Part shown: piece by piece, positions 1-64,000 of the stretch
Layout of the letters: each line of letters begins with the position of its first letter
Numbering within the stretch: position 1 is the stretch's first letter
Assembly: GCA_021838785.1 (NCBI GenBank)
Contig: JAKCCV010000002.1
Coordinates: 124,001-188,000, forward strand
Origin: Acidobacteriota bacterium
GTDB taxonomy: Bacteria; Acidobacteriota; Terriglobia; UBA7540
Direction: 5' to 3'
Length of the DNA stretch: 64,000 nt
Translations under genes and position numbers: made by a program
The notes under the pieces: model-generated
Told to the model about the DNA's origin: nothing
Seen by the model: the letters and a program-made list of their open reading frames with translations, nothing else
Database searches by the model: none

Positions 1-1089
1 TCAGTTAACAAACCTCTGCTTTTTAACGCTCATAGCGAGACCCAGCCCCAGAAAGACAGAGAGGACCGCGGAGCCTCCTTGGCTCATCAAGGGCAGTGGA
101 ATGCCAGTAATTGGAAATAACCCGATCATCATTCCTACATTGACGGCCACTTGAAAAAACAACAGTGCCGACAGACCCACTAACACCAACGCGCCCGCGC
201 GGTCCGGAGCTTGTTGCGCTGCATCGAGAAGCCGCAAAAGCAGGGCCCCATAGAGCGCCAAGGCTACCAGCGCCCCGACAAAGCCCTCTTCCTCCGCGTA
301 AGCCGCGAAGATGGCGTCGGCGTGAGAAACGGGAATGAAACCTAGCTGGCTTTGCGTCCCGTTGCCCAACCCTTTTCCCCAAAACCCGCCGGACCCGATC
401 GCAATTTTCGTCTCGGTCAATTGATAGCTGGCCCCTCGCTGGTTCTGAGCGGGATGGAAAAAGGTTTCCAGCCGCTGCCGCTGGTACGGGCGCAGGAAGC
501 GCCACGCCACGGGCAAGGCCAGCACGCCCAACAGAATTATCAAACCAACCTGCCGCGCTCGAATTCCGACAAGAAAAACTCCTGCGAAGGCAATCGGCAA
601 AAGGGTGAGCGCCGTCCCGAGATCGGGCTCCAGAGCAATCAACAGTAGAGGTACGGCGATCAGGGTTCCGAGTTTGGCTAGCTGCCACCATGTCACGCAC
701 TTCGTCCGCGCATGCGATAATTCCGCTGCAACCAGTATTATTATAACCAACTTGGCAAACTCCGACACCTGCAAAGTGAAGCCCCCTACATGAATCCAAC
801 GCCTGGCTCCGCCAAACCTTGACCCGGCAATCAGCAGTCCGGCGAGGCCCACAACGGTTAGGCCGTAAAGCCAAGAAATTTGGTCCAAGACCAGGTGATA
901 ATCAATACAACCCACTAGGATAGCCAGAAAGCAACCCATGACCACCCAGAAAACCTGACGCTCCCAGGTGTGCGTCAGAGGCGTGCGCGCGGTTGTGCTA
1001 TAGATTTCCAAGATCCCAATCAAGGAAATAGCCAGCGAAAGCCCCAAGAGAGGCCAATCCAAATCACTGATGTTAAAAGGCTTGTTCAT
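1..1089 (-). CDS. rodA: RodA, SEDS-family peptidoglycan glycosyltransferase
   Basis: A 362-aa polytopic membrane protein of the RodA/FtsW/SpoVE (SEDS) family, which polymerises lipid II glycan strands during lateral-wall growth in partnership with PBP2. The N-terminus reads into a first membrane segment at about residues 12-30, and the family signature near the C-terminus is present (GIPLPLMSQGGSA, about residues 325-340). The length is normal for RodA (about 360-370 aa). It starts with ATG at 1089 and its TGA stop lies at 1-3, so it is complete. It is the last gene of a minus-strand series, 15 bp after the PBP2 stop, so it is very likely co-transcribed with PBP2. Distinction from FtsW rests on the neighbouring PBP2 and mre genes. 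Confidence 0.95.
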   Translation of the reverse strand: MNKPFNISDLDWPLLGLSLAISLIGILEIYSTTARTPLTHTWERQVFWVVMGCFLAILVGCIDYHLVLDQISWLYGLTVVGLAGLLIAGSRFGGARRWIHVGGFTLQVSEFAKLVIIILVAAELSHARTKCVTWWQLAKLGTLIAVPLLLIALEPDLGTALTLLPIAFAGVFLVGIRARQVGLIILLGVLALPVAWRFLRPYQRQRLETFFHPAQNQRGASYQLTETKIAIGSGGFWGKGLGNGTQSQLGFIPVSHADAIFAAYAEEEGFVGALVALALYGALLLRLLDAAQQAPDRAGALVLVGLSALLFFQVAVNVGMMIGLFPITGIPLPLMSQGGSAVLSVFLGLGLAMSVKKQRFVN

Positions 1090-1104
1090 AAAAACAGCCT
1101 GTCT

Positions 1105-2991
1105 CTACTGAACTTCAGCCTGGCGTTGCAACCGAGGTAACGGCGCCGCTGGGCCTTCTGCCACTTGAGGCGTTGCTGGCGGCTTCGCGTTGATAGCGGT
1201 GCCTGAGCGCTCGGCATAGTATGCCTTGATGATCTGTCCGGCAATTGGCGCGGCAACGCTCGATTCCCCGCCGTGCATGACGAGGACGGAGACAACGATT
1301 TCAGGATCTTTGGCCGGCGAAAAGCCGACAAACCATGCGTTGTCAATAAATCGCCGCTTGTTTTCTTCTTCCCGCAGATTCTCGCTCACTACCTGCGCCG
1401 TGCCAGTCTTGCCGGCAATATCCAAGCCTGGGCATCGAGCTCCAGCGCCGGTTCCCCCCTCGTTGACCACGCCCCACATGCCTCTCCGCAGAGCCTTCAC
1501 GGTTTTTGGCCGCAAAGGAAAATCAGAGGTCACCTCTGGTGGCGGATCAACCCTCAGCGCCTCGAGTTCGTTTCGGAAAACCAAATGGGGACGGGCAAAC
1601 ACCCCCCCCGAAGCGACCCCTCCGACCATATAAGCCAACTGGATCGGCGTGACCTCAATCGCACCCTGGCCGATCGCCACGGACATGGTTTCTCCCGGCC
1701 ACCAAGGATGCTTGAATTCTCTTTCCACCCAGCCGGGAGAGGGGATCAATCCCGGCTCTTCCCCGGGAAGGTCAATCCCCGTGCGGTGGCCGAGACCCAA
1801 GTGGCGCGCGTAGTAATCAATCTTTCTGATTCCTAACATTTTGCCGAGCGTATAGAAGTACACGTCGCATGATTCAACGACAGCCCGATGAAAGTCCACC
1901 CAACCGTGGCTTTCCCAATCGTGAAAGGTATGACCGTAGAAGGTCACGGCGCCGTGGCAGTCCACTCGGAAGTTTGGTTGAATCGTCCGAGTCTCCAGGG
2001 CTGCGGCGCCGGTGACGATCTTGAAAACAGAGCCGGGCGCCAACTGTGCCTGAATGGCCTTGTTCATCAAGGGTTTCTCAGGATCATGGATGAGTTGTCC
2101 CCATTCGGTGGCGCTAATACGACGGGCAAAATCATTTGGGTCAAAAGCAGGATGGCTGACCATAGCCAGAACTTGGCCGTTCCTGGGATTCAAAGCCACC
2201 ACCGCACCGGCCCGCTTGCCCAAGGCGTTCTCGGCAGCCATTTGCAAATTGAGGTCAAGCGTCAGGCGAAGGTCATGTCCCGGAATTGCCTTTATGGACT
2301 TCAGCCTTCCTACCTCTTGGCCTCGGCTATTCACGACCAATCGTTGCATGCCGTCCCGACCCATCAGGATGGAATTGTATTCTTCCTCAATCCCTGACTT
2401 GCCGACCACGTCACCGGGACGGTAATGCGACCCGGGTCTGGCAATCTGGCTTTCGGAAACGTCGCCAACATAGCCCAAGACCTGAGCCGCGAGGTCGTGC
2501 AGCGGATAAACCCGCTCAGATGCTTGAATAGTCTCAAGCTCGGGATATTCCAGGCGGTGAGACTCGACAAAAGCCACGTCAGCAAGCGTCGCCGACGGCT
2601 TAATCAGAATGGGTTGAAACCGGGGCAGCGCTTCGGCTTCTTTAACTTCCGCAGCCAGCGCCGCTGGGTCAAGCCCCAGCCCTCGCGCAATTCCCAGAAG
2701 GAGAGAAGGGGTGAGCGCGGAAGGATCCTCCCGTCGCAGTAGGATTTTGAACGCGGGCGCGTTGTCCACCAACACCCGTCCTCGCCGGTCAAGAATGCGT
2801 CCGCGGGGCGCGATAATGGGAAGCTCCCGAATTCGGTTGCGCTCCGCCGCTTGGACATATTGGGCATGCTCGGCAACTTGCAGACGCCAATACCCGAATA
2901 GCAAGACGGCGAAAACAGCCACCATGAAGTACTGAAGGAAGCTGATTTTCCAAGGCGGGAAGCGATTTTCTTCGGGAAACCTAAACTGCAT
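1105..2991 (-). CDS. mrdA: Penicillin-binding protein 2 (elongasome transpeptidase)
   Basis: A 628-aa class B penicillin-binding protein, the transpeptidase that cross-links peptidoglycan made by RodA. It has one N-terminal membrane anchor (about residues 10-33), a dimerisation/pedestal region and a transpeptidase domain. The catalytic SxxK motif is in APGSVFKI (about residue 318) and the KTG motif in GKTGTAQ (about residue 530). The ATG at 2991 is preferred to the TTG directly before it. Only a weak Shine-Dalgarno is seen. Unusually, the gene is separated from mreD by a fucose-isomerase-like gene and about 500 bp of apparently empty sequence, so it may have its own promoter. The length is normal for PBP2. 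Confidence 0.95.
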   Translation of the reverse strand: MQFRFPEENRFPPWKISFLQYFMVAVFAVLLFGYWRLQVAEHAQYVQAAERNRIRELPIIAPRGRILDRRGRVLVDNAPAFKILLRREDPSALTPSLLLGIARGLGLDPAALAAEVKEAEALPRFQPILIKPSATLADVAFVESHRLEYPELETIQASERVYPLHDLAAQVLGYVGDVSESQIARPGSHYRPGDVVGKSGIEEEYNSILMGRDGMQRLVVNSRGQEVGRLKSIKAIPGHDLRLTLDLNLQMAAENALGKRAGAVVALNPRNGQVLAMVSHPAFDPNDFARRISATEWGQLIHDPEKPLMNKAIQAQLAPGSVFKIVTGAAALETRTIQPNFRVDCHGAVTFYGHTFHDWESHGWVDFHRAVVESCDVYFYTLGKMLGIRKIDYYARHLGLGHRTGIDLPGEEPGLIPSPGWVEREFKHPWWPGETMSVAIGQGAIEVTPIQLAYMVGGVASGGVFARPHLVFRNELEALRVDPPPEVTSDFPLRPKTVKALRRGMWGVVNEGGTGAGARCPGLDIAGKTGTAQVVSENLREEENKRRFIDNAWFVGFSPAKDPEIVVSVLVMHGGESSVAAPIAGQIIKAYYAERSGTAINAKPPATPQVAEGPAAPLPRLQRQAEVQ

Positions 2992-3495
2992 CAACCCAAA
3001 CGTTCTCCGGCGGCCCTGACCTCGCCCCGTGATTTTGAGGCCGTGACAACTGTGGCGCTCCCTCGACAGCCTCTAAATGCCGCTGTAACAATCTGCGGCA
3101 GAAAATGAAGCCTATCACGCCCCTCGCACGCTGACAAGGTAAGTTGCAGCCGGTACCCACAACCCGCTTGCCGGAGCGGCAATGACGCCCGGCATCGGTT
3201 CATGATTGCGCTATCGCGCTTCTACGTTCAAATTCCGTTGTTGCCCAAAGAACTTATCCTTGAGACTTACCGGATGATGGTCGAGGTCGGCGGTGGCAAG
3301 CCCGTCAGCCCAAAGAGGCTTTCCTGCAGCAGCCGGGCATTTCAAGCCGGTATTAGGAGGGCGTCTATTGGCGCCGGTGGTCCGCGGCTCAGGTCGAGGC
3401 CGGCATCAAGCCGAGCTCGAGCGAATCAAAAATCCCCGAAGGATTCCTCCTGCACCGCTTTCACTAGAGCCTCGCTTCGAGTCCAGGCCGTGCTC
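2992..3495. other. Intergenic region of about 500 bp, no gene seen
   Basis: This gap inside the cell-shape gene series lies between the stop of the fucose-isomerase-like gene and the start of PBP2. The open frames crossing it have no plausible protein character or ribosome binding site. A short perfect inverted repeat (TTGCCG-GAG-CGGCAA, 3168-3182) is the only structure noticed. It could hold a promoter for the PBP2-rodA pair, but no convincing -35/-10 pair was found. Confidence 0.5.
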
Positions 3496-4914
3496 TTAAC
3501 AGCCGGCGCCCGTGTGCTCGTAAACTTCCCAGCCTTTGTAATTGCTGAGCGCTTCGGCAACGGCGCGGGCGTAGTGACTGCGGTTCACAGCGACGTGGTG
3601 CTCGAAACCATTTTTGCAGATGTAGTGCAAAAGCTTTTGAAGGCCTGGAATTCGGACCACCCCGTAGCCACCGAAGCTCTTGACTCGGTCCGCCGTGATT
3701 TCGCCTTCTCCCACGTAAGCGCGCATCTTCCCATGTAAGTCATCGGTAGAAATTCGGCAAAACGTTAACGGTCCGCTCTTTAGGGTTCCTACGATGGTCC
3801 CGAAGGTATTCTCCTTACCCACTGAGCCGGCGATGATCTCCTGGAAATCCATTTTGGCTTCCTCAAAGAAATGCCGCGGCAGGTTGGAGCAATGGAAGAT
3901 GACAGCCTTGTCGGGGTCATCGCCAAAGTTATTATTCCAGTCAACGATGGCGCTAGGATCTCCGGAAGCCAGTTGCAGCACGTACATGCCAATCATGCCC
4001 ACCATATCGGTCTCACAGGCACTCGGGATGAGGTTATTCGACATCATGCTCATCAGGGTGCAGGGCACCACGCCAAAAAATTCCTCCATGGCGGTCCAGC
4101 ATTGTACCGAGCTCCCGCTGAGCTCGTTATCCGCCATCCAGCGGTCCACTACGACCCCAAATTTGGCCATCTTGAGCAGAGGCGCCGGCGGAATCCCCGT
4201 CGTGGAAACGTAAGCATGAATCTGGTCGAGTTTCGCCTTGACCACGGGCTCGTCATCCCGCAGTCGCTGGATGCGGCCAAAAACCTCCGAGAGGTCGAGG
4301 GTCTCGACGGTAATTCCGGCATGTTCCATCAGCTTCTCGCTGAAGCGCACCGTGTTAAAGGCCGCCGGACGCGCTCCGATCACGCCGACGCGCACATTCT
4401 TTAGCCCTTTCACGATCCGACACGTTGCCGCGAACGCTTTCAAATCCTTGCGGAATGAAGATGCATCGGGCGCCACGGTGTGGTCGCGCGTCAGCGTGTA
4501 ACGGATGCCATATTGCCAAAGATTGTTGCACACGGAGATCTTGCCGCAGAAGCTGTCGCGCCGCCCACCCATCAACATCTTTTGAGGATCATCCGGAAAA
4601 GCCTGAATCAGGACAGGAACCTCCAGACCCGCCCAACGGAGCGTGTTGGCGACCGCGCGCTCGTCGCCGAAGTTGGGCAAACTCACCAAGATGCCATCCA
4701 TCGAGTCACGATGCCGCTGGAAGAGGTCGGCGCAGCGGCGGGCATCTGCAAGCGTTTCCACCGCCCCGAACTTCGTTTCCTCGGGACTCAGGCACACCGT
4801 CTGGCAGCCTTCAGCTTTCAAAACCCGCAAGATCTCCTCGCGGCCGTCCCTTGCCAAAACGTCCGGGAAGAATCCGCGATTACCGATAATCACGCCCAGG
4901 GTTAAAGCGTTCAT
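3496..4914 (-). CDS. L-fucose/L-arabinose isomerase family protein
   Basis: A 472-aa cytoplasmic protein resembling the L-fucose/L-arabinose isomerase fold: an N-terminal Rossmann-like half (residues 1-170), with a central and C-terminal catalytic part rich in conserved acidic residues and histidines (for example CETDMVGMIGMY and FHCSNLPRHF). Substrate cannot be read from the sequence. Family members act on deoxy-sugars or pentoses or, in some cases, have unknown roles. The ATG is preceded by a good GGAGG ribosome site at 10 bp spacing. It sits between mreD (99 bp upstream) and PBP2 (about 500 bp downstream) on the same strand, an odd place for a catabolic enzyme. No other fucose or arabinose pathway gene is adjacent. 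Confidence 0.8.
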   Translation of the reverse strand: MNALTLGVIIGNRGFFPDVLARDGREEILRVLKAEGCQTVCLSPEETKFGAVETLADARRCADLFQRHRDSMDGILVSLPNFGDERAVANTLRWAGLEVPVLIQAFPDDPQKMLMGGRRDSFCGKISVCNNLWQYGIRYTLTRDHTVAPDASSFRKDLKAFAATCRIVKGLKNVRVGVIGARPAAFNTVRFSEKLMEHAGITVETLDLSEVFGRIQRLRDDEPVVKAKLDQIHAYVSTTGIPPAPLLKMAKFGVVVDRWMADNELSGSSVQCWTAMEEFFGVVPCTLMSMMSNNLIPSACETDMVGMIGMYVLQLASGDPSAIVDWNNNFGDDPDKAVIFHCSNLPRHFFEEAKMDFQEIIAGSVGKENTFGTIVGTLKSGPLTFCRISTDDLHGKMRAYVGEGEITADRVKSFGGYGVVRIPGLQKLLHYICKNGFEHHVAVNRSHYARAVAEALSNYKGWEVYEHTGAGC

Positions 4915-5013
4915 AAGGTTTGACCTCCAGTGAACCGCGCAGCGGTGGAGATGGACAAGTCCGCTATTCTAGCACGGCGGACCATAAACAATCATAGGGA
5001 AGCCCTTCCATCA

Positions 5014-5520
5014 TCAGGCCGATTGCCTGAATCGGTCGAAGAAATGGAACAGAATCAGCCCGATCGCAACATTGACCGACGCCGAGCTTGCCCAGCGCAG
5101 CGCTTCGAAAGGATAAGGAGCGCTCAGAAGTACATGGCGCAAAAACGCCGTCACCAGATCCTGCAAAATCAGCAGACCTGCAATCAATGATCCCCTGGCC
5201 AAACTGTTGTCCAAATCAAATTTTGTGCTTGCCGAAGCCGCCAGATATCCCACCAGAGCTCCGGCCATTCCCATGAGGCCGAGGTAACTGTGGGATAGAG
5301 CGTCTTGCAGCAGGCCGAGTCCCGTCCCCAGAAAAATGCCAAAGACTTTATCTTGCCGCGCCACAGAAAAATAGATCGTCACCAGTAAGGGAAACGCAAA
5401 CAGTTTCGCCAAAGAAAAAATCGCCGGAAGCGTAACCTGAAGCAAGAGGGAGCCGACGATCGAAAGCCAAAGAAGGGCGGGAGGGGCACGCAACGCTCGG
5501 GCAGGCTTGTGCAGGCTCAT
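5014..5520 (-). CDS. mreD: Rod shape-determining protein MreD
   Basis: A 168-aa hydrophobic protein with about five predicted membrane segments, placed directly after mreC as in most mre operons. MreD is the least conserved member of the elongasome and is recognised here mainly by size, hydrophobicity and position. The motif GTGLGLLQDALSHSYLGLMG matches the usual loop with a conserved LQD. The ATG at 5520 follows a TTG that could also be read as a start. The gap to mreC is 76 bp. Confidence 0.85.
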   Translation of the reverse strand: MSLHKPARALRAPPALLWLSIVGSLLLQVTLPAIFSLAKLFAFPLLVTIYFSVARQDKVFGIFLGTGLGLLQDALSHSYLGLMGMAGALVGYLAASASTKFDLDNSLARGSLIAGLLILQDLVTAFLRHVLLSAPYPFEALRWASSASVNVAIGLILFHFFDRFRQSA

Positions 5521-5596
5521 CAAAAATATGGTTTCGGGTTTGGCGCCCGCTCCGCGAGCCGTTCGTGCCCTCCGACCGGAAGGAAAAACGGCGCGT

Positions 5597-6514
5597 CTAT
5601 GGGCGAAGGGAGGGCGCGGGTACTGGCTGTTTAGTCGGCTGTTTTAGCAGCACCAAAACATCTTCCAGGCGATTTTCGTCCACGGCCGGCCGCACCCAAA
5701 TCCTTTTGTAAACATTCCCATCTTCGGCGCGAATCACCGTGCCCAGCCGCAGCCCCTTCGGATAGATTTGATCCAAACCGGAGGTGAGAACAGTATCTCC
5801 GACGTGAATTTGCTCGTCGTCCATCAGATACTTCAGTTCACAAAGCCCCTGGCCCTCCCCTTGCAGCACGCCCTCGACGCCCGATCCTTGCAAAACGCAG
5901 CCGGCACCGCTCAAGGGATCGGTCAGCAGCAAAACCTGCGAGGTATGCCGGTAGGTTGCAATGATCTCCCCGACCACCCCTTGGGGTGTGATGACCGGCA
6001 TGCCTTTGTCCACGCCGTCGTCGGACCCGCGGTTGATGGAAACGGCAGCCGACCCCGGATTGGGGCTCCAGGCAATGACCTGCGCAGCCACGGTCGGATA
6101 ACTTAACTGCTCCTTAAAGTTGAGAAGTGAACGCAAGCGGTTGACCTCGCCGACTTGTTCGGAAAGGAGTTGGAGTCGGATTTCATCGGCTCCGAGTTGG
6201 GCGCGGAGCTTTTGGTTCTCCCTTCGGGCCGTCCAGAGGTCGGCGACGGTTCGGCCTACCCCGGCGACGGATTGCCCAACCGCATGGACGGCCCGCTCTG
6301 CGGGCATAAACGCCGCGCCCACCCAAATGTGAACGAGCCGCACGTTGCCGCCTCGCGTAATCTGAACCGAAAGAAGAACCAGTTGAGCCAGCAGCACAGC
6401 CAGCAAAAGAAGGAAGGCCCCGCGCCGGGCCACAAAGGCATGAACCCGGTCTCGATGCCGCCGGTCAAGGCAATGGGATAAATCCGCGGACTCAGTCCAA
6501 TGCGAATCCAGCAT
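5597..6514 (-). CDS. mreC: Rod shape-determining protein MreC
   Basis: A 305-aa bitopic protein that scaffolds the elongasome in the periplasm and contacts PBP2. Seen: one membrane segment (about residues 32-52), a coiled-coil region around residues 80-125 (LWTARRENQKLRAQLGADEI), and the two beta domains typical of MreC containing GMPVITPQGVVGEI and a second half ending in the VLVLLKQ strand. The C-terminus is proline rich. ATG at 6514 has GAGG about 7 bp upstream, better than the TTG two codons earlier. It lies between mreB and mreD. Confidence 0.93.
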   Translation of the reverse strand: MLDSHWTESADLSHCLDRRHRDRVHAFVARRGAFLLLLAVLLAQLVLLSVQITRGGNVRLVHIWVGAAFMPAERAVHAVGQSVAGVGRTVADLWTARRENQKLRAQLGADEIRLQLLSEQVGEVNRLRSLLNFKEQLSYPTVAAQVIAWSPNPGSAAVSINRGSDDGVDKGMPVITPQGVVGEIIATYRHTSQVLLLTDPLSGAGCVLQGSGVEGVLQGEGQGLCELKYLMDDEQIHVGDTVLTSGLDQIYPKGLRLGTVIRAEDGNVYKRIWVRPAVDENRLEDVLVLLKQPTKQPVPAPSLRP

Positions 6515-6604
6515 GAGCAACCTCGGGAAATGAGCGCGAGAGCTCCGCCACGTCCTCGGCGAAGCTTCGGTTCCCTACCGAGACACGGCTCCACCCTGCC
6601 GCCG

Positions 6605-7630
6605 TTATTCTATCGCAACTCGGCGCAGGAGATTGAAATCTGTCAACATGCGGCCGGTCCCCAGCACGACGGAGGCTAACGGGTCCTCGGCAATCGAAAC
6701 AGGCAGACCGGTCTCCTCGCGGATACGCTTGTCAAGATTTTTGAGCAAAGCTCCGCCGCCGGTGAGAACGATGCCACGGTCGGAAATGTCCGCCGAGAGT
6801 TCGGGCGGGGTGCGCTCCAAAGCGACGCGGATAGCGTTCAGGATGGTCGCCACGCATTCCGACAGAGCATCGCGGATTTCCGTATCGTCAATGGTGACGG
6901 TTTTGGGAATCCCTTCGAGCAGGTGGCGCCCTTTAATTTCCATGGTCAGCGGTTTTTCCAGCGGATAGGCGGAGCCGACTTCCATCTTGATTTGCTCGGC
7001 CGTGCGTTCGCCGACCAGAAGATTATACTTCCGCTTGAGATACGCCGTGATGGCCTCATCCATTTCGTTCCCCGCAACTCGAACCGAGCGACTATAGACA
7101 ATCCCCGAAAGTGAAATCACGGCAATATCCGTTGTGCCGCCGCCGATATCCACAATCATGCTCCCTGAGGGTTCCGTAATGGGAAGGCCGGAGCCGATGG
7201 CGGCCATCATCGCTTGTTCCACCAAATAGACTTCGCTGGCTTTGGCGCGAAAAGCCGAATCCTGGACCGCTCGCTTCTCGACTTGGGTAATCTCCGAAGG
7301 AACGCCAATGACGATGCGCGGATGGACAAACATCTTTCGGTTGTGGGCCTTTTGAATGAAGTAGTTGAGCATCTTCTCCGTAACCTTGAAATCGGCAATA
7401 ACGCCGTCCTTCAGGGGTCGGATGGCGACAATATTGCCCGGGGTTCGGCCAAGCATCTCCTTGGCTTCACGCCCCACCGCTTCGATGTCCCCGGTAACTT
7501 TGTTGATCGCCACGATGGAGGGTTCATTGACCACAATCCCCTTCCCTTTGGCGAACACCAGGGTGTTTGCCGTCCCAAGATCAATCGCAAGGTCCGATGA
7601 GAAAACGCTGAACAAGGAGCGAAGGTTCAT
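6605..7630 (-). CDS. mreB: Rod shape-determining protein MreB, bacterial actin
   Basis: A 341-aa actin-fold ATPase that forms membrane filaments and directs lateral-wall synthesis. Typical features are the N-terminal phosphate-1 motif DLGTANTLVFAKGKG (about residues 17-31), phosphate-2 motif DIGGGTTDIAVISL (about residues 165-178) and the adenosine motif GIVLTGGGALL near residue 288. The length matches the family (335-350 aa). It starts with ATG at 7630, 52 bp after the stop of a FecR-domain gene, and leads mreC and mreD. Confidence 0.97.
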   Translation of the reverse strand: MNLRSLFSVFSSDLAIDLGTANTLVFAKGKGIVVNEPSIVAINKVTGDIEAVGREAKEMLGRTPGNIVAIRPLKDGVIADFKVTEKMLNYFIQKAHNRKMFVHPRIVIGVPSEITQVEKRAVQDSAFRAKASEVYLVEQAMMAAIGSGLPITEPSGSMIVDIGGGTTDIAVISLSGIVYSRSVRVAGNEMDEAITAYLKRKYNLLVGERTAEQIKMEVGSAYPLEKPLTMEIKGRHLLEGIPKTVTIDDTEIRDALSECVATILNAIRVALERTPPELSADISDRGIVLTGGGALLKNLDKRIREETGLPVSIAEDPLASVVLGTGRMLTDFNLLRRVAIE

Positions 7631-7682
7631 CTGATAATCGAGGCCTTCCCTGTTAGAGTGGGATCACCCGTGCCGAGGCGGA

Positions 7683-8984
7683 TCATTCGATCACGACGGT
7701 CTTGCGGATCGTCTTGGTATTGCCGTGGCGATCCTGCGCCGTGATCGTGATTTCATGCGAACCTTTGGACGGCAAGGGCGCTGTAAAATGCCGGAACGTT
7801 CCGTCGGGGGCGATATTAAAAACCTGTTCGTTGTTAATGATGACGGTTGATCCCGGAGCAGTTCGGCCTTCTATCTCCACCACCCGGCCGTGCTGGATAA
7901 TCCGGGTGATTTCCAGGAAGGCCTGATGACCGCTCGAAACCTGCTGCACCAAATTGAAACGGTTGGCAATGGAGGCCTGACTTTCCGTGCCGTGGGCATC
8001 AATGGAGGCAACGGCCCAATAATAAACACCCTCGTCCAAGCCCGAAACCTGCGCCGAGGTCTGCCCGAGGATTTTCTTGTCAACGACCAAGTTGGAAAAC
8101 ATACCCGAAGGCGAAATCATCAAATGATAGGCCGTGGCCCCCGGAACGGGAGACCATCGAAATTGGATCTGCGTGGCGCGCGGATCCTTGGCTACGGTCA
8201 GGGCCATGTTGACTGGGGAAATGAGCGTCGGCGGAGCAATAATCTTCTCCCGAATCATGCCTGGCTGCTGGGAGGAAAATTTCACCCCTTCGTACTGCCC
8301 CAGGCTCAAGGTCATTGAGCCTCGCGTAACGTTGGCGCTGCCGCTGTCAATCGTAAGCTGATGCAGATCTTTTTGTGGGTCGTTCTGGACGACGGCGCGG
8401 CTCTCCTGGCTGAGGGAGGCTACCGCGTCCGAAAACGAAACCTGAGAGGTTGAACCCGGAGCCTCAAAACGCCCCGTCGCCAGGTCCACTGTGCCCGAGG
8501 TCACCTGCACCGCCACATGGGTGGCCCGCGTCACAGGGTCCTGGCCGCTTTCCTCAACGACGATTAAAGAGTTCGGCTTCAATAGATAGTTTGTTCCGTC
8601 CGCAAAAATGATGCGCGCCACCCCGTCGCTGCCCGTTTGAACGAAATCCCCTCTTTCCAGTGCCGTGTTGTAGTCGGCGTTCATCCATTTAAGCGAATCG
8701 GGCTTTTTGACTCGCACGGTTCCGTCAATATTGACAAAGTGGGCCTCACGAGTGGAGGGCGCAACCTCTTGACCACCCGTTCGGACAAGACCTGCGCTCA
8801 GGGCGCGAAGCGCAGCATCAGCCTTTTGGCTGAAATAGTTTGGGGCAATCAGATAGCATATTAGCCCTACCAGCAATATCCCTAGCGCCGAGTAGAACGT
8901 AATCGTCCGGTAGGAGATTGTCGTCCATTCGACCTCTACCTTGCGGCCTTGTTCTGGCGTGGGTGATCTGGTGACGGTACCCAT
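7683..8984 (-). CDS. Membrane-anchored FecR-domain protein with C-terminal Ig-like domain
   Basis: A 433-aa protein with a cytosolic N-terminus of about 30 residues, one membrane segment (about residues 30-52, ALGILLVGLICYLIAPNYF), a FecR-like domain at about 75-195 (typical strand GDFVQTGSDGVARIIFADG), a fibronectin-like region, and a C-terminal beta domain ending in HEITITAQDRHGNTKTI that resembles glucodextranase/bacterial Ig-like folds. FecR domains are known from sigma/anti-sigma signalling, but no sigma factor gene is adjacent, so a structural or envelope role is as likely. It lies 52 bp upstream of mreB on the same strand and may be the first gene of the mre transcript. The ATG at 8984 is preferred over an upstream TTG; neither has a strong ribosome site. 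Confidence 0.8.
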   Translation of the reverse strand: MGTVTRSPTPEQGRKVEVEWTTISYRTITFYSALGILLVGLICYLIAPNYFSQKADAALRALSAGLVRTGGQEVAPSTREAHFVNIDGTVRVKKPDSLKWMNADYNTALERGDFVQTGSDGVARIIFADGTNYLLKPNSLIVVEESGQDPVTRATHVAVQVTSGTVDLATGRFEAPGSTSQVSFSDAVASLSQESRAVVQNDPQKDLHQLTIDSGSANVTRGSMTLSLGQYEGVKFSSQQPGMIREKIIAPPTLISPVNMALTVAKDPRATQIQFRWSPVPGATAYHLMISPSGMFSNLVVDKKILGQTSAQVSGLDEGVYYWAVASIDAHGTESQASIANRFNLVQQVSSGHQAFLEITRIIQHGRVVEIEGRTAPGSTVIINNEQVFNIAPDGTFRHFTAPLPSKGSHEITITAQDRHGNTKTIRKTVVIE

Positions 8985-9117
8985 GCTGGCAGCAACCAAA
9001 AAACATTCTTGACCAAAGCCCCCATGAGGTCAAGATAATTCCTCGTTCTTCATCCGCAGGGGGTGTCAAGTCCATGCGCTGCGCACCCGTCAGGAGCCTA
9101 CGCGCCGGGTGATAGGT

Positions 9118-9123
9118 TATAAT
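9118..9123 (+). promoter_or_regulatory. Candidate -10 box for the PpiC/SurA-like gene
   Basis: A perfect TATAAT lies 34 bp before the start codon of the foldase gene. No convincing -35 hexamer is seen at 16-18 bp, so this is a one-box prediction. Confidence 0.4.
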
Positions 9124-9157
9124 AGAAGCGTCGCATCCCCCAGGTGAAGGAGCGTTC

Positions 9158-11092
9158 ATGTTTCGAGTCTTCAAAAAGCATCGGGAAAAGGTAAAAAAGT
9201 ATCTGCTGGTTTTTTTCCTGAGCATCGTGTCCATCGGCATGGTGGTGACACTGGCTCCTTTGCCGGTGGGCAATTCCAACTTGACGGCGGGCAACGTCCT
9301 GGCGACCATCGGGAGCGACAAGATCACCACCACCGACTTGCAGAACTCCATTGAAAGCCGCCTGCGTAATTCCCCTCTTGGCAACGACGCAGGGATCATC
9401 CCCGCGATCGCCGGGACGGTTCTGAACGATATGGTGATGCAGCGCGCGCTGGCGCGTCAAGCTAGCCGGATGGGTCTCGAGGTTTCTAATCAGGAGCTTC
9501 GAGCGGCGCTGGAAGCCGAACCGTGGCTCTATCAAAACGGCAAATTCATCGGGGTCAGCCAGTATGAGAACATCGTCGAGGAAGAGACGGGAATGTCGGT
9601 GCCGGAGTTTGAAGAACAGCTCCGCCAGAGCCTGCTGCTTGACAAATTGAGGTCCGTCATTTCCGACGGTGTGGACGTCACGCCGGCGGAAGTCCATCAA
9701 GCGTTTCTCCGGCGCAACACGAAAGCTAAGATTCGCTACGTTGTTTTTGACCCGAGCCAATTCCTCAAGTCGGTTCAGGTGACCCCCGCCGCTCTCCAGA
9801 CCTATTTTGACCAACATCGTGACCGCTATCGCATCCCCGAGGAACGCCAGGTTCAGTATGTCATCATTAGCCCCGACCAGGTGCGGTCGCAGGTGAAGAT
9901 CACCAGCCAAGAAATGCAGAATTACTACACGCAGCACCTGGCGGATTACCGAGTTCCCAACCGCGTTAAAGTTGCCCAGATTCTTTTCAAAACAACGGGC
10001 AAGAGTCCGCAGGAGATCGCGGCGCTCAAGCAGACGGCAGAGTCGGTTTTGGCCAAAATCAAGGCGGGAGCCCATTTTAGTCAAATGGCCGAGCAATACT
10101 CCGAGGACGCCAGCGCGGCCAACGGAGGTCTGATTGGCTGGATTACGCACGGGCAAACCGTCAGGGCCTTTGAAGACGCAGCCTTTTCGCTCAGCCCCGG
10201 GCAAGTCAGCGGACTGATCCAGACGAGCTATGGTTTGGTGATTATCAAAGTTTTGGCCAAGCAAACCGCGCATCTCCAAACCTTCTCGGAGGTTCAAGAC
10301 TCGATTCGCGCAACCTTAATGCAGCGGAAAATTGCAGACGCACAGCAGGCGCTGGCACAAAATCTAGAGAACAAGCTGGCGGCCCAGCCGAGCCAATTTG
10401 CAACCATTGCGAAGCAGGCGGGGCTGACCGTCAAACAGACTCCACGTTTCAAGTACAACACGACGCTGCCTGATTTCGGTTCAAGTCAAGCCTTCCAAAA
10501 CCTGGCCTTTCAACTCCAAGTAGGACAGGTTGGCCAGCCGATCAGCATCCCAATGGGCGTGGCCCTTATTCAGCTTACGAAAATTGTTCCGGCTCACGAT
10601 CCCAAGCTCAGCGAGGTCCAAGCCAGGGTGGAGCAAGACTATCGCCAAGCGCAATCTAAGCTCATCGCCGCGCAGAAAGCGAAGGAATTCGCCCAAGCGG
10701 TCCAGAAAGGTGATTTCCAAACAGTCGCAAAAACGGAGGGTTACGTTGTCAAGGAAAGCAAGGATTTTTCGAGGCAGGATTACATTGACAATCTGGGCAG
10801 CGGTTCCAACCTTCCGGCAGCGTTTACGCTAGCTCCCGGCCAAACCGGCGGCCCGGTCTCCATCGGAAGCAAGCAAGTGGTTTTCCAGGTGGTCTCGCAG
10901 ACACCTCCGAGCGAGGCTGAATTTGCGGCTCAGAAAGACCAAATTCGCGAGGAGCTGCTCGACCAGGCCCGGAATTTGGCGTGGGAAGTTTACCGCGACA
11001 ACCTGAAAGCGTATCTTATCCGCACCGGCCAACTGAAAATGAATCCCACAGCGCTCAAAACCTTTTTAGCCGGCTTCACGAATCAGGACTGA
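9158..11092 (+). CDS. Membrane-anchored PpiC/SurA-type peptidyl-prolyl isomerase (PpiD-like)
   Basis: A 644-aa envelope foldase. It has a short cytosolic N-terminus, one membrane anchor at about residues 12-35 (YLLVFFLSIVSIGMVVTLAP), a SurA-like chaperone region (about 45-220) and a parvulin PPIase domain at about residues 265-367 with the usual core AQYSEDASAANGGLIGW. A second, decayed PPIase-like or chaperone region follows in the C-terminal 250 residues. This architecture is that of PpiD: a membrane-tethered helper for proteins leaving the Sec translocon. ATG with GAAGGAG 6-8 bp upstream. The gene diverges from the FecR-mre series and is followed after 48 bp by the AhpD-like gene. Confidence 0.88.
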   Translation: MFRVFKKHREKVKKYLLVFFLSIVSIGMVVTLAPLPVGNSNLTAGNVLATIGSDKITTTDLQNSIESRLRNSPLGNDAGIIPAIAGTVLNDMVMQRALARQASRMGLEVSNQELRAALEAEPWLYQNGKFIGVSQYENIVEEETGMSVPEFEEQLRQSLLLDKLRSVISDGVDVTPAEVHQAFLRRNTKAKIRYVVFDPSQFLKSVQVTPAALQTYFDQHRDRYRIPEERQVQYVIISPDQVRSQVKITSQEMQNYYTQHLADYRVPNRVKVAQILFKTTGKSPQEIAALKQTAESVLAKIKAGAHFSQMAEQYSEDASAANGGLIGWITHGQTVRAFEDAAFSLSPGQVSGLIQTSYGLVIIKVLAKQTAHLQTFSEVQDSIRATLMQRKIADAQQALAQNLENKLAAQPSQFATIAKQAGLTVKQTPRFKYNTTLPDFGSSQAFQNLAFQLQVGQVGQPISIPMGVALIQLTKIVPAHDPKLSEVQARVEQDYRQAQSKLIAAQKAKEFAQAVQKGDFQTVAKTEGYVVKESKDFSRQDYIDNLGSGSNLPAAFTLAPGQTGGPVSIGSKQVVFQVVSQTPPSEAEFAAQKDQIREELLDQARNLAWEVYRDNLKAYLIRTGQLKMNPTALKTFLAGFTNQD

Positions 11093-11140
11093 GCAAGTCA
11101 AACCACGGTTAGCGCCCACGAGGAGGCCACGTCGAAACTT

Positions 11141-11665
11141 ATGCCACGGCTGACCAAACTGCCCATCGAACAAGCCGATGCCACAAGCCGGCGCATTTTC
11201 GAAGATTTCATGAAGGAGCGCGGCAATGTTCCCAACATGTTCCGTACGGTTGCTCACCGGCCGGAGATCATGCACACGATGGTTGAGCACTTCCGTACGG
11301 TCATGAATGCCGGCACCGTGGAGAAGAAGCTCAAGGAGTTGGTGGCGGTTCGCGTCTCCCATTTGAACGGCTGTGATTACTGACTGAGCTCCCACACCGC
11401 CTTGGCAAGGCGGTTCGGAGCCTCACGCGAGGAACTCGAAGCGCTTGCATCCGGCGACCTGAGTCCTTTTCCTCCACGAGAGCAGGCTGCGCTTGGCTTT
11501 GCTGAAAAGCTCACCCTTGACTCCAACAACGTTCCCGACGGACTGTTTAGCACCCTTCGCCAGCATTTTGACGAGGGCGAAATTGTTGAAATCGCGGCGG
11601 TCGCGGGGCTCTTCAATTACTTCAATCGCCTTAACAATGTCCTTCAAATTGAGCCGACAAAATAA
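11141..11665 (+). CDS. AhpD-like (carboxymuconolactone decarboxylase family) selenoprotein with CxxU motif
   Basis: I read one 174-aa protein through an in-frame TGA at codon 81 (11381-11383). The N-terminal 80 residues end in VSHLNGCDY, and the same frame continues LSSHTALARRFGAS after the TGA. AhpD-family redox proteins carry C-x-x-C followed three residues later by His (for example CxYCxxxH). Here that segment reads C-D-Y-TGA-L-S-S-H, so the TGA occupies exactly the second, resolving cysteine. Both halves belong to one family, the frame is unbroken to a TAG... TAA-type end at 11665, and a hairpin directly follows the TGA (separate entry). The family makes thiol-dependent peroxidase or related redox proteins. 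ATG with GAGGAGG upstream. The alternative, a nonsense mutation, is less likely because the rest of the frame is intact and well conserved in character. Confidence 0.85.
11381..11424 (+). promoter_or_regulatory. Candidate bacterial SECIS element (TGA plus stem-loop)
   Basis: Directly after the TGA (11381-11383) lies a perfect 7-bp stem, CCGCCTT (11397-11403) with AAGGCGG (11407-11413), closed by the 3-nt loop GGC. A lower stem pairs GAG/CTCC (11386-11392) with GGAG/CTC (11417-11424) around one bulged C. The loop G sits about 21 nt after the TGA, within the 15-25 nt usual for bacterial SECIS elements, which need a G in a small apical loop for SelB binding. Folding was judged by eye. Confidence 0.75.
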
Positions 11666-11714
11666 GCGATAGCAGACGCTTGCGCCAGGAATATCGAAGA
11701 TCGGTGAGCGGCAT

Positions 11715-13145
11715 TTATGGCTTGAGGGGCGGCGGCGCTTTGATGTACTTGTGCGCAAACTTCATAAACGCCGGCCAGTTGGGCAAATCCGTGTGGCCAC
11801 CATGGTGCTGCCGCCAACCAATGTCTCCAGATAACAAGGCGACGCCGAGTGGAGGCATGATCGCGCTCGGCAATCCGCGCTTACCCAACAGGCGATACAC
11901 CGGCCCAGCAGCAACCGCCGCCATATAAGACCCGCGGGAATCAACCCAGTTGCCTTCTACCTTGGGCGAGCCGTAACTGATAAAAATCGGGCGCGGTGCG
12001 CACATGGCGATAAGCTCGTGGGAATCAACCGGCAGGTCACCGGCATTAAGCGGACCGTCAAATTTCAAAAAATTGCCGGCAAACCAATGATATTCCCCCG
12101 CTCCCGCAAGATTACCCATTTGCTCGCCAAAATGGCGCCGGAAGAGGGTCGCGCCGCCTTTGCCGGATGATCCGATCAAGGCAATGGCAAAGCGCTGGTC
12201 GTAAGCCATGGTCACTAGCGCCGCCTTGCCATACCGTGACAATCCCTCGATGGCCACTTCTTTGGCGTTGACGGCCGGATCGGTTTGCAGATAATCGAGG
12301 ACGCGACTGGCCCCCCACGCCCAAGCTCGCAAAGCACCCCACTGTTCCGGCCGCCTGGGTCGGCCACGATTCACCAGCCCAATAATTCCACTGCGCAGCC
12401 CGGCGCCATTATCAGCTTGATAGCTTGTGGGATCTAAGATCGCATAGCCCCAATCGGCATCGAGCAGTTGCTGTTTCCAGCCAGGACCCTTGGGAGGGGG
12501 CGGAAGGTTTATCCCGCGGGCTTTCAACATGGCCAAAAACCCCTTCATCACCAAAGGGTTGAAATTAAATCCAAAATGAATCAGCACCGGAACCGGACCG
12601 CTGGCTCGCGCCGGAAGCACCAGGGTTAGCGGAATATTGACGGTGATCGCGGGGTCTATGGAATTATTCACGTGGCCAATTAGGCGCTTGGTGAGCGTTG
12701 GAATGCCATGAGAGGTCCCGCGCTTCTCACTCACAAGAATCCAAGTCACCTTGGGGACCCTCCGCGGCACGTAGCCGTAAACGTCACGGTCGAAGTCCTG
12801 TACGATCTCGGGGCGTCGGAGTTTCCACCAGAGCTGGGGTGTCGTAATCCGAACACCTAAATTTGAAACTAAAGGGTTGGGCAGATTGGGATATGGATTG
12901 GCCAACGCCTCGTTGGTATTGGGGGGATTGGGAGCCTTCGGATTCAGGCCATTGGCGCCGGGACGAAGGTGCCTCAGATGAAGAATGTCCAACATATAGT
13001 GATAATCAGCTTCCGTAGCCTTCTGCTGAGCCTCCAGCTTGGCCTTCTCAGCCGGCGTCAGGTTCATGCCTGGAAACTGCGCGGCAACGAAGCGCGCCGT
13101 CACCATAATCATGCCCACGGTATAAATCCATTTTCCCGATCGCAC
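11715..13145 (-). CDS. Exported CE15-type esterase (glucuronoyl esterase-like alpha/beta hydrolase)
   Basis: A 476-aa protein with an N-terminal signal peptide (about residues 1-22) and an alpha/beta hydrolase domain like carbohydrate esterase family 15. The nucleophile motif is GLSRYGK (about residues 300-306; CE15 members have GxSRxGK) and a candidate catalytic His is in HHGGHT near residue 446. A Glu in KVEGNWVDSRG around 397 may be the acid. CE15 enzymes cleave ester links between lignin alcohols and 4-O-methyl-glucuronic acid in xylan. The GTG at 13145 was chosen because AAGGAGGG lies 7 bp upstream and it puts the signal peptide at the very N-terminus; a longer ORF starts upstream without a ribosome site. 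It diverges from the fatty-acid genes. Confidence 0.8.
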   Translation of the reverse strand: MRSGKWIYTVGMIMVTARFVAAQFPGMNLTPAEKAKLEAQQKATEADYHYMLDILHLRHLRPGANGLNPKAPNPPNTNEALANPYPNLPNPLVSNLGVRITTPQLWWKLRRPEIVQDFDRDVYGYVPRRVPKVTWILVSEKRGTSHGIPTLTKRLIGHVNNSIDPAITVNIPLTLVLPARASGPVPVLIHFGFNFNPLVMKGFLAMLKARGINLPPPPKGPGWKQQLLDADWGYAILDPTSYQADNGAGLRSGIIGLVNRGRPRRPEQWGALRAWAWGASRVLDYLQTDPAVNAKEVAIEGLSRYGKAALVTMAYDQRFAIALIGSSGKGGATLFRRHFGEQMGNLAGAGEYHWFAGNFLKFDGPLNAGDLPVDSHELIAMCAPRPIFISYGSPKVEGNWVDSRGSYMAAVAAGPVYRLLGKRGLPSAIMPPLGVALLSGDIGWRQHHGGHTDLPNWPAFMKFAHKYIKAPPPLKP

Positions 13146-13336
13146 TTGAATTCCCTCCTTCGTATTTGATAATTCCTGCGTGGACGCCCCAAGACCGCTT
13201 AGTTTACACATTCTTCTCTCCTAAGTCGCCGGAGCATTTTGACATTCCAAACATTCTGTTTCCCTGCCTCGCTTGACCCCTTAAGATTCATGGCACCATA
13301 ATGACCAAGGTTGTGACGCCATCTTTGAGGAAGGTT

Positions 13337-15754
13337 ATGCGTGATATCCGGAAAGTCGCCGTGCTGGGCGCGGGCACCATGGGAGCGCGGATTACCGCGC
13401 ACCTCGCGAATGCCCACGTTCCGTGCGTTTTGCTGGACCTTCCTCCCACCTTGCTCACTGCGGAGGAACAATCCAAAGGGCTTACGCTTCACGATGCGCC
13501 AGTCCGCAACCGCCTCGCCGAGCAAGGTCTAAGAGCCGCTCTTCAATCGAGTCCAGCAGCGTTTTTCATTCCGGAGAATGCCCGCTTCATTGCTCTCGGA
13601 AATCTTCAAGATCATCTGGGCTGGCTCAAAAGCTGCGACTGGATTATTGAGGCCGTTGTGGAAGACTTGGAAGCCAAGCGCGAGTTGTACCGGACTGTGG
13701 ACGCGGTGCGCGCGCCGGGGTCCATTATCAGTTCCAACACGTCGGGCATTTCCATTACCCAACTCGCTGAAGGGCTTAGCGATGATTTCCGGCAGCACTT
13801 TTTGGGCACTCACTTTTTCAACCCGCCGCGATATTTGCGGTTGCTGGAGGTCATCCCCACCACTCAAACGCGGGCTGAGGTCATTGAGACCATCATCCGC
13901 TTTGGCGAAAAGGTTCTGGGCAAAGGCGTCGTCCTTGCCAAAGACACGCCGAATTTTATTGCCAACCGGATTGGAACCTTCATCATGCTGAATGTTCTTC
14001 AGTTCCTTGCCCGTGGAGCCTTTAGCATTGAGGAACTCGATGCCCTGACAGGTCCTGTCGTCGGCCTGCCGAAATCCGGCACATTTCGCACCCTCGACCT
14101 TGTCGGTCTGGACGTCTTTGCGCATGTGGTCAACAACCTGGCCGCCGCGCTGCCCAACGATGAGCGGCGTGACTTGTTGCGAGTACCGAATTTTATCGCG
14201 GCGATGGTCCACCGGGGGCTGCTAGGCGACAAGACCGGCCAAGGCTTCTACAAGAAGAGTAAGGCAAAAGTTGCCGGCGCCTCTTCGGAAATCCTGACCC
14301 TCGACTTGAAAAGTTTTGAATACCGGCAGCGACAGAAACCTAAGCTTCCCGCCCTCGAAATGGTGCGGGGAACCGAAGACACGCGAGAGCGCATCCGAAC
14401 GCTTTTTTACACCCAGGACCGGGTAGGCAACTTCTATCGTTCATTTCTCGGGGAGGCATTCCATTACACGGCCAGCCGCATTCCGGAAATCTCTGACGAC
14501 ATCGTTTCCGTGGACCGTGCCATGAGGTGGGGCTTCAACTGGGAAGTGGGGATTTTTGAGATGTGGGACGCGGTAGGCGTCGCCGAAGTTGCGGAACAGT
14601 GGAAACGCGAAGACCGTCATCTTCCGCCTCTGGTTGAGGCGCTTTTGACTTCGGAGAAGAAAACCTTCTACGCCTCGCTGGAGGCCACCGAGTGTTATTT
14701 TGATCTCTCTAGCCGGAATTACAAGCCGATTTCAACCCCGCCTGGCGTTTTGATATTGAAATCGCTTAAGGCTCGTCAACGTGAGATCCGCCGAAACCCG
14801 GCCGCAAGCCTCATTGACTTGGGGGACGGCGTAATCGCTCTCGAGTTTCACTCCAAAATGAACACCCTTGGCCCCGACACCGTGGCCATGATTTTTACGG
14901 GCCTCAAATTGCTCGATGAATCGTTCCAGGCGATGGTGATTGGCAATCAAGGAGCCAACTTCTGCGTCGGGGCCAATCTGATGCTCGTGTTGATCTCCAT
15001 TCAGGAAGGTGAATGGGACGAACTGGAGGAGGCGGTTCGGGCCTTCCAAAATGCCAACATGGCGCTGAAGTATGCAACCAAGCCGGTGGTCGCGGCGCCC
15101 TTTGGATTAACACTCGGCGGCGGGGTGGAGATCACGCTTCACTGCCGTCGAGCGCGAGCCGCGGCAGAAACTTACATGGGCTTGGTCGAGGCAGGCGTGG
15201 GATTGGTCCCCGCCGGAGGTGGGACCAAAGAAATGTTGATCCGCGCGATGGACAAGGCTCTGGTGGTCAAGGACGCCGATCCCTTTGATTGGGTTAAGGA
15301 CCTCTTTGCAACCATCGGCATGGCGAAGGTGTCCGCGAGCGCGGAGGAGGCACGAAAATTGGGTTACCTTTCCGAGCTTGACTCGTACAGTATGAATCAG
15401 GACCGGCAGCTTGCGGAAGCTAAACAATTGGCGCTCGCGCTGGCACAACTCGAACCTCAGCCCGCGAGACCGCGCGACGACATTTTCGTGCTGGGCCAAG
15501 CGGCGTTTGCCAAGATGAAATTAGGACTTCACTTGCTTCGGCGTGGCGGCCACATCTCCGAGCACGACGCGGTCGTCGGCACCCATTTGGCAAAGATTTT
15601 ATCGGGCGGCGGAGCTTTTACCTCACCACAACGCGTCTCAGAGCAATTTCTTCTCGACCTTGAACGGGAATCGTTCCTCAGCCTTTGTGGTGAGCGCAAA
15701 ACCCAAGAGCGTATCCAGCACATGCTGAAAACGGGGAAACCTTTGAGAAATTAG
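13337..15754 (+). CDS. fadN: 3-hydroxyacyl-CoA dehydrogenase / enoyl-CoA hydratase fusion (FadN-type)
   Basis: An 805-aa beta-oxidation enzyme with the dehydrogenase first: the NAD-binding motif VAVLGAGTMGARI at residues 6-18, the dehydrogenase C-terminal domains to about 430, then a crotonase-fold hydratase in about 480-720 with an oxyanion-hole region around GANFCVGANLM and FGLTLGGGVE. This order is like Bacillus FadN and unlike E. coli FadB, whose hydratase comes first. ATG at 13337 has GAGG 6 bp upstream and places the Rossmann motif normally; an ATG at 13301 without ribosome site would add 12 residues. Followed by thiolase and acyl-CoA dehydrogenase, the same order as Bacillus fadN-fadA-fadE. 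Confidence 0.92.
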   Translation: MRDIRKVAVLGAGTMGARITAHLANAHVPCVLLDLPPTLLTAEEQSKGLTLHDAPVRNRLAEQGLRAALQSSPAAFFIPENARFIALGNLQDHLGWLKSCDWIIEAVVEDLEAKRELYRTVDAVRAPGSIISSNTSGISITQLAEGLSDDFRQHFLGTHFFNPPRYLRLLEVIPTTQTRAEVIETIIRFGEKVLGKGVVLAKDTPNFIANRIGTFIMLNVLQFLARGAFSIEELDALTGPVVGLPKSGTFRTLDLVGLDVFAHVVNNLAAALPNDERRDLLRVPNFIAAMVHRGLLGDKTGQGFYKKSKAKVAGASSEILTLDLKSFEYRQRQKPKLPALEMVRGTEDTRERIRTLFYTQDRVGNFYRSFLGEAFHYTASRIPEISDDIVSVDRAMRWGFNWEVGIFEMWDAVGVAEVAEQWKREDRHLPPLVEALLTSEKKTFYASLEATECYFDLSSRNYKPISTPPGVLILKSLKARQREIRRNPAASLIDLGDGVIALEFHSKMNTLGPDTVAMIFTGLKLLDESFQAMVIGNQGANFCVGANLMLVLISIQEGEWDELEEAVRAFQNANMALKYATKPVVAAPFGLTLGGGVEITLHCRRARAAAETYMGLVEAGVGLVPAGGGTKEMLIRAMDKALVVKDADPFDWVKDLFATIGMAKVSASAEEARKLGYLSELDSYSMNQDRQLAEAKQLALALAQLEPQPARPRDDIFVLGQAAFAKMKLGLHLLRRGGHISEHDAVVGTHLAKILSGGGAFTSPQRVSEQFLLDLERESFLSLCGERKTQERIQHMLKTGKPLRN

Positions 15755-15884
15755 TCATGCTCGAATGGCCAGGTGTTTGCGATGTGGGCGAATTACGCTC
15801 CAACCTTGAGTTTGGCGGGTTGAACTAAGATTGCTCACGGCCGCATCAAAAACAGGTGGAAGTGGAATTCGCCAGGCGGTAATT

Positions 15885-17066
15885 ATGAAAGAAGCTGTCA
15901 TTGTGTCAGCCGTGCGAACGGCTGTCGGTAAGGCGCCGCGGGGAGCCTTGCGTACCACTCGTCCGGACGAGATGGCGGCCGCCGTCATCCGGGAAGCGCT
16001 TCGTCGTGTTCCAGCACTCGATCCAAACCAAGTCGAGGACGTTATCCTTGGCTGCGCCATGCCAGAAGCCGAGCAAGGAAACAATGTCGCTCGCATCGCG
16101 GCGCTGCGGGCCGGCCTGCCCGTAAGTTGCCCGGCCATGACCCTCAATCGCTTTTGCTCTTCGGGACTGCAATCCATCGCTTTGGCCGCCGAACGCATCA
16201 TGGCGGGATTTGCAGATTGCATCCTTGCCGGCGGAACGGAATCCATGAGCATGGTCCCGATGGGCGGGTATCACTTCTCGCCCAACCCGCGGCTGATCGA
16301 GGATTACCCTGACGTATATCTCAGCATGGGCCTGACGGCGGAGAACTTGGCTCGCAAGTTCGGCATCCGCCGCGAACGACAAGATGAATTCGCCTTGCGC
16401 AGCCACCGGCTTGCTATCGAGGCCACCGATGGAGGCAAATTCAGGCAGGAAATCGTTCCTCTTGAAGTGGTTCAAGTCAGCCTGAACGATGCGGGAAAAT
16501 CGGAAACCTGCGCGCTTCTTTTCGACACGGACGAGGGGCCGCGGCGCGACACCTCCGCGGAGGCGCTTGCCCAGTTAAAACCCGCGTTCCATGCCAGCGG
16601 CACGGTCACTGCCGGCAACTCCTCGCAGATGAGCGACGGCGCCGCCGCCGTGGTGGTCATGTCCGCGGAAAGGGCCCAAGCGCTGGGTATTCTCCCGTTG
16701 GCACGGTTTGTCAGTTTTGCGACGGCGGGCTGCCCGCCCGAAGAGATGGGCATCGGACCGGTGTTCGCCATTCCCAAGGCGCTTAAGCTGGCCGGCTTGA
16801 AGATGGCGGATATTGATCTGATCGAACTCAATGAAGCGTTTGCGGCGCAAGCCCTGGCGGTCATCGAGCAAGCAGAATTGGATCCAACCAAGACCAACGT
16901 GAATGGCGGGGCCATCGCCCTCGGCCACCCCTTGGGGGCGACCGGGTCAAAACTTACGGCCACCCTCCTCGGCGAGATGAAGCGGCGCAGGTCTCGATAC
17001 GGTATGGTGACGATGTGCGTAGGCGGCGGAATGGGCGCGGCGGGAATCTTTGAGAACTTGCAGTAG
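15885..17066 (+). CDS. fadA: Acetyl-CoA acyltransferase (thiolase, FadA-type)
   Basis: A 393-aa thiolase that cleaves 3-ketoacyl-CoA. The nucleophilic Cys is in NRFCSSGLQ (about residue 90), the His in [14 protein letters not shown] (about 345) and the second Cys in [12 protein letters not shown] (about 380). ATG at 15885 begins the typical [12 protein letters not shown] thiolase N-terminus; the frame is open further upstream but has no family match. It lies 130 bp after the multifunctional enzyme, so the two likely share a transcript. Confidence 0.94.
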
Positions 17067-17389
17067 GGCGTTCTTCCTCAACGACCCGGAGGAGATGCGC
17101 GGTCAAGGTTTCAAGCCGACAGCCGACAGCCGCCCGTCGCAAATAGAAGCGGTTGACGCGAGCTTCTCTGCGCGCCCAGGCCAGCGCCCAAGCCTCTGCC
17201 AATTCCTGAACTCCGGAACTCGTCATTTTTACGGCCGTTGCGAACGGCAAGTCGAAAGCTTGACGAGCCATCACATTCTGCGGTTTGCCGACGGTGGCGC
17301 GCGCTGCTTCGCGGTCGGCGGAGCATTTTTCCACCGACGAATTTCACTCGAGGGATAAACTAACTGAGGACGGCGAAAAAGGGAGGGAT
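17067..17389. other. 323-bp gap between thiolase and acyl-CoA dehydrogenase
   Basis: No gene is supported. A 126-aa minus-strand frame crosses the gap but runs into the thiolase gene and has no ribosome site. A short tandem GCCGACA repeat is seen near 17116. No convincing promoter or terminator was found. Confidence 0.45.
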
Positions 17390-19183
17390 ATGACTGAGGC
17401 AACGAGCGAGGTCCGCATGAGGGGCGGAAGTTTTCTGATCGAGGCGCGGAGCCCGGAAGAAATCTTCACCCCCGAAGATTTGACCGACCAACATCGCCTG
17501 GTGGCGCAGACGGCCGAGGAGTTTGTCACCCGTGAGCTGATGCCGCGCTCAAAGGAGATCGAGGACAAGAAGCCCGGCCTTCTGCGCGAACTACTCCAAA
17601 AAGCGGCTGAAGTCGGGCTGTGCGCCACCGATGTGCCCGAGAGATACGGCGGTCTTAACCTGGACAAGATTTCCAGCATTCTTGTCTCTGAGAAGATGGC
17701 TCGGAACGGTTCATGGGCCTCAACGATCGGGGCGCAATCCGGCATTGGTATTCTGCCGATCGCGCTTTTCGGCACCGAAGCTCAAAAGCAAAAATACGTT
17801 CCCAAATTGGCCAGGGCCGAGTGGGTGGGAGCCTACGCGTTGAGTGAAGCAACCTCCGGCTCCGACGCGTTGCACTGTCAGACGCGCGCCACGCTCAGCC
17901 CGGATGGCCAACATTACATCCTCAACGGCTCCAAGATGTGGATCACGAACGGCGGCATTGCGGATGTTTACATCGTTTTCGCCAAAGTGAACGGTGAGCA
18001 CTTCACGGCATTCATCGTCGAGCGAGGATACCCAGGCGTCTCTGTCGGCGCCGAAGAGCACAAAATGGGCATTCGAGGCTCTTCCACCACACCCGTGAAT
18101 CTTGACAATGTCCTGGTGCCCGTTGAGAACGTGCTCGGTGAAGTCGGCAAGGGCCATCGAATCGCCTTCAACATTCTCAATTTTGGCCGGCTTAAGCTTG
18201 GCGCCGGCTGCGTGGGCGCGTCCAAATACCTCATCTCCGAGGCCGCCCGTTGGGCGAAAGAGCGCCAGGCCTTTGGCCGCCGAATCGCCGACTTTGGGCT
18301 CATCAAGGAAAAACTCGGTGAGATGGTGGCACGGACTTACGCCGCCGAAAGCATATCCTACCGAACCGCAGGCCTGATTAACCAGGCGCTCGAAACCTCC
18401 CACTCCGACGGATCGGCAACCTCAGACAACATCATGGCGATCCTTCAGGAGTACGCCATTGAATGCTCAATCCTCAAAGTCATCGGCACGGAGACACTGC
18501 ACTACGTCGCCGATGAAGCGGTTCAGATTTACGGAGGGTACGGTTTTTCGAGCGATTACGAAATCGAAAAAGCCTTCCGCGACCAACGCGTGAACCGAAT
18601 CTTTGAAGGCACTAATGAGATTAACCGCCTGCTCATGGTAGAAATGCTGATGAAGCAAGCCACCAAGGGTGAACTGGCAGTATGGCCTGCCGCCCAAAAA
18701 TTGTTGGAAGCATTACTGAACCCTCCCGCCGCGCCGGTGCAAGACGAGCAACCGCTGGGGGACGTCGCTGCCCTCGTGGAGGGCCTAAAAAAAACCACCC
18801 TGATGGTTGCAGGCAGCGCGGCGCAAAAATATTTGACCAAGCTTTCAGAGGAAGAGGAAGTCGTCGGAGCCATCAGCAATCTGCTCATGGAAGTTTACGC
18901 CACCGAGACCGTCTTGCTGCGCGGTCAAAAAATGATTCTGCGCAACGGCGAGCCAGCGGCTGCCGCTGAGGTCGCTGCGACGCGGATCTCTGCCTATGAA
19001 GGGGCTGACCGCGCGGAAATGGAAGCGCGGCGATGCTTGGCAAGAATCGCCGACGGGGATGCCTTGCGCGTCCAGTTGAGCGCCCTGCGCCGTTTCCTTC
19101 GTCGAACCCCTGCGGACCTTATCGAGCTTAAACGCAAGTTGACAGATCGGGTTCTACAACTCAACCGTTACCCATTTGGATAA
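17390..19183 (+). CDS. fadE: Acyl-CoA dehydrogenase (FadE-type, long C-terminal form)
   Basis: A 597-aa FAD-dependent acyl-CoA dehydrogenase for the first step of beta-oxidation. The core holds ALSEATSGSDALH (about residue 150), WITNGG (about 184) and the C-terminal signature FEGTNEINRLLMVE (about 405). Roughly 180 extra C-terminal residues follow, as in the Bacillus FadE group rather than the short 380-aa enzymes. ATG at 17390 follows GGGAGGG at close spacing; the frame is open to 17285 but without family similarity. It completes a fadN-fadA-fadE set and is followed by a terminator-like hairpin. Confidence 0.93.
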   Translation: MTEATSEVRMRGGSFLIEARSPEEIFTPEDLTDQHRLVAQTAEEFVTRELMPRSKEIEDKKPGLLRELLQKAAEVGLCATDVPERYGGLNLDKISSILVSEKMARNGSWASTIGAQSGIGILPIALFGTEAQKQKYVPKLARAEWVGAYALSEATSGSDALHCQTRATLSPDGQHYILNGSKMWITNGGIADVYIVFAKVNGEHFTAFIVERGYPGVSVGAEEHKMGIRGSSTTPVNLDNVLVPVENVLGEVGKGHRIAFNILNFGRLKLGAGCVGASKYLISEAARWAKERQAFGRRIADFGLIKEKLGEMVARTYAAESISYRTAGLINQALETSHSDGSATSDNIMAILQEYAIECSILKVIGTETLHYVADEAVQIYGGYGFSSDYEIEKAFRDQRVNRIFEGTNEINRLLMVEMLMKQATKGELAVWPAAQKLLEALLNPPAAPVQDEQPLGDVAALVEGLKKTTLMVAGSAAQKYLTKLSEEEEVVGAISNLLMEVYATETVLLRGQKMILRNGEPAAAAEVAATRISAYEGADRAEMEARRCLARIADGDALRVQLSALRRFLRRTPADLIELKRKLTDRVLQLNRYPFG

Positions 19184-19213
19184 AAGTCTTCGTGAGCTTG
19201 GGGGCTGTGTCCG

Positions 19214-19243
19214 CGCCGTCAAGCCACGGGTTGACGGCGTTTC
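19214..19243 (+). terminator. Terminator-like hairpin after the fad genes
   Basis: CGCCGTCAA (19214-19222) and TTGACGGCG (19231-19239) form a perfect 9-bp stem with an 8-nt loop, followed by TTTC. The U-tract is short, so it is a moderate intrinsic terminator. It begins 30 bp after the fadE stop. Confidence 0.5.
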
Positions 19244-19304
19244 GAGTTTGCCGGCGGCAACCCAAAGCGGGTGCTTCAAAGAGCGTGGCATGAGCTGACG
19301 GCGG

Positions 19305-19706
19305 CTACACTTGCAGTCCTTTCAGGGCCTTCATCGCCCCGACCAAGTCGGAAACCGCCAGCACGAACTCCACGTTTTTCGAGCCAGTTCCCGCCACGCC
19401 GTAGGCATAGGTGACGGTGATATTTTCCTCAGCCAGTCGCGCGCTGACCTTGGCCAGTTGTCCCGGGCGATGTGCAAGGCTCAGCCGAAGAACATCCTCC
19501 TCGCTCAAGCGAAGGCCCAGCCCGTCGAGAGCCTGCCGCGCTCTGGCAGGGTTGGCGGCGACCACGCGGATGGCGCTTCCGTTCTCGGTGTCATAAGTTG
19601 CCAAGGCCGTAAGGTTAACTCTGGCCTTAGCGAGCGTGCTCGTAATCCGGGCTAATTGCTCCGCACGGTCTTCTACCCACACGGTGATTTGCTTTGCCTT
19701 TCCCAC
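19305..19706 (-). CDS. Tandem ACT-domain protein
   Basis: A 133-aa cytosolic protein made of two ACT domains (about residues 4-65 and 70-133; second begins LSLAHRPGQLAKVSARLAEE). ACT domains bind amino acids and regulate enzymes; stand-alone pairs like this are often annotated as amino acid-binding proteins, with no enzyme part. The GTG at 19706 with GGGAGGAATCC upstream is chosen over a start 32 codons earlier whose extension is unlike the family. Convergent with fadE. Ligand unknown. Confidence 0.8.
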   Translation of the reverse strand: MGKAKQITVWVEDRAEQLARITSTLAKARVNLTALATYDTENGSAIRVVAANPARARQALDGLGLRLSEEDVLRLSLAHRPGQLAKVSARLAEENITVTYAYGVAGTGSKNVEFVLAVSDLVGAMKALKGLQV

Positions 19707-19838
19707 GGATTCCTCCCGAAAATGCTCTTCCCGAGGACGAGCCAAACGCTCCGCGCGACGCAAAACACCAGCGAGCGTTCTCTCCTCCGCGGGAAGAAAC
19801 AAAAGAATCTCAATTAGCTTACCAGGAAAACGATTTTT

Positions 19839-21770
19839 CTATGGACTCGTCAAGTTTGAGGAAAGGTCGCCCGTCCCTCGGCCGAAAATCCGAATGCGTA
19901 AGCCCACGACGACGGTTCTCCCTGGCATCGGAACGTTTGGGATCTCCTCGTAGAAGGTATTGGTCAAATTGGAAACCTGCAGATAAGGCCGGAGTCTTCC
20001 CATCGAACGCGCCACAGCCATATCCCACAAAGCATAAGGCGTTTGATGAATCCGCTGCAGAACTCCAAACCTCGATCGGGCGATTAGTCCGCCTGGCAAG
20101 GTTCCCAGCCACGTCATTTCGGCGGAGTTCACGAGATAATTGAACAAATACCTTGATTGCAAAATTCTCGCAGGAGCACGCGACCCGTGGAGTGCTGTGT
20201 AACTAAATTGAATTTGCTGCGAGCGGTGAAGCCTCGTGCCTACCGCCAGCTCCACGCCTTGGAAGGTAAGGTTGTCAATGTTCATAGCTCTCCAAACGGC
20301 GCTGCCGGGCGTTCTGGCGTAATCAATGCCGTCTCGGTCTTGCCGCTCGAAGAGCGTTAAATGCGCAGCCCACGGTGCGCGGGGATACCAATCGAGGCCC
20401 GTCTCATAGTTCCATGCTCTTTGCGGCTTGAGGTTCGGATTTCCCAGCGTGGCCGGGTCATGATAGTAGAGGTCCGTAAAGGTCGGCAACTGGAAGGCGC
20501 GCTCGACCGCCGCCCGCCATTGCAGACGAGAATCTATCCAATACCCGCCGCTGATGGAAGGGTTGAACTCGCCGTGAAGGGAGCCATAGGTCTCCTCTCG
20601 GGCGCCCAGGGTGAATGAAAACCGCCGCCAGGGACGAACATCCAACGCGGCATAGCCAGCGGCGCGATTGCGCAGGTGTTCGCCGAGGTTGTTGCTCCGA
20701 ATGGAATCCCGAAAGCCTTCCAGCCCCACGTAGAGCTGGGTGTTCATCGAAAGCCGCTGGTGATGACGCCAAGCCGCCTGATAGCTCCGATCCGCGTGAT
20801 GGTTTGCGTAAACCCACGGACGGTTCCGATAGAGAACAAAAAAGTCCGTGTGGCGGCGAAACGCAAACGACAGCTCATTCCTTCGCCCCACCGCCTGGCG
20901 AACGCCCGCAAACCACGTCCGCGTTCGCTCCCACGAATTAAAGTTTCCATAAAATTGGTTGGCCCCAAAGGGACGGTCATTATGAGCCAGGAGGATTTGA
21001 GTGGCGCCGAGCGACGTGTGGCCGTACGTTATGGAATCGAGAGCCAGGTCACGATAATCACGGTCGGGTAGAAAGCCGGTGGAAAAATCCCGTGAGAAGT
21101 CCAACTCCTCGCCAAAATTCGGCTGGGCAATGCTGAATGTTCCTGCCTCTTGATTGATTCCAAAGTTGCCGGCTGCGGCCTGCAAGAACATTTCCGTCGC
21201 CCTCGGCTCCCGTGTGACGAAATTGACCACCCCACCCACGGCATCCGACCCATAGAGCGTGGTTCCGGAACCGTGGAGAATCTGAATGCTCGAGACTGCC
21301 TGCATGGTAATCGGGAGGTCCATATCATGGTGGGCGCTCTGCACGTCATTCATGCGCCACCCATCCAACAAGATCAAGGTCTGTTCAAAGGTGCCCCCGC
21401 GTATGGAGACGTCCGCTTGCGTTCCGTCGGGGCCGCGTTCTTGCAGATCCACGGAAGCGTCTTCGGCCAGGAAATCCACGAGGGCGCTGCCCAGAAGCTC
21501 CTGCCGATCCAAGTTGATGACGGTGATCGAACGGTCCGCTTCCGTCAGAGGAACGGGTTTGTACACCCCAGTGACGACAATGGTTTGCTTTTGCTCAACT
21601 CGCTGGGGTTGAGTTCGCGGTCGGTCTTTTTGCGCACCGGCCGACGCGACAGTTCCCAGAAGGAACATCGCCATGAACGCCGGCACATCCCTGACCGACG
21701 CTTTGCCCAAGGTCAACCGGTTGTGGCGCGTAAAGAAAATTTTTGGCGTCACTAAACCACGCAGCTTCAT
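19839..21770 (-). CDS. TonB-dependent outer membrane receptor (BtuB-like architecture)
   Basis: A 643-aa receptor: signal peptide within about residues 25-46, a TonB-box-like QTIVVTG, a plug domain (about 60-170, with LYGSDAVGGVVNFVT) and a 22-strand barrel ending in GRTVVVGLRIRIF. The overall pattern (short N-terminus, NPNLKPQRAWNYETGLDW) resembles BtuB and related receptors, but no cobalamin riboswitch or btu gene is near, so the ligand is open; the sugar-gene setting favours an oligosaccharide or metal chelate. ATG at 21770 chosen; a TTG at 21800 overlapping the upstream stop codon would add ten residues. Downstream of the DUF4380 gene with a 26-bp gap, likely one transcript. Confidence 0.88.
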   Translation of the reverse strand: MKLRGLVTPKIFFTRHNRLTLGKASVRDVPAFMAMFLLGTVASAGAQKDRPRTQPQRVEQKQTIVVTGVYKPVPLTEADRSITVINLDRQELLGSALVDFLAEDASVDLQERGPDGTQADVSIRGGTFEQTLILLDGWRMNDVQSAHHDMDLPITMQAVSSIQILHGSGTTLYGSDAVGGVVNFVTREPRATEMFLQAAAGNFGINQEAGTFSIAQPNFGEELDFSRDFSTGFLPDRDYRDLALDSITYGHTSLGATQILLAHNDRPFGANQFYGNFNSWERTRTWFAGVRQAVGRRNELSFAFRRHTDFFVLYRNRPWVYANHHADRSYQAAWRHHQRLSMNTQLYVGLEGFRDSIRSNNLGEHLRNRAAGYAALDVRPWRRFSFTLGAREETYGSLHGEFNPSISGGYWIDSRLQWRAAVERAFQLPTFTDLYYHDPATLGNPNLKPQRAWNYETGLDWYPRAPWAAHLTLFERQDRDGIDYARTPGSAVWRAMNIDNLTFQGVELAVGTRLHRSQQIQFSYTALHGSRAPARILQSRYLFNYLVNSAEMTWLGTLPGGLIARSRFGVLQRIHQTPYALWDMAVARSMGRLRPYLQVSNLTNTFYEEIPNVPMPGRTVVVGLRIRIFGRGTGDLSSNLTSP

Positions 21771-21796
21771 TGCACGAGGGAGGCTACCCCACGGCT

Positions 21797-23218
21797 TCAA
21801 TCAGCGTGAAGGATAAAGTTGCCGAGGTCGCCTCGGTTTTGATTGTGGGGGTCCATCACTCTGACGCTCACGCGGAAGGCATCCGCCGGCAACGGAACGG
21901 ACTTATCCAACTGCACCACGTGACGCGGATCCACGGTGAGCAGCGTATCGTGGGCCAGTTCTTGGCCCATCGCGCTATAGAAAACCGCTTGAAGCGTGCC
22001 GGGCACAAACACTCCAAAAGCGCCTGTCAGGGTAATCTGGTCGCCCGATATCCTTCCCCGCAGCGGTCGGCTAATCACTCCGGCCCACACCGCCTTGCGG
22101 ATCGGATTCAGCGCGCGCGTGGGCGACCAATGGAGTGTAAATTCGTGTTGCTGTCCCGGATACAGCGTGGCAAAGGGGCTTAGAACTTCTGTTTCCAAAA
22201 AATAGGGGGTCTTTTCCAGATTGTTGGGCAGCGTTTGAAAGAACGGGCCACGGGATATCGTTCCGGGCCCATCATTCCACGATTCGACCGAAGCGTTGTC
22301 AGGATACTTCTTACCGGGAAAATACCGAAAGCTTTCCACCAAGGCCAAATCTTTCTGCGCATTTTCGATCGCGAACCAGCCGGCATTCGAATCGGCAGCG
22401 ACTTTTCCCACCTGGTAACGATAGTGGACACGGAGCATGCGCCGATGGTCTATGGCATGATAGCTCGGATTGCGGACGTCTCCGTACGGGTTGTAAAAAC
22501 CTCGAGGAAACATACTGCGCGGGTTAATCGGAATATACACGAACAATTGCTTATTGGGCTGGGAAGGATTGGTCGCATCACTGGCGTCATTCTGGAGCAC
22601 ATCCCAAATGCCCCAGCGAATTCGCCGCTCGCTGATATTGCGCATGACTTCACGGACCGTCACCCGCGTGGTTCCCGCAAACACCTGAAACGTCCGTACA
22701 AATTGGACGCCCGTGCGAGGATCAGGCGGGCTCGTGACCCGCACCGCGACCTCTTCAGGCGTATTCTTGACGATTTCGGATTGGAAGGGGCTTCCATCGA
22801 GAATGTAATAGGGGATGCTGGGCCATTGGTGATTGTTCATCCATCCTTCCGGCGCCGGCCAGACCTTATCGCCGCCGTAGTTGGCCCAGCCGGCCTTTAA
22901 GTTGTTCTGGCTCTGCGGCAGAACTTTGCCGGCTAGGTTTTGATTGACAAAAAAATAGTGACGATGCCCCAAGGTGAGCTGAATGGCACGTCCGCCAATT
23001 TCGGGCGCCACGTAGAGGCTAATGAGACCATTCGAGAGCCGATAAACCTTCCAGCCTCGATACTGGGTCTGCTCGAGTTTCGCCGCGTAGCGAGATGCAG
23101 CCGCTTGGGACAGCATCGCGGCTGAAAGAAACCATGCAAGACATTGGGCTGCGCCCAAGAGCGCATGGCGGGATCTGGTGTGTCCCAATGAAAACGCCCT
23201 GTAAATAGGAAATTTCAC
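21797..23218 (-). CDS. Exported DUF4380-type protein
   Basis: A 473-aa protein with a signal peptide (cleavage near residue 40) and the beta-rich start typical of DUF4380 proteins (residues about 50-90, GLISLYVAPEIGGRAIQLTLG), a fold related to galactose-mutarotase-like beta sandwiches. Function in the family is unproven; carbohydrate binding or conversion is a reasonable inference. GTG start at 23218 has AGGAGGG 4 bp upstream, a strong site that settles the start. Directly upstream of the TonB receptor. Confidence 0.75.
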   Translation of the reverse strand: MKFPIYRAFSLGHTRSRHALLGAAQCLAWFLSAAMLSQAAASRYAAKLEQTQYRGWKVYRLSNGLISLYVAPEIGGRAIQLTLGHRHYFFVNQNLAGKVLPQSQNNLKAGWANYGGDKVWPAPEGWMNNHQWPSIPYYILDGSPFQSEIVKNTPEEVAVRVTSPPDPRTGVQFVRTFQVFAGTTRVTVREVMRNISERRIRWGIWDVLQNDASDATNPSQPNKQLFVYIPINPRSMFPRGFYNPYGDVRNPSYHAIDHRRMLRVHYRYQVGKVAADSNAGWFAIENAQKDLALVESFRYFPGKKYPDNASVESWNDGPGTISRGPFFQTLPNNLEKTPYFLETEVLSPFATLYPGQQHEFTLHWSPTRALNPIRKAVWAGVISRPLRGRISGDQITLTGAFGVFVPGTLQAVFYSAMGQELAHDTLLTVDPRHVVQLDKSVPLPADAFRVSVRVMDPHNQNRGDLGNFILHAD

Positions 23219-23349
23219 GATTCCCTCCTAAAAAATTAAAGACGTGTTGGCCACTGAGGGGCCGGTCGTGGTGTTGGAATATCCGTTATTCAGCGCCCCG
23301 TGATTTTTCGTGGGATGCGTCGGCAATAGGCTTACAGAGGCAGAGCTTG

Positions 23350-23400
23350 TGGCACGGCCATCTTGATCATGTTCCCGCACGGGTATGACGCCCGTGCCAC
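23350..23400. repeat. REP-like palindrome
   Basis: Inner perfect stem GCACGGG (23377-23383) / CCCGTGC (23391-23397) with the loop TATGACG, and an outer GTGGCACGG (23350-23358) that can pair with the CCCGTGCCAC at 23391-23400 instead. Such GGCACGGG/CCCGTGCC palindromes between genes resemble dispersed REP-type repeats. Only one copy is clear in this window. Confidence 0.45.
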
Positions 23401-23435
23401 ACCGGACATAGTAAAGGAGCGTTAGACACGCAAGA

Positions 23436-24983
23436 CTAGGGTGCCCGGAATTCCGTGGCAAGCGCCGCCAACTCATGCGCCAACTCCTTGACCGCAGGAT
23501 AAAGATTTCGATAGACGCGATAAAGCCGATTATAGAGCGCCACGTTTTCGGCACGAGGCGCCATCGTTTCCTGCTCGTGAACCGCCTGCCGCGAGGCTTC
23601 CTGAACGGATGAGTAAATCTTCGCCCCGGCTCCCGCGAGCAGCGCCGCGCCGAACGCCGAACCTTCTGACGTTTTCAGGGTCACAACGTCTTTGCCATAA
23701 ACATCGGCCTGAATTTCCCGCCAGGTAAAGTTGCGGGAACCTCCGCCGGACAAACGAATCTGTTCGACGGGGATTTCCAATTCTTTGAAAATTTCAATGG
23801 AATCCCGCAAGCTGAACGCGACGCCTTCCAGAATCGAGCGAACCATGTGCGCGCGTGTATGTGCCGCCGTCAGGCCGAACCACATGCCGCGGGCTTGCGG
23901 ATCGAGATGAGGCGTCCTTTCACCCATCAAGTACGGCAGAAAGAGCAGACCGCCGCTTCCCGGAGGAGCCTGCTCCGCTTCGCGCACCAGCAGGTCGTAG
24001 GAGTCAGCGCCCACTTGGGCGGCATACCAGTTCTCGATGCCTCCGAAGAAATCCCGAAACCATCGCAGGGAGAGTCCGGCGCCTTGCGTCACACCCATGA
24101 CGTGCCATTTACCCGGCACGGCGTGACAAAAAGTGTGAATGCGGCCTCGAGGATCCAGATGCGGAGCCTCGGTGTAAGCAAAAATCACCCCCGAGCTTCC
24201 CAGCGTCGCCGACGTCAGCCCCGGCAGCACGACTCCGTTGCCCACCGCGCTGGCTGCCTGATCCCCCGCCCCGCCCACGACCGGCGTGCCCGCTGCCAGC
24301 CCTGTCAATAGAGCCGCTTCACGGGTGATGTTGCCGGTAATTTCCGGTGATTCATAAACCCGCGGCAAAAGGCCTGCATCAATTTGAAGCGCCTCCAGCA
24401 TTTCCCGCGACCATCGGCGATGGGTCACATCGAACAGCAGCGTCCCCGAAGCATCGGAAACCTCGGTGGCAAATTCGCCCGTCAAACGAAAACGGACGAA
24501 ATCTTTGGGGAGCAAAAACTGCGCGGCCCGTTCAAAGGTGGCTGGCTCGTGGTCACGAATCCAGAGGAGTTTGGGCGCGCTAAAGCCGGTGAGGGCCGGA
24601 TTCGATACCCATTGAATCAACCGGTTCCGTCCGACCCGGGAGGTAATCCAATCGCATTGCGCCTGGCTGCGCTGGTCGCACCAGATCAACGAAGGCCGCA
24701 AGACCGCATGGGCCTTGTCCAGCAGCACCACCCCGTGCATTTGTCCGGAGAGGCCAACCGCGGCGATGTCCGAGCCTTTGAGCCCCGCGGCACCGAGCGC
24801 GCCCGTCGTGGCGGTTACGGTAGCCTGCCACCAATCCTCGGGGTCCTGTTCCGCCCAACCCGGCTTTTCCATGCGCATGGGTTTGTGCGCACCGGTCGCC
24901 GCGCCGACCACATGCCCCTCCGGGCGCACAATCACGGCCCTCGTGCCGGTCGTGCCGACGTCAATTCCCATCAGGTAGGGCAT
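23436..24983 (-). CDS. xylB: Xylulokinase-like FGGY-family sugar kinase
   Basis: A 515-aa FGGY kinase. N-terminal nucleotide site LMGIDVGTTGTRAV (residues 4-17), GLSGQMHGVVLLD (about 75-87, typical of xylulokinases), GGAGDQAASAVGNG (about 245) and the C-terminal LSGGGSRN motif (about 415) are present. It would phosphorylate D-xylulose or a related ketose in the cytosol. ATG at 24983 with GGGTGAG upstream; the frame is open 10 codons further. The next upstream genes are a sugar oxidoreductase and a TIM-barrel epimerase on the same strand, fitting a pentose or uncommon-sugar pathway. Confidence 0.85.
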   Translation of the reverse strand: MPYLMGIDVGTTGTRAVIVRPEGHVVGAATGAHKPMRMEKPGWAEQDPEDWWQATVTATTGALGAAGLKGSDIAAVGLSGQMHGVVLLDKAHAVLRPSLIWCDQRSQAQCDWITSRVGRNRLIQWVSNPALTGFSAPKLLWIRDHEPATFERAAQFLLPKDFVRFRLTGEFATEVSDASGTLLFDVTHRRWSREMLEALQIDAGLLPRVYESPEITGNITREAALLTGLAAGTPVVGGAGDQAASAVGNGVVLPGLTSATLGSSGVIFAYTEAPHLDPRGRIHTFCHAVPGKWHVMGVTQGAGLSLRWFRDFFGGIENWYAAQVGADSYDLLVREAEQAPPGSGGLLFLPYLMGERTPHLDPQARGMWFGLTAAHTRAHMVRSILEGVAFSLRDSIEIFKELEIPVEQIRLSGGGSRNFTWREIQADVYGKDVVTLKTSEGSAFGAALLAGAGAKIYSSVQEASRQAVHEQETMAPRAENVALYNRLYRVYRNLYPAVKELAHELAALATEFRAP

Positions 24984-25077
24984 AGGTCTCACCCTGCACC
25001 ACGGGTTTTCCACTTAAGAACGGCTGCGCAAACCCGCTGTGACTTTTTCTCCACTCTCCAAAGGCCACGCTGAATTT

Positions 25078-26238
25078 TCAGTTCCCGCTGACTTTCTGCC
25101 AGGTCCCCGCTTTTGCGGACCTCTCGACCGCATCGAGCACGGCCTGGTTCTTCACGCCATCCCGAAAATTTGGCGAAGGGAGGGTGTCTTTCTCCAGAGC
25201 CACAAGGAAATCATGGATAGCATGAATGAACGTGTGCTCGTACCCGATGATATGCCCCGGCGGCCACCAGGCACCGACGTATGGATGAACGCTTTCCGTC
25301 ACATTGATCGTCTTGTAGCCTTGCTCGCCCGCCTTGTCGGCACCCTCATAAAACTCCAACTCATTCATCCGTTCGAGATTAAAGGCGACGCTGCCTTTGC
25401 TTCCGTAAATTTGAAATGTATTGTAGTTTCGACGCCCACCACAGAAGCGCGACGACTCAAACACTCCCACGCTTCCGTTGCTGAAGCGCGCCAAGAAATT
25501 GGCGTCATCATCCACCGTCACCCGGCCCTTCCGGGAACTCGAGCCTTTGGCGCCCCATGCGCCTTCACCTGAGCCGGGGATCGGTCGTTCTTTGATGAAA
25601 GTGGTCATCTGTCCCGTCACGGCAGTGAATTCGCCGTTCAAGAAGCGAGCCAGATCAATGGCGTGCGCGCCGATGTCTCCGAGCGCGCCGGACCCCGCCA
25701 CCTTCTTGTCCAGCCGCCAGACAAGAGGGAAGTTGGGATCCATAATCCAGTCCTGAAGATAGGCCCCGTGGTAATGGTAAATGTCTCCGAGCCTACCCTC
25801 CTCCACCCACTGTCGCACCAAGCTCACGGCGGGAATTTTCCGGTAGTTGTGCATAATCATGTGCTTTACCCCCGCCTTCTCCACAGCCTTGAGCATGGCG
25901 CGCGCCTCAGTCAGCGAATTGGCGAGCGGCTTCTCACAGATAACGTGCTTGCGCGCCGCTGCGGCCGCGATGGCCATGGGCGGATGGAGATTGCCCGGCG
26001 TGGCGATATCCACCACGTCAATGTCTTGCCGCTGCACCACCTTTCGCCAGTCTGTCTCAACCTCCTCCCAGCCAAACTGGCGCGCCGCGGCCTCAACCCC
26101 CGCGCGATCCCTTCCGCAAATCACTTTCATCCGCACCTGGATCTTGCCGGGAAAGAAATGCTGGACTTGACGGAAGGCATTCGAGTGCGCCTTGCCCATG
26201 AACTTATAGCCGATCAACGCGACATTGACCGTTGCCAT
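25078..26238 (-). CDS. Gfo/Idh/MocA-family oxidoreductase (cytosolic)
   Basis: A 386-aa NAD(P)-dependent sugar dehydrogenase-like protein. The Rossmann domain starts at residue 4 (VNVALIGYKFMGKAHSNAF) and carries the family EKP motif (VICEKPLANS, about residue 95); GDIGAHAIDLARFL around 185 holds the conserved substrate-site histidine. There is no signal peptide. ATG at 26238 has AAGGGGGA about 6 bp upstream; a longer frame begins six codons earlier. It lies between xylB and the epimerase on the same strand. Substrate unknown. Confidence 0.87.
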   Translation of the reverse strand: MATVNVALIGYKFMGKAHSNAFRQVQHFFPGKIQVRMKVICGRDRAGVEAAARQFGWEEVETDWRKVVQRQDIDVVDIATPGNLHPPMAIAAAAARKHVICEKPLANSLTEARAMLKAVEKAGVKHMIMHNYRKIPAVSLVRQWVEEGRLGDIYHYHGAYLQDWIMDPNFPLVWRLDKKVAGSGALGDIGAHAIDLARFLNGEFTAVTGQMTTFIKERPIPGSGEGAWGAKGSSSRKGRVTVDDDANFLARFSNGSVGVFESSRFCGGRRNYNTFQIYGSKGSVAFNLERMNELEFYEGADKAGEQGYKTINVTESVHPYVGAWWPPGHIIGYEHTFIHAIHDFLVALEKDTLPSPNFRDGVKNQAVLDAVERSAKAGTWQKVSGN

Positions 26239-26343
26239 GCAATCCCCCTTGCACACCTGCGTTTGAAGAATAAAATGCCCTCGGCACTACAACCCAAAAG
26301 GATTTGCAAATCCGGGCCTTGGGAAACGACATTCGCCCGGGCT

Positions 26344-27306
26344 TTAAGCCCACCACATCGCCTTGAGCTTTTCCCGGATGACGATCTCATTCAGAAAGGT
26401 CGCGGCCTTCATCAAGCCTTCCTCGACCGACATCAAGCTATCCTCGTGCTCAATGGAGAGCACGTCGTCGTAACCCACCATTTGCAAGGTGGACACCATA
26501 TCCGTCCAAAATTCTCGTCCGTGGCCGTAACCCACCGTGCGAAAAAGAAAAGCTCGATTCTTCTCGTCGCTGTAAGGTTTGGTATCCAACACGCCGTTGA
26601 CCTGCGTGTTCACGGTGTAAATCTTGGTATCCTTCGCATGGCAGTGGAAGACAGCCTCGCCGAGCCTGCGAATGGCCGCACACGGGTCAATGCCCTGCCA
26701 GAACATGTGGCTGGGATCGAAGTTGCAGCCGATGGCCGGGCCGGCCGCCTCGCGCAACTTGAGCATGGTTTCGGGATTATAGACGACGAACCCCGGATGC
26801 ATTTCAATGGCGATGCGAACTCCGTGCTCCTCAGCAAACTTGGCCCGCTTGACCCAATACGGAATAACTTTCTTTTCCCATTGCCACTTCAGGATTTCCT
26901 GATAGTCAGGCGGCCACGGCGTAGGCGACCAGTTGGGCAATTTTGACGTTTCCGAATCGCCGGGGCAGCCGGAGAAATCAATCACCGTGCGCACTCCCAG
27001 CTTCTCCGCCAGCAAGATCGTTCGACGATTGGTTTCCGCGTGGGCATCGGCAATGCGTTTGTTAGGGTGCAACGCATTTCCGTGACAACTCAACGCGCTG
27101 ATGGTGATGCCTTGGTCATGGAGTTTTTGCTGGAACTCCTTGAGCTTGGCCGACGAATTCAGCCAGTCCAGCTTGAGATGCGGGTCCCCCGGATAATTTC
27201 CCGTCCCCAGCTCAACCGTGCGAATACCCAGCGGCTTGATTTTCTTGACTACGTCGTCGAGGCTCAAGTTTGCGAACAGTGCGGTAAACAATCCGACTTT
27301 CATCAT
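26344..27306 (-). CDS. Sugar phosphate isomerase/epimerase family protein (cytosolic TIM barrel)
   Basis: A 320-aa xylose-isomerase-like TIM-barrel protein. Metal-binding residues expected in the family are visible: E in IAIEMHPGF (about 182), D in NFDPSHMF (about 207), H in FHCHAKD (about 232) and E in LSIEHED (about 288). No export signal. Two ATGs in tandem begin the gene, and AAGGGAG lies 6 bp upstream. It precedes the cytosolic oxidoreductase by about 100 bp; such pairs commonly handle inositols, glucosides or keto-sugars. Confidence 0.85.
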   Translation of the reverse strand: MMKVGLFTALFANLSLDDVVKKIKPLGIRTVELGTGNYPGDPHLKLDWLNSSAKLKEFQQKLHDQGITISALSCHGNALHPNKRIADAHAETNRRTILLAEKLGVRTVIDFSGCPGDSETSKLPNWSPTPWPPDYQEILKWQWEKKVIPYWVKRAKFAEEHGVRIAIEMHPGFVVYNPETMLKLREAAGPAIGCNFDPSHMFWQGIDPCAAIRRLGEAVFHCHAKDTKIYTVNTQVNGVLDTKPYSDEKNRAFLFRTVGYGHGREFWTDMVSTLQMVGYDDVLSIEHEDSLMSVEEGLMKAATFLNEIVIREKLKAMWWA

Positions 27307-27511
27307 GCAGCTCCCTTCCGACGGCTCCCTCGGTTGGTTCCTACCGGGAGCGGTCGCACCGTATGCCTTTGACAAGGCGGGTTAAAGAGGCTAAATGTAT
27401 TCGCCCACGGGTAGCTCGTCAACTGGAAAATGTCACCGCGCGCGCCTCTTGACCTCTGGAAAATCATAGCTTCAGGTCGGACAGCCTGCGACCTGGGACC
27501 GACCGCGCAAA

Positions 27512-28504
27512 TCAACCGGCTTCCAGCGCCGTCATTACCACGACATTCACGATATCTTGCTCGCTGCATCCGCGAGACAAGTCATTGGCGGGCCGGGCCA
27601 GACCCTGGAGAATCGGCCCCACGGCCGTGCAACCGCCCATCCGTTCCGCCAGCTTGTAGCCAATATTTCCCGAGTTCAAATCCGGAAAAATCAGCACGTT
27701 CGCCCGCCCAGCCACGGCGGAACCGGAGGCTTTGCGGGCTGCGACGTCGGGAACGAGCGCGGCGTCCAACTGCAGTTCGCCATCCGCCGCAACCGAAGGC
27801 GCGCGCGCACGAAACGTCCTGAGAGCCTCGCGCACCGATTGAACCATCCGGTGCTCCGCGCTTCCTTTGGTCGAATAGGACAAGAAGGCGACCCTCGGCT
27901 CAACCTCCAACAGCCGAGCTGCGCTCCTCGCAGTCAGGATAGCGATTTCCGCCAATTGCCCGGGCGAGGGATCCGGAACCACAGCGCAATCTGCAAAGAG
28001 CATTGCGCCCTCCTGTCCCAGGCGTCGGTCGGGAGAGACTAAGAGGAAGAAACTTGATACCAGGGAGGTGCGGGGTGCGGGCCCAATCGTCCACAAGGCT
28101 GCGCGGACTGTTTCGGCGGTGGTGGTGAGCGCGCCACCGACACAGCCATCGGCATCTCCGGCGGCCACGGCTAATCCGGCAAATATCGCGGGATTCTTGG
28201 CCGCTTCCAGCGCCTCCGGTTGTGTCATCCCTCGCGCGCGCCGCCGCTCGTAGAGGGCCTGGGCGTAGGCGGGAAGGCGTTCGCTTTGGGTTGGATTCAC
28301 CAACTTGACGTTCGACAAACTGATGCCTAATGTTTTGATTCGTCCCCTAATTTTTTCCGTGTCGCCAAGCAACGTGAGTTGCGCTAGACCTTCCTTTTCA
28401 ATCTTCTCTGCCGCCATCAGAGTGCGTTCATCTTCACCCTCGAATAACACAATATGTCGAGGAGTGGCCCTGGCACGCGCTCGGAACCTCTCTAGTAAAT
28501 CCAC
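27512..28504 (-). CDS. pta: Phosphate acetyl/butyryltransferase
   Basis: A 330-aa enzyme that converts acyl-CoA and phosphate to acyl phosphate. Family motifs seen include [19 protein letters not shown] at the start, [20 protein letters not shown] (about 120-140) and [17 protein letters not shown] (about 265-282), which is the strongly conserved PTA_PTB signature. The GTG at 28504 has GGGAGG 8 bp upstream and gives the standard length; the frame continues 39 codons upstream with no similarity. No acetate kinase gene is adjacent. Acetyl rather than butyryl specificity is inferred. Confidence 0.88.
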
Positions 28505-28725
28505 GTCGCAGCCTCCCTCGACGACTCGTCCGTTCAAATGCCTTCCGGTTCGACTTAAACCGGATTCTACCGGCTTTGCGGCTGGAACCGGCTGTTGCCG
28601 AGGCTCATTCACAAAACCCACCGCCGCAAGTTTGTAAGATTATCCAGAATTGCTTTCTCGGTCGAGTAAAATCCTGCGGGGACTCGAGCGCGGCTTCAAG
28701 ATATGACTCGGCGGGCATTCGGTTT

Positions 28726-28753
28726 TTGACCCGAGCCACCGACCAGTTATAAT
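28726..28753 (+). promoter_or_regulatory. Promoter of mtnA
   Basis: TTGACC (28726-28731), 16-bp spacer, TATAAT (28748-28753). The expected transcription start (about 28760) is only 2-4 nt before the ATG at 28763, so the mRNA would be almost leaderless. Confidence 0.65.
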
Positions 28754-28762
28754 CACCATGAG

Positions 28763-29836
28763 ATGTTTAAGACGATTGAATGGACTGACGCCGGGGTTCG
28801 CATGATTGACCAGCGGCGACTTCCCAGGGAAGAAGTTTACGTCACTTGCCGTACTTATCAGGAAGTGGCCGACGCCATTCGTGAAATGGTGATCCGCGGC
28901 GCGCCCGCCATCGGGGTAGCGGCAGCCATGGGCGTCGCTCTGGGAGTCCGCGACGCCTCAGCAAACAATCTGGCAGCGTTGCGCGACCAATTCGAGCAGA
29001 TTGCCGCAACCATTGCAAAAACTCGCCCCACGGCGGTAAATCTTTTTTGGGCGATTGAGCGAATGCGGCGAGCCTTCAACCAGAGTACGGAGAGCCTGTC
29101 GCGTCCAGGGTCAGCGGAGCCGGAGGCGGCCGTCATCGCCCGCGTGCGCGCGCGGCTGATTGATGAGGCACAGCACCTGCTTGTGGAAGACATTGCCATC
29201 AACCAAGCAATGGGGCGACACGGCGCGGCGCTGCTCCAGAATGGTTCGACGGTGCTCACCCACTGCAACGCCGGCGCGCTGGCGACAGGCGGTTACGGCA
29301 CAGCCCTCGGAGTGATTCGCGCCGCCGTCGAGCAGGGCAAACAGTTGCAGGTTTTTGCCGATGAGACGCGACCTTTCCTCCAAGGGGCACGGCTAACGGC
29401 GTGGGAGCTTGCGAAGGACGGCATCCCGGTCACCCTCATCACGGACAATATGGCCGGGCACTTTCTTCATCAAGGAAAAATCCAAGCCGTCATCGTCGGA
29501 GCGGATCGGATTGCGGCCAATGGAGACGTCGCCAACAAAATCGGCACCTACGCCGTCGCTGTCCTTGCCCATGAAAATGGCGTTCCCTTCTACGTCGCGG
29601 CGCCGCTCTCAACCATTGACCTGACTATGGCTACGGGGGACGACATCCCGATCGAAGAGCGGTCGCCCGAAGAGGTCAAGCGCTGGGGCGGGATCTCGAT
29701 AGCCCCTGAGAACGTGGCCGCACGCCATCCTGCCTTTGATATCACGCCGCATCGGTATATCACAGCCCTCATCACCGAGCGAGGCGTCATCCGTCCCCCG
29801 TATAACGAGACCATTCCGACGGTCTTTCGGAAATAG
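28763..29836 (+). CDS. mtnA: S-methyl-5-thioribose-1-phosphate isomerase
   Basis: A 357-aa methionine-salvage enzyme that isomerises methylthioribose-1-phosphate to the ribulose form. Related to eIF2B subunits. Seen: [16 protein letters not shown] (about 47-62), the catalytic-Cys loop [18 protein letters not shown] (about 170-187) and the Asp region [19 protein letters not shown] (about 247-265). Normal length. No ribosome site is visible because the promoter -10 box ends 9 bp before the ATG. No other mtn gene lies next to it. Confidence 0.95.
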
Positions 29837-29956
29837 AACCGGATGTGACTTTCGGTTCGACTTCCGGAAACAACGAGGGGCGACGCGGAACGCAGGAAGT
29901 CAGCGGCCATCGTTTTGCGACCTGGCTTTCACGCCGGTCGAATCACGGAGCGTGGA

Positions 29957-30268
29957 GTGAAAATCGTCCGATATATCATTGGCCTACTGATCATCATTGT
30001 CATTTTCTGGGCGGCCACAGGGGCAACGCGCGATTGTCGAGTTTCACCCTACTTGGGAGAAAATTGCCTAAGCCTTTGGGCGAGTCACACATTGGGAGTT
30101 CCCTTCACGCCCCTGCTCAGGTCAGCGGTGCTTGAAATCGTCGGATTGATGCTCGTTGTCGGGCTTTACCTCGCTCTCCGATTTCTGTCGGCGAAACACT
30201 CATCCACCGCGCCCAGCCTGCCTGACCCGCCGGAGCCGCCCAGGGGTGGGCAAGGCTCGGACACGTGA
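29957..30268 (+). CDS. Small membrane protein of unknown function
   Basis: A 103-aa protein with two membrane segments (about residues 4-20, VRYIIGLLIIIVIFW, and 58-80, ILVVGLYLAL-like region), a Cys pair between them (CRVSPYLGENC) and a polar proline-rich tail. GTG at 29957 with GGAG nearby; the frame is open 14 codons earlier. Its last four bases overlap the GTG start of the next gene, which suggests translational coupling of a three-gene group ending in the CPBP-like protein. Not recognised. Confidence 0.5.
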   Translation: MKIVRYIIGLLIIIVIFWAATGATRDCRVSPYLGENCLSLWASHTLGVPFTPLLRSAVLEIVGLMLVVGLYLALRFLSAKHSSTAPSLPDPPEPPRGGQGSDT

Positions 30269-30621
30269 GCCGAATGATGAGCGGTGTCTCGGACGAAACC
30301 TGGCGGCTGCTCAAGGAAAAACTTGTGCTCGCCGCCTTGTGGAGCAAAGAGCAGAACGAGAGCTTGCGAAGGTCCGCGCGGCGTTTGCTTTCCGGCTATC
30401 GGTGGAGCGAACCTGTGCATCAAATCGTTTTTGAATTGGTTATGAAAGCACCGCTTAGCCGTCGAGATATTCTCAAAAGTGGGCTCCCAGCTCTGCTGAC
30501 ACGACGCGGATTCCCGGACTATGACTTGAGTTGGCTGAGCACGGAAGTTTCCTCCGAACAAGCGATAGCAAGCCTGCGGGAGCTTGCCGGCCAAACACGC
30601 CACCACGACCGCACACCATGA
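30265..30621 (+). CDS. Hypothetical protein, 118 aa
   Basis: An acidic/basic mixed soluble protein with several predicted helices (WRLLKEKLVLAALWSKEQ at 13-30) and no signal or known motif that I recognise. GTG start overlaps the stop of the upstream small membrane gene (GTGA), and its own TGA overlaps the ATG of the CPBP-like gene (ATGA). The tight overlaps on both sides are the main evidence that it is a real gene. Confidence 0.5.
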   Translation: MSRMMSGVSDETWRLLKEKLVLAALWSKEQNESLRRSARRLLSGYRWSEPVHQIVFELVMKAPLSRRDILKSGLPALLTRRGFPDYDLSWLSTEVSSEQAIASLRELAGQTRHHDRTP

Positions 30622-31301
30622 TGGATGGCCCTCCCGCTCAACCCAGCTCCCGAACCGAATTCCGCGTTGTCGCCCAGGGCGGCACGGCCCTAGAAGTGAT
30701 GGTGATTTATGCAGGCATCTTACTCTACATTTGGCGATGGCAATATTCGTATCCTCATGCGTGGATTCTCCTCTGGGCTGCTATCTTGGTCAGCCACGTG
30801 GTGCATCGAGATACCCCGCGCCGGCTGGGGCTTTGGGGGCCGGAATGGCGTCCCAGCGCTCAGATAATCCTGCCGCTGGCCACAGCCATTTTTGTTCCGC
30901 TCGTCATCTACGGGCTTTGGGCGCGCCGGATTGTTCCGTTGGTTCCCTCGGGTCGGCAATGGCTCTCTCTGGGCGGATACGCTGCGTGGTGCGTGGTCCA
31001 ACAATATTTGACCCAATCCTATTTTCACCGTCGTCTCATGAAGATAATCCATTCGCCACTCGTGGCCTCCGGCCTGGTAGCCTTGATGTTCGCCGCCGCC
31101 CACATTCCGAATCCCGTCCTGATGGCGGCCACCGGAATCGGCGGCTTTATCTTCGCGGAGGTTTTTCGACGCCACCCCAACATATGGCCGCTGGCTTTCG
31201 CGCAGGCCGTCGGAGGTTTCCTCATCGCAGCCATTACGCCCGCCGCGTTAATCCATAAGATGCGGGTGGGGCCCGGATACTTTTTCTACGGAATTCGTTA
31301 G
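30618..31301 (+). CDS. CPBP (Abi)-family intramembrane protein, atypical active site
   Basis: A 227-aa protein with six or so membrane segments and the layout of CPBP/CAAX-processing-like proteases. Motif 2 is present as FAAAHIPNP (F-x3-H, about 155-163). Motif 1, normally EE-x3-R, reads QQYLTQSYFHRR (about 136-147), so both glutamates are replaced by glutamine. The enzyme may be inactive or belong to a QQ subgroup. ATG at 30618 overlaps the preceding stop. Function in such small operons is unknown. Confidence 0.7.
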   Translation: MMDGPPAQPSSRTEFRVVAQGGTALEVMVIYAGILLYIWRWQYSYPHAWILLWAAILVSHVVHRDTPRRLGLWGPEWRPSAQIILPLATAIFVPLVIYGLWARRIVPLVPSGRQWLSLGGYAAWCVVQQYLTQSYFHRRLMKIIHSPLVASGLVALMFAAAHIPNPVLMAATGIGGFIFAEVFRRHPNIWPLAFAQAVGGFLIAAITPAALIHKMRVGPGYFFYGIR

Positions 31302-31368
31302 CCGGAGGTTCGCAGGATGGCGCTCATTTCAACCGGAGATAACGGCAGGGTGGGTGGCTGGCTGAAAA

Positions 31369-32502
31369 TTACCACAGCGCCACCAGATCACGCGCCTGAC
31401 GCCATCGCGGCAAATAGGGATGGTCGTTCAACTGACCTCGGAAGACTGCTTCCCAGCGACCCGGAATCGAGGCGTGGCATCGCGGGCATCGTCCCTCCGC
31501 CGTCAAGCGATAATCGGTAATGAAATACCCGTAGCGGCCCACAAGCAGTTCCTGGCAATGGGGGCACCGTGTGTTTTCAAGGTCGCTCACTCGACCGGGA
31601 AGATTACCGGCATAGACAAATCGTAAACCCGCATGTCGCCCAATTTCCGCGGCCCGCACCAGATCGTCGGGCGAAGTGTCTCGCGGCTCCGTCATCTTGT
31701 AGTCCTGATGAAACGCAGTGACGTGCCAAGGAATGTCGGGTGATACGCTCACCAGGAACTCTGTCAGGCGTTTGAGCTCATCGTCAGAATCATTGAAACT
31801 GGGAATCAAAAGTGTCACGACTTCCAGCCAGATACCCATGCGATGAAGGGTGCGGACCGATTCGAGAATCGGCTCGAGACGCCCGCCCAACTGGCGGTAA
31901 TGCCGGTCGTTGAAGCTCTTCAGGTCCACTTTGTAAAAATCCAGCCACGGCCCCAGGTATTCCAAGACTTGGCGGGTGCCGTTGCCGTTGGAAACGAACC
32001 CTGTCTTTAGACCCCTCCCCCGCGCCTCTTTGAAAATAGCCACCGCCCATTCACTCGTGATGAGCGGCTCGTTATAAGTGCTCACCACCACCCGCGCACC
32101 CTCAGCCAGCGCATCCTGCACCAGGTCTTCCGGCTTTGCGGCAAGCGGAGGCGACACGGCCCGCGGATCGCGGATCGCCTGCGAAGTGACCCAGTTTTGG
32201 CAATATGCGCAGTGCAAATCGCAACCCAGCATGCCAAAGCTGTAGGCGAGCGCGCCGGGCAGGGCGTGGAAAAAGGGTTTTTTCTCAATCGGGTCGCATT
32301 GAACGCCGCCCACATAGCCCCAGGGCGCAAAAAGCCGCCCGCCGCGGTTGAACCGGACCTTGCACACACCAACCTGACCGTCTGGAATCCGGCAGGCATG
32401 GCCGCACGCGTAGCATCGGACAAATCCGCGCTCCATTTTTTCCCTCAGCTCAGGAGCAGCTTCCCGCGCGTTGCTTTCTAAAATGTCCTTGAGTGCTGGC
32501 AT
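31369..32502 (-). CDS. amrS: AmmeMemoRadiSam-system radical SAM enzyme
   Basis: A 377-aa radical SAM protein. The cluster motif is GCDLHCAYC (C-x3-C-x2-C, about residues 92-100). It is flanked by an N-terminal Cys set (CYACGHAC...GVCKVRF, about 29-55) and C-terminal Cys pairs (CPHC...CPRC) that look like a zinc ribbon or extra cluster site. This domain order and the DPIEKKPFFHALPG stretch match the AmrS group, also close to pyruvate-formate-lyase activases. Usually a MEMO1-like and an AMMECR1-like gene are neighbours; neither is in this window. ATG at 32502. Convergent with the CPBP gene. The substrate in this family is not known. Confidence 0.87.
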   Translation of the reverse strand: MPALKDILESNAREAAPELREKMERGFVRCYACGHACRIPDGQVGVCKVRFNRGGRLFAPWGYVGGVQCDPIEKKPFFHALPGALAYSFGMLGCDLHCAYCQNWVTSQAIRDPRAVSPPLAAKPEDLVQDALAEGARVVVSTYNEPLITSEWAVAIFKEARGRGLKTGFVSNGNGTRQVLEYLGPWLDFYKVDLKSFNDRHYRQLGGRLEPILESVRTLHRMGIWLEVVTLLIPSFNDSDDELKRLTEFLVSVSPDIPWHVTAFHQDYKMTEPRDTSPDDLVRAAEIGRHAGLRFVYAGNLPGRVSDLENTRCPHCQELLVGRYGYFITDYRLTAEGRCPRCHASIPGRWEAVFRGQLNDHPYLPRWRQARDLVALW

Positions 32503-32802
32503 CGCCTTCCTTGGACGTCACGGCAGGCGCCTTTTCGGCCCTCCTTTGACTATTATACTCCCCAGCCTTCGTCAATGTTCCACGCCGAGCAGCAGGGCAA
32601 GTGGAGTGAATAAAGATTGCTTCCGCTAAAACTGAGTCGTGCGGCGTCCCTCAGTGAACAATCTCAAGTGATGCCACCACTCGCGATTACAAGACGTAAC
32701 AGTCTGACTGCCCATGGTAAGTAAAATGTGATATTGTCAGCATCGTGCATCCCATCAGCGGATGCAGAGTAGCTCTCAAGCCAACCGCAGGAGGCATCTG
32801 AC
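32503..32802. other. Divergent intergenic region, amrS / LacI-type gene
   Basis: It holds the upstream regions of both genes. On the minus strand a TATAAT (plus coordinates 32552-32557) lies about 50 bp before amrS, without a good -35. A GCAGGAGG ribosome site lies just before the LacI start. No operator palindrome stood out. Confidence 0.4.
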
Positions 32803-33807
32803 GTGAACCTGCAAGACGTTGCCAAGAAGGCGCATGTCTCCATTGCGACCGTCTCTCGTGTCCTGAACAATGTGGGTCCGGTCAAAAAATCCACTCGTGC
32901 GCGGGTGTTGAAGGTTGTCTCCGAGCTCCATTACCATCCGAACCTCCATGCCCGGAGCCTGGCAGGAGGCAAAAGCCGGACCTTGGGCGTGATTTTTTCC
33001 AACCTGGAAAATCCGTTCTTCCTAGATATCTTTCGTTCCATCGAATCCGACGCGCACGAGCGAGGCTATGAAGTGCTCGTCGCCAACACCGATTACCGTC
33101 CGCAGCAACTCGTCTCCAGCATTCACCTGATGATGGGGCGGCGCGTCGCGGGTCTGGCCGTGATTGTCTCGGAAATGGAACCTCACCTGATAAACGAGCT
33201 GACCGAGGCAAATCTACGGGTCGTTTTTTATGACGTCGGCACTCCCAGCAGAAACATCTCCAACATTCGCGTTAATTATCCTCGTGGCGTCCAAAAGACG
33301 GTGGAATATCTCTATTCGCTCGGTCACCGTCGGATCGGCTTCGTAGGACACCACACGGGGCTTGACCCACTTTCCGACCGCCAGAGGTCCTTCATTGAGG
33401 CGATGAAGCGCTGCCCTCAGCATGTGGAGTATGCGACGGCCGCCGACCGGGATGGCCCCGAGGGCGGCCAGCAGGCCACGCGCCAACTGCTCCAAACGGG
33501 CCTCCGGCCCACCGCCATCGTCGCCGTCAATGATTTCATGGCTATCGGAGTGCTCAAGGAATTGCGGGAAAACAATCTCCGGGTTCCTGCCGACGTTTCC
33601 GTTACGGGCTATGACAACATTCGGCTGTCGGAGTTCGCTGTGCCGCCGCTCACCACCGTCAACATCCCTCGAGCTGAAATTGGCCATCTGGCATTCAGAG
33701 CGCTGACACCCGAGGAGGACGGAGCGCAGCTCGAGGGCCGTGAGTTTCGCATTAATCCTGAGCTGGTCATTCGTGAATCAACCGCATCCCCTCCCGGCTC
33801 GGCATAA
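32803..33807 (+). CDS. LacI-family transcriptional regulator
   Basis: A 334-aa repressor-type protein: N-terminal HTH (LQDVAKKAHVSIATVSRVLN, residues 2-21), hinge helix (about 45-60, NLHARSLAGGKSRTLGVIF), and a periplasmic-binding-protein-like sensor domain to the end (GYDNIRLSEFAVPPLTTV near 268). GTG start with GGAGG upstream. It lies beside exported sugar oxidoreductase and epimerase genes that converge on it, which it may control; effector unknown. Confidence 0.92.
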   Translation: MNLQDVAKKAHVSIATVSRVLNNVGPVKKSTRARVLKVVSELHYHPNLHARSLAGGKSRTLGVIFSNLENPFFLDIFRSIESDAHERGYEVLVANTDYRPQQLVSSIHLMMGRRVAGLAVIVSEMEPHLINELTEANLRVVFYDVGTPSRNISNIRVNYPRGVQKTVEYLYSLGHRRIGFVGHHTGLDPLSDRQRSFIEAMKRCPQHVEYATAADRDGPEGGQQATRQLLQTGLRPTAIVAVNDFMAIGVLKELRENNLRVPADVSVTGYDNIRLSEFAVPPLTTVNIPRAEIGHLAFRALTPEEDGAQLEGREFRINPELVIRESTASPPGSA

Positions 33808-33890
33808 ACACTCCTTTCGCGTTGCCATGACGGAGCGGCAAAGCTGGCAACCTTCGGCGCCTCCATTCCTTGACCAAGCCTTAGATCCGA

Positions 33891-35132
33891 CTACACGATA
33901 TCTTCCATCTCTTGGTTCCAGTGCATGGTGCGGCCGAGACGAAAAGCCGCGACAGCCATTTGGCAGGCGATGGCGGAGCGATAGCCGATTTCGAACGGGC
34001 AATTTGGGGTTTTACGTGTGCGGACGCAATCGAAAAAGTTCCGCATGTGGGCTTCGGTTTCGGAGGAACTGCCAAGGATGTTGGAGCCTTCCGCCGGCGC
34101 GGGCGTTTCCACCGCGGCCGAGGGCCCGCCATGTCGCGTCTGCGGAGCATAGCTCACCCGATCGCCAATGCGGATGATGGTTCCCTTATTTCCCAGGAGC
34201 AAATCGTTGCCTGACTGGCCATAATAATTGTTTCCGAAGCCCGCATTCCAACTGAACAAAATCTTCTCGGGCAACGCCAGGGTAACGTCCATCGTATCGG
34301 GCACCTCCATGCCAGGCGAGAGATAATTGGCGCCGTTCATCGTCGCGCTCAAGGGAATGCTCAGATTCAACGCCTTGAACCAAAAGCCGACTTGATGCAC
34401 CATGTTTTCAAACACGTCGCCACCCGAATAATCCCAGAAAAATCGCCAATTGATGTAGCGGTTGGGATCAAAGGCGTGTGGCGGAGCTTCGCCCTCAAAC
34501 GCCTTCCAATTGAGGTGTTGCGGGTCGCAATCCCGCGGGATGGGCCGCTTCCAGCCCCCATACGGCGCGTTACGGTAGTGGTGAGTGTGCAGCGCGGTCA
34601 CCACTCCCATGCGCGCCGGCGTCGCCAACTCCTTCACCTGAAGGAAGGCGGTGCCGCTGGTGGATTGAATGCCAACCTGAACCACGCGGCCCGAGCCCTC
34701 AAATGCCCTCTTCATTTGTCGCGCAAAATGCGGGTTGAAAGCCATCGTCTTTTCTTGATAAACATCTTTGCCGGCTTGGATGGAAGGAACAAAGTTCAAG
34801 GCGTGCTGATGCTGCGGCGTGGCAATCAGCACCGCGTCGATCGTTTTGTCGTCCAGCAGCCGGCGAAAGTCGCGATAGGTTTTGATACCGGGCACGATCT
34901 GGCGAGCCTGCTCTAATCGCAAGGTGAACACGTCGGCAACCGCCACGGCCTCGGTATTGGGAGATCGCAGCGCCGCTCGGAAAATGGCCTTGCCACGGTC
35001 TCCGGCTCCAATTAAACCGAAGCGCACCCGGTCATTGGCTCCCAAGATTCGCCGCGAGGGCACGACTCCGCTAACAGCGGCTGCGGCCGTCCCTCCCAAC
35101 ATTCTCTTCACAAACTCTCTTCGGGAAGACAT
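33891..35132 (-). CDS. Tat-exported Gfo/Idh/MocA-family oxidoreductase
   Basis: A 413-aa protein with a Tat-type leader (SSRREFVKRMLGGTAAAAVSG, residues 2-20 approximately; twin Arg at 4-5) followed by a Rossmann domain (VRFGLIGAGDRG at about 36-47) and an EKTMAFN motif where cytosolic relatives have EKP. Export by Tat means the cofactor is loaded before secretion, as in glucose-fructose oxidoreductase. ATG at 35132 with GAGGAGG upstream. The next upstream gene encodes a Tat-exported epimerase, so this is an exported mirror of the cytosolic pair at 25-27 kb. Confidence 0.88.
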   Translation of the reverse strand: MSSRREFVKRMLGGTAAAAVSGVVPSRRILGANDRVRFGLIGAGDRGKAIFRAALRSPNTEAVAVADVFTLRLEQARQIVPGIKTYRDFRRLLDDKTIDAVLIATPQHQHALNFVPSIQAGKDVYQEKTMAFNPHFARQMKRAFEGSGRVVQVGIQSTSGTAFLQVKELATPARMGVVTALHTHHYRNAPYGGWKRPIPRDCDPQHLNWKAFEGEAPPHAFDPNRYINWRFFWDYSGGDVFENMVHQVGFWFKALNLSIPLSATMNGANYLSPGMEVPDTMDVTLALPEKILFSWNAGFGNNYYGQSGNDLLLGNKGTIIRIGDRVSYAPQTRHGGPSAAVETPAPAEGSNILGSSSETEAHMRNFFDCVRTRKTPNCPFEIGYRSAIACQMAVAAFRLGRTMHWNQEMEDIV

Positions 35133-35256
35133 CCTTGACCTCCTCATTGGTCGGCGTGACCCTCATCCTCTCGGCCTGCGTGTTGGCCGCCATTCCGCCG
35201 CTTAACCCCAAAGCGGTCATTCACCCGCGATGAGGGGCGACTACAGAGGCTACGCC

Positions 35257-36171
35257 TCACGCGGTCGAGTACTTTTGGCAAAGAGCCTTAACCTTGTCCA
35301 AAAGCTTTGGAACGCCCACCATCGGATCCTCTTTGCCCTCGTACTCCACGGACATAAACCCGCGGTAGCCGGCTTCGGCAAACATCCGCCAAACGCGATC
35401 CATGTCAATTGGCGTTCCGTCGTCAAAAACGTCCCGGATGTGCGTGTGGCTGGCGTAAGGAATGCAAGCCTTAATCTGCGCGTAGGCATCCTGAGTCGGG
35501 GTCGGAATGAAGTGGGTAATATCCAAATTAATGCGCGCGTAAGGCGAGTTGATGCGATGCATAATTTCAAGGCACGTGTCAGCGGACTGCGTGATTCCGG
35601 AGTGGTCTTCGACCCCCAAAATAATACCTTTGGTCGCGGAATAGTCACTTCCCGCCTTCATGACTTCCACGACCCAATCAATGCCTTGCTTGAGCGTGGC
35701 CCCCGGCGGCAGCTTCCCGGCAAACACCCTCAAATGGGAGGCGCCCAGACGGTCCGTCGCGTCCACCCATTGCTTGATTTCCTGGATGGCGCGCGCGCGT
35801 TTCTCCTGCGTGGGTTGAACCATCGAGACGCCGCAGGCCGCCCCGGAAAACGGCACTCCGTTTTCGTAGGCCAGATGCCTCAATCCGGCCAAATAAGCCG
35901 GCTCCATGGACTTGTACCAGTAACCGGTCATATCCACGCCCACTGTGCCAATCTTCACTCCTTCCAAGATGAAGCTCGCCATGGTCATTTGACCCTTCGA
36001 CAAATATTTTCGGTATGAATACGCGCAGCAGCCGGGGAAAAGCCTCGGGTCCTTGGCACGAAGCGCGGAAGGAGGTTCCGCCAGGGCCGCATGGGACAGG
36101 TTCCAACCCGCCCCGGCCGTAACCGCGATGCTACCCGCCGTTTTGAGAAAGCCTCGCCTTGCAATTTTCAT
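35257..36171 (-). CDS. Tat-exported sugar phosphate isomerase/epimerase family protein
   Basis: A 304-aa TIM-barrel protein with an N-terminal leader (ARRGFLKTAGSIAVTAGAG, about 4-22) of the Tat type. Family metal residues are visible: E in GVEDHSG (about 172), D in NLDITHF (about 198), H in SHTHIRD (about 226) and E in SVEYEG (about 265). Despite the family name, a periplasmic protein is unlikely to act on sugar phosphates. About 125 bp upstream of the exported oxidoreductase on the same strand. Confidence 0.86.
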   Translation of the reverse strand: MKIARRGFLKTAGSIAVTAGAGWNLSHAALAEPPSALRAKDPRLFPGCCAYSYRKYLSKGQMTMASFILEGVKIGTVGVDMTGYWYKSMEPAYLAGLRHLAYENGVPFSGAACGVSMVQPTQEKRARAIQEIKQWVDATDRLGASHLRVFAGKLPPGATLKQGIDWVVEVMKAGSDYSATKGIILGVEDHSGITQSADTCLEIMHRINSPYARINLDITHFIPTPTQDAYAQIKACIPYASHTHIRDVFDDGTPIDMDRVWRMFAEAGYRGFMSVEYEGKEDPMVGVPKLLDKVKALCQKYSTA

Positions 36172-36512
36172 CGTGGTCGCCTCTCCTTAGTTAAGGTTTT
36201 TCACTCGCCAGAATCGCCAAAGAGTTTAGCCTGTTATGCCAGCCCGGTAGAAGTATTAAAAAGCTTCGCGCCATTCTCGAACACCGACAGCGCTTCGGGC
36301 GATAGCCGAGGTTTGAGTCAAATGGGCACGGCGAGCGATCCTTTGCACTTTCCCGTACCCCTACTTTGACGTTCCCCAACGAGTAAGCTATTGTACATAG
36401 AATTGATGACAACGGAAGGAGCGTAAACTTTTTTCGGCGTGGGCAACCGAGGCGTCTCGGCGCCGTGCAACAGGGCAAGGCTTGAGATGGGTTGCCCTCT
36501 GAAAATATACCT
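36172..36512. other. Divergent intergenic region with a promoter for the PIG-L gene
   Basis: About 340 bp between the exported epimerase and the PIG-L deacetylase genes. It contains a good plus-strand promoter (separate entry) with a leader of roughly 100 nt. No gene or riboswitch was recognised. Confidence 0.45.
36366..36394 (+). promoter_or_regulatory. Promoter upstream of the PIG-L gene
   Basis: TTGACG (36366-36371), a 17-bp spacer and TATTGT (36389-36394). Confidence 0.5.
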
Positions 36513-37499
36513 ATGGCCCAAAATGCTCGCTCTCCCTGGGAAAGACGGCACCAACAGTGGCTCGACTTCGTTCTGAAAATAGCAGAGGCTTTTCAAGCCG
36601 GCCGCGCTATTCCTCTCGGCCCTTCTTCTCCGCCACTGGTTGCTCCGACTCTTTTCAGCACGTCAACTCGCTCCGCCACCATTTTGATCGCCTCGCCCCA
36701 TCCGGACGATGAAGCGCTCATCAGCGCTTTGCCGCTGCGCCTGCGACTCGAAACGGGCGCCCGCGTCGTCAATTGCGCCGTCACCTTGGGCAGCGACTTG
36801 AGTCAACGGGCTCGCCGCCGCGCGGAACTCGAATCTTCCTGCCGTGTCCTCGGCTTTGACCTCATTGTCCCCAAGGGCGAGGGATTGGATGACGTAAAGC
36901 CGCAGGGTCGGCAGAGTGACCCCGCGTCGTGGCAAGAAAAAGTGGAAACGCTTCGAATCCTCTTCGACCGGGAGCGCCCCGAGGCCGTCTTCGCGCCGCA
37001 TGAGGAGGACTTCAACACCACCCACGTAGGAACCCACTACCTTGTTGTGGACGCGCTCGTGGCACGTCTGGCGCACAGCCACCACCCGCCTGTTTTGCTC
37101 ATCGAGACCGAGTATTGGCACCCGCATTCGAGCCCCAACCTGATGGTCGGCGTCACACCGGAGACGCTCGCCATTCAGATGATGGCCACGGCCGAGCACG
37201 CCGGCGAAGTCTCGCGCAACCCTTACCATCTGGGATTGCCGGCCCGGATGATGGATAATGTCAGACGCGGTTCGGAAGTAGTTGGCGGTCAGGGCGCGCC
37301 GGCGAAACCTTTCATGTTCGCGGAACTGTACCGGGTGACCAGGATGTCGGCTCAAGGGGAGATCCCACCGCAGCGTGGCGGATTGATCGTAGATCCCCAT
37401 GGTGAGCTAAGACTCTCTGACCTTGAGAACTGGTATTGGCCCAGTGCCCCTGGAGATTCGGGTCGAACCCCACAAAACGATGGAGGAAAACTGGTATGA
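36513..37499 (+). CDS. PIG-L (LmbE-like) family deacetylase
   Basis: A 328-aa zinc-dependent N-deacetylase-like protein. The metal motif is SPHPDDEAL (about residues 61-69, H-P-D-D) and a further His lies in THVGTHYLV (about 173). The family removes acetyl groups from GlcNAc-type substrates. ATG at 36513 has no clear ribosome site; an in-frame TTG at 36492 preceded by GAGATGGG is an alternative that adds seven residues. The last four bases overlap the next gene. Confidence 0.82.
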   Translation: MAQNARSPWERRHQQWLDFVLKIAEAFQAGRAIPLGPSSPPLVAPTLFSTSTRSATILIASPHPDDEALISALPLRLRLETGARVVNCAVTLGSDLSQRARRRAELESSCRVLGFDLIVPKGEGLDDVKPQGRQSDPASWQEKVETLRILFDRERPEAVFAPHEEDFNTTHVGTHYLVVDALVARLAHSHHPPVLLIETEYWHPHSSPNLMVGVTPETLAIQMMATAEHAGEVSRNPYHLGLPARMMDNVRRGSEVVGGQGAPAKPFMFAELYRVTRMSAQGEIPPQRGGLIVDPHGELRLSDLENWYWPSAPGDSGRTPQNDGGKLV

Positions 37500-38011
37500 A
37501 TACAATATGGCTGTCCTTTGTGTTGTTGCTTGTTCCGGCTTTCCCCGGCGCTTCGCGCCCCCAGGCCGCCCACACTCTCCGGCTCGAGACCGGGCGACCT
37601 TTTGATGCGGCATTGCCCCGCGATTTCTATCTCCAAGGCAACGCCATCCCGACCGAAAAGCGAAATGCGGCGCTTGTGATAACTCCTTCCGGAAAGCAAC
37701 TGCTCTTCGCTCTCTTGGATACGAGTGGGTATAGCTCCCAAATTCAGCAAAAATACATTGGCATGATCATTGCCGAGGGGCGTGCCTCCGTTGGAACAGC
37801 TTCCCTAAAAGTTGGAAGCTATGGGTTCGGGCTAACAACGAAAGAAGATAAGACATATTTCAACATCTATGATCAGGGTGGGACAAAAATGGCTTCTTGC
37901 CTAATGGAGAACGATGCACAACTTAAGGCGCCGCGACCGCTTCAAGTGGTTCTGGCCAGGGACGGCACCGCGCGCCTCTACATCGGCAGGGAGTGGGTTC
38001 GAATCAAGTAA
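37496..38011 (+). CDS. Exported protein of unknown function, 171 aa
   Basis: A signal peptide (about residues 1-26, WLSFVLLLVPAFPGAS) precedes a soluble beta-rich domain with repeated Gly and aromatic residues (KVGSYGFGLTTKEDKTYF). Not recognised. ATG overlaps the stop of the PIG-L gene (ATGA) and has GGAGG 9 bp upstream, so the two are probably translated from one mRNA. Confidence 0.65.
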   Translation: MNTIWLSFVLLLVPAFPGASRPQAAHTLRLETGRPFDAALPRDFYLQGNAIPTEKRNAALVITPSGKQLLFALLDTSGYSSQIQQKYIGMIIAEGRASVGTASLKVGSYGFGLTTKEDKTYFNIYDQGGTKMASCLMENDAQLKAPRPLQVVLARDGTARLYIGREWVRIK

Positions 38012-38096
38012 TCGCCTTTGCAAAAACAACCCCTTCCACGGGGCGCACGGGATAAAGCCCAAGGGGATTCAACCCGAAAGCAAGCCATCGAGCCCA

Positions 38097-39122
38097 ATGA
38101 TAACGTTATCCGCAACAGGCAGGCCGTTGCCAAACAGTGCAAGATACCGCGCTTCAGCCTGGAGAGCCGTGATCGGTGTTGCGTTGAGCCTCGTGTTGTT
38201 TTCCGCCACGTCAGAATCGAAGACCAGACCCAAAAAAACAGAACCGTTTTTCAAAATCTCCGGCATCGTCACTGCAATTACTCCCAGCCGGATTACGATC
38301 CAGGGAACCCAAGGAGGGCCGGTCACGCTGGTGACCTCTCGGGATTATCGCGACGAGGTTGCCTTTGGCTCTGACGTCGAGGCGCGCTATGCGCTAGAGC
38401 GAGGCATCAAGGTCCTCGAGTCACTGACGCCGCCGCTCGAGAGCTTATTTGTCCCGGCCTACGAGATTCGGCGGGAGATTCACACCGTCATCGTCCTGCC
38501 CGATTCGAGGGTCGAGGGGTCCGGCGAATTTTTTGATGCAATGGAACATTACCTCCGCTCCGAATTCGGCTGGTATGTCAAGCCGCGCGTGCTGGCCGAG
38601 GAAGCCCGACGGTATGCGGAGCGGACCCAATCCACCCTTAATCTGATTAACCCGAAAACGGGCGCCGTGAACATTTCCCGATATACACCCAGCCGGCACG
38701 ACCTCATCCGCCAAATCGCCGCGGTGACTCGCGTGGATGCGGTTTTGGATGCCCGGCTCGTCGTGCACTCGGCGCTCCTGGATGCACGCCATCGCGTGGC
38801 CATTTGGGACGGCTACAAGGAATTCGCCAGCGACCGACCCGGCACCGGCCTGGGCCGCATGGCGCCCTTTCCCGTCAAGGCCGAGATTCCTGCCACGACG
38901 CTTGAGGTCACACTCTGGAACTCGCAGGGCAAGCCCCTTTGGAGCCGACGGCGCGGATTCGCCGTTCTTTATGTCGAGGAGGGATTACTGGGCAAACTGC
39001 GACCGTGGCCGCTGGAGGATGCACTGCAAAACAAGGCGGCGGTGAACGAATGGTTCAACTCGTTCTTCGCCCCACTGCGCGCCTCGGCGGAGCGCCGCTC
39101 CGCAAACCCTGATCAGCGCTGA
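38097..39122 (+). CDS. Exported or membrane-anchored protein of unknown function, 341 aa
   Basis: A hydrophobic N-terminal segment (about residues 21-37, AWRAVIGVALSLVLFS) is followed by a beta-rich part with KISGIVTAITPSRITIQ (about 55-71), resembling small OB-like or DUF5666-type strands, and then a larger mixed domain (IHTVIVLPDSRVEGSGEFFD to the end). Family not recognised. The ATG has no clear ribosome site. It lies 85 bp after the preceding unknown exported gene and ends about 220 bp before the integrated element. Confidence 0.6.
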   Translation: MITLSATGRPLPNSARYRASAWRAVIGVALSLVLFSATSESKTRPKKTEPFFKISGIVTAITPSRITIQGTQGGPVTLVTSRDYRDEVAFGSDVEARYALERGIKVLESLTPPLESLFVPAYEIRREIHTVIVLPDSRVEGSGEFFDAMEHYLRSEFGWYVKPRVLAEEARRYAERTQSTLNLINPKTGAVNISRYTPSRHDLIRQIAAVTRVDAVLDARLVVHSALLDARHRVAIWDGYKEFASDRPGTGLGRMAPFPVKAEIPATTLEVTLWNSQGKPLWSRRRGFAVLYVEEGLLGKLRPWPLEDALQNKAAVNEWFNSFFAPLRASAERRSANPDQR

Positions 39123-39245
39123 TGTAACCCCAAGTTTTGACGCGGGACAGAAAATGATAGCCGCTTGGCGTGCCGACTCTGCATGCGACGGGAAAGGCGC
39201 AGACATAACGCTGACCCAGAATAATTTCGAGGTCCGATAACAGAA

Positions 39246-39283
39246 GGCGGAGCGGTGGCGTCGGACGAAGTCCTTCCTCCGCC
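39246..39283. terminator. Stem-loop after the 341-aa exported protein gene
   Basis: GGCGGAG (39246-39252) pairs with CTCCGCC (39277-39283), with a nested GGAC-GAA-GTCC hairpin in the loop. No T-tract follows, so termination is only one possible role. Confidence 0.3.
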
Positions 39284-39330
39284 CCAACACGACGGCCTGA
39301 AAAAATCCGAGCCAACCCCGGACCCTGTGC

Positions 39331-39336
39331 CATAAT
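39331..39336 (+). promoter_or_regulatory. Stranded -10 box of the original tRNA-Leu promoter
   Basis: CATAAT lies 9 bp before the first base of the truncated tRNA copy (39346), the right place for a tRNA promoter. It now leads into the element rather than into an intact tRNA. No convincing -35 was found. Confidence 0.35.
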
Positions 39337-39341
39337 AGGGA

Positions 39342-39385
39342 TTTTGCTGGAGTGGCGGAATTGGCAGACGCAGCAGACTCAAAAT
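39342..39385 (+). repeat. attL: truncated 5' half of tRNA-Leu
   Basis: It is identical over 44 bp to 44835-44878. It covers 4 bp upstream of the tRNA plus tRNA bases 1-40, ending within the anticodon loop. The sequence after it does not complete a tRNA, so this copy is a relic, not a gene. Confidence 0.92.
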
Positions 39386-39517
39386 GGGTATTCGGGCATT
39401 TTGCACCATTCCGCACTGAAACGCAGTACAAGGAAAATCGTCAGTATTCATGCGGCTTTGACGCACTCCGTCCTTTGCAGGCTCGCGCACGGCTCCGCAC
39501 GGAAATGTAAAGCCAAG

Positions 39518-39536
39518 TGACACCAGAACTGACACC
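39518..39536 (+). repeat. Left TGACACC doublet (candidate arm-type integrase site)
   Basis: TGACACC-AGAAC-TGACACC, two direct heptamers spaced 12 bp start to start. The same 19-bp arrangement with one mismatch occurs at 44744-44762 near the other end. It lies 133 bp inside the 44-bp core repeat. Confidence 0.6.
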
Positions 39537-39561
39537 ACTTTGTGTCATAAAGCGTCTAGGG

Positions 39562-39679
39562 GGTGAGCATTTGTGGTTCAGAGGATTCCCTTGCCGAGCC
39601 GGAGAGAATCGCACAGCGGGCAATTCTGCGCAATGGTGGGGCCATCCTACACGATGACCCGGTGAGCATTCGTGGTTCA
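39562..39679 (+). repeat. Pair of 19-bp direct repeats
   Basis: GGTGAGCATTTGTGGTTCA at 39562-39580 recurs at 39661-39679 with one T-to-C change. Starts are 99 bp apart. Function unknown; binding sites for an element-encoded protein are plausible. Confidence 0.6.
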
Positions 39680-39942
39680 AAGGGTCGCTCTTAAGCAGCT
39701 TGACCCATCCGCAAGTTTTTGCAAAAAAATCTGAAAAAATGGCGTGCAAAAAATGCGCGAAAAATCCCCAAAGCTCGCAGGGCAAAGATTTTAGCGGGCG
39801 TGAAGGACTTTACACGAAACCCGCTTGTTCAGGCACTTCCGTGAAGCCGCCACGATCAAAGGGGATGCGGGCCGAGACGAGAAGGGCCAGGCAGCGGCAC
39901 GGAGCCTCGCCAAAATCGCGGGTCACGATTGCCTTACCGAGG

Positions 39943-40158
39943 CTATCCCCGCTTGAACTTTTGGCCGCACGTTATACAGCGGACTTCGTCGGCCGGGGCG
40001 AGCAGGGATGCAACCCCGAACAAAACTTTACGCGCCGTGGAACGGACGGCCTCAAACTGAGTGCCGTTGCAATTCGGGCAGTGTAAATTTCCTGCCTCGT
40101 CGCGGCGCGCCACTTCTGTGAATTTTCGGTCCTCGAGTCTCCGCCAGTCATCGCTCAT
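39943..40158 (-). CDS. Small zinc-ribbon protein, 71 aa
   Basis: Two C-x2-C pairs (CPNC at about residues 27-30 and CITC at about 60-63) separated by 30 residues form a probable zinc ribbon. The N-terminus is charged. ATG is preceded by GAGGGGG 7 bp upstream. It is the last minus-strand gene of the element. A nucleic-acid-binding or accessory role is likely but unproven. Confidence 0.6.
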   Translation of the reverse strand: MSDDWRRLEDRKFTEVARRDEAGNLHCPNCNGTQFEAVRSTARKVLFGVASLLAPADEVRCITCGQKFKRG

Positions 40159-40299
40159 GTTTATCCCCCTCTACGAAGTTGTTTTCTCCGCCCGCAAGCC
40201 CGGAAAGCGCCCTTTTCATTTTGCCCCCCCACCACACACCGCCAGATTATACACTCACTTGCCCTTCGCGGCGTCACGCTCACCTCAACAAACTTTCCG

Positions 40300-40521
40300 T
40301 TGTCATCCTTCACGCCGCCCGCCGTGGCCATTCGTCAACTCGACGCTGCGATTGGGCAACTGTCGGAACTGCGGATGGAATTTCTCTCCGCTGGCAAGAC
40401 GGTGGATGTTGAGGCGAAGGCGCTCACGGAACCCAGGTGGCGAGACACAACCGGGCCGAAATCGGAATGGCCGGAAGTCTCAGTCGAAACCTTTGTGATC
40501 GCGGAATCGGACGGGGCGTAA
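40300..40521 (+). CDS. Possible 73-aa protein in the element
   Basis: A TTG-started frame with protein-like composition (IRQLDAAIGQLSELRMEFLS) but no ribosome site or recognised family. It lies opposite to the neighbouring genes. A 56-aa minus-strand frame (40332 down to about 40165) overlaps it and is about equally plausible. The rest of 40159-40541 holds a minus-strand TATAAT near 40248, possibly a promoter for the zinc-ribbon gene. Confidence 0.25.
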   Translation: MSSFTPPAVAIRQLDAAIGQLSELRMEFLSAGKTVDVEAKALTEPRWRDTTGPKSEWPEVSVETFVIAESDGA

Positions 40522-40541
40522 GGTTGCTGCCGCGCCAGCGG

Positions 40542-41102
40542 TTAGAACGGGATGTCATCATCCGAAACTTCCACGCCGTGAGCGTTGACGAAGGCTCCAG
40601 GCCTTTCGACGATGGACGCCGCTGTGGAATCGAGGAAGCGAATCAGTTCCGCCGCCGTGGAGTTTTCGAGCGTGTCAAGCGCCGCTTCGATTGGGGGCCT
40701 CGACTGATAGACAACGGCGAGGGTATCCCACGCCTTCGGGTCATCGGCTCCTTGCTCGTGCGCCAGTAACTCAGCGCGTCCAAGTAAGCGAAGCTCTTCG
40801 CGTAAGTCAAGCTGGCGCTGGTGGACTTTGGCATACAGCGTCCGCGCCGCCTTGCTCGCCCGTTCGCGCCTTCGGCATTGCTCGCGGTACTCCGCCGAAG
40901 GAAGCCGCCGGTAGATGCCAAGCTCTTTTTCGAGCGTGGTGACGTTTCCTTTCCAATGGCACTTGTGGCAGTAAAACGCCTTTTCCGAATGCGTGATCGT
41001 CCGCAAGCCGCCGCACTTCGGGCAATCGTGACGGTTGCCGCGCGGCCTCGCGCCCGCTTGCTCGATCAAACCCACAATGCCGGATTCGATTGCTGTGCTC
41101 AT
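40542..41102 (-). CDS. Zinc-finger protein resembling the primase CHC2-type N-terminus
   Basis: A 186-aa protein. Cys27-x2-Cys30 and Cys45-x2-Cys48 (CPKCGG and CHKCHWKG) resemble the CHC2/zinc-ribbon module with which DnaG-type primases and plasmid or phage replication proteins bind DNA. No TOPRIM or primase catalytic domain follows, only a long charged helical region. ATG overlaps the stop of the upstream 118-aa gene. Probably works with the RepA-like ATPase in element replication. Confidence 0.7.
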   Translation of the reverse strand: MSTAIESGIVGLIEQAGARPRGNRHDCPKCGGLRTITHSEKAFYCHKCHWKGNVTTLEKELGIYRRLPSAEYREQCRRRERASKAARTLYAKVHQRQLDLREELRLLGRAELLAHEQGADDPKAWDTLAVVYQSRPPIEAALDTLENSTAAELIRFLDSTAASIVERPGAFVNAHGVEVSDDDIPF

Positions 41103-41455
41103 TGCACCTTGCCTTTCGGCTGCCAGCGTTCAAGCCACGCCTTCCATTCCGGCGAAGCCTTCGGCGGATGAATGAACCGCTCCCGCCCGTCAATGACGCC
41201 GACCGAGTAGCAGCCCGCGCAAACCTCTGGGCCGGGGCATTGCGGGCTACGCGAAGGCGGCTCCGGGGTGTCGCAAGAGTGTTGCATCGTGGCATCGTGT
41301 GTCGCATCCCTCTGCAACACGTCATCTGGGGCAGTGTTGCAGGCTTGTCGCGCCGCCGTGTTGCGCTCCAACACTCCGACCGCAAGGGTTTTAAGGCTAC
41401 CGTGTTGCGCGAGTGTTGCTGCCTCTTGTCGCACCTTTTCGGCTCCATGTCGCAC
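41099..41455 (-). CDS. Element protein of unknown function, 118 aa, Cys-rich
   Basis: The N-terminal 75 residues are low in pattern. The C-terminal part has CPGPEVCAGC (about 77-86) and a Trp-rich end (PEWKAWLERWQPKGK). ATG at 41455 lies 34 bp after the RepA stop and the gene overlaps the next by four bases (ATGA), placing it in the replication operon. Not recognised; the Cys cluster may bind zinc. Confidence 0.55.
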   Translation of the reverse strand: MRHGAEKVRQEAATLAQHGSLKTLAVGVLERNTAARQACNTAPDDVLQRDATHDATMQHSCDTPEPPSRSPQCPGPEVCAGCYSVGVIDGRERFIHPPKASPEWKAWLERWQPKGKVQ

Positions 41456-41489
41456 TGTTGCACAGCCTTGGACGCGAAACGTGCGACAC

Positions 41490-42512
41490 TCAGTCTTTTG
41501 CCGCCCCTTTGCGGGCCAGCGTCCGGTAAACCGTGGAGCGGTTCACGCGCAATTCCTCGGCAATCTCTCTCTTGCCCATCCCATCCTCGGCCAGCTTCAC
41601 AATGCGCTGGGTGAGCGTTTCTTCGACAGGTCGGGCCGCCCATGTGACGCCGCCGCCCTCTGTCCCGACTAACTCTGCCTCCAAGGGCACAAACTCCGCG
41701 CACAGGCCACGGCTTTTTTCGATGTGCAGCTCAAACCGGGCGCGCTTGTGCGGCTGGTACTCTGCCGGCGGGCGAAGCGCCAGGACAGAATCGAGCAAGT
41801 CTTCTCGCTTGCTTGTGCCTCGTTGTGCTCCGCCCTTGCCAGCGTGGTGGAGAAAAAGCACGGAACGGCCAGCCACTCGTTGCGCAAGCGCCCACTCGGC
41901 AACAGGCAGCCAGGACTCCGCATCGTTTTCCCGGCCTTCACCTCGCACCAGACTCGAAAGAGAATCCACGATAATTAGTTTCGTCTCCTCCGGGATCACC
42001 TCACTGAGAGCAGCCTGTCCGCCGAAGGTAGCAAGGTCGGGCATGGACCCTTTCTGTAAGTCCGGCGTGATGATGTTGAGCATCCCCGGCTCCGGTTCGC
42101 GGTCAGAACCCCGGACAATACCCGCGATCCTCTCCTGCAACGGCGCGGCCAACATCTCGCCGTCCAGGTAGAGAACTTTCCGCGCTTTCGGAGTCCGCCA
42201 GCCCAGGATGCCGCCGCCGCTGGCAACGGCGTAGCCAATCGCCAGAGCAAGGTAGGTTTTCCCCGTGCCCCGTTTCCCATAAATCATCGCAAGCCCCTGA
42301 CAAGGGAGCCACGGTTCGAGCATCATTTCCCGAGGCGGGATGTCCATCGTAAGAAACGAATGCACGTCTGTAACGCGCAGTGGCTCGCGCTTCGGCTTGT
42401 CTGCGTTGACCTTCGCCGGGTCGCCACCCGATAAAATGCGCTCGACAAGGCCGGGATCGGCGAGCAATCCCCTCTCGAACTGGCGGACTTGCTCTGGCAG
42501 GTGGTCACTCAT
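41490..42512 (-). CDS. RepA-like AAA/RecA-fold ATPase with C-terminal HTH
   Basis: A 340-aa protein of the RepA/DnaB-KaiC helicase type: Walker A GKRGTGKTYLALA (about 77-89), Walker B KLIIVDSLSSLVRG (about 178-191), and a sensor-like FLHHAGKGG (about 218). The last 40 residues hold a resolvase-like HTH (MGKREIAEELRVNRSTVYRT, about 311-330). Such proteins are replicative helicases of small plasmids and phage satellites. Its ATG overlaps the stop of the HTH gene upstream (ATGA). It is the key evidence that the element can replicate. Confidence 0.8.
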   Translation of the reverse strand: MSDHLPEQVRQFERGLLADPGLVERILSGGDPAKVNADKPKREPLRVTDVHSFLTMDIPPREMMLEPWLPCQGLAMIYGKRGTGKTYLALAIGYAVASGGGILGWRTPKARKVLYLDGEMLAAPLQERIAGIVRGSDREPEPGMLNIITPDLQKGSMPDLATFGGQAALSEVIPEETKLIIVDSLSSLVRGEGRENDAESWLPVAEWALAQRVAGRSVLFLHHAGKGGAQRGTSKREDLLDSVLALRPPAEYQPHKRARFELHIEKSRGLCAEFVPLEAELVGTEGGGVTWAARPVEETLTQRIVKLAEDGMGKREIAEELRVNRSTVYRTLARKGAAKD

Positions 42513-42736
42513 TCCGGCCTCGCGCTTTCCGCATCGGCCACGCGCGGGCGGGTCGCGTGGTCGCGCCGCGCGAATTCCTGCAACGCGCGCGCGGGAATTA
42601 GCGTCCGCCGGCCGATTTTCCGGGCGGGCAATTGCTTAAGGCGAATGAGGTTTTCGATTGTCCGAACGCAGACGCTTAGTGATCGTGCTGCATCGCGCTT
42701 TGACACGAGGATTTTTGGTTCGTTGATGGTGTCCAT
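42509..42736 (-). CDS. Excisionase/MerR-like helix-turn-helix protein
   Basis: A 75-aa DNA-binding protein of the HTH_17 (excisionase family) type: VSKRDAARSLSVCVRTIENL (about 11-30) is the HTH, followed by the wing GRRTLIPARALQEF. In mobile elements such proteins act as excisionase or as operon regulator. The ATG at 42736 is chosen; the frame is open 124 codons further upstream but across a palindrome and the next gene. It leads the repA operon. Confidence 0.75.
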   Translation of the reverse strand: MDTINEPKILVSKRDAARSLSVCVRTIENLIRLKQLPARKIGRRTLIPARALQEFARRDHATRPRVADAESARPE

Positions 42737-42770
42737 GCGCGGAGAATGGCACCGAAGCGCGCCGATGCAT

Positions 42771-42808
42771 AGGACATCTGCCTGCTTTTTTTTGCAGGCA
42801 AATGTCCT
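42771..42808. repeat. Large palindrome between the 198-aa gene and the HTH gene
   Basis: AGGACAT-C-TGCCTGC (42771-42785), eight T (42786-42793), then GCAGGCA-A-ATGTCCT (42794-42808). Fourteen of fifteen positions pair. It sits in the leader of the HTH-repA operon and just beyond the 198-aa gene stop. It has no trailing T-tract in either direction, so an operator or replication origin is more likely than a simple terminator. Confidence 0.75.
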
Positions 42809-42809
42809 G

Positions 42810-43406
42810 TTACTGATTGCTGGTAGGCTTTTGGGGGTTGGAAGGTTTCGGCGTGCTTTCTCGAAACTTTTCGCAAAACACCTTGACGAAAGCCTCATGC
42901 CGCTCCCGCCATCTGCGGTGCGTAGCAGAATCGAATTTCCCCAAGACGGCGGACACTTCTGGATCGTGATAGCTCCCGGTGGCGAAAAGTACGTACCCTG
43001 CGAGGATGGCTTCGGGCATTCCCTCAGATTTCTGCGTGATGGCACTGGGCTTGCCCTTAGAGTCCGGAGTGCCGCTGTACAGAGCAACGCTCTCAAATTG
43101 ATCCGCAAAGGCCCGTATCAGGTGTGGAAGGTCAGGGTAGGGCGGTGGGCCGTTGAAAAGCGTTGCCATGTTTCCAGCGAACGTACTCATTAGCCCTTGG
43201 ATGTCGCCAGCGGCCTTACGAATAGTGGCGAGCTTGGCCCGAATCTCGCGTTGCTCGCCCCCCAGAGTCTCCAACTGGGAAGGGTCTGGCTTTGCTTCCC
43301 GCGCCCCCTCTATGAGGCTCGAAAGGGTCTGCCGGTCACAGCCCCAAGAAACCAAGTTGAGGAACTCAGGAGATGGACTTTCCGGGTTCGGCTTGGTGCG
43401 CTTCAT
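42810..43406 (-). CDS. Element protein of unknown function, 198 aa
   Basis: Mostly helical, with a predicted coiled coil around residues 45-75 (LGGEQREIRAKLATIRKAAG) and a polar Pro/Ser/Lys tail. It starts with a charged, HTH-like stretch (LNLVSWGCDRQTLSSLIEGA, about 16-35), so a regulator role is possible but not shown. ATG at 43406 follows a minus-strand promoter within the divergent control region shared with the integrase operon. Not recognised. Confidence 0.55.
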   Translation of the reverse strand: MKRTKPNPESPSPEFLNLVSWGCDRQTLSSLIEGAREAKPDPSQLETLGGEQREIRAKLATIRKAAGDIQGLMSTFAGNMATLFNGPPPYPDLPHLIRAFADQFESVALYSGTPDSKGKPSAITQKSEGMPEAILAGYVLFATGSYHDPEVSAVLGKFDSATHRRWRERHEAFVKVFCEKFRESTPKPSNPQKPTSNQ

Positions 43407-43421
43407 TGCATTAAAATACCA

Positions 43422-43452
43422 CTTGACAAACCTGCCCGTCAAGATGTATATT
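43422..43452 (+). promoter_or_regulatory. Divergent promoter with inverted-repeat operator
   Basis: Plus strand: TTGACA (43423-43428), 18-bp spacer, TATATT (43447-43452), reading to the integrase operon. The inverted repeat CTTGAC (43422-43427) / GTCAAG (43438-43443) makes each arm a -35 box: on the minus strand TTGACG (43442-43437) with TATTTT at 18 bp spacing reads to the 198-aa gene. The two promoters overlap. Confidence 0.6.
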
Positions 43453-43468
43453 TCTTAGCGGGTAAGTT

Positions 43469-43627
43469 ATGCGAAAGGACGCCGACAAAATGATTCGGGA
43501 ATATCTGGCGAAGATGGGAAGGAAGGGCGGCAACGCCCGCGCCGCCAAGTATGACAAGGCCACTTTAAGCCGATGGGCCAGGCTCGGCGGAAGGCCGCCG
43601 AAGAAAGGAAACCGTCATGGAAACTGA
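43469..43627 (+). CDS. Small basic protein, 52 aa, upstream of the integrase
   Basis: A short Lys/Arg-rich protein with GRKGGNARAAKY (about 17-28) and ARLGGRPPKK (about 38-47), reminiscent of KGG-type or AT-hook-like small DNA-binding proteins. It follows the strong promoter by about 17 bp and its stop (43625-43627) overlaps the integrase start by 11 bp, indicating coupling. It could assist recombination or regulate the operon. No family assigned with certainty. Confidence 0.6.
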   Translation: MRKDADKMIREYLAKMGRKGGNARAAKYDKATLSRWARLGGRPPKKGNRHGN

Positions 43628-44822
43628 AACGGCAGAACTGACAACCGTTCGGAGCCATCAGACAGCGAAGCTACGCCGCAAATCTCAGGGCGTGTTCGAG
43701 AAGGTTCCCGGCTCCGGGATTTGGTGGATTCGATACGCCGATGCGTCTGGCCGTCTGCGCCGCGAGAAGGCGGGCACACGCGGCATGGCCGTCATGCTTT
43801 ACCGGAAGCGCAAAATGCAGGCGTTACAGGGGAAGAAACTGCCAGAGACGATCAGGCGCAAAGCGGTCCTGTTCCGCGATCTCGTCGAGGATGCTGTGAC
43901 CTATGCCAGAGAGCATCACCAGACGAATCGGGAGCGCGACTACCGTGCCGACTTGCTGGTTGAATTGTTGGGCGAGCGCCCCGCCGACTCGATAACGCCG
44001 CAAGAGATTGACCGCCAACTTTCCAAAGTGGCGCGAGAGCGGGAATGGAAACCAGCGTCCTACAATCGGTTCAAGGCGTTCGTTTCTCTGGCCTACCGGC
44101 TCGGAATCGAGAATGACAAGGTGAGCGTCAACCCGGCCCGGCTGGTGCGCCGCCGCCGTGAGGATAACGCTCGCATCCGATGGCTTTCCGCTCAGGAAGA
44201 AAGCAGGCTTCGCGCCGTGATTCAGGCGGATTATCCGGGCGAGCTACCCGCTTTTGACTTGGCGTTGCACACGGGCATGAGACGGTCAGAGCAATATCGC
44301 CTCACGTGGGAATGTGTTGACTTGGAGCGCCGCCAGATCACGATTCCCCGCTCCAAGCATGGCGGCATTCGGTACATTCCACTGGACAACACCGCCGTGG
44401 AAGCCTTGCTCCGTCTCCGGGCCCGCGGCAAAGGAACCGGGCCGGTCATGGTGCTGGCGGAATCAGGCCACGGGTATGAAGTGGGCCATGCTCTCTCGAC
44501 GCCGAAGGAGTGGTTTAAGGCTGCCGTCACCAAAGCCGGAATCGCCGACTTTACTTGGCACTGTCTCCGGCACACCTTCGCCAGTAGGCTTGTGATGGCC
44601 GGGATTGACCTGCGGAAGGTTCAAGAGCTAATGGGCCACAAGACTATCGCCATGACCTGCCGGTACGCTCACCTTGCCCCTCAATGTCTCCAGGACGCTG
44701 TGAGCAAGCTGGACGGTTGGGGCGTCAAAACTGGAAATGAAACTGACACCAAAACTGACACCGTGGCTTTCGAGGGTTCCGATAATCGCCCGGTTGACTA
44801 TCGGCAAGTCGCTGTGCAATAG
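43617..44822 (+). CDS. int: Tyrosine recombinase (integrase) of the element
   Basis: A 401-aa phage-type integrase. N-terminal arm-binding part to about residue 70, SAM-like core-binding domain about 80-180, catalytic domain 195-370. Catalytic residues are visible: Arg222 (HTGMRRSEQ), His315 and Arg318 (HCLRHTFAS), His341 (LMGHKT) and Tyr350 (CRYAHL). The C-terminal tail is rich in TDT because the DNA there holds the right TGACACC doublet. ATG at 43617 with AAGGAA upstream. Its stop is 16 bp before the tRNA-Leu, the usual position of a tRNA-targeting integrase. Confidence 0.95.
   Translation: METETAELTTVRSHQTAKLRRKSQGVFEKVPGSGIWWIRYADASGRLRREKAGTRGMAVMLYRKRKMQALQGKKLPETIRRKAVLFRDLVEDAVTYAREHHQTNRERDYRADLLVELLGERPADSITPQEIDRQLSKVAREREWKPASYNRFKAFVSLAYRLGIENDKVSVNPARLVRRRREDNARIRWLSAQEESRLRAVIQADYPGELPAFDLALHTGMRRSEQYRLTWECVDLERRQITIPRSKHGGIRYIPLDNTAVEALLRLRARGKGTGPVMVLAESGHGYEVGHALSTPKEWFKAAVTKAGIADFTWHCLRHTFASRLVMAGIDLRKVQELMGHKTIAMTCRYAHLAPQCLQDAVSKLDGWGVKTGNETDTKTDTVAFEGSDNRPVDYRQVAVQ
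44744..44762 (+). repeat. Right TGACACC doublet (candidate arm-type integrase site)
   Basis: TGACACC-AAAAC-TGACACC, the counterpart of 39518-39536, in the same orientation and spacing. It lies in the 3' end of the integrase gene, 72 bp before the core repeat. Confidence 0.6.
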
Positions 44823-44823
44823 T
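44794..44823 (+). promoter_or_regulatory. Candidate replacement promoter for tRNA-Leu
   Basis: TTGACT (44794-44799), an 18-bp spacer and AATAGT (44818-44823; 4 of 6 to consensus), inside the last codons of the integrase gene. The predicted start is about 44830, nine bases before the tRNA. Confidence 0.45.
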
Positions 44824-44834
44824 GGGTTATGCCG

Positions 44835-44878
44835 TTTTGCTGGAGTGGCGGAATTGGCAGACGCAGCAGACTCAAAAT
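44835..44878 (+). repeat. attR core repeat, 5' half of the intact tRNA-Leu
   Basis: It is identical to 39342-39385. The identity stops in the anticodon loop, which marks the likely crossover zone. Confidence 0.92.
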
Positions 44879-44927
44879 CTGCCGCCGGTCACCCGGCATG
44901 GGGGTTCAACTCCCCCCTCCAGCACCA
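44839..44927 (+). tRNA. tRNA-Leu (anticodon CAA)
   Basis: An 89-base gene with CCA encoded (44925-44927). Acceptor stem GCTGGAG/CTCCAGC (44839-44845 with 44917-44923), anticodon stem GCAGA/TCTGC around the loop CTCAAAA giving anticodon CAA, a long variable arm (GCCGGTCACCCGGC region) as expected for Leu, and TTC in the T loop. It reads UUG codons. It is the integration target of the element, and its 5' half was supplied by the element. Confidence 0.95.
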
Positions 44928-45029
44928 ATCCCGCGTTGGGTCGTCAACGGTGGCTGCCGGTGGACGTTCGTTCCCCAGTCGCCAACGCTGAGCGGGATGT
45001 CGCAAGCATCGCAACCGTGAGGAGGAATC

Positions 45030-46649
45030 ATGCCGAAGTCGCAACCCGCAAGAGGTAGTTTGTACTTTATGGAACCGGTTCAAGAACCACTCCCGCGAGG
45101 CGTGCAACCGTGCCGACGGCGAATAATCACCATGTGCGGGCTCATGCTCGTCATGCTGGTCGCCAAGGCACAGGCCAGCGGGCCGCCACTGATTGCGGTG
45201 TCGGTCAAGACGGCGCCGCTGGGGCGTCAGATTCCGCCTCATTTCGTCGGCATGAGTATGGAAGTCTCGACGGCCGGCCAGGCTTTGGCCCCGCCACCGA
45301 AGCCGCTGCAACTGGTGACCCACCTTCATGCGAAAGGGCAATTTGTCTATTCGCTCGGTGTACCCGGAGATCCCAACCAAGGCTACTTTCAATTTATGCG
45401 GAACCTTGGCCCGGCGCTCCTGCGGCTCGGCGGAAACAGCCAAGACAACACGTGTTGGGATATGGCGTCTGCTCCACACCCCAAGTTTTGCAACGCACCC
45501 CTCACCGCCGGCGATTTCCAGCTTTGGTCCGCGGCGGCGCGAGCGACCGGCTGGCACCTCATCTTGGGGATCAACTTAAAGCAGGACGCGCCACAGTGGG
45601 CACTCAAGGAAATCACGCAGGGCGTTTCGCGGTACATGCAGCCGAGCGAGATTAAGGCGTTGGAGATTGGTAACGAGCCGAGTCTTTTCCCGCGCGATGG
45701 CTCGCGGCCACGGAGTTACTCCCCCCAGGATCAGGTACATGATTTCATGGCCTATGCGCGAGCCTTTGCCGCCAATCCCGTCCCTAAGAAGTTCGCGCTG
45801 GCCGGGCCTGCCGCCTGCTGCTCATGGGAGAACACCAAGGACCTGGACATCTTCATGGAAGGCGCGCGGCACTCAAATCTCAGGCTCGTCACGGTGCATG
45901 AATACGTCACCACGACGTGCGGCGGCCGGACGGTGAGCATTCCACAGTTACTTGCGCCAGAAACCACCGAGCGCTTTATCCGTCGCGCTCGGCGATGGGT
46001 GGTAGCCGCACACGCCCACGGGCTGCCCATGGCCTTGGCAGAAACCAATTCCACGTCCTGCGGGGGCATGACCGGCGTGAGCAATGCATTTGCCTCCGCG
46101 GTCTGGGGACTCGATTACATGTTTCAGGTTGCGCGGGACGGCTTTAGCTCAATCAATTTTCATAGCAGCTACAAAACCGGCGGGAGCGCCTACAACCCTA
46201 TCGTAACGCTCGGCACCAAACAAGGCCATGGCCGATGGCATTACAACAATATTGCCGAACCGCTTTACTACGCGATGTACATGTTCGCGCGGAACGCTGA
46301 AGGCAACCATCTGTTGCCGGTCTCCGTTAGCACGCATGCGAACGTGCGCGCCTACGCCGTCAGTGCTTGCACCCGCTGCGCCGTCCGGGTATTTCTGATT
46401 AACAAAGACTTGGCGGCGTCAGGGGAAGCCCGCGTCAGCGTTGCGGGCCATAAGGCACCGGCAACGCTGCTGCTGTTGCGAGCACCCAGCCTTAGCTCCT
46501 CAGCAGGAGGGGTACGTTATGGCGGCGCGCAGTTCAACTCCGAGGGCCGCATCGCGCCGCCGCATACGACCACGGTGCGCCCCAATGCGCAGGGCGAATA
46601 TGTTTTCACTTTGCCGAATGCGAGCGCGGCATTGCTGACGATTCAGTAG
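45030..46649 (+). CDS. Exported GH79-type glycoside hydrolase (beta-glucuronidase-like)
   Basis: A 539-aa protein with a hydrophobic export segment at about residues 33-50 and a TIM-barrel glycosidase domain. Catalytic candidates are Glu216 in EIGNEP (acid/base, NEP motif of clan GH-A) and Glu338 in ALAETNSTS (nucleophile). The C-terminal 130 residues form a beta domain (RVFLINKDL onward) as in GH79. GH79 enzymes release glucuronic acid or act on heparan-like chains. ATG has GAGGAGG 4 bp upstream. It stands just after the tRNA-Leu. Specificity is inferred only. Confidence 0.75.
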   Translation: MPKSQPARGSLYFMEPVQEPLPRGVQPCRRRIITMCGLMLVMLVAKAQASGPPLIAVSVKTAPLGRQIPPHFVGMSMEVSTAGQALAPPPKPLQLVTHLHAKGQFVYSLGVPGDPNQGYFQFMRNLGPALLRLGGNSQDNTCWDMASAPHPKFCNAPLTAGDFQLWSAAARATGWHLILGINLKQDAPQWALKEITQGVSRYMQPSEIKALEIGNEPSLFPRDGSRPRSYSPQDQVHDFMAYARAFAANPVPKKFALAGPAACCSWENTKDLDIFMEGARHSNLRLVTVHEYVTTTCGGRTVSIPQLLAPETTERFIRRARRWVVAAHAHGLPMALAETNSTSCGGMTGVSNAFASAVWGLDYMFQVARDGFSSINFHSSYKTGGSAYNPIVTLGTKQGHGRWHYNNIAEPLYYAMYMFARNAEGNHLLPVSVSTHANVRAYAVSACTRCAVRVFLINKDLAASGEARVSVAGHKAPATLLLLRAPSLSSSAGGVRYGGAQFNSEGRIAPPHTTTVRPNAQGEYVFTLPNASAALLTIQ

Positions 46650-46775
46650 TCTTAAAGAACGTTGCCATGCCCTTCTAAGCCGTCTTTTGGCCGCACGTGC
46701 GTGCTGTCTTCGACAATTTGCCGTAAAGTTGCCGGCGCGATCAAGTCCTTCCGGTAGCCAGTCTCCGCTCGAAGG

Positions 46776-48062
46776 TCAGCAAGTCGTCTCGCGGAACGCG
46801 CTTCGAGCGGCTTCTATAGTTTGTTCAATGTCATCTTCTGTATGCGCGGTGGAAATAAAGGCGGCTTCAAACTGAGAGGGTGGAAAGTATATGCCGCGTT
46901 CCACGAGCGCCCTGAAGAAAGCAGCGAAACGGCGGGTGTCAGCCCGTTTCGCAGAAGCGTAGTCGGTGACCGGCGTGGCCGACATGAAGAGAGTAAACAT
47001 GGAGCCGACGCGATTGATAGTAACCGGCACCGACGCCTCCCGCGCAGCTCCTGCAAGACCTGCCTCAAGACGCGCGCCGAGAGTCTCTAACTTGTCGTAA
47101 ATTCCAGGCTGGCGCAACAGTTCCAAAGTCTTCAGCCCCGCCGCGACGGCCAAGGGATTGCCCGAAAGCGTTCCCGCCTGATAAACGGGCCCTATGGGAG
47201 CGACTTGATCCATCAATCTGGCCTGGCCGCCATAAGCGCCAACCGGCAAACCTCCACCGATGATTTTCCCGAGGGTCGTCATGTCGGGCCGGATGTGATA
47301 ACGTTCCTGCGCCCCGCCGTAAGCAACCCGGAAGCCGGTCATCACCTCGTCGAAAATAAGAACGGTTCCTTGCTCTGCCGTCAGCTCGCGAAGACGCTCA
47401 AGGAATTTTGGCGTGGGGGGAATGCAGCCGCTGTTGCCGACGACAGGCTCGACAATCACGGCGGCCAGTTGCTTACGGTGCAGGCGAAAGGTCTCTTCCA
47501 GCATCCTGCCATCGTTAAAGGGAATTGTGATGGTCAGTTCCGCCAGCGACGCCGGCACGCCGGGCGAATCCGGCAATCCGAGCGTGGCCACCCCGGAGCC
47601 CGCTTTGACCAACAAGCTGTCCGCGTGGCCGTGATAGCAACCCTCAAACTTGAGAATCTTTTCACGGCCCGTCCAAGCGCGGGCCACACGCAGCGCAGAC
47701 ATGGTCGCCTCCGTGCCGGAGTTGACCAGCCGCACACGCTCGATGGACGGGTAAGCCCGGCAAATCTCGGCCGCCAGTTCGACCTCCGCTTCCGTCGAAG
47801 CGCCAAAGCTTGTCCCGCTCTCCGCCGCGCGCGCAATGGCCTCGATAACCGCCGGATGAGCGTGGCCGAGAATCAACGGTCCCCAGGACATCACGTAATC
47901 CATCAAGTCGTTTCCGTCCACATCCGTAAGGCGCGAGCCTCGACCCCGGGCCATGAACAGCGGCTCGCCACCGACGGCACGAAAGGCTCGGACCGGCGAG
48001 TTGACACCCCCAGGCATCAGTTTGACGGCGCGCTCATACAGCGCTTTCGATTTCACTCGCAT
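46776..48062 (-). CDS. hemL: Glutamate-1-semialdehyde 2,1-aminomutase
   Basis: A 428-aa PLP enzyme that makes 5-aminolevulinate in the C5 haem pathway. The typical start [14 protein letters not shown] (about 15-28), the glycine-rich [15 protein letters not shown] (about 118-132), the PLP-site aspartate in [11 protein letters not shown] (about 241-251) and the lysine in [17 protein letters not shown] (about 268) are present. ATG at 48062 was chosen; GTG three codons earlier is also possible. Normal length. Confidence 0.96.
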
Positions 48063-48285
48063 GAAGCTCACAGGGCCATTATCTTAGGTGCATCCGCAGC
48101 GATGGGGAGGCAACCCAATATGGTCTAACCGAAAAGTCCTTTTCCAACCGTCGCCTCATGGTTGCTTCGAGGCATACGTGCAGTTTCCGTAAGATGGTCG
48201 TGCATTGAACCATGGGTTGAACCCCTTTCACCACAAAACAGAACAGCCGCCCAAATCGAAAACGAAGGGCATCGCTATGGCAAGG

Positions 48286-49464
48286 TCAATAAACGATCGT
48301 GAAATTACCCTTTCCGGTTGCGAAAACGCGCGGCGCGTCCCAGACGGGAACAGCCGCAATGTGACCCCGGCAGCCGAGTGGCCGACCTTGCCTGTCAAAA
48401 AGTTGCCACGCGAGCGACCCACCTTGCATCCACCCAGCGCCTTCTGTCCAAGCCATCAAAACTTGACCGCGAAAGTTTTCAGCGATGGCTGGATACTTGC
48501 GGTCATCAGTTTGGCCAGGCGCCGGGATAGCGGGAAACAGGCGAAAACTGGCAGGATTCACCCTACCAAAATAGACTTCACCTGCGGTCTCCCACGCCGC
48601 CAAGACGCTCCTCCCGCCTTCCTCCAAGTCCGCCGTCGTCATGGGGCAAGCGTCGAGCCTCCACGGAGCCACGCGCAGAGCGCGAAAGGTTCGCCCAAAG
48701 TCCCGCGAAACAAGAAGCGTCATGTCCCGGTGGACCCCTTGCGCCGCGGCCCGATAAAGAACATACAGGTTCCCTTGGTGATCCACGAGGGCTCTCATGC
48801 CGCAACAGCCGCAGGCCCCAAGTCCGGCTGGCGTAATGGGAACCTCGCGCGCGAACGTCCTGCCGTTATTTGTGGAGCGGGCCAGATAGACCCGCCGGTA
48901 GGCTTCACCGGGCCTGATGCCGGTCGCGTGCCAGAAGACATAAACATTGCCTCGCCCGTCGGCGGCCACCGAAAGACCGCCGTCGGCGCCCGTCGTGTAC
49001 TGTATTGGGCAGCGAGCCGGTCCGAAGGCCGTTCCTTGCCTATTTGAGCGGGCAAACAAAATCGGCGTGGCTCCGCCCGGTCCGCGCGGCCGAGCTGCGG
49101 CCGAGCCAAACCAGACAACATAGACGCGGCCATTCTTCCCGAGCGCCATTTGCGGGCCGCGGACGGTACCTACAGCGACAGCGCTCCCCGGCTGGCGAGT
49201 CACTCGAATGGGCGTCGAAAACGCCTTCGCCCCGGGCGCGCGCCGAACGTACACGATGTTGCCAGCGTCTGCCGGGCCGGTGAAGTAAATCATATGCAAT
49301 GTTCCCCGCGGGCCAACGACCGTTTGCGGTTCGATTCCACCTTGCGGCACACGCAAAATGTTCACTTTGGGCGCTGGAGGCGATTTTAACGCTCGGGCAC
49401 CTGGCGCGACGCTCAGCCCAAGGGAGCATAAGATGAGCCAAGTTTCCAACTTCAGAGGTTTCAT
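48286..49464 (-). CDS. Exported sialidase/BNR-repeat protein
   Basis: A 392-aa protein with a signal peptide (about residues 1-25) and a beta-propeller with BNR/Asp-box-like repeats (STNNGRTF about 205, SRDFGRTF about 275). Sialidase-family folds include true neuraminidases and binding-only propellers. The Arg triad cannot be assigned by eye, so activity is not claimed. The motif ACGCCGMRALVDHQGN holds an unusual Cys cluster. ATG at 49464. About 220 bp with no clear gene separate it from hemL. Confidence 0.7.
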   Translation of the reverse strand: MKPLKLETWLILCSLGLSVAPGARALKSPPAPKVNILRVPQGGIEPQTVVGPRGTLHMIYFTGPADAGNIVYVRRAPGAKAFSTPIRVTRQPGSAVAVGTVRGPQMALGKNGRVYVVWFGSAAARPRGPGGATPILFARSNRQGTAFGPARCPIQYTTGADGGLSVAADGRGNVYVFWHATGIRPGEAYRRVYLARSTNNGRTFAREVPITPAGLGACGCCGMRALVDHQGNLYVLYRAAAQGVHRDMTLLVSRDFGRTFRALRVAPWRLDACPMTTADLEEGGRSVLAAWETAGEVYFGRVNPASFRLFPAIPAPGQTDDRKYPAIAENFRGQVLMAWTEGAGWMQGGSLAWQLFDRQGRPLGCRGHIAAVPVWDAPRVFATGKGNFTIVY

Positions 49465-49588
49465 GCCTTATCCACGTTTGATTCTATAACAATTCCTTCG
49501 AACTTCACCGACCGGTTCTGTCTCTTCCCTTCTGACGCGCGTGATAAAATTATTTAGCAGGGAGGCAAAGTCGGCGAAGAGTCCGGAG

Positions 49589-50101
49589 ATGAGCACAGAA
49601 AACGTCCTTTCTCTTGAAAGCGCCTACCGCTGGGTGGACGACCTCAAAGCTCGCGGTCGGCAGGTTGTTTTTACGAACGGCTGCTTCGATTTATTGCATC
49701 CCGGCCATACCCGTTACCTGGCCGCGGCGCGCCAACTAGGCGACGCCCTCATTGTCGCTGTCAATAGCGACCGGAGCGTGCGAGAACTCAAAGGTCCGGG
49801 GCGACCGATTGTTCCGCAGGACGAACGGGCCGAGGTTCTTGCGGCGCTTGAAGTGGTGGATGCCGTGACGATTTTTGACGAACCCACTCCGCAAAAGGTC
49901 ATCGCTCGCATGTTGCCCCATGTGCTCGTAAAAGGCGCCGGCTGGGCCCCTGACGACATCGTCGGTCGCGCCGAAGTTGAAGCGGCGGGCGGTCGCGTGG
50001 TTTTGATTGAACCCATTCGCGCCGAGACCTTCGGAGGCGCGCCTGAGACGCTCTCTACCTCAGCACTGATTGCCAAGGCCCGCCAGTGTTCCACCCGATG
50101 A
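49589..50101 (+). CDS. rfaE2: D-glycero-beta-D-manno-heptose 1-phosphate adenylyltransferase (RfaE2-type)
   Basis: A 170-aa nucleotidyltransferase that activates heptose phosphate for LPS inner core synthesis. N-terminal [19 protein letters not shown] (about 25-43) contains the HxGH motif, and ISTSALI-type C-terminal motif appears as [11 protein letters not shown]. It is the single-domain (cytidylyltransferase-like) form without the kinase half. ATG at 49589 was chosen; the frame is open to a GTG at 49541. It lies 31 bp upstream of mfd. Confidence 0.9.
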
Positions 50102-50132
50102 ATCGCCTCCGACTCTTATCACGGGAGAACCC

Positions 50133-53100
50133 ATGGTGTCCCCGCGTCTCATAGCGCCCGCAACGCCATTGATCACATCGCTTCTCGACCATTCCGCCAT
50201 CGTGGAAGCCCTCGCGGAGCTTCACTCTGGCCGCCCGGCCGCCATTGCCGGTCTGACGCGCCCCGGCAAAGCCGCCGTCGCAGCGGCACTGGCGCACCAA
50301 CTGGCGCGACCCATCATTGTTCTGACCGCCGACAACGAAACCGCCGACGCCCTCCAAACGACGGCCGGCACCGTGTTGAGGTGGGTCGAGCCCAATGCGC
50401 AGGCGGTCACCCTGCCCGCGTATGACGTCTCACCTTACGCTCGCCGCTCGCCACATGCTGAGATTATGGAGCGTCGGGCCGTCAGCTTGTGGAAGCTAGC
50501 CAGTGGGCAAGTCCGCCTGCTGTTTGCTCCCGTTGAGGCGGCGCTAGGACGTTTTCGAGAGCCCAGCTATTACCGTTCTCTCGCTCTTGCGCTTAGAAAA
50601 GGCGATGAGGTCGCGCTGGAAGACCTCACCGAACATTTAGCCAACGTCGGTTATGAAGCCGCCGAGCCGGTGACCGAGGTAGGGCAATACTCTGTGCGTG
50701 GCGGGATTGTGGACTTTTTCTCGCCCGGGGCCGCATGGCCCATTCGCCTTGAGTTTATGGGTGACACCGTGGAGTCCATTCGATGCTTTGAGCCAACCTC
50801 GCAACGCTCCCAGCAAATCGTCGAGACGGCTTTGCTTTTGCCTCTGACCGAAACGCGACCGGCACCGGATTTCTTGACGCGTCTGGAAGCCCGCCTGGCC
50901 GGACCAACCGACCGCGACGGCCCCGGTCGCGACCTGGCGACGGAACCTTTGCCAACGCTTTTCCCCGGCTGGGAATTTTACGTCCCTCTGGTCGAGCCGC
51001 ATCATTACAATCTTTTTTCGATGGTTGACGGGCCCATCGTCATCTTGGATGAACCTGCGGAATTGGAGCAGCGTGTCACCCGCTTATGGGAAACACGCCA
51101 AGACGAGTTTAATGAAATCCGCGACATGAGACCGACACCGCCGCGGCCTGAGCAAGTCTATTGGACGCCGGGTGAATTCAAAACCGCGCTCAGTTCCCTT
51201 GGCCGAATTGAATTTGAGGAACTCGCTTTAACCGAGTCTCTCCTCGCGGCGGGAGAACATTCAGACCGCGAGCGCCGCGATGCAACGCGAAGCCATATGA
51301 AGGCGCTGCATCTGGCGACACAGCCCGCGCCGACGTTCCACGCCTCCATCATTGACATGGCTCAAGAAATTCGAGCGCGCCTGGCACGTCACGAGCAGGT
51401 CATCATTGCGACCGAGACCCTCGGCAAGGCTGACCGGCTGGCAGATATTTTCTCCGAGCATCAAATTCCCTTTCATGCTCCGCCGCGTGATAGGCAGGTG
51501 GATTCGCCGGCCGCCGACCTTCCCATGCCATCCGCCGTTCGGGAGCAACCCGTGGTCGTCATCGCTCTTGGAGAAATCGAGGGGGGAATCATCTTCCCAG
51601 AGTGCGGCCTAGCTATCTTCTCCGACCGGGATATTTTCGGTGATTTCGTATGGGGAGCGACACGCCGCAAAGAGAAGTCCACCGCGGCCAGTTTTCTCTC
51701 CGACCTCAGCGACCTGAAGCCGGGCGACCTGGTGGTTCATATAGACCACGGTATTGGCCGTTACCAAGGTCTTCGTCAGCTTCCCGTGGAAGGCCGCACG
51801 CGCGACTTTATGCTGCTCACCTACCAAGACGATGCCCGACTTTACGTCCCGCTTGAGCGCCTGGACCTGGTCGAGAAGTACCGGTCGAGCGGCGAGGGAA
51901 TCCAACCCAAGCTCGATCGCCTGGGAGGGGCCACGTGGCAGCGCACCAAAAAGCGCGTTCAACGGGCGCTGCGCGAAATGGCGGAAGAGCTGCTGAAGCT
52001 CTACGCCGAACGAAAAATGCGCGGCGGCATCGCTACCAGTCCCGATAATGCCTGGCAAAAAGAGTTTGAAGACTCGTTCCCTTTCGAGGAGACACCCCAC
52101 CAACTCACGGCCACCGAGGAAATCAAACGGGACCTTGAAAGCCCCCAGCCCATGGATCGCCTTTTGTGCGGGGACGTCGGCTACGGCAAGACCGAGGTTG
52201 CCATGCGCGCCGCCTTTAAGGTGGTGCAGGATAACCGCCAAGTCGCCGTCCTGGCGCCCACCACCGTGCTGGCCTTCCAGCACGAGAAGACGTTTCGCCA
52301 ACGCTTCGCGGCGTTTCCGGTCCGAATTGAAATGCTGAGCCGCTTTCGCAGCGCCGCCGAGCAGAAGAAAATCCTCGCCGACACGGAAGCCGGCAAGGTG
52401 GACATTCTCATCGGCACGCATCGTCTTCTCTCAAAAGACGTCAAGTTCTCGGACCTGGGGTTGCTCGTGGTGGATGAAGAGCAACGCTTCGGCGTGGCGG
52501 CCAAAGAACGGCTCAAAGCGCTGCGGGCCGACGTGGATGTGTTGACGCTTTCCGCCACCCCCATTCCGCGGACCTTGCACATGGCTTTAGGCGGGTTGAG
52601 GGACCTTTCTGTGATCGAAAGCCCGCCCCAGGGCCGGTTGGCCATTCAAACCGTCGTCGCTCCCTTTAGCGATGCCATGGTTCAGTCGGCGATCCTGCAT
52701 GAGATGGAGCGGCAAGGGCAGGTGTATCTTATCCACAACCGTGTCGAATCCATCTTTTCCGTTGCCGCGATGGTTCAGCGGCTCGTGCCCAAGGCACGCC
52801 TCGGCGTTGCCCACGGCCAGATGAGCGAGCGCGAACTGGAACGGGTCATGCTGAAGTTCATGGAGGGCAAATATGACGTCCTGGTGGCAACGGCCTTGGT
52901 CGAGAACGGCCTTGACATTCCTCGCGCCAACACTCTGATCGTCCATCACGCCGAGCGATTCGGCCTGGCGGACCTTTACCAATTGCGGGGCCGGGTGGGG
53001 CGGTCTGACCGCCCCGCCTATGCTTACTTTTTGGTGCCTGCCGAAGACACGCTGACGCCGCTCGCCCGACGACGGCTGGCAGCGCTTAAGGAATTTTCCG

Positions 53101-53699
53101 ACCTGGGCGCAGGATTTCGGCTCGCGGCCCTCGATCTCGAGCTTCGCGGCGCAGGCAACATCCTGGGGGCGGAACAACACGGTCACTTGAATGCCATCGG
53201 TATTGATTTGTACCTGAAAATGTTGGAGGAGGCCGTCGAGCAACTCAAGGGCCAGCCCGCCCGACCCGAGATACGGGTCACGCTCAACCTTGGTTTGGAC
53301 ATTAAAATCCCTGAAGACTACATCACGGATGAGCGCCAGCGCTTGCGGATGTACAAGCGCATTTCAACTCTAACTACGCCGAAGGGGGCGGCGGAAATTG
53401 AAGCGGAGCTGACGGACCGTTTTGGCCCGGTTCCACCCTCGGTGCACAACCTGCTCCGCTACGCATTGGTCAAAAGCCAAGCTGAACAGATGCTCCTTCT
53501 CAGCGCGGAGCGCCACGGCGATGAGTTGCGGTTGCGCTTCCACGAACAGACGGCGGTTTCGCCGGAGCAGATTAAAGCCTTGCTCAAGTCGCGGCCTGAA
53601 GCCGTCTTCCGGCCAAGTGGCGTCCTTCAAATCCGCCTGCGGGGAAATCCCTCGGTGCTCGATCAGTTGCAAAATCTCTTGCAGGAACTGCGGGCCTAG
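50133..53699 (+). CDS. mfd: Transcription-repair coupling factor Mfd
   Basis: An 1188-aa DNA translocase that removes RNA polymerase stalled at lesions and recruits UvrA. Order: UvrB-like N-terminal region (about 1-350), CarD/RID domain with GDLVVHIDHGIGRYQGL (about 530-546), helicase domain with Walker A GDVGYGKTEVAMRAA (about 680-694), DEEQRFG (about 780) and ATPIPRTL (about 808), the TRG region (LRGRVGRSDRPAYAYF) and C-terminal D7. ATG at 50133 with GGGAG 7 bp upstream; the frame is open 21 codons earlier, inside rfaE2. Normal length. Confidence 0.96.
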   Translation: MVSPRLIAPATPLITSLLDHSAIVEALAELHSGRPAAIAGLTRPGKAAVAAALAHQLARPIIVLTADNETADALQTTAGTVLRWVEPNAQAVTLPAYDVSPYARRSPHAEIMERRAVSLWKLASGQVRLLFAPVEAALGRFREPSYYRSLALALRKGDEVALEDLTEHLANVGYEAAEPVTEVGQYSVRGGIVDFFSPGAAWPIRLEFMGDTVESIRCFEPTSQRSQQIVETALLLPLTETRPAPDFLTRLEARLAGPTDRDGPGRDLATEPLPTLFPGWEFYVPLVEPHHYNLFSMVDGPIVILDEPAELEQRVTRLWETRQDEFNEIRDMRPTPPRPEQVYWTPGEFKTALSSLGRIEFEELALTESLLAAGEHSDRERRDATRSHMKALHLATQPAPTFHASIIDMAQEIRARLARHEQVIIATETLGKADRLADIFSEHQIPFHAPPRDRQVDSPAADLPMPSAVREQPVVVIALGEIEGGIIFPECGLAIFSDRDIFGDFVWGATRRKEKSTAASFLSDLSDLKPGDLVVHIDHGIGRYQGLRQLPVEGRTRDFMLLTYQDDARLYVPLERLDLVEKYRSSGEGIQPKLDRLGGATWQRTKKRVQRALREMAEELLKLYAERKMRGGIATSPDNAWQKEFEDSFPFEETPHQLTATEEIKRDLESPQPMDRLLCGDVGYGKTEVAMRAAFKVVQDNRQVAVLAPTTVLAFQHEKTFRQRFAAFPVRIEMLSRFRSAAEQKKILADTEAGKVDILIGTHRLLSKDVKFSDLGLLVVDEEQRFGVAAKERLKALRADVDVLTLSATPIPRTLHMALGGLRDLSVIESPPQGRLAIQTVVAPFSDAMVQSAILHEMERQGQVYLIHNRVESIFSVAAMVQRLVPKARLGVAHGQMSERELERVMLKFMEGKYDVLVATALVENGLDIPRANTLIVHHAERFGLADLYQLRGRVGRSDRPAYAYFLVPAEDTLTPLARRRLAALKEFSDLGAGFRLAALDLELRGAGNILGAEQHGHLNAIGIDLYLKMLEEAVEQLKGQPARPEIRVTLNLGLDIKIPEDYITDERQRLRMYKRISTLTTPKGAAEIEAELTDRFGPVPPSVHNLLRYALVKSQAEQMLLLSAERHGDELRLRFHEQTAVSPEQIKALLKSRPEAVFRPSGVLQIRLRGNPSVLDQLQNLLQELRA

Positions 53700-53778
53700 C
53701 CTTACGATGAGAGAGGATGATGGGTTTATACATCGGAGGGCCCGCGCGACGCTCCGCGCCCCACGGGAGGAAGCCATT

Positions 53779-54852
53779 ATGAAGAAGCTTGGAACCGCGT
53801 TCTGGAAGTCGGCGGCGAGCCTCGCCCTTGTAGGGCTGTTCCTACCTTCTTTATCTGCCGCTCAGTCGGAATCTGCCGCTCAATCGGAACTAGCCTCGCC
53901 ACCCGTGCTGGTGGAACGCATCGTGGCCCGTGTCAACAACAGCATCATCACACAGCGCCAGTTTGACCGCCAAGCTAAAGCCCTGCGCGCCCGACTGGCA
54001 CAACAATATTCTGGAGCCGAACTACAGCAGAAATATCGTGAAGAGGAAAAGAACATCCTCCGGGATATCATTGATGAGGACCTGCTGGTGCAGAAGGCGC
54101 AAGACGACAATATTAGCGTCGGCACTCAACTTGTCCGCTACCTGGACCGAATTCGCCGACAGCAGGGGCTGAGCTCACTGGATGCTTTGCAAAAGGCTGT
54201 TCGGCAATCGGGACTCTCTTGGGCGAACTTCAAGGAGCGCATTCGCCGCCAGCTCCTTATGCGCGCCGTCATTGAGCGCGAAGTGGGCGGGCGCATCATC
54301 ATCGCCCGTGACGACGCACGAAAATTCTTTGATACTCACCGCAATCTTTTCCAGTCTGCGCCCGGCGTCGAACTCGCAGAGATTCTGGTTTCCACCCAAA
54401 AGCAAAAGCCCGCCGAGGCTCAAAAGCTGATCAATCAGGCTTATCAATCGCTTCAGAATGGCGCCCGCTGGAACCAGGTCGTCCGGAAATATTCCGATGG
54501 CCCGACAGCTTCCGAAGGAGGCAATATCGGCTTTTTTAAGAAAGGCACCTTGGCCTCGGCGGTACAGGAAAAGATTGGAAAACTGGACGTGAACGATTAC
54601 ACCAAGCCTTTCCTGACGAAGTATGGTTACATGATTGTCAAACTGCTGGCGAGGCAGACGGGCAAGGCTCCGACGTTCAGTGAGGCCGAACCGCGGGTGA
54701 TGGAATATCTTTACAACCAGAAAATGCAAAAAGAATTGCGCGTTTATCTCACCAAACTCCGCAGAGAAAGCTATATCCGACTGGCCCCAGGTTTTGTGGA
54801 TACCGGCGCGCCGGAAGGTGGAGAGCGCGCCTCCCTCGATGAGGGCGAATGA
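53779..54852 (+). CDS. Periplasmic SurA-like PpiC peptidyl-prolyl isomerase
   Basis: A 357-aa exported foldase with a signal peptide (about residues 1-30), a SurA N-terminal chaperone domain (about 40-190, starting VLVERIVARVNNSIITQRQF) and one parvulin domain (about 200-300, RKYSDGPTASEGGNIGFFKKG). SurA of E. coli has two parvulin domains; this has one. It assists outer membrane protein folding. ATG at 53779 has GGGAGGAAG upstream. It overlaps the next gene by four bases (ATGA). Confidence 0.88.
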   Translation: MKKLGTAFWKSAASLALVGLFLPSLSAAQSESAAQSELASPPVLVERIVARVNNSIITQRQFDRQAKALRARLAQQYSGAELQQKYREEEKNILRDIIDEDLLVQKAQDDNISVGTQLVRYLDRIRRQQGLSSLDALQKAVRQSGLSWANFKERIRRQLLMRAVIEREVGGRIIIARDDARKFFDTHRNLFQSAPGVELAEILVSTQKQKPAEAQKLINQAYQSLQNGARWNQVVRKYSDGPTASEGGNIGFFKKGTLASAVQEKIGKLDVNDYTKPFLTKYGYMIVKLLARQTGKAPTFSEAEPRVMEYLYNQKMQKELRVYLTKLRRESYIRLAPGFVDTGAPEGGERASLDEGE

Positions 54853-55844
54853 AGGAAAGCACCGTCGCCAGCTTGTCAAAGCTTACCCCCGGCTCAACGG
54901 TGCAGTCCACGTTCCTTATTATTTCGAAAGAGCGCAAAACGACCAATGCCGGCAGCCCTTACCTCGATCTCATTTTGCAAGACGCCACGGGTCAGATTCG
55001 TGCCAAGGTCTGGGATTGCGACCGTCTTCATCTTGACATAGAAGAGGATGAAATCGTTCGTGTCAACGGCGTCGTGGAAGACTACCAAGGCACGCGCCAA
55101 CTCAAGGTGAAGAATCTGGCGCGCGCCGAGGGATTGCCCCTTCAGGATTATCTTCCCCACAGCGAAGAGGATCCCGCCGTCCTGCTGGCCAAGGTCATCG
55201 AACGGGCGCGTCAGGTTTCTAACCCGCCCCTCCGCGCCTTGCTGCTGGCCATTCTTGAGGATCCCTCGATAGCCGACAGGTACCGGCAAGCTCCAGCCGC
55301 CACCAGTTTTCACCACGCTTACCTCGGCGGGCTGGTGGAGCACGTCCATTCTCTACTGGCCTTGGGAGATCGCGTGGTGGATCATTACCCGAGCCTCGAC
55401 CGCGACCTCATCGTTGCCGGCCTCATCTTGCACGACCTCGGCAAGGTGGACGAACTGACGTACCACCGCGGTCTCCGTTACACGACGCGCGGCAAATTGC
55501 TCGGTCACATTGCCCTCGGCGTGGAGATCGTTCGAGACAAAGCGCGGGCGATTCCCGATTTTCCGCTTGAGTTGTGGGATCGCTTGGAGCACATCATCCT
55601 TTCGCACCATGGGAAATTGGAGTTTGGCTCGCCTAAAGAGCCGGCGTTTCCAGAGGCGCTGGTCGTCCACTATCTCGACGACCTCGACTCCAAGCTCGCC
55701 AGCATGACTGCCCAGTACTCCGCTGAAAGCGAACAGGAGGGCGATTGGACCACCCGCAATCGTGCCCTGGGTCGAGAGCTCTTGAAGCCGGCCGCTACGG
55801 AGAAACATGGCCCCATCCGCGCCACGCCGTCTGACTCCCGTTGA
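54849..55844 (+). CDS. YhaM-like OB-fold/HD-domain 3'-5' exoribonuclease
   Basis: A 331-aa protein: an N-terminal OB fold (about 15-100, PYLDLILQDATGQIRAKVWD) for nucleic acid binding and an HD phosphohydrolase domain with HHAYLGGLVEHV (about 155-166) and LHDLGKVDE (about 196-204). This pairing is that of YhaM/CBF1, a metal-dependent 3'-5' exonuclease on RNA and ssDNA. The ATG overlaps the stop of the SurA-like gene. The tail is short and disordered. Confidence 0.88.
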   Translation: MKESTVASLSKLTPGSTVQSTFLIISKERKTTNAGSPYLDLILQDATGQIRAKVWDCDRLHLDIEEDEIVRVNGVVEDYQGTRQLKVKNLARAEGLPLQDYLPHSEEDPAVLLAKVIERARQVSNPPLRALLLAILEDPSIADRYRQAPAATSFHHAYLGGLVEHVHSLLALGDRVVDHYPSLDRDLIVAGLILHDLGKVDELTYHRGLRYTTRGKLLGHIALGVEIVRDKARAIPDFPLELWDRLEHIILSHHGKLEFGSPKEPAFPEALVVHYLDDLDSKLASMTAQYSAESEQEGDWTTRNRALGRELLKPAATEKHGPIRATPSDSR

Positions 55845-56268
55845 ATTGGATTGCATGAAAGCCCTCTGGGAGTTGGGCGAAGGGACCCTCCACAGCTTGC
55901 GAGAGCGATTGCTCCCCTCGCGGCCCCTCGCTTACACCACCGTGATGACCATTATGGATCGCCTCGCGCGCAAGGGAATGGTCAGCCGCCATAAGGTCCG
56001 TCGAGCTTATGTCTATCGCCCCTTGCTGAGCGAGGGCGCTGCGCGCAGGAAAGCCGTGGAGCGGCTTCTGTCCGATCATTTCAATAATTCCGTTGAAGCC
56101 CTGCAACGCTACCTCGAGGGTCAGGCTGCCATCTCATCCGATTTGGCCGCTTCCCATTACGAGCGGCCGGAGCAGCGCAACTCTCCGTCGCATCTGAAGG
56201 ATGTTTCGCTGTCTCACGGCGGCTCTCCGAACAGAACTTCATCCGAACTGGATTCATCACTACTCTAA
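55807..56268 (+). CDS. BlaI/MecI-family winged-helix regulator
   Basis: A 153-aa protein with a winged helix (residues 8-85: LTPVELDCMKALWELGEGT, then TTVMTIMDRLARKGMV), as in BlaI, MecI and CopY. The C-terminal 50 residues are polar and unlike the dimer domain of classic members. ATG at 55807 overlaps the end of the YhaM-like gene by 38 bp. The usual partner, an M56 (BlaR1-type) protease gene, is not adjacent. It ends directly at the start codon of the FabZ-like gene. Confidence 0.85.
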   Translation: MAPSAPRRLTPVELDCMKALWELGEGTLHSLRERLLPSRPLAYTTVMTIMDRLARKGMVSRHKVRRAYVYRPLLSEGAARRKAVERLLSDHFNNSVEALQRYLEGQAAISSDLAASHYERPEQRNSPSHLKDVSLSHGGSPNRTSSELDSSLL

Positions 56269-56736
56269 ATGGCCATCCCCAGTCCTTCTCTTTCGCTCAA
56301 CGACTTGATTCTCCGTGTGCTCCCCCACCGCTATCCGTTTCTGCTTGTGGATCGGATTACAGAATTCGTCCCTGGAACACGCATTCGCGGCTTTAAGAAC
56401 TTTTCTGCCATGGACGAAGCGGCGCGCGGCCACTTTCCTGAGTCGCCGCTCGTGCCCAGCGGAATCTTGATTGAAGCGGTCACCCAGCTTGGCGCGATTC
56501 TTGTCCTCGAACGGCCGGAAATGGCCGGCAAGCTTGCCGTCATCCTGCAAATTCCTTCAGCCAAGCTACTGCGCCCCATCCGGCTCGACGAGCGCGTTGA
56601 ACTCGAAGCGGAAGCTGTCAAACTCAAGCCTGTGTTGGGTGAGCTTCGGGGTCGCCTTTATACCGGCGGTGAACTTGTCGGCGAAGGTCAGATGCGCTTC
56701 GCCATCGCCAATGCCAAGGATTTACTGCCCGAATAA
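56269..56736 (+). CDS. fabZ: 3-hydroxyacyl-ACP dehydratase, FabZ-like
   Basis: A 155-aa hot-dog-fold dehydratase. The catalytic His is in LPHRYPFLLVDR (about 18-29) and the Glu in SGILIEAVTQLG (about 64-75). The usual P-G-V before the catalytic helix reads P-S-G. It would dehydrate 3-hydroxyacyl-ACP in fatty acid synthesis. It starts immediately after the BlaI stop codon without space. Other fatty acid or lipid A genes that normally flank fabZ are absent. Confidence 0.85.
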   Translation: MAIPSPSLSLNDLILRVLPHRYPFLLVDRITEFVPGTRIRGFKNFSAMDEAARGHFPESPLVPSGILIEAVTQLGAILVLERPEMAGKLAVILQIPSAKLLRPIRLDERVELEAEAVKLKPVLGELRGRLYTGGELVGEGQMRFAIANAKDLLPE

Positions 56737-56843
56737 CTGCTGCTCGGCGCCGCCTGCCAGGCTGATCCCGCCAGCCTCGTCGGGCTCGGTTGTCCTCGAC
56801 AAACCGATTGCCAGGCTGTACGAAATACTGACAAAATAACAGT

Positions 56844-57881
56844 GTGCCGTTCGAGGAATTGGAAATCGGGAGCGTCTCGCTCCGCCCTGCCCGCGTGCTT
56901 GCGCCGATGGCTGGCATTACGGACACTGTTTTCCGTCGCGTGATCCGCAGCCTAGGTGGGTGCGGCCTCATCATGACGGAGTTTGTTTCGAGCGAAGGCC
57001 TCATTCGCGGCAGCGCTCGCTCTAACCGGTATCTCTATTACACAGAGGAGGAGCATCCTATCAGCGCCCAACTTTTTGGCGCGGACCCCGACCATCTGGC
57101 TGAGGCGGCGCGCACCGTGCAGGAGCTTGGCTTCGATTTGGTGGACCTGAATTTGGGCTGCCCGGCCAAAAAAGTCGTCAAGTGCGGCGGCTCCGGCCTG
57201 CTGCGAGATTTGCCGCTTCTCGGGAAGATTTTGACCCGAATTCGTTCCGCCGTCTCAATCCCTTTCACGATAAAGATCCGCATCGGCTGGGATGAAGACC
57301 AAATTGTGGCCGTGCCCGTGGCCAAAATGGCGGAAGAAAGCGGGGTTGACGCAATCGCGGTCCATGGCCGCACCCGCGTCCAGGGTTATAGTGGCCGCGC
57401 CCGGTGGGACGTCATTGCCGCAGTCAAAGCAAACGCCCGCATCCCGGTGATCGGCAACGGTGACGTTATGAAACCCGAAGACGCTGCGGCGCTTTACCGC
57501 CAAACACAGTGCGATGGGGTGATGATTGGCCGGGCCGCCCCCTCCAATCCATGGATCTTCCAACAGATGGAAAGCTATTTCCGCACGGGTTCGTATCGCC
57601 AACCGTCGGAGCTTGAGCGATACCACATCATCCGAGAATACTACGGTTTATTGCTGGAAAGCAGAACACCCGCCGCTCTCGGCAAAATGAAGCAGTTCGC
57701 CAGTTGGTTTACCCACAGCGTCCGTAACGGAGCCGAGTTGCGCCGCAACATCCAAACCGCCAAGACCCCGCAGCAGGCCCTCGACTGCGTGGATTCCTTT
57801 TTTGCCGCCGCAATGGTGGAAGGCTGCCCAAGGCTCGTCGCTACCGCACCCATAGCCGAGCAAGCCCCATCGCACCCCTAG
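56844..57881 (+). CDS. dusB: tRNA-dihydrouridine synthase (DusB-type)
   Basis: A 345-aa FMN-dependent enzyme that reduces uridines in tRNA. Seen: ARVLAPMAGITDTVFR (about 13-28), QLFGADP (about 73), the catalytic Cys in DLNLGCPAKKVVKCGGSG (about 98-115), and VHGRTRVQGYSG (about 173). GTG start at 56844. It is followed after 16 bp by the PilZ gene. Confidence 0.93.
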   Translation: MPFEELEIGSVSLRPARVLAPMAGITDTVFRRVIRSLGGCGLIMTEFVSSEGLIRGSARSNRYLYYTEEEHPISAQLFGADPDHLAEAARTVQELGFDLVDLNLGCPAKKVVKCGGSGLLRDLPLLGKILTRIRSAVSIPFTIKIRIGWDEDQIVAVPVAKMAEESGVDAIAVHGRTRVQGYSGRARWDVIAAVKANARIPVIGNGDVMKPEDAAALYRQTQCDGVMIGRAAPSNPWIFQQMESYFRTGSYRQPSELERYHIIREYYGLLLESRTPAALGKMKQFASWFTHSVRNGAELRRNIQTAKTPQQALDCVDSFFAAAMVEGCPRLVATAPIAEQAPSHP

Positions 57882-57897
57882 AAAGGACGGTCATCCC

Positions 57898-58227
57898 GTG
57901 ACGCAACGAATGCAAAGAAGAATTCAGGTGGCGCTACCCGTGCGCATCAGCGGTCGCGACAGGTGGGGCGCGGAGTTCGATGATTTAACCGAAGCCCAAG
58001 ATGTGAGCCGCCGGGGACTGTCTTTTATCACGCCTCGAGAGCTTAACGTCCTCGATAAAGTCAACGTCATTGTTCTCGGGCGCGGCCCCTCACGGGGAGG
58101 TGAAGGGCCGACGGATTTCTATGCCGAGGCAACCGTCGTCCGGATTACGCCTGAAGGCGAAGCTTATCAGGTGGCCCTGCGCTTTGTCGGTTCAACCTTG
58201 CCGGTTTATACATCCGAAAGCGCGTGA
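57898..58227 (+). CDS. PilZ-domain protein
   Basis: A 109-aa single-domain protein. QRRIQVALPVRIS (about 5-17) holds the arginines and DVSRRGLSF (about 38-46) is the D-x-S-x-x-G motif, together forming a c-di-GMP binding site. The arrangement is close to that of true binders, though the first motif (RxxxR) is only approximate. GTG start. Probably transcribed with dusB. Role unknown; no effector gene is adjacent. Confidence 0.8.
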   Translation: MTQRMQRRIQVALPVRISGRDRWGAEFDDLTEAQDVSRRGLSFITPRELNVLDKVNVIVLGRGPSRGGEGPTDFYAEATVVRITPEGEAYQVALRFVGSTLPVYTSESA

Positions 58228-58280
58228 ACGGGCCTTGCACGGTGCATCAACCGGATCGGCGCAAGAAGATGGGTAAGGAA

Positions 58281-59156
58281 TCAGCGAGCCAGAGACTTCT
58301 CTCTCACCCACTGACGATAAAGCTCGCTTCGCGGCACGCGCCAGGCACGCGCGATGAGCTTGAGCGCAGTGCGTTCATCCACGCCCTGCTCTTTGATAAC
58401 CCGCTGAACTTCCTCCCTGACGGAGCGCCGAGGCTCAGCCGGCCTTCCCGCAACCGGATCCGACGGTCCAATGACTAACGTGAATTCCCCCTTCACGCGC
58501 CGCTGACGAAGCACCTCTAGAACCTCCGAGATGGTTCCCCGCAAAAACTCCTCATGGACCTTGGTCAGTTCGCGCGCCACCGTCAGTGGCCGGTCGCCCA
58601 GGACAGCAAGCGCGTCCTCCAGGGTTTCAATCAGCCGATGCGGGGCTTCATAGAGCACCAGCGTAAAGTTGAATTGGCTCAACTCCTTGAGCGTTTTCTG
58701 GCGAGCTGTTTTTTTGCTCGGAAGAAAGCCTGCGAAGATAACACGGTCACTCGGCAGGCCGGCGGCTGAAAGTGCGGTCACCAGCGCTGATCCGCCGGGA
58801 ATGGGTATCACAGGAATCTTGTGACGAATGGCCAGGTGAACCAGCCGGTATCCCGGATCCGACAGGGCAGGCATGCCGGCATCCGACACCAGCGCTACGT
58901 CGCTGCCCTCTTCCATTTCCAGGATCAACTCGGGCGCGCGCGTAATCTCATTATGCGCGTGATAGCTGACGGTCCGCGTTTTGACGCCATAGTGGTTTAA
59001 GAGCTTTTGCGCGCGTCGAGTGTCTTCGCAGGCGATTAAGTCAACACTTTTGAGCGTCCGAATCGCTCGGAGCGTAATGTCCTCCAGGTTTCCAATGGGC
59101 GTGCCAACCACAAAAAGCCTGCCCGCTGGTGCCTGAGATGACGCTGTGACCACCAT
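58281..59156 (-). CDS. rsmI: 16S rRNA (cytidine(1402)-2'-O)-methyltransferase
   Basis: A 291-aa SAM-dependent enzyme of the tetrapyrrole-methylase fold that modifies C1402 in the ribosomal P site. FVVGTPIGNLEDITLRA (about 11-27), SDAGMPALSDPGYRLV (about 84-99) and PGGSALVTALSAAGLP (about 112-127) are the family signatures. ATG at 59156 has GGGAGGGG about 10 bp upstream, which overlaps an in-frame TTG eight codons earlier and so argues against that earlier start. Convergent with the PilZ gene. Confidence 0.94.
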   Translation of the reverse strand: MVVTASSQAPAGRLFVVGTPIGNLEDITLRAIRTLKSVDLIACEDTRRAQKLLNHYGVKTRTVSYHAHNEITRAPELILEMEEGSDVALVSDAGMPALSDPGYRLVHLAIRHKIPVIPIPGGSALVTALSAAGLPSDRVIFAGFLPSKKTARQKTLKELSQFNFTLVLYEAPHRLIETLEDALAVLGDRPLTVARELTKVHEEFLRGTISEVLEVLRQRRVKGEFTLVIGPSDPVAGRPAEPRRSVREEVQRVIKEQGVDERTALKLIARAWRVPRSELYRQWVREKSLAR

Positions 59157-59258
59157 GCGCGGAGTTCCCCTCCCTTTCAAGTCTTGGGATAACTGCCCCT
59201 CAGTGTATCAGGGCTGGCTTCGCTGAACAACACGAACAGGACCTCCGAAGACCGCGCT

Positions 59259-59288
59259 TTGACCCTGCGGCAACGGCGTTGCTATAAT
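59259..59288 (+). promoter_or_regulatory. Promoter of the FmdB-type gene
   Basis: TTGACC (59259-59264), an 18-bp spacer and a perfect TATAAT (59283-59288). The leader would be about 23 nt with AAGGAGG in it. Confidence 0.65.
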
Positions 59289-59317
59289 AGCCATGCTTAG
59301 AGTCAAGGAGGGTCGCC

Positions 59318-59617
59318 TTGCCGATTTACGAGTACCGATGCCTGAAGTGCGGTCAGAGAATTGAGAAGCTGCAGAAGTTCGCCGAGGATCCTCTCACGAC
59401 CTGCGAAAGTTGTGGCGGAAAACTGGAGCGAGTGATTTCTCCTCCCGCCATTCAATTCAAAGGAACAGGTTGGTACGTCACGGACTACGCTCGCAAGGGA
59501 ACGCCGAGCGACGGCTCTGAGGCTGCCAAGAAGGAAAGCTCGGCCAAAGGCGAAACCCAATCGGGCGCCGCCGCGGGAACTGCCAAGCCAACCGACTCTA
59601 AATCGTCCGACAAATAG
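59318..59617 (+). CDS. FmdB-family zinc-ribbon protein
   Basis: A 99-aa protein. The first 45 residues are the FmdB/CxxC_CxxC_SSSS domain: PIYEYRCLKCGQRIEKLQKF with a second pair CESCGG (about 33-38). The tail is a low-complexity Ser/Lys/Gly stretch. TTG start, supported by AAGGAGG 8 bp upstream and by the family's usual MPIYEY start. Function in the family is not settled. Confidence 0.88.
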   Translation: MPIYEYRCLKCGQRIEKLQKFAEDPLTTCESCGGKLERVISPPAIQFKGTGWYVTDYARKGTPSDGSEAAKKESSAKGETQSGAAAGTAKPTDSKSSDK

Positions 59618-59655
59618 CCATGGAAAATAAGCTTTAGGGGGAAACCGAGTCGGCG

Positions 59656-60147
59656 CTAGGCAGAGTTGTCCTTCCACACCCCTAAAAGCCTGCGCAGCAG
59701 GATGATTTGGCCCACGTGATATGCATTGTGGTCCGCAACCAGCAGCGCCTCGCGCAGCAGTGTTTGACCATGACCATGAGGAAGAGGTTCGTAAAGGTCC
59801 TTGCTGGGGTCTGAGATGAGCTTTTCCATGTCCCGCAGGTCACGGCGAAAGGCCTTAACGCTTCGCTCCCAGGCGGCCGCATGGGGTGGCGCGGCGTTCG
59901 GCGGCCAATAGCCAGCTGGAAACTCCGGTGAAACATGCCGCGGATTGCGGCAGAATTCAAGAATATCCCATTGCGCGATTCGCAGATGTTCAAGCAACCG
60001 CCAAGCGGTGAACGGCAACTTTCCGGGCTGACGGCCGCGGAGGTGGGACGGCAGGCCGCGAATGGCTTGCTCGAACGTCAAATGGGCACTTCCGCCACGG
60101 AGCAGTTCCTGGAGGTGTTTCCGAAGACCCGCTTGTAAATCCTTCAT
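59656..60147 (-). CDS. DinB-like four-helix-bundle protein
   Basis: A 163-aa protein of the DinB/YfiT superfamily. Possible metal ligands are the His in LLEHLRIAQWD (about 53) and the C-terminal ADHNAYHVGQI (about 138-148). Members are often thiol-dependent transferases or stress proteins; the substrate is unknown. ATG at 60147 follows AGAGGAAA; the frame is open 12 codons earlier, ending on the galU stop. 35 bp downstream of galU. Confidence 0.8.
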   Translation of the reverse strand: MKDLQAGLRKHLQELLRGGSAHLTFEQAIRGLPSHLRGRQPGKLPFTAWRLLEHLRIAQWDILEFCRNPRHVSPEFPAGYWPPNAAPPHAAAWERSVKAFRRDLRDMEKLISDPSKDLYEPLPHGHGQTLLREALLVADHNAYHVGQIILLRRLLGVWKDNSA

Positions 60148-60182
60148 CGGTTTCCTCTCCTGCAATCCCGCCTTTCCAATCA

Positions 60183-61085
60183 CTACAGGTCCAGAGACTT
60201 GAGGTATTTGCGGAACTCCGCTCCCAGATCAGGCCGTTTCAACGCCAACTCAACCGTGGCTTTGAGAAACCCCAGCTTATCACCGGCGTCGTATCGCTGC
60301 CCTTCGAACTCTAAGCCATAGATCGGCTCGCGGTCGAGCAAGCGCCGCATCGCATCCGTCAATTGAACCTCGCCGCCGGCCCCTGTCGCGGTGGCGGCGA
60401 GTTCATCGAAGATGGCCGGGGTTAAGATATACCGACCAATGATGGCAAGGTTTGATGGGGCTTGAGCCGGCCTCGGCTTCTCCACCATATCTTGGATTCG
60501 AAAGACCCGCCCATTCCGATACCGATCCGTCACGGGGACACCTCGAATAATCCCGTAATTTGAAACGCGCCGGCGGTCAACCCGTTGAATGGCCACAACG
60601 CTGCGTCCATACCGAGCGAAAACTTCCAGCATCTGGCGTAGGCACGGCGTGTCGGCGTCCACGACATCGTCGGAGAGCACCACGGCAAAGGGTTCACGCC
60701 CAACCAACTCGCGGGCCGTCAGAATGGCGTCTCCCAAGCCTCGCGCCTGCTGTTGCCGCACGTAGCTCACCTTCAACAAACCGGCAATCGAACGGACCAG
60801 GCCTCTTAAATCTTCCTTCCCACGGCCCGCCAATTGATGTTCAAGCTCAAATGAGACGTCGAAGTGGTTCTCAATGGCTTCTTTGCCGCGGCCTGTCACA
60901 AAGATCACCATCGGAATACCGGAAGCCGCCACTTCCTCAACCGCATATTGAACCAGCGGCTTGTCCACAATGGGGAGCATCTCCTTCGGTTGCGCTTTCG
61001 TGGCGGGCAAAAAGCGGGTCCCAAGCCCCGCGACGGGAAGGACTGCAATCCGAATGGGCGTTTCCGTCGAACTATCTCGCGGCAT
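60183..61085 (-). CDS. galU: UTP-glucose-1-phosphate uridylyltransferase
   Basis: A 300-aa nucleotidyltransferase that makes UDP-glucose. N-terminal AGLGTRFLPATKAQPKEMLP (about 19-38) is the nucleotide-binding and catalytic loop, VDKPLVQYAVEEV follows, and VVLSDDVVD (about 134) carries the metal aspartate region. The length is standard. ATG at 61085. It diverges from tsaD across 63 bp. Confidence 0.94.
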   Translation of the reverse strand: MPRDSSTETPIRIAVLPVAGLGTRFLPATKAQPKEMLPIVDKPLVQYAVEEVAASGIPMVIFVTGRGKEAIENHFDVSFELEHQLAGRGKEDLRGLVRSIAGLLKVSYVRQQQARGLGDAILTARELVGREPFAVVLSDDVVDADTPCLRQMLEVFARYGRSVVAIQRVDRRRVSNYGIIRGVPVTDRYRNGRVFRIQDMVEKPRPAQAPSNLAIIGRYILTPAIFDELAATATGAGGEVQLTDAMRRLLDREPIYGLEFEGQRYDAGDKLGFLKATVELALKRPDLGAEFRKYLKSLDL

Positions 61086-61148
61086 GACAATCGGCGCCCC
61101 CGCGCCGACACCAGCGCTATGCTAACATAGATTTTTGGCGGTTAACCT

Positions 61149-62285
61149 ATGCGAGTTTTGGGGATTGAATCCAGTTGTGATGAAACTGCCGCGGCGGTCG
61201 TCGAGGACGGCTGGCGCATTCGTGCCAGCATCGTCGCCTCGCAGATTCCTATCCACCGGAAATTCGGGGGGGTGGTGCCGGAGCTTGCCTCGCGCGAGCA
61301 CCTCAAAAGAATCGCGCCCGTCGTGGATGAGGCACTCCGTCAAGCCGGCGTGAATCTGGAAGATGTGGATGCGATTGCGGTCACGCAAGGGCCGGGTCTG
61401 ATTGGCTCGCTGCTGGTGGGTTTGGTTTACGGGAAAGCCATGGCGCTCTCGCTTGGAAAGCCCTTAATCGGCATCAATCACCTGGAGGGCCACATTCATT
61501 CGGTGTTGCTCCAGAACAGGATGGACCGCGCAAACGACGCGAGCATTCCAGCGGCCGGGTTCCCTAACGTAACTCTCGTGGTTTCCGGCGGCCACACATG
61601 CTTGTATTTCGTGGAGTGTACCGCACAAGAGTCTGATACGCCTTCGCAATTCTCTTACAAATTGCTCGGTCAAACCCGCGACGACGCGGCCGGCGAAGCC
61701 TTCGACAAAGTTGCCAAGCTTTTAGCCCTCGGATATCCGGGTGGGCCGGTGATTGATCGCCTGGCACGGTACGGCGACTCCCGTCGGGTGGAGCTAGGCC
61801 GCATCCGGATGAAAGGCAATCCTTTCGACTTTAGCTTCTCCGGCCTCAAGACGGCTGTGCTCTACCGAGTTCGTGGAACAGACCTGGAAGCGGAGGCCGA
61901 CGAACGTCGCGCCTGGCAGAGTGGAACGAACCAGAAAATCAACCCCGAGGAACTACGAGCTCACTGCTCTCCGGCCACCTTAGACCTCCTCGCCGGGTTT
62001 CAGCAGGCCGTCGTCACGGACTTAGTGGAGCGAACGCTCGCCGCCGCCCGCGCGCGGCAAGTGAATTCAATCTTCGTCGCAGGCGGGGTAGCTTGTAACT
62101 CGGCTTTGCGAGACCATTTCCGGGAAGCCGCGAACCCAAGCGGTTTTAAGGTTTTCTTCCCTTCCCCCAAGCTCTCTACCGACAACGCCGCGATGATTGC
62201 ATCCGCCGCCTACTTCCGCCTACGGGCTGGCGAGCGCGACGGAGCGACCCTCACGGCGCACGCTTCTTTTCCACTGGGGGTATAA
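61149..62285 (+). CDS. tsaD: tRNA N6-adenosine threonylcarbamoyltransferase TsaD
   Basis: A 378-aa ASKHA-fold enzyme that places the threonylcarbamoyl group on A37 of ANN-decoding tRNAs. VLGIESSCDETAAAVVEDG (about 3-21), the metal histidines in NHLEGHIHS (about 111-119), VSGGHT (about 143) and the C-terminal FVAGGVACNSALR (about 313-325) are seen. It is about 40 residues longer than the E. coli protein because of a charged insertion near residues 235-265. ATG at 61149. The partner tsaB/tsaE genes are not here. Confidence 0.95.
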   Translation: MRVLGIESSCDETAAAVVEDGWRIRASIVASQIPIHRKFGGVVPELASREHLKRIAPVVDEALRQAGVNLEDVDAIAVTQGPGLIGSLLVGLVYGKAMALSLGKPLIGINHLEGHIHSVLLQNRMDRANDASIPAAGFPNVTLVVSGGHTCLYFVECTAQESDTPSQFSYKLLGQTRDDAAGEAFDKVAKLLALGYPGGPVIDRLARYGDSRRVELGRIRMKGNPFDFSFSGLKTAVLYRVRGTDLEAEADERRAWQSGTNQKINPEELRAHCSPATLDLLAGFQQAVVTDLVERTLAAARARQVNSIFVAGGVACNSALRDHFREAANPSGFKVFFPSPKLSTDNAAMIASAAYFRLRAGERDGATLTAHASFPLGV

Positions 62286-62512
62286 CTTCCGCCACAAGAT
62301 GGGTTAGACCCGGCAAGCGCGGGAGAGCTATACTTTCGAGCCGTGGGGCATTCGGAAACATCAACCAGGCGGGGAATGGTTCAGTCAAAGGGGCCCAGCC
62401 CCGCCCCGTAGCGCGCCATCGGCCTTGAAGGGAGTTGACCGCTGGCGAGCGAAAGCCCATATAGAGTCAAGTACATGAAAAAATCGGCTATTTCAAAAAG
62501 TAAGGAGGCACT

Positions 62513-63490
62513 TTGGAACCTGTTAATCGTCGAGATTTTATGAAATCGGTCGCGGTCGCCGGAGCGGTGGCGGCATCATCGTCTTCCGTCGGCGAGGCCG
62601 AGGATGCTCCCACGGGCCCGGTTTTCCTATCTACGTGGCCTTTTGGTCAAGCCGCCAATGAGCGCGCCGCCGAGGTGTTTCACGCGGGTGGCAGTCTGCT
62701 CGATGCGGTAGAAAAGGGAATCAACGTGGTTGAAGACGACCCGAAGATCATGAGTGTCGGTTACGGCGGTCTGCCCAACGAAGACGGCGTTGTCGAACTG
62801 GATGCCGGAATTATGGATGGCACGCGGCACCGCGCCGGCTCCATTTGCAATCTTCATCACATCAAAAATCCCATCTCCGTCGCCCGGCAGGTGATTGAGA
62901 GGACTCGGCACACCACGATGGCGGGAGAAGGCGCGTTTCTGTTCGCACTGAAAATGGGTTTTCACCCGGAGCAGTTGCTCACGCCCGCCAGCCTGGAGCG
63001 TTGGCTAAAATGGAAGGCGACACCCAACCATGTCACCTACTGGATTACGCCCGAGCATCACGACACCATCGGCATGGTGGCGACCGACGGGCAAGAACAC
63101 GTGGTCGCTGGATGCTCGACCTCGGGCCTGGCGTGGAAGATTCCCGGTCGCGTGGCTGACTCGCCTCTGGTCGGCTGCGGCTTTTATGCCGATGACAATG
63201 CGGGAGGGGCTTCCGCCACCGGCGATGGCGACTTGATGACCAACTACTGCACGAGCATTTCCATCGTTCGCATGATGGAGCGAGGCGCCTCACCTCAAGA
63301 GGCCTGCAATGAGCTCCTCCGCCACATGGCGCGGACGGATCCCAAGAATAAAGACAGCCAGTCGGCGGTGATTGCCATGAACCCTCGAGGGGAAGTCGGC
63401 GCCGCCTCCATGAACGCGCAATTTCACCTTCAGTATGCTGTTTGGAAGAATGGCCGCAGCCAACTGCTCGATTCAGTGATTCTTTATTAG
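62513..63490 (+). CDS. Tat-exported N4-(beta-N-acetylglucosaminyl)-L-asparaginase
   Basis: A 325-aa Ntn-hydrolase. An N-terminal Tat-like leader (VNRRDFMKSVAVAGAVAAS, about 3-21) precedes the glycosylasparaginase fold. The autoprocessing nucleophile is the Thr in HHDTIGMVATD (about residue 185), followed by the substrate loop GCSTSGLAWKIPGRVADSP. It cleaves the GlcNAc-Asn bond of N-linked glycopeptides. TTG start with AAGGAGG 5 bp upstream. A 227-bp gap without a visible gene separates it from tsaD. Confidence 0.88.
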   Translation: MEPVNRRDFMKSVAVAGAVAASSSSVGEAEDAPTGPVFLSTWPFGQAANERAAEVFHAGGSLLDAVEKGINVVEDDPKIMSVGYGGLPNEDGVVELDAGIMDGTRHRAGSICNLHHIKNPISVARQVIERTRHTTMAGEGAFLFALKMGFHPEQLLTPASLERWLKWKATPNHVTYWITPEHHDTIGMVATDGQEHVVAGCSTSGLAWKIPGRVADSPLVGCGFYADDNAGGASATGDGDLMTNYCTSISIVRMMERGASPQEACNELLRHMARTDPKNKDSQSAVIAMNPRGEVGAASMNAQFHLQYAVWKNGRSQLLDSVILY

Positions 63491-63503
63491 GCGGCCACAC
63501 CTT

Positions 63504-64000
63504 TTATCCAGCACTGGGCCCAGGAGAAGCGGCTACTCGCTCTGAACCGACGGCCAGCAACCACCAGAAGACGCCCAGCACGAGTAAAGCCAGGATGAGG
63601 CCATTCCAGCGATAAAAGGCCGCCGGCTGCGAAAACAAAAAGACGAGGGGGCGCGCAACCACCGCTGCGAATCCCGCTCCCAAATAAGCCACGATGTTGG
63701 AGCGATAGAATAGCGCGACCAGGAGCACGCCGACGGCCACGGGCACGGCGTTGAGCAGCCACCCGGCCACATATTCCGAGACCGAATGCGCGCTTGAGGG
63801 GCCAAGAGCCAGCAGCACTAACGCCAGTCCCGCCCAGAACCACCACGCCCGTCTCTGCCATCCAAGCTGCGCGCCATAAACAATCAACCCCACCGCTGCG
63901 GCGCCAAAAATCGCTTCCATGATAGCGCTAAGGAAGAACCCTCCGGCCGGGAAAATTGAATCCGTCAGGCTTGGAAACAACTGGATGCCCACCGGGGCGA
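63504..64000 (-). CDS. Membrane protein of unknown function, partial
   Basis: Five or so membrane segments in 162 visible residues (for example AIFGAAAVGLIVYGA and LLVALFYRSNIVAYLGAGF). The frame stays open to the window edge; the GTG at 63992 is probably internal rather than the start, so the N-terminal part is missing. The stretch resembles the C-terminal half of a CPBP-type membrane protease or transporter but no catalytic motif is visible. Convergent with the asparaginase gene. Confidence 0.55.
   Translation of the reverse strand, partial: APVGIQLFPSLTDSIFPAGGFFLSAIMEAIFGAAAVGLIVYGAQLGWQRRAWWFWAGLALVLLALGPSSAHSVSEYVAGWLLNAVPVAVGVLLVALFYRSNIVAYLGAGFAAVVARPLVFLFSQPAAFYRWNGLILALLVLGVFWWLLAVGSERVAASPGPSAG

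Follow-up and report, generated by a model that had tools for sequence, protein, structure and literature searches.

Does the TGA codon at positions 11,381 to 11,383 terminate an AhpD-like gene, or is it read as selenocysteine (Sec) within a longer protein? The question is raised by a locus on a 64,000-nucleotide stretch of an Acidobacteriota genome (assembly GCA_021838785.1, contig JAKCCV010000002.1), which is referred to as the window in the following. The reading frame starts with an ATG at position 11,141 and continues through 80 codons, the TGA, a further 93 codons and the stop codon TAA (11,663–11,665); translated with TGA as U, the coding sequence (11,141–11,665, forward strand) specifies a peroxidase-related, AhpD-like protein of 174 amino acids. 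Direct reading of the sequence also revealed a candidate ribosome-binding site, GAGGAGG (11,120–11,126, forward strand), located 14 nt upstream of the ATG. In an ordinary list of open reading frames, the gene is broken into pieces of 80 and 87 amino acids. The residues around the TGA are NGCDY-U-LSSH, so that Sec81 represents the second position of a CxxU motif (C78-D-Y-U81). The translation thus agrees with the first-pass annotation of this DNA, which had described two same-frame halves of one protein separated by a TGA at the second Cys of a C-x-x-C motif.

The family assignment was obtained from the read-through protein. A single CMD domain (PF02627, 77.8 bits) spans the TGA between residues 41 and 122, and the model TIGR01926, 'peroxidase-related enzyme', was matched with 100 bits, above its cut-off of 81.8. 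For AhpD sensu stricto (TIGR00777), a score of 26 bits was obtained, which is below the cut-off of 191.95. Full-length similarity to the YciW-related (seleno)protein model NF053654 amounted to 87 bits, far below the cut-off of 310, and the two seleno-specific models of NCBI, NF053654 and NF041238, both miss the protein by a wide margin. Automatic annotation may still be splitting this gene in two. Taken as a whole, the sequence evidence argues for a real selenoprotein in which UGA is read as Sec, a reading to which we assign a probability of roughly 95%.

Conservation of the TGA codon and of the downstream hairpin

Homologues of the read-through protein were searched for among 200 relatives, the copy from genome G002 and L051 being counted once, as they are apparently the same record. 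Exactly one TGA was found in each of 12 further full-length copies from the same genus and family, and TGA-bearing copies were also present in less closely related members of the class as well as outside it, among them L035, L036, L037, L040, L045 and L052, where the TGA likewise occupies codon 81. All homologue TGAs fall on the same codon and yield C-x-Y-U upon translation, and a Cys is aligned with this codon in L032, L038, L039, L041–L044 and L046. None of the full-length homologues translated ends at the TGA site. The alignment of homologues, which the first-pass annotation had proposed as a check, consequently gave either a retained TGA or a Cys at one and the same codon. The closest relative from a named genome, Acidobacteriota MAG YP1.bin18 (JAKASC010000036), shares 95% protein identity.

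In those non-sister pairs for which dN/dS was computable, the values 3' of the hairpin ranged between approximately 0.07 and 0.16 and were similar to those for the first half of the gene; the closest pair, L021/L051, gave 0.24 to 0.44, a value resting on very few changes. Judged from these ratios, purifying selection acts on both halves of the gene alike.

Directly downstream of the TGA, a SECIS-like hairpin was identified (11,397–11,413, forward strand), which consists of the 7-bp stem CCGCCTT/AAGGCGG and the apical loop GGC (11,404–11,406), located 20 nt 3' of the TGA. The region 11,381–11,435 was predicted to fold with −23 kcal/mol (z = −2.5), and 4 out of 200 shuffled sequences were equally stable. 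Among the 44 TGAs in the window featuring at least 60 open codons on each side, two others are accompanied by an 8-bp stem, one of these being the same hairpin read on the opposite strand. Since comparable stems also accompany other TGAs of this DNA, the folding energy alone was not taken as proof. The published rules for bacterial SECIS elements describe a loop of 3–9 nt, a stem of 4–16 bp, a G in the first two loop positions, a distance of 16–37 nt from the UGA and a minimum free energy of ≤ −7.5 kcal/mol (PMC13188914); the hairpin of this study lies within these ranges, with its 3-nt loop GGC, its 7-bp stem, its distance of 20 nt and −23 kcal/mol for the 55-nt stretch. An Rfam search at the hairpin site returned chance matches on the other strand only, and no Rfam family covers the hairpin.

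By itself, the hairpin is weak evidence; its conservation goes beyond chance. It is identical in 12 of the 13 family copies, and the single change observed in L024 retains the pair as G-U. In the more distant copies, compensatory stem changes were found, namely GTC..GAC in L035, L037 and L040, GTCC..GGAC in L036, and GCTTT..AAAGC in L045. Across 19 TGA-bearing sequences, all stem cells are paired (133/133), with two-sided changes in 5 out of 7 pairs; this covariation was not reached by any of 500 shuffles, and sliding the partner strand destroyed the signal. RNAalifold, run unaided, predicted the same 7-bp stem. Furthermore, synonymous identity at codons 86–92 amounted to 99.8% versus 36% expected, and the 13 family copies are free of synonymous changes in the codons that make up the stem (codon identity 1.00 versus 0.27–0.38 expected). 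The hairpin codons represent less common choices (TTG, GCA and AGG). The excess in synonymous identity was 0.64 at the hairpin versus 0.26 for the best other seven-codon window in the gene, and the chance that the peptide TALARR would give rise to a 7-bp stem under the codon usage of these genes was calculated to be approximately 2.6 × 10⁻⁵. Folding and covariation therefore uphold the perfect 7-bp stem with a GGC loop that had been noticed from the letters of the window. The lower stem proposed at the same time (pairing 11,389–11,392 with 11,417–11,420; 11,389–11,420, forward strand) is clear in the window, but is weakly conserved, with 67% of cells being paired in relatives.

These results also bear on the most obvious alternative, a pseudogene or sequencing error in which the TGA would be a true stop or a misassembled TGC or TGT codon. 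Such codons do occur in some relatives (TGT in L032 and TGC in L046); however, the same TGA is carried by at least 12 relatives assembled from other genomes, the second half of the gene evolves under purifying selection, and the hairpin covaries. An artefact or a decayed gene is accordingly considered very improbable.

Two further observations were made among the homologues. L047 (positions 1501–1932, G030:C134) has lost the hairpin through an in-frame deletion of approximately 28 codons, and its TGA stays; genome G030 encodes selA and selB, and this copy may represent either a gene in decay or a misassembly. L048, L049, L050 and further matches constitute a second, more distant CxxU AhpD-like group with an in-frame TGA, which originates from other families of the class; L048 and L049 feature a hairpin of the type CGCTTC-GGC-GAAGCG.

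Sec-decoding genes and Cys-codon relatives

The source assembly (3.42 Mb, 98% complete) encodes a tRNA-Sec with the anticodon UCA (74.9 bits), selA (570 bits), selB (352 bits, 641 amino acids) and selD (L018, G000:C36:63703–64629), and thus all four genes for which a genome search had been suggested were detected. The selD gene contains a single in-frame TGA near its start, read as AAGUAAK, the usual Sec position of SelD, and on this sequence evidence it is likely a second selenoprotein of this genome. Within the window, a further four TGAs that lie in long open stretches and are accompanied by a stem of at least 6 bp (39,443 and 42,511 on the reverse strand, 33,704 and 45,018 on the forward strand) were read through, and neither a redox domain nor a TGA-spanning Pfam domain suggesting a selenoprotein was found.

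The genomic context is also relevant for the idea that the UGA is read through or reassigned in a selenium-independent manner, with an amino acid such as Trp or near-cognate Cys being inserted. The Cys residues replacing the TGA in homologues would fit this idea. However, TGA serves as an ordinary stop elsewhere, both in the upstream PpiD-like gene, which terminates with TGA at 11,090–11,092, and at the end of the AhpD-like orthologues L025 and L026. Moreover, the Sec machinery is present in the genome, and the copies that lack the hairpin are precisely those Cys-codon copies that come from Sec-negative genomes, so there is very little to recommend read-through without selenium over decoding as Sec.

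The Cys-codon relatives act as natural controls for Sec decoding. In f10, a family of the same class, six Cys-codon copies (L038, L039, L041, L042, L043 and L044) originate from genomes that are 99–100% complete, and selA or selB was not detected over cut-off in any of these six genomes; the four TGA copies of f10 all come from genomes encoding selA and selB. The six Cys copies have lost the hairpin, form one clade (support 97/86) and, in 6/6 cases, have the first Cys of the motif replaced by Thr (TxxC). The absence of selA/selB from 6/6 TxxC genomes versus the presence of selA in 18/19 TGA-form genomes corresponds to a Fisher p value of 4 × 10⁻⁵, which is uncorrected for shared ancestry and overstates independence, because the TxxC copies represent one evolutionary event. 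For G003, a TGA-form MAG of 84% completeness, selA and selB were not found, likely as a consequence of a missing contig. In G002 (57% complete) and G007 (91% complete), selB did not exceed the cut-off, and selA is present in both.

Two other Cys-codon copies belong to Sec-decoding lineages. L032 (G033:C306), a member of the window's family, carries TGT (CxxC) together with a fully intact hairpin, and its genome still encodes selB. It probably represents a recent change from Sec to Cys with a fossil SECIS, and in this respect is reminiscent of previously reported SECIS remnants that persist where Sec has been replaced by Cys (PMC1794560). In L046, the codon is TGC, the hairpin is decayed, and similarity is lost after residue 107, followed by stops. 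Since one Sec-decoding lineage has a Cys copy and another a broken Cys copy, Sec is therefore not indispensable.

Within one set of orthologues, the clade thus provides a natural Sec-to-Cys series. It comprises Sec copies with their SECIS, a Cys copy that retains an intact fossil SECIS, a Cys copy whose hairpin has decayed, and Cys copies from genomes without Sec machinery, in which both the hairpin and the partner cysteine are lost. A far-reaching interpretation would be that the transition from CxxU to TxxC upon loss of Sec decoding led to a one-cysteine mechanism, that the Sec form is chemically distinct, and that the gene is part of a module with the PpiD-like gene in the window's family; this combination is considered unlikely. 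If it were true, the partner Cys would have been lost on the same branch on which Sec changed to Cys, the two-residue selenylsulfide cycle would have been given up, and the Sec form would differ from the Cys form in more than its speed.

Predicted active site, proposed function and gene neighbourhood

The AlphaFold2 model of the protein is all-helical (pLDDT 95.9) and reaches a TM score of 0.92 to the solved structures 2prr and 6k40, which represent peroxidase-related AhpD-like proteins; the same proteins were retrieved by a sequence profile. The AhpD active site, Glu...Cys-x-(His/Tyr)-Cys-xxx-His, is matched by E66, C78, Y80, U81 and H85, and the spacing E-x11-C-x-Y-U-xxx-H equals that of Glu36, Cys48, Tyr50, Cys51 and His55 in PA0269 (PMC3141380).

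In the proposed mechanism, the UGA at 11,381–11,383 would be decoded by tRNA-Sec and SelB, aided by the hairpin at 11,397–11,413, a step that the comparison with relatives supports. As suggested by fold and residues, Glu66, Cys78, Tyr80, Sec81 and His85 would then constitute the proton-relay site of AhpD. By established AhpD chemistry, the selenolate of Sec81 is expected to attack a hydroperoxide or the disulfide of an oxidised partner, and Cys78 would resolve Sec81 as a Cys-Sec selenylsulfide, to be reduced by a cellular dithiol. The first-pass reading of a Sec-containing redox protein is supported by the Sec machinery, the kept TGA, the covariation of the hairpin and purifying selection.

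Concerning the type of redox activity, a peroxidase, as suggested by fold and active-site residues, is somewhat favoured over another thiol-redox role. The selenoprotein could instead function as an AhpD-type adaptor or as a disulfide or selenylsulfide reductase for another enzyme, without being a peroxidase. AhpD of M. tuberculosis serves as an adaptor of AhpC, and PA0269, a Cys protein, is only a weak H₂O₂ reductase (PMC3141380), which makes the adaptor role a serious rival; in addition, the name of TIGR01926 derives from relatedness alone. In view of the weak activity of PA0269, the protein of the window may chiefly exchange disulfides. Against this, all five proton-relay residues are kept, and a Sec at the attacking position would suit peroxide chemistry, so that the adaptor role is regarded as plausible, yet second to the peroxidase.

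A PpiD/SurA-like peptidyl-prolyl isomerase with Rotamase and SurA_N_3 domains is encoded directly upstream (9158–11,092, forward strand), and a gene of this type was found there in the same orientation in every f1 locus where the contig reaches. No match to it was obtained in the available flanks of the f10 loci. The first-pass annotation had placed the redox protein beside an envelope foldase; the PpiD-like gene is indeed a conserved neighbour in the family, but an envelope redox role is unsupported. By inspection, the N-terminus of the AhpD-like protein (MPRLTKLPIEQ) contains no signal peptide, and the protein therefore probably resides in the cytoplasm rather than acting directly on or with an envelope foldase. 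Downstream, a 3-hydroxyacyl-CoA dehydrogenase/enoyl-CoA hydratase gene is common to some f1 loci. In the window, a glucuronyl-esterase-like protein (PF22244; 11,715–13,211, reverse strand) is encoded in the interval that separates the selenoprotein gene from a gene for fatty-acid oxidation; in L023, L024, L026 and L029, where the oxidation gene lies close to that of the selenoprotein, the glucuronyl-esterase-like protein had no match.

Comparison with known CxxU selenoproteins and AhpD-like proteins

Selenoproteins of this type have been described before. A CXXU CMD domain-containing protein and an AhpD-like selenoprotein were reported from the Sargasso Sea (PMC1088965), an 'AhpD-like 2, pfam02627, CxxU' entry is contained in the GOS data (PMC2398784), and both an 'AhpD-like protein, TIGR01926, CxxU' and a 'CMD-like protein, PF02627, CxxU' have been catalogued (PMC13188914). 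Such TIGR01926/PF02627 CxxU selenoproteins have been catalogued since 2005–2008, and the gene of the window is almost certainly an added member from a soil-type bacterium. For the Acidobacteriota, a survey from 2006 listed three selenoprotein families with four genes (PMC1794560). Within the literature on AhpD-like CxxU proteins in this phylum, only a deep-learning paper was found, featuring Occallatibacter riparius with three known selenoproteins. The gene is accordingly a well-supported addition to the small set of Acidobacteriota selenoproteins, and also an example of an AhpD-like CxxU gene that is broken in two by ordinary ORF calling.

The catalogued CxxU selenoproteins, known by their descriptions, were compared by family model and motif. 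They share with the protein of this study the same families, Sec as the second residue of CxxU and a SECIS directly downstream; in contrast to them, the gene described here belongs to an Acidobacteriota family and features a near-invariant hairpin with a GGC loop and a conserved PpiD-like neighbour. The fold (TM 0.92 for 2PRR and 6K40) and an active site made up of Glu, Cys, Tyr, a second chalcogen residue and His are shared with PA0269 from Pseudomonas aeruginosa (2O4D, 2IJC; PMC3141380) and with the peroxidase-related proteins 2PRR, 2PFX, 6K40, 2OYO and 3C1L. However, PA0269 and these five proteins, with 26–36% identity, carry Cys where the protein of the window has Sec. Compared with these known systems, the graded Sec-to-Cys series accompanied by the loss of the partner Cys represents the modestly new part.
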